A stretch of DNA of 9,253 nt from contig JAUWKC010000037.1 in assembly GCA_030607345.1 (NCBI GenBank), forward strand, positions 1 through 9,253, written 5' to 3'. Shown here in pieces: positions 1 to 9,253 of the stretch (position 1 is its first letter; the number at the start of each line of letters is the position of its first letter). Made by a program: the position numbers and the translations under genes. The notes under the pieces were generated by a model. That model worked only from the letters and a program-made list of their open reading frames with translations, was not told where the DNA came from and did not search any database. This stretch comes from Planctomycetota bacterium (GTDB lineage Bacteria > Planctomycetota > Phycisphaerae > Sedimentisphaerales > SG8-4).

Positions 1-257
1 CGGTTGGCCCAGACTATCGCGTCGGCATTGGAACGGCCGTTGCCGGCAAAATCGCCGCCGCAGCAGTGCCACAGATCATCCATCGGCGTGTCGTGCTCGC
101 CGCAGCCTTTCTTATCCGGCACATCCATTCTCAAAAACACCTTGATGTAATTTTTCAGGTCGCGCCTGTTTCTCGGCCTGGTCCGCCGCAGCGCCGCATA
201 AACTGCTTGTGCCTCTTCGGCACCACGTTCAGATTTTGGAATACTACGTTCAATCAT
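1..257 (-). CDS. N-terminal fragment of a probable phage-terminase-like ATPase (runs off the window)
   Basis: The reading frame opens at ATG 257-255 and stays open to the window edge, giving 85 full codons plus two bases. It begins MIERSIPKSERGAEEAQ and has a basic helical stretch (ALRRTRPRNRRDLKNYIKVF, residues 22-41), a HDTPMDDLWHCCGGDF segment (55-70) and ends in GRSNADAIVWAN (74-85). The start is supported by an AGGAG Shine-Dalgarno 7 nt upstream. From memory, planctomycete terminase-large-subunit-like proteins have a similar PMDYLWH... NADAVVWANR segment directly before a GGGKT Walker A loop. The loop itself would lie just beyond base 1, so the ATPase assignment cannot be confirmed here. 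If correct, the protein would be the ATP-driven DNA-packaging motor of a phage, or a domesticated relative. It is unrelated to the upstream paralogs, and a 117-nt gap (258-374) separates it from the nearest remnant, so it may be a different unit. It is clearly coding; the product name is moderate to low confidence. Confidence 0.7.
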   Translation of the reverse strand, partial: MIERSIPKSERGAEEAQAVYAALRRTRPRNRRDLKNYIKVFLRMDVPDKKGCGEHDTPMDDLWHCCGGDFAGNGRSNADAIVWAN

Positions 258-264
258 ATTTTTG

Positions 265-269
265 CTCCT
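265..269 (-). promoter_or_regulatory. Shine-Dalgarno for the terminase-like gene
   Basis: The minus strand reads AGGAG at 269-265, with 7 nt before the ATG at 257. This is a near-ideal bacterial ribosome binding site and fixes the start of the edge gene. Nothing else convincing was found in the surrounding gap 258-374: there is a short GCGC-TTCA-GCGC hairpin near 306-317 but no following U tract, and no clear sigma-70 promoter. Confidence 0.8.
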
Positions 270-374
270 GTACTGGCTTGTTATGGTTGCGGGTTGTTTG
301 CCGAAGCGCTGAAGCGCCGCGGTCGTTGGTCGGGAAGAACCTGTCGAGAGCAGGCCAAATCGGACCGAGTGCAA

Positions 375-554
375 CTACTTGAAAAGATGATTCAGCATTT
401 CATCCGAAACAGTCATCGTGTAAGCGCTGTTGGCGTCCTGCGGGCTCGTCATTCAATGTCGTGGGGCTTGGCGAATTTGTGCATCGGGCTCAAAGGGACT
501 CTGAGCGAACACCGTGGCAACCAAGGCAAACAAGACATAAAGAGCGTCTCTCAT
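375..554 (-). pseudogene. Miniature remnant of the secreted paralog family: signal peptide plus C-terminal tail
   Basis: ATG at 554-552 overlaps the stop of the upstream gene as ATGA, so translation would be coupled. The first 33 codons encode MRDALYVLFALVATVFAQ, a good signal peptide with a likely cleavage after the AQ region, then SPFEPDAQIRQAPRH, followed by TGA at 455-453. In the same frame, immediately after the TGA, comes ATG and 25 codons ending at TAG 377-375: MTSPQDANSAYTMTVSDEML then NHLFK. That second piece is the family C-terminal tail (compare GPEDANNVYTLQLSDEML then QKLFN in the gene at the right edge). The roughly 700 residues that full-length relatives have between these two ends are missing. 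The simplest reading is an internally deleted pseudogene. A live short secreted peptide with re-initiation at TGAATG is possible but unproven. It is too short to be picked up by ordinary ORF length cut-offs. Confidence 0.75.
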
Positions 555-3185
555 AGGCTACTTCTTAGTTCTTCTGGGCTTGCTTCTAACCATTGCAGAA
601 TTTCGTCTGGGACCTCGAGAGTAAACTCTGTGCCATCGTCCTCGTAGCCACGCAACTGAAATGGCTTGACCAGCAGTGACGACAGGGAGTATTCATACTG
701 CGGAACGTAGAATTTGCCCTTTGTGTGCGGAGGAACAATGAATTTGATTCTGCCATCTTCCGGTGTTCTCAGAGCACATGGAAATTGCAGTCCCGTGAAC
801 CAAATACCGACCGGTACGTCGGCCACGGGTTTTCCGGCTGAGTTGACCACCTTCGCAAAGACCGCAATGGTCCGGTCGAACCGGCATTGGCCCAGTTCAA
901 GGGTCTCACCCTGATCGAGGAATATATCTTGCGCGGCAACTGTCGGATTGACCCATTTGCCCTTGAGGTTTGGGTACGCCCTCAATTCCACACTGAGGTT
1001 CGCACCGGCAGGGACGCAGATGGTCTCGCGGACATTCTTAGAAAGCGATATCGGATACGTAAAATGACCGCCTTCCAATTGCAGCTCTGTCAAGGTCCTT
1101 ATACGGTTTGGGTCTGATTTCTCTTCTTCGAGCGAACAGGCATCCGACGGCCAAACGCCATCGCCCACAAGCTCCAGCGCCTCTTGTTCCTCTAAAACAT
1201 CACCTTCCAAATGCTTATCCAAATCCTCGGTTGACCAGGCGGAGTCATAGTCGTGACCGACCACGATAGGTATCCCAAAAAACGACACCTTTTCCTGGAT
1301 TACAAAGTCGTATAGCACATACAGAAAAACAGCAAAGAAGTTGTACGCCGGTTGCTGGGGCTCGGACATATCGAACGCCAAGTCGGCAATCTCCACTTTT
1401 TGGTCGACGAAAGCATTGATCGGCACCTCGTACGGCCCTTGGTCCGCGTCATGACCAGGACTGTAAGCCAACTTGTAAAACCGGAGGTCTTTGGCCCTGC
1501 CCACCCACCCCGGACAGTTGTTTGTGTCCACTACCCATGTGGCGAAGACCTGGCCGTCGTCCTCGATGATCGCCCTGATAGTAACCTTCGCTGCCGGGAA
1601 TAACGGCAGGACCGGCAACTTAATCCGTCCATTTTTATCAGGCTGGAGCGATTTGGTACTTTGTCGGATCTCCAGGTAGTTTTCTTCCAAAGCCATAAAT
1701 TTCGGGATCTTATGACCAGCGGCAGAGTGCACTTCGAATCGCCCTTCCGTATCGGTGTGCATCACCTCGTCGAATAGATACCTTCTAAGAAGGGGCTCGA
1801 GCCGCTCATCATAGTCCGAGATGTTGCCCTTAACGCTCCGCATCTGGTCCCATTGACTCGGGGTAATTCCTGCCGCGCTGTTAGTTAATCCCGAAAAAGA
1901 GCTGCGCGGTGTCAGTATGAACGCGCCGGACATGGGATTTCCGGTGACGCCATCGACGACCTGTCCGCAATAGACCAATTTTTTCTTGAGACTAAACACA
2001 AGCTCTTCGGCGCTATCTTCCGTTACTCTCAAAAGCTCGAATTCGTACCGCTTTAGGTGCCATTGTGCACTTGCTTTACATATCCCCAGCGGAAGAAACC
2101 GGCCCCCTTTCAGGTCCTTGTATTCGTACGTCACCACCGGTTTGTTAGGGCAGTTGATTTCGATTGATATGTCTTTCAGCCTCTTTGTCGCCGTAATCGG
2201 CCCGTTCGCATCCTCAAATACAAATGTGTGGAAGTATCCATATTCAGTCATACTGACAACACTGCAGTTTGGCTCCGGAGCAACTGTACCAATAAACGGC
2301 ATCAGGCCAAGCTCTCTTGGAGCGTCAATCCGCAACTTGAACTTTGTCTCGGCCGAGATTAACGTGCCTGGATAGATTATGGGATAAACTGTGAACCGCC
2401 CGTCCTGGTCGGTTACGACCTGGCCCAAGGAGCGTTGTGTGTCGCCGTTGGGCAATTCTACTGCTGTGCAGCTTACAAAAGCTCCGCTTATAGGCGTGTT
2501 CGTATCGTCCACTATGGCCGCGCAGAACGATCGCTCATAAGCTGGTGCTTCTGTCGGTACCCAGGGCACCCGCACTGCGGGTATGCGTTCCCGAGTTGGT
2601 GAATATAGCTTCAAATCGACGGGGTCTATTCGGACGGCGCCATAATTATCCGGATGGTAAACCTCAAGCAGAGGCCGGTTTACGTTGCCGGAGAATGAGG
2701 GTATTTCAAAGCGGCCTGCTTCGTCTACTTCGGTCTGTCTTATTAATATCCGTGATCGTCCCCCTAACCTCCCGCAATAGACGAACAGCTTGACTGTGGC
2801 CCCTACAAGAGGTTTGTTCAGGACATCTCTGAATGGCACCTTGTAGGGCCACGAGCCGCTGCTGAGAAGTTTGATGGGCTGGCCGCTCTCATACCGCTGA
2901 GCCACCACGCGAGGCTCCATAAAACTATGAACGACCGGGTCCTGCTGGTCTTCTTGGGACAACGGCGACAATTGCGGAATCACCGATCTCGAAGGAATCA
3001 AGGCGAATCGAAAAACGCTGCAGGCGAACGGATACCACATCAAACACGGCGGGGTCCACCTCAGGACTATCGTATATTCGGACGAAGGCTTCCCGGCCGT
3101 CGAGGGCTGCCGGCCCTACGGCGGCCAAGCCGGCGGAGACCATCCACCATCCTAACAGGGTCAACAACAAAGCTGTGACCTTCAT
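551..3185 (-). CDS. Secreted protein with carboxypeptidase-regulatory-like domains, interrupted by a one-base frameshift
   Basis: Two overlapping frames form one gene. The first, from ATG 3185, encodes a signal peptide (MKVTALLLTLLGWWMVSAGL) and ALDGREAFVRIYDSPEVDP..., ending AIVAVV. The second carries the rest, starting QEDQQDPVVHSFM. Removing one base from the GGG run at 2956-2958 joins them into 877 aa and gives a gap-free alignment with the neighbour at 3209-5575 (VAVF-SLDQKDRLLEQLM). The open frame of the second part extends to an ATG at 3043, but that start lacks a signal peptide and is not native. In corrected numbering: regulatory-like domain 1 about 114-165, domain 2 about 218-266 (VTDQDGRF 257-264), FVFEDANGPI 321-330, domain 3 about 403-488 (VVDGVTGNPMSGAF 409-422), LFPAA 528-532, an unusual insert about 575-715, VPAG 724-727, domain 4 about 772-828 (NSAGKPV 781-787). 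The C-terminus (VPDEILQWL..., 858 onward) lacks the DAN motif and runs about 15 residues longer than in relatives. Whether the frameshift is real decay or an assembly or read error cannot be decided here. Exported; role unknown. Confidence 0.85.
1040..1462 (-). other. Private ~130-residue insert within the frameshifted paralog
   Basis: Between the NNCPGW motif (residues 555-560, corrected numbering) and the VPAG motif (724-727) this paralog has about 162 residues, against about 31 in the 788-aa neighbour. The extra sequence is compositionally distinct. It contains a hydrophobic aromatic stretch YNFFAVFLYVLYDFVI (614-629) and then an acidic region with EDLDKHLEGDVLEEQEALEL (653-672) and LEEEK (685-689). 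It has no counterpart in the other three long paralogs. The hydrophobic stretch is near transmembrane length but contains no charge-free 20-residue run, so I would not call it a membrane segment. Boundaries are approximate, based on eye alignment. Confidence 0.65.
2956..2958 (-). other. Frameshift site (one extra C on the coding strand)
   Basis: The coding strand reads GTT GTC CCA AGA in the upstream frame, while homology continues in the frame that reads CAA GAA GAC. Deleting one C from the CCC run gives GTT GTC CAA GAA GAC and restores collinearity with the paralog without a gap. A one-base difference in a short homopolymer is typical of a sequencing or assembly indel or a recent null mutation. 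There is no obvious slippery site plus stimulator suggesting programmed +1 frameshifting. Confidence 0.85.
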
Positions 3186-3192
3186 AATTTCA

Positions 3193-3198
3193 TCCTTT
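3193..3198 (-). promoter_or_regulatory. Shine-Dalgarno for the frameshifted paralog
   Basis: The minus strand reads AAAGGA at 3198-3193, 7 nt before the ATG at 3185-3183. It matters because it supports the start at 3185, with the signal peptide, rather than the internal ATG at 3043 that an automatic gene caller would choose for the longer frame. The whole intergenic spacer to the previous stop is 23 nt. Confidence 0.8.
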
Positions 3199-3208
3199 CG
3201 AACCGAGT

Positions 3209-5575
3209 CTATTTGAAGAGGGCTCCGAGAATTTCATCCGAAAGCTTCATTGTGTACACATTGTTGGCATCCGCCGTGCCGGATATTTGATATGGTATCG
3301 CCTCGTGAAGGACCGGCTCAGCCGACTCTTCATCCGGTTTATGCTTGACGACGAACTGGCCTTTTGAATCACGGGCTAAATCAAATGTGGCCACACCGTT
3401 TTCGTCGCTGTTATAAGTGACTTCTCCATACTGGCTGGAAGCGGTCACCGGCACCCCTTCCACCGGCTGACCTGCCGAATCGGCAACATCGACATAAATC
3501 CTGAGGGACCGCTTAATTTCCACCCGGCCTAAATCAAGTACCTGGCCCCGGCGAAGCTTGATGTTTTCTGCAATAGTCACGGCAGACCAATGCCTCTTCC
3601 AACGGCGTCCCGACGGAATGCGCCACGGGCGTAATTGTACCTCCAGATTCAGCCCAGCGGGGACGTATACACTCTGGGGTCCCATAAGGGTATCCACAGA
3701 ATAATCGGCACGTACCCCCTGCATATAATCTTGCCTGCAGGCGGCAAGCAGCTTCTCGCACCAGGGCGGATTGTTATTCTTATATATAACCCATTTGGTC
3801 CATAAACCCGGACATCCATGTTCATCACTGTTTTTGGCCCGGGGCTCAACAACAATCCTGGCTGCGGGGAACAACCTAGCCAGAGGTAGTCGAAAATCTC
3901 CCTTGCCATCCGGCTCGAACAGTTCCTCCTTAATTATGACGCTGAGATAGTTCTGCTCAAATATCACAACCCCCCCCATATGCCTTTGGCCCGGCACCTT
4001 CAGTTCATATCTGCCGTTCTTATTCGTTCGAACCAGCCTGTGGTCGGAGTAGTTGGCCGAGTAACGGATATCGACCGGCTCCAGCACTTGCCGGTAATGC
4101 TTTTCTGCGAATGAAACGCTCCCCGGCAATTGATGAAGTGCACCCCACTGCCTTTCTGTAAGTTCCGAAAGATTCCTTCCACTTGATACGCCGATTGCAT
4201 CCACCACAAAGGCGCCTTCGAGCAATTCCCCGGTAACGCCGTCAACAACCAACCCATAATAGCGTTTTGTTTTTGCGGGCATTTTGAAAACCAACCGCTC
4301 AGGACTGTCAGTTGTTACTTTCAGCGGCGAAAATTCAAAGCTGCGCCTTGTCAGGTTAAGCAACTTTGCTCTGTAAGTGCCGCATGGGAATCTACCGCCG
4401 TTTTTCCATTGCTCATAGCCCAGCCGCCGGCAGCTATTATCGGAACGCTCAATGCCGACAAGAATTCGTCTGAGCCGGCTTTGGTCCACAATCGGACCGG
4501 CTTGATCTGTAAAGACAAATCTGTGAAATCGACCGGCTTTTTCAAGCTTTATAATGGTCTCACGACCGTTGGGTATTCTGCCCCTGAATGGTTCAAAACC
4601 GAGGCTTCCGGGCGGCTCAATCTTCACAGAGTATTCACTTTTGGGTGGAATTAAAGTCCCTATATGCTCGTAGTCTGGTCTTGTCGGCAGGTACATCCGA
4701 AATCGACCATCGTGGTCTGTAAGAACACCGCAGCTCTGACAACGAACGTCACCGACCCATAGCCCACTAAGGGGATACAAACCCTCAGACTGAACCAACA
4801 CCCCGCCGACCGGATTGTTGTCCTCGTCAACTACCTTGCCCCAGATAGAGCGCTGGTAAGCTTCACTTTCAGCAGGCACAAATGGTACAAAAACGACAGT
4901 AGGCTTTTCCGGTTCGGCTTTATCCGGGTAAGAACGAACCACAGCAGAGTATTTGTAATCTGCCTGCGAGACCTCAAAGCAAAATCTACCAGAATCAAGA
5001 CACGATCTGTTTTCTTCGGCACCAAAACACGCTCGGGCACTACCGGGGTAAAACGGCAGCTTCAATTGCCCCAGCTTGTTGACCCTTCGATTGCCGATAC
5101 AAATCTGCCGCGTTGTCTTTGCCCTTTGGGTCCACAGAAATATCTTCACCGAAGCATTCGGCAAAGGGTTGCCCAAGGCGTCTGCGAAAACCCAGTCGTA
5201 GATTTTCGGCCTCGTTGTCTCATATCTTGGCAGTGTAAACTCTAATCCTTTCTTGTATGCCCAGCAGTAGAGCCGGCTGCCCATCAATTGTTCTAACAGT
5301 CGGTCTTTCTGGTCCAGGCTGAACACGGCCACCACTGCCGTCTCGGCAACGTCTTGAAAGTCGAATCTAATTTTCCTTGCCTTTACCTCGACCGCCGTCA
5401 ACCTGTATGCGGCCGGCTCGAGCTGCCAATTTTCATACACCCGAACGATTACCTCTCTGCCTTCAAGGGGGGGCTCGTCCGGCTCATCGGCCACAAGCAA
5501 CCGCGGCGCAAAGAAACCTGCGAGCAACAGCACGCATAACAATGTAAGGCTGCATTTCGTGATTTGCTTGTTCAT
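3209..5575 (-). CDS. Secreted multi-domain protein with four carboxypeptidase-regulatory-like domains (788 aa)
   Basis: The best-preserved member of the array. Residues 1-29 are a Sec signal peptide (KCSLTLLCVLLLAGFFAPRL, likely cleaved near LLVA/DE). A strand-rich N-terminal module spans 38-105 (EGREVIVRVYENWQLEP at 38-54). Then come regulatory-like domain 1 (126-175, FADALGNPLPNASVKIFL), domain 2 (244-297, GKVVDEDNNPVGGVLV and VLTDHDGRFRM), a HRFVFTDQAGPI segment (351-362), domain 3 (440-530, VVDGVTGELLEGAFV, ERQWGAL, TNKNGRYELKVPG), LFPAARI (568-574), VPAGLNLEVQL (638-648), domain 4 (692-745, VDVADSAGQPVEGVPV, DENGVATFDL) and the tail DANNVYTMKLSDEILGALFK (769-788). The repeated pattern (V-D-x-x-G-x-P-V-x-G-A-x-V ... 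T-D-x-x-G-R-F) is the transthyretin-like fold of the peptidase M14 regulatory / Cna-B-like group. No protease zinc site or other catalytic motif is visible. Its Shine-Dalgarno is weak (AGAAAG-like). It begins 13 nt after the remnant at 5589-5968 and ends 23 nt before the next gene, so co-transcription is likely. Exported, probably structural or adhesive; actual role unknown. Confidence 0.92.
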   Translation of the reverse strand: MNKQITKCSLTLLCVLLLAGFFAPRLLVADEPDEPPLEGREVIVRVYENWQLEPAAYRLTAVEVKARKIRFDFQDVAETAVVAVFSLDQKDRLLEQLMGSRLYCWAYKKGLEFTLPRYETTRPKIYDWVFADALGNPLPNASVKIFLWTQRAKTTRQICIGNRRVNKLGQLKLPFYPGSARACFGAEENRSCLDSGRFCFEVSQADYKYSAVVRSYPDKAEPEKPTVVFVPFVPAESEAYQRSIWGKVVDEDNNPVGGVLVQSEGLYPLSGLWVGDVRCQSCGVLTDHDGRFRMYLPTRPDYEHIGTLIPPKSEYSVKIEPPGSLGFEPFRGRIPNGRETIIKLEKAGRFHRFVFTDQAGPIVDQSRLRRILVGIERSDNSCRRLGYEQWKNGGRFPCGTYRAKLLNLTRRSFEFSPLKVTTDSPERLVFKMPAKTKRYYGLVVDGVTGELLEGAFVVDAIGVSSGRNLSELTERQWGALHQLPGSVSFAEKHYRQVLEPVDIRYSANYSDHRLVRTNKNGRYELKVPGQRHMGGVVIFEQNYLSVIIKEELFEPDGKGDFRLPLARLFPAARIVVEPRAKNSDEHGCPGLWTKWVIYKNNNPPWCEKLLAACRQDYMQGVRADYSVDTLMGPQSVYVPAGLNLEVQLRPWRIPSGRRWKRHWSAVTIAENIKLRRGQVLDLGRVEIKRSLRIYVDVADSAGQPVEGVPVTASSQYGEVTYNSDENGVATFDLARDSKGQFVVKHKPDEESAEPVLHEAIPYQISGTADANNVYTMKLSDEILGALFK

Positions 5576-5588
5576 ATTCGGTTTCTTT

Positions 5589-5968
5589 CTATTTTAGAAT
5601 TTGATTGAGCAGTCTATCCGGCACGCGGATGGTGTAGCTGCTGTTGGCATCTTCGACTCCGGCCACTTCGTATGGTATGCTTCGCTTAACTGTTAAATCG
5701 AAATACTACCATTTCGTCAGCATAAATTAAAGAAAAAATTGACATTTGGGCGGGCTTAATATAAGTTTTTATCGGCATATTTCTCTTTGTCGTTTTTTGT
5801 AAGGTCTTTGTTTTGAAAAGGTTAAGACAAATAACGGTGGTCGGACTCAGCCGCACCGCGATAAAGCCGAGCCACCAGGTATCTGCCGTCGAGTGCCGTC
5901 GTATCATTCTGGTATGCGTTTGCGGCTGCCGTGATAAGAAACGAAAGTAAGACAAGTTTGCTTTTCAT
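5589..5968 (-). pseudogene. Decayed paralog: N- and C-terminal ends kept, middle lost
   Basis: ATG 5968 opens a 48-codon frame ending at TAA 5824-5822. It encodes a signal peptide (MKSKLVLLSFLITAAANA) followed by TALDGRYLVARLYRG, which matches the family start ALDGREAFVRIYDS of the gene at 551-3185. At the other end, 5589 to about 5688, a different frame encodes KRSIPYEVAGVEDANSSYTI then RVPDRLLNQILK and TAG, matching EAIPYQISGTADANNVYTMK of the neighbouring 788-aa gene. Between the two ends lies AT-rich sequence with stops in the relevant frames; about 650-700 codons of the ancestral gene are gone. It starts 25 nt after the preceding stop and ends 13 nt before the next start, so it occupies exactly one slot of the tandem array. 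A weak AAGG ribosome site lies 9 nt upstream. A continuous 89-codon frame crosses the same region (5686-5955) but shows no resemblance to the family and is a by-product of the decay. Confidence 0.85.
5690..5830. other. AT-rich filler inside the decayed paralog
   Basis: This stretch is clearly richer in A and T than the rest of the window, with several A or T runs, and has no resemblance to the paralog family. It separates the surviving ends of the 5589-5968 remnant. It contains an imperfect plus-strand sigma-70-like pair (TTGACA 5739-5744, 15-nt spacer, TATAAG 5760-5765), a small palindrome TTAAC-T-GTTAA (5686-5696) and a hairpin CGAAAT-6nt-ATTTCG (5699-5716). No flanking target duplication or terminal inverted repeat long enough to call a mobile element was found. 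It may be inserted DNA, or simply the decayed middle drifting toward AT. Confidence 0.55.
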
Positions 5969-5993
5969 TGTTCAATACCTTTTTCAGTAGTCC

Positions 5994-8264
5994 TCAATCT
6001 TCATTAAAAAGCCGCCGGAGCATTTCGTCCGAAAGCTGCAACGTGTAAACAGTGTTGGCATCCTGGATTCCGTTCGTCTGGTAATCTACCGATTCGTTAT
6101 AGAAATGTTCGGTCTCATCCTGATGTGTGATGATGAAGCTGTCTTGGTAATAAGGGGGGACATAGAAGCCGGCCAGACCATCCTTATCTGTGATTTTAAC
6201 GCCGCTGTAATGGTCGCAGTGAACACCAACACCTACGACCGGATTGGCCGCAGAATCGGTTACCTGCACAAAAACTTCGATTCGCTGCGTCAAATTGATA
6301 ATTCCGAGGTCGAGACTCTTGCCTTTCTCGAGGGAGAACATCTCTGTGTGAACCGGCGCAGCACAGTATTCACCCCTACCCCGAAATTCAAGGCGAAACC
6401 TAAGGTCTGCCGGCACATAAATAGTGTACGGCAGGTCCAAGCGAACCGGCCGACGCAAATCTACATCTACAGTCCTCGCATAGGAGCCAAGGGAGCTGTC
6501 ACAAGGGTCCCTGCCGCACTTTCGCCAGTAGACCCAGAAAGAGTTGTTTTCTTCCTGATGCTCGAAAGCTAATTGAAAGTGAACCTTCGCTGCAGGAAAC
6601 AGTTTTGATATTGGAAGTTCCACCACTTCATTGGGGCTGTTTTTAAGATTGACATCTGTGAAGTGCATAATCGGAACATAATCCTGCTTGATTACCCAAA
6701 AATGATACGAGAGGCCGTGTGTTACCGTTATGCTGAAGCGTCCCCGGGTGTCGGTCACAAGGACCTTCTTTATCTTGGACCATCGCTTGCGCAAAGGTTC
6801 AAGGACCGGGTCGTTCGGCTCGATGTCTTCTCTGAGTTGAGCGAGCCTCTGCCACTGCTGCTCTGCCAGGGACGCTACGGTTGCCTCCGCTAAAAGCCCG
6901 CCTTTGGAACAAATCACCAGTGCCCCTTCGACGGGTTTGCCGGTAAGGCCATAAACAACGCGGCCCTGATAGGTTTTATATGGCTTGACAGGCTTGGTCT
7001 GCCGCCGTCTGAAAACAACTTGGCTGGGACTTTCCTCAGTGACAGTTACATGTTCAAAAATCATACTTCCCATTCTTGCTTTGTATCCGCCGGGAGGAAA
7101 CATCCCGCCATCTTTGATATCGTCATATTCGAAATACAACGAGCGCTGTAGGCCCGAAGGACGTATCTCCAGTTGCAGTCTTTCGAGTATCTTCTTGTCC
7201 GTAATCGGTGCGTTCTCATCCTGAAAAGCGAAGGTCCTGAAATACAATTTCGGCCGCTTCAGTCGTATTATGCTTTCTTTGCCGATAGGAATTAGCCGAG
7301 ACTGAGGCGGAATACTAAGTTCCTCCAGTGTTACTATGAGCACATCATACTTGGAGTTAGGGCCTAGCCGTATCGAGCCGCCCTTTAGTTTTTCCATCGG
7401 CATACACATCCGGAATCTGCCTTGTGCATCCGTAACGACAAATCCGCAGTGTCTCGACCACCTTAGCTCGCCGCCTCCCGGAGTATGAACCTCCCGGCAA
7501 GAAATCACAACCTGCGGCATCGGCTTGTTTGCATCGTCCAGGACACGGCCCCATATCGACTGTTCTCTTGTCGCAGGGTTAACCGGACTCATCGGAACGT
7601 TAACATCATGACCGTAGTACAGAGTATTGAGAATCAATACTCTGCCATAATCCGGATGCGAGAAAATAAAGGACGGCTTACTCTTATGCAGTTTTTCTTT
7701 TTCAACAAAAAGCAGCCCGTATTTATCAAGACTGTACTGCCACACTAGTGCGTCAAGTCCGGGCACTCGAGCATTGTAAGCGAATATCAGTTTCCTGGTG
7801 TCAAAAACTCGTGCCCATCCGTTCGATAACGGTTTGCCGTAAACATCACAAAAGCAAAACACGGAGTACCGGGACAAGAGCTTTTGAAGGTAGCTCCTGC
7901 GAAGTGCGCCCCATTGGCTGTAACTGTCGAGCAACCTATCGAGCTTTATAACCTGAGCGGCAAGTATTTCCTGCAGGACGATATCGGACCGAATCTTTTC
8001 TGTTAAGAGCTTTGAACACAGCAGCAAGTCAAGAGCAACCACAGAGTCCTCCTCAAGGAACTTGCCTGTAAGATAATCGGTTATGGGGCCAATATTAGGG
8101 TCGTCGGCTTTGAGTTCAAGCATATAACTCGAAACCTGCCGATATGTGGTTGTTTTCCTGGCCTGGTCAACCGGCGTCTGCCAGAGAGCACAGTTCTGCA
8201 GAACTGCCGGCACCTGGCTGTTACTCCCAAGCCACAGCAGCGAAAAAATTATGGCAACTTGCAT
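5994..8264 (-). CDS. Secreted carboxypeptidase-regulatory-like domain protein with a helical N-terminus (756 aa)
   Basis: The start at 8264 is fixed by GGAGG 7 nt upstream. The first ~23 residues (MQVAIIFSLLWLGSNSQVPA) look like an export signal, though without the usual basic residues, so cleavage is less certain. Residues about 24-130 are helix-like and unlike the other paralogs: the GREVIVRVYE strand module is absent, replaced by EEDSVVALDLLLCSKLLTEK (71-90) and similar segments. From there the family order resumes: domain 1 (136-190, CFCDVYGKPLSNGWARVFD), domain 2 (237-289, GRVLDDANKPMP, VVTDAQGRFRM), FRTFAFQDENAPI (342-354), domain 3 (433-515, GRVVYGLTGKPVEGALVI, EQQWQRL, TDTRGRF), LFPAAK (555-560), YVPADLRF (616-623), domain 4 (663-712, VQVTDSAANPVVGVGV, TDKDGLAGFYVPPYY) and the tail DANTVYTLQLSDEMLRRLFN (735-754) plus ED. 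It is closest to the truncated gene at the right edge (both have VPPYYQ and YQTNG before the tail). It sits 23 nt downstream of that gene and 25 nt upstream of a decayed copy. No catalytic motif is seen; function unknown. Confidence 0.92.
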   Translation of the reverse strand: MQVAIIFSLLWLGSNSQVPAVLQNCALWQTPVDQARKTTTYRQVSSYMLELKADDPNIGPITDYLTGKFLEEDSVVALDLLLCSKLLTEKIRSDIVLQEILAAQVIKLDRLLDSYSQWGALRRSYLQKLLSRYSVFCFCDVYGKPLSNGWARVFDTRKLIFAYNARVPGLDALVWQYSLDKYGLLFVEKEKLHKSKPSFIFSHPDYGRVLILNTLYYGHDVNVPMSPVNPATREQSIWGRVLDDANKPMPQVVISCREVHTPGGGELRWSRHCGFVVTDAQGRFRMCMPMEKLKGGSIRLGPNSKYDVLIVTLEELSIPPQSRLIPIGKESIIRLKRPKLYFRTFAFQDENAPITDKKILERLQLEIRPSGLQRSLYFEYDDIKDGGMFPPGGYKARMGSMIFEHVTVTEESPSQVVFRRRQTKPVKPYKTYQGRVVYGLTGKPVEGALVICSKGGLLAEATVASLAEQQWQRLAQLREDIEPNDPVLEPLRKRWSKIKKVLVTDTRGRFSITVTHGLSYHFWVIKQDYVPIMHFTDVNLKNSPNEVVELPISKLFPAAKVHFQLAFEHQEENNSFWVYWRKCGRDPCDSSLGSYARTVDVDLRRPVRLDLPYTIYVPADLRFRLEFRGRGEYCAAPVHTEMFSLEKGKSLDLGIINLTQRIEVFVQVTDSAANPVVGVGVHCDHYSGVKITDKDGLAGFYVPPYYQDSFIITHQDETEHFYNESVDYQTNGIQDANTVYTLQLSDEMLRRLFNED

Positions 8265-8271
8265 ATATGAA

Positions 8272-8276
8272 CCTCC
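8272..8276 (-). promoter_or_regulatory. Shine-Dalgarno for the 756-aa paralog
   Basis: The minus strand reads GGAGG at 8276-8272, 7 nt before ATG 8264-8262, inside the 23-nt spacer after the previous stop. It is the strongest ribosome site within the array and confirms the start despite the atypical signal peptide. Confidence 0.8.
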
Positions 8277-8287
8277 AGTCGAGATGC

Positions 8288-9253
8288 TCAGTTAAAAAGT
8301 TTTTGCAGCATCTCGTCCGAAAGCTGCAGGGTGTAAACATTGTTTGCGTCCTCTGGACCGTTGGTCTGATAGGCTATGGACTCGGTTACTCTGTCTCGAG
8401 CGGGTCCGGGCGGACCGACGGCGAATTGGCCCTGGTAATACGGCGGCACGTGAAACTCCGCGAAGCCTTGCTCGTCCGTAACATAGGTCTGGCCCAAGGA
8501 CCACCCGAGATGGTCAATGTGTGTTACCCCAACACCTTTAAGGCCTTTGCCGGCGGAATCGACAACCTGCACGAATACGGGCATTTCCTGACGTATTTCT
8601 ACCTTACCAAGGTCGATAACCTGACCCTGTGAAGCACTTACGGTTTCCGTCAAAATCGGACACCACCAGGGGTATCTGCGGTTGGTGCGGTCGGCAACCA
8701 GAAGGCGAATCTTAAATCTCAAGCCGGCAGGGACCTGAAGGTTGTTAACGACGTTTGGTTCCAGATTCTCCCTGGTGATAAGCTTGTAAGGTCCATAGCT
8801 GCGAAGCCCGTCGAACCAGCCGGGCTGTTGCTCATCGGCGTACGTCAACCTCGCACGGACATGGCACTGCTTCTTGGCAAAGGCCGGTTCAAGCAGCACC
8901 GTTGCCGCAGGATAAAGCCGCATATCACCCAAGTCCACACTGTTATCAGTGTCGGGCTTATCTCTATCCTGTGACAGGGTGTGCTTGACGGCCACATAAT
9001 CTTGCTGAAAGGCCACAACTTCGTAGCTCTGGTTTTCTCGCAGAGAAACGCCAAATTGAAATATCCCCTGACTGTCAGCTCGCAGAAGCTCGCGAAAGCG
9101 GATGATTTCCCCCAGTGGCACTACGTACGGGTCGTCGCCGACGGTCGCCGCTCCGAGCCTCTCGAGCATCTCCCATTGCTCCGGCGCCAAGTTCGATAGG
9201 TCCTTGCGAAGCCAGGCTCCAACGGCGACGAAAGCACCGGCCATAGGTCGGCC
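8288..9253 (-). CDS. C-terminal part of a secreted carboxypeptidase-regulatory-like paralog (5' end beyond the window)
   Basis: The frame is open from the window edge to TGA 8290-8288, 321 residues. An ATG at 9244 is internal: the preceding codons give GRP, so GRPMAGAFVAVGA aligns with TGKPVEGALVICS of the next gene, in the middle of domain 3. Visible parts: end of domain 3 (APEQWEMLERL 23-33, RADSQGIFQFGV 58-69), LYPAATV (113-119), QQPGWFDGL (142-150), VPAGLRFKIRLL (174-185), domain 4 (226-274, VQVVDSAGKGLKGVGV, VTDEQGFAEFHVPPYY) and the tail DANNVYTLQLSDEMLQKLFN (302-321). By comparison with the paralogs, about 430 residues including the signal peptide should lie to the right of the window. 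It is the first unit of the array visible here and is followed after 23 nt by its closest relative, so the two are probably a recent tandem duplication on one transcript. Confidence 0.9.
   Translation of the reverse strand, partial: GRPMAGAFVAVGAWLRKDLSNLAPEQWEMLERLGAATVGDDPYVVPLGEIIRFRELLRADSQGIFQFGVSLRENQSYEVVAFQQDYVAVKHTLSQDRDKPDTDNSVDLGDMRLYPAATVLLEPAFAKKQCHVRARLTYADEQQPGWFDGLRSYGPYKLITRENLEPNVVNNLQVPAGLRFKIRLLVADRTNRRYPWWCPILTETVSASQGQVIDLGKVEIRQEMPVFVQVVDSAGKGLKGVGVTHIDHLGWSLGQTYVTDEQGFAEFHVPPYYQGQFAVGPPGPARDRVTESIAYQTNGPEDANNVYTLQLSDEMLQKLFN

Follow-up and report, generated by a model that had tools for sequence, protein, structure and literature searches.

The 9,253-nt stretch of planctomycetotal DNA analysed here (the window) carries a head-to-tail array of at least six units of one protein family, all on the minus strand in the order U1, U2, R3, U4, U5 and R6. 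The downstream end of this array lies inside the window, where the gene following R6 is the start of a phage-derived terminase large subunit (TerL). We put roughly even confidence in the view that the array arose by an old expansion, since partly decayed, of lineage-restricted, exported, non-enzymatic proteins built as strings of beta domains; that it lies upstream of TerL, where relatives have the cargo interval of a phage-derived and probably vertically kept operon; and that its products are extracellular glycan-binding scaffolds whose alleles are varied by segmental recombination. Extracellular glycan binding or sensing is our best guess for what the units do.

Two units are complete: U2 (5994..8264; 756 aa), whose N-terminal region is unlike those of U4 and U5, and U4 (3209..5575; 788 aa). 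U1 (8288..9253), an open reading frame truncated by the window edge, supplies the C-terminal 321 aa of a unit, with a tail ending in VYTLQLSDEMLQKLFN; 301 of these residues match exactly those in the C-terminal part of P0013, an 853-aa protein from another contig. U5 (551..3185) is split into an 86-aa ORF (3185-2925), which carries a signal peptide and a GREAFVRIY start, and an 830-aa ORF (3043-551), which holds the body but begins out of register, indicating a frameshift near 2945-3010 that is either a mutation or an assembly error. The remnant R3 (5589..5968) consists of a 48-aa N-terminal part (5968-5822) with a signal peptide and the motif LDGRYLVARLY, resembling the start of P0013, then AT-rich filler (30.8% GC over 5835-5680) and a tail (about 5690-5589) that translates in another frame. 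In R6 (375..554), translation gives a 33-aa signal-peptide-like ORF, one in-frame stop, and a 25-aa family tail (PQDANSAYTMTVSDEMLNHLFK) resembling that of P0001, a relative of U4. Internal deletions may have reduced both remnants to a start and a tail. The sequence-only reading had described four long genes and two remnants, separated by 13-25 nt or an ATGA overlap; the spacing agreed with our counts (U1-U2, 23 nt; U2-R3, 25; R3-U4, 13; U4-U5, 23; ATGA at U5/R6), as did the remnants, but U5 is not a single open frame. Export, also proposed there, is consistent with the signal-peptide-like starts of U2, U4, U5 and the remnants, all judged by eye.

Kinship among the units is far above chance level, confirming that one family makes up the array. 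All-against-all BLASTP of U1, U2, U4 and U5, whose two frames were searched separately and unjoined, gave 24-33% mutual identity among the long frames: U2/U4, 28.6% over 671 aa (E 2e-63); U4/U5, 30.6% over 571 aa (E 3e-61) and 31.4% over 153; U2/U5, 29.3% over 458 aa and 29.6% over 152; U1/U2, 33.2% over 328 aa; U1/U4, 30.5% over 347; and U1/U5, 31.3% over 166 aa and 24.1% over 162. The short frame carrying the start of U5 matched U4 at 32-35% over 48-75 aa. In a tree of 33 rows (leaving out the fragments L039_5/6, L051_2/3, L052_1 and L053_0, the weak L054_5, and P0012-P0016, which were identified later), U1, U2 and U5 formed long, unplaced branches, while U4 grouped inside a clade whose proteins come from other contigs. 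These placements indicate that the array comprises old paralogues and not recent copies, ruling out recent tandem duplication, and with the low pairwise identity they bear out the earlier proposal of old duplications followed by divergence. Among the relatives' loci shown, whole units stand in tandem in L001 alone, and the first of its three pairs with the sole unit of genome G060 (100/100). The two subgroups previously suggested survive in part: VPPYYQ and YQTNG are indeed common to U1 and U2, but a GREVIVRVY-type start does not mark the left-hand genes, since the U1-type P0013 has it and U2 is without it.

Within one Phycisphaerae order, 20 of 161 genomes gave strong matches to the family (E<=1e-20), or 24 if any match is counted, and no relative was found among viral contigs. 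Across the phylum, one of 392 sampled genomes was positive (G001 itself); as at most two candidates were scored per genome, this search does not establish absence elsewhere.

The predicted fold is a row of small transthyretin/CnaB-like beta domains (pLDDT 83.7, superseding a first model at 71.9), and the model can be aligned to solved members of this beta-sandwich class. An earlier count of four beta domains fits the transthyretin-like ones of U4 (about 124-232, 240-348, 436-560 and 690-784) but not the model as a whole, in which we count some seven small beta modules. When the modules were compared with one another by HHalign, their sequences showed no repeat beyond a faint likeness among modules 1, 2 and 6, and simple internal duplication was therefore dropped. 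The gathering cut-off of PF13620 (CarboxypepD_reg; 32.3 bits) was passed by one of the four long units, U4 at 40.5 bits, with U2 (30.1), the main U5 frame (24.3) and the partial U1 (16.5) below it. As in other PF13620/transthyretin-like proteins of Planctomycetota, several domains per unit belong to the superfamily by profile or predicted fold, and one relative is named by NCBI as a carboxypeptidase-like regulatory domain-containing protein; PF13620 is nonetheless a fold label and does not describe the 750-850 aa architecture, which comprises a GREVVVRVY start module, an LFPAA-VPAG module and an SDEMLxxLFK tail. That architecture has no whole-length family name in Pfam, PHROGs or NCBIfam, as the sequence-only reading anticipated; the one NCBIfam match, TIGR04134 to U2, was weak and below cut-off, and the family profile matched no solved chain at sequence level (E<=0.1). 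Nor did the profile libraries reveal an enzymatic domain, in keeping with the suggested non-enzymatic role; matches to hydroxyisourate hydrolases and carboxypeptidases concern the common fold. Baseplate and tail proteins of viruses, also matched by structure, were likewise strings of beta domains (TM 0.05-0.16). CnaB pilins and adhesins of Gram-positive bacteria (SpaA, SpaD, Cpa, TIE) could be structure-aligned at about 7-14% identity, but their C-terminal sortase anchor, LPXTG, was absent from all 35 family tails listed (33 rows and the tails of both remnants).

If the units are exported, the signal peptide would lead to secretion, and each secreted unit would form an extended binding scaffold outside the cytoplasm for extracellular, perhaps sulfated, glycans, working together with the sulfatase and FAD-oxidoreductase whose genes flank a family gene in several relatives. 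A few relatives point to sensing rather than scaffolding. P0002, which is 50% identical to U4 and belongs to its clade, is the only family protein among those scanned for domains to carry a zf-HC2 zinc finger (residues 5-38), with a transmembrane stretch, judged by eye, ahead of the body; in another clade, L037 and L042 combine HEAT repeats with the body and have an ECF sigma gene directly beside them. The unit body could thus be a ligand-sensing ectodomain, with secreted copies acting as soluble receptors or decoys and anti-sigma-fused or ECF-adjacent copies signaling inward. We regard this as possible but rather unlikely for the array, as such contexts are known for these three proteins only, whereas the units in the window begin with signal-peptide-like sequences and are accompanied there by no sigma gene, and the partial U1, U2, U4 and the U5 frames, unlike membrane anti-sigma factors of this type, show no zf-HC2 match.

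The scaffold reading also includes allele variation, which we assessed by comparing proteins of related strains. P0013 and P0014 differ by segmental replacement, 158 aa at 50% identity between flanks of 98% and 97%, and differences between P0001 and U4 are patchy. Those between P0012 and U2 are weakly clustered (longest run equalled in 911 of 2000 shuffles, variance in 8), and those between U1 and P0013 are unclustered. Diversification is real in two of the four comparisons (P0013/P0014 and P0001/U4), and it may arise by segmental recombination, for which the LFPAA-VPAG module gives the clearest case. Part of an earlier suggestion of antigenic-variation-like diversification is thus upheld, but what speaks for antigenic variation is this mosaicism, and the window contains no arrangement of silent cassettes and an expression site, as strict antigenic variation would have. 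That the units are surface antigens diversified under phage or predator attack would suit tandem paralogues with signal-peptide-like starts, the sharp replacement between two alleles, remnants resembling recombination debris, and an array adjoining a phage-derived gene; given the age of the array members, the single whole-unit array among the relatives' loci shown, the lack of cassette architecture in the window, and that of LPXTG in the tails listed, we consider it improbable.

The TerL-like gene start (3..257, minus strand) comprises 85 codons and is truncated by the window edge; it had gone unnoticed in the sequence-only reading. Related genomes supplied 64 TerL proteins, of which 63 matched it (E<=1e-3), with identities of 49-64% for the 12 best listed; in a full-length relative, profile matches were to PF17289 and phrog_2. 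Across 62 relatives' sequences, the columns WANRxGGKT, LRCDE, DFGF, CDPsG and DHpIDALRYFF, which we take to be the Walker A/B and nuclease residues, are at least 80% conserved, most at least 95%, as would be expected of active terminases; the window fragment stops before Walker A is complete. Against named phages, all 185 TerL records were below 60% identity (20 listed at 22-35%), and no TerL relative was found in viral contigs.

In relatives, the operon runs HTH, ABC ATPase, a protein of ~250 aa that we call GNAT-like, ParB, TerS, cargo and TerL. The GNAT-like protein had no match in Pfam or in named phages, but matched phrog_886, named as an ABC transporter subunit. ParB, ABC ATPase, TerS, TerL, sulfatase and FAD-oxidoreductase were assigned by profile for L040 and elsewhere by BLAST to the L040 references; RpiB, Fic, aspS and ATPase/TOPRIM-looking genes are presumptive labels. 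Of the 161 genomes, 126 have TerL, and 63 of their regions, mostly from stronger matches, were examined. Of 67 loci scanned, TerL was seen in 63; L001 and L044 end before it, the L048 region as analysed stops short of it, and the gene caller missed it in L152 though the genome search matched there. The HK97 capsid (PF05065) and portal (PF04860) were found in 26 and 14 of the 161 genomes, respectively; among the matches listed, neither lay on a contig listed with TerL, and no portal or capsid was recognised by eye in 20 TerL loci.

Over 32 loci, TerS and TerL are separated by 2-10,021 bp, and in 23 of them by more than 1 kb; this gap often holds a sulfatase and an FAD-oxidoreductase. Because genes were called with a crude longest-ORF method, a TerS unfound in a locus is not an absent one. 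The array family lies inside this interval in six relatives. In the other 14 of the 20 strong-match genomes no family gene was found there: on one contig, it lies megabases from TerL in G032 and G033, about 57 kb away in G155 and about 14 kb in G005, and in the rest family gene and TerL are on separate contigs or TerL was not found. Any enrichment figure is rough here, as the genomes are related, contigs are short and a genome size of 4 Mb is assumed. In the window, where the TerL start is present, no TerS, ParB or sulfatase was seen. Cargo varies from genome to genome, which, with two remnants and a frameshifted unit among six, would fit an array that is a decaying, passive passenger without present function in an insertion-tolerant interval. 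This we doubt: both U2 and U4 remain intact across about 750 aa and have intact relatives at 95% (P0012, from another contig) and 92% (P0001), and in both units the codon positions differ in GC, as they do in coding sequence.

The operon has partial parallels. The caudovirus packaging module of, for example, Pseudomonas phage phiK7B1 (Nickievirus) likewise has an ABC ATPase (39% identical to that of L040), two ParB-like genes and a large terminase in one run, but there portal and capsid follow TerL, whereas none was seen by eye in the relatives' 20 TerL loci, several of which have cargo between TerS and TerL. Phage and PICI packaging terminases, and lateral transduction, are another parallel, with terminase genes likewise sitting on bacterial chromosomes near defence or cargo genes. 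One study reports that packaging runs from the pac site into adjacent DNA, and that TerS and TerL of E. coli prophages are consistently one gene apart (PMC12829572), in contrast to the gaps and scarce capsid genes reported here. The terminase operon of these Phycisphaerae might be a domesticated cargo bay. Genes inserted directly after TerS, the usual cutting start of pac-type terminases, would then be preferentially cut, packaged (in borrowed capsids) or recombined, and the interval would thereby acquire and reshuffle cargo encoding secreted enzymes and surface proteins, among it the window array and its mosaic alleles; we offer this as a long shot. Within the titles and abstract openings of the open-access literature, no paper described such a terminase operon in Phycisphaerae or Planctomycetes.

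For an uncharacterised family of predicted exported proteins, the analysis supplies a fold class, a lineage and a place in the genome. New here are the TerL start beside the array, the relatives' cargo-bearing terminase operon, and old paralogues with segmental allele replacement. A phage-derived terminase without recognised adjacent capsid genes is present in most of the 161 genomes of the order, and cargo gathers between its TerS and TerL. Should the terminase still be functional, it would constitute an unrecognised route by which carbohydrate-use genes are moved and reshuffled in Planctomycetota.

The array genes form one series, all on the minus strand of the window, in the order U1, U2, R3, U4, U5 and R6. 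Beyond R6, at 257-3, a different gene begins. The unit U1 is truncated by the window edge, U2 and U4 encode 756 and 788 aa, and U5 is read in two frames (ORFs 2925-3185 and 551-3043), with a frameshift near 2945-3010, directly past its start module, that is either a mutation or an assembly error. R3 and R6 are remnants: in each, the ~700-residue body is missing while the family tail and a signal-peptide-like start remain; the filler of R3 has a GC content of 30.8%. Spacers between members measure 23, 25, 13 and 23 nt, and U5 and R6 share an ATGA overlap. The long frames are paralogues, with 24-33% identity over BLAST segments and E-values down to 2e-63, bearing out the proposal of the sequence-only reading that this is a tandem array of one protein family. 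The array is unusual.

Domain libraries recognized only small domains in these proteins (carboxypeptidase-regulatory-like and Big_1, plus MG4 for U4), and the family belongs, as a variant, to the known kind of modular exported beta proteins. Protein searches returned 11 relatives of U4, one of them 92% identical and the other ten 43-50%, and five of U2, one 95% identical and the other four 28-34%. G001 is a Phycisphaerae draft genome; of 161 genomes searched in its order, 24 matched the family at E<=1e-3, and 20 of these still did so at E<=1e-20. In a phylum sample of 392 genomes, a search of limited sensitivity, it was found in G001 itself alone. In the tree, U4 groups with P0001 and P0002 (100/98), within a clade of proteins from other contigs; U1, U2 and U5 form long branches that stay unplaced. 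Locus L001 holds three tandem units: the first of these clusters with the genome G060 unit (100/100) and the last, P0007, falls in the U4 clade, so at least these family lineages predate the separation of the two genomes.

Changes in the array can be followed by comparing proteins from related strains. Between P0013 and P0014, both U1-type, 430 of 438 residues are identical before a divergent block, 79 of 158 inside it and 102 of 105 after it, a clustering equalled by none of 2000 shuffles; on U4 the block corresponds to residues 517-683, which cover the LFPAA-VPAG module together with some strands that precede it. The alignment of P0001 with U4 shows 62 differing residues, patchily distributed, with 168 residues unchanged, and the last residues of P0001 resemble the tail of R6. 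P0013 opens with an R3-like start, then has an additional tail module (26-40% to other tails) and after it a whole unit, as if a shortened unit had been fused to its neighbour. Counting against this picture, differences between U2 and P0012 are only weakly clustered, and those between U1 and P0013 showed no clustering in the shuffle comparison. The proteins compared come from metagenomes, and the mosaic alleles may possibly reflect chimeric assembly.

The gene past R6 (257-3, minus strand) encodes the beginning of a terminase large subunit (TerL), matched by 63 of 64 relatives, the 12 best listed at 49-64%. In relatives, TerL (PF17289, phrog_2) is the last gene of an operon whose earlier members are, in order, an HTH gene, the ABC ATPase (phrog_293), one we label GNAT-like, ParB (PF02195), the small subunit TerS (phrog_2538) and cargo. 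This phage-derived operon recurs in the Phycisphaerae order (loci L085-L104 and L117-L156, and the window gene at 257-3), with no recognized capsid genes adjoining and with cargo that varies from locus to locus in the TerS-TerL interval. In a phage counterpart, Pseudomonas phage phiK7B1, which has two ParB-like genes, an ABC ATPase and a large terminase, portal and capsid genes instead come after the large terminase. TerL occurs in 126 of the 161 genomes, usually as one match each, the HK97 capsid family in 26 and one portal family in 14; no capsid or portal match listed lies on a contig listed with TerL. The presence of aspS (labelled by eye) in 7 of 63 TerL loci and of a conserved 248-aa hypothetical protein in 14 (including L092:14955-15701, plus strand; downstream of TerL among loci printed) hints that the locus may be fixed and inherited. 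Inside the terminase operon of G060, one gene product (L040:2867-4201, plus strand) combines an AAA part with a dCMP deaminase domain.

TerS lies upstream of TerL in 32 of the 63 loci, with ParB (25), GNAT-like (23), ABC ATPase (20) and HTH (17) genes also upstream. The length of the TerS-TerL gap ranges from 2 to 10,021 bp, with a median of 3.4 kb and 23 gaps longer than 1 kb; the gap holds a sulfatase and an FAD-oxidoreductase in 11 loci, RpiB in nine, and the array family in two (L040, L046). In four more relatives the family lies in this interval with one end on the contig, TerS at L001 and L044 and TerL at L036 and L051. At L045 and L048 a sulfatase adjoins the family gene, with neither TerS nor TerL within the fetched stretch; on the L048 contig, TerL lies ~14 kb beyond. 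In G032 and G033 the family gene is megabases from the operon, and it stands apart in others too. Some gaps carry defence-like cargo: an ATPase/TOPRIM-looking pair, judged by eye (L094:4975-6872, minus strand), in one, and in another a protein that shares 26% identity with a Fic-like reference (L104:6601-7602, minus strand). Two genes upstream of TerL, L101:7757-11443 (plus strand) encodes a 1228-aa protein that has a zf-HC2 zinc finger at its N terminus as well as CarboxypepD_reg domains; it did not match the array profile at E<=1e-5.

The analysis establishes the family, its predicted fold class, its location and, at the level of protein sequence, its mosaic alleles. Beyond this we postulate that the units would be secreted and would bind extracellular glycans together with the sulfatase and FAD-oxidoreductase, neighbours in several relatives. 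The closest alternative is that the array-type body serves in sensing, as P0002 carries an anti-sigma zinc finger and, at L042 and L037, HEAT repeats and an array-type body are coupled to adjoining ECF sigma factors. PMC11131199 reports the highest GH and PL enzyme numbers among planctomycetotal orders for the Sedimentisphaerales, which may be the order searched here; such richness is compatible with either glycan binding or sensing. The terminase might act on its cargo, a speculation we consider quite unlikely. The surprising part is the array's address beside a terminase whose operon, in relatives, stands without recognized capsid genes.
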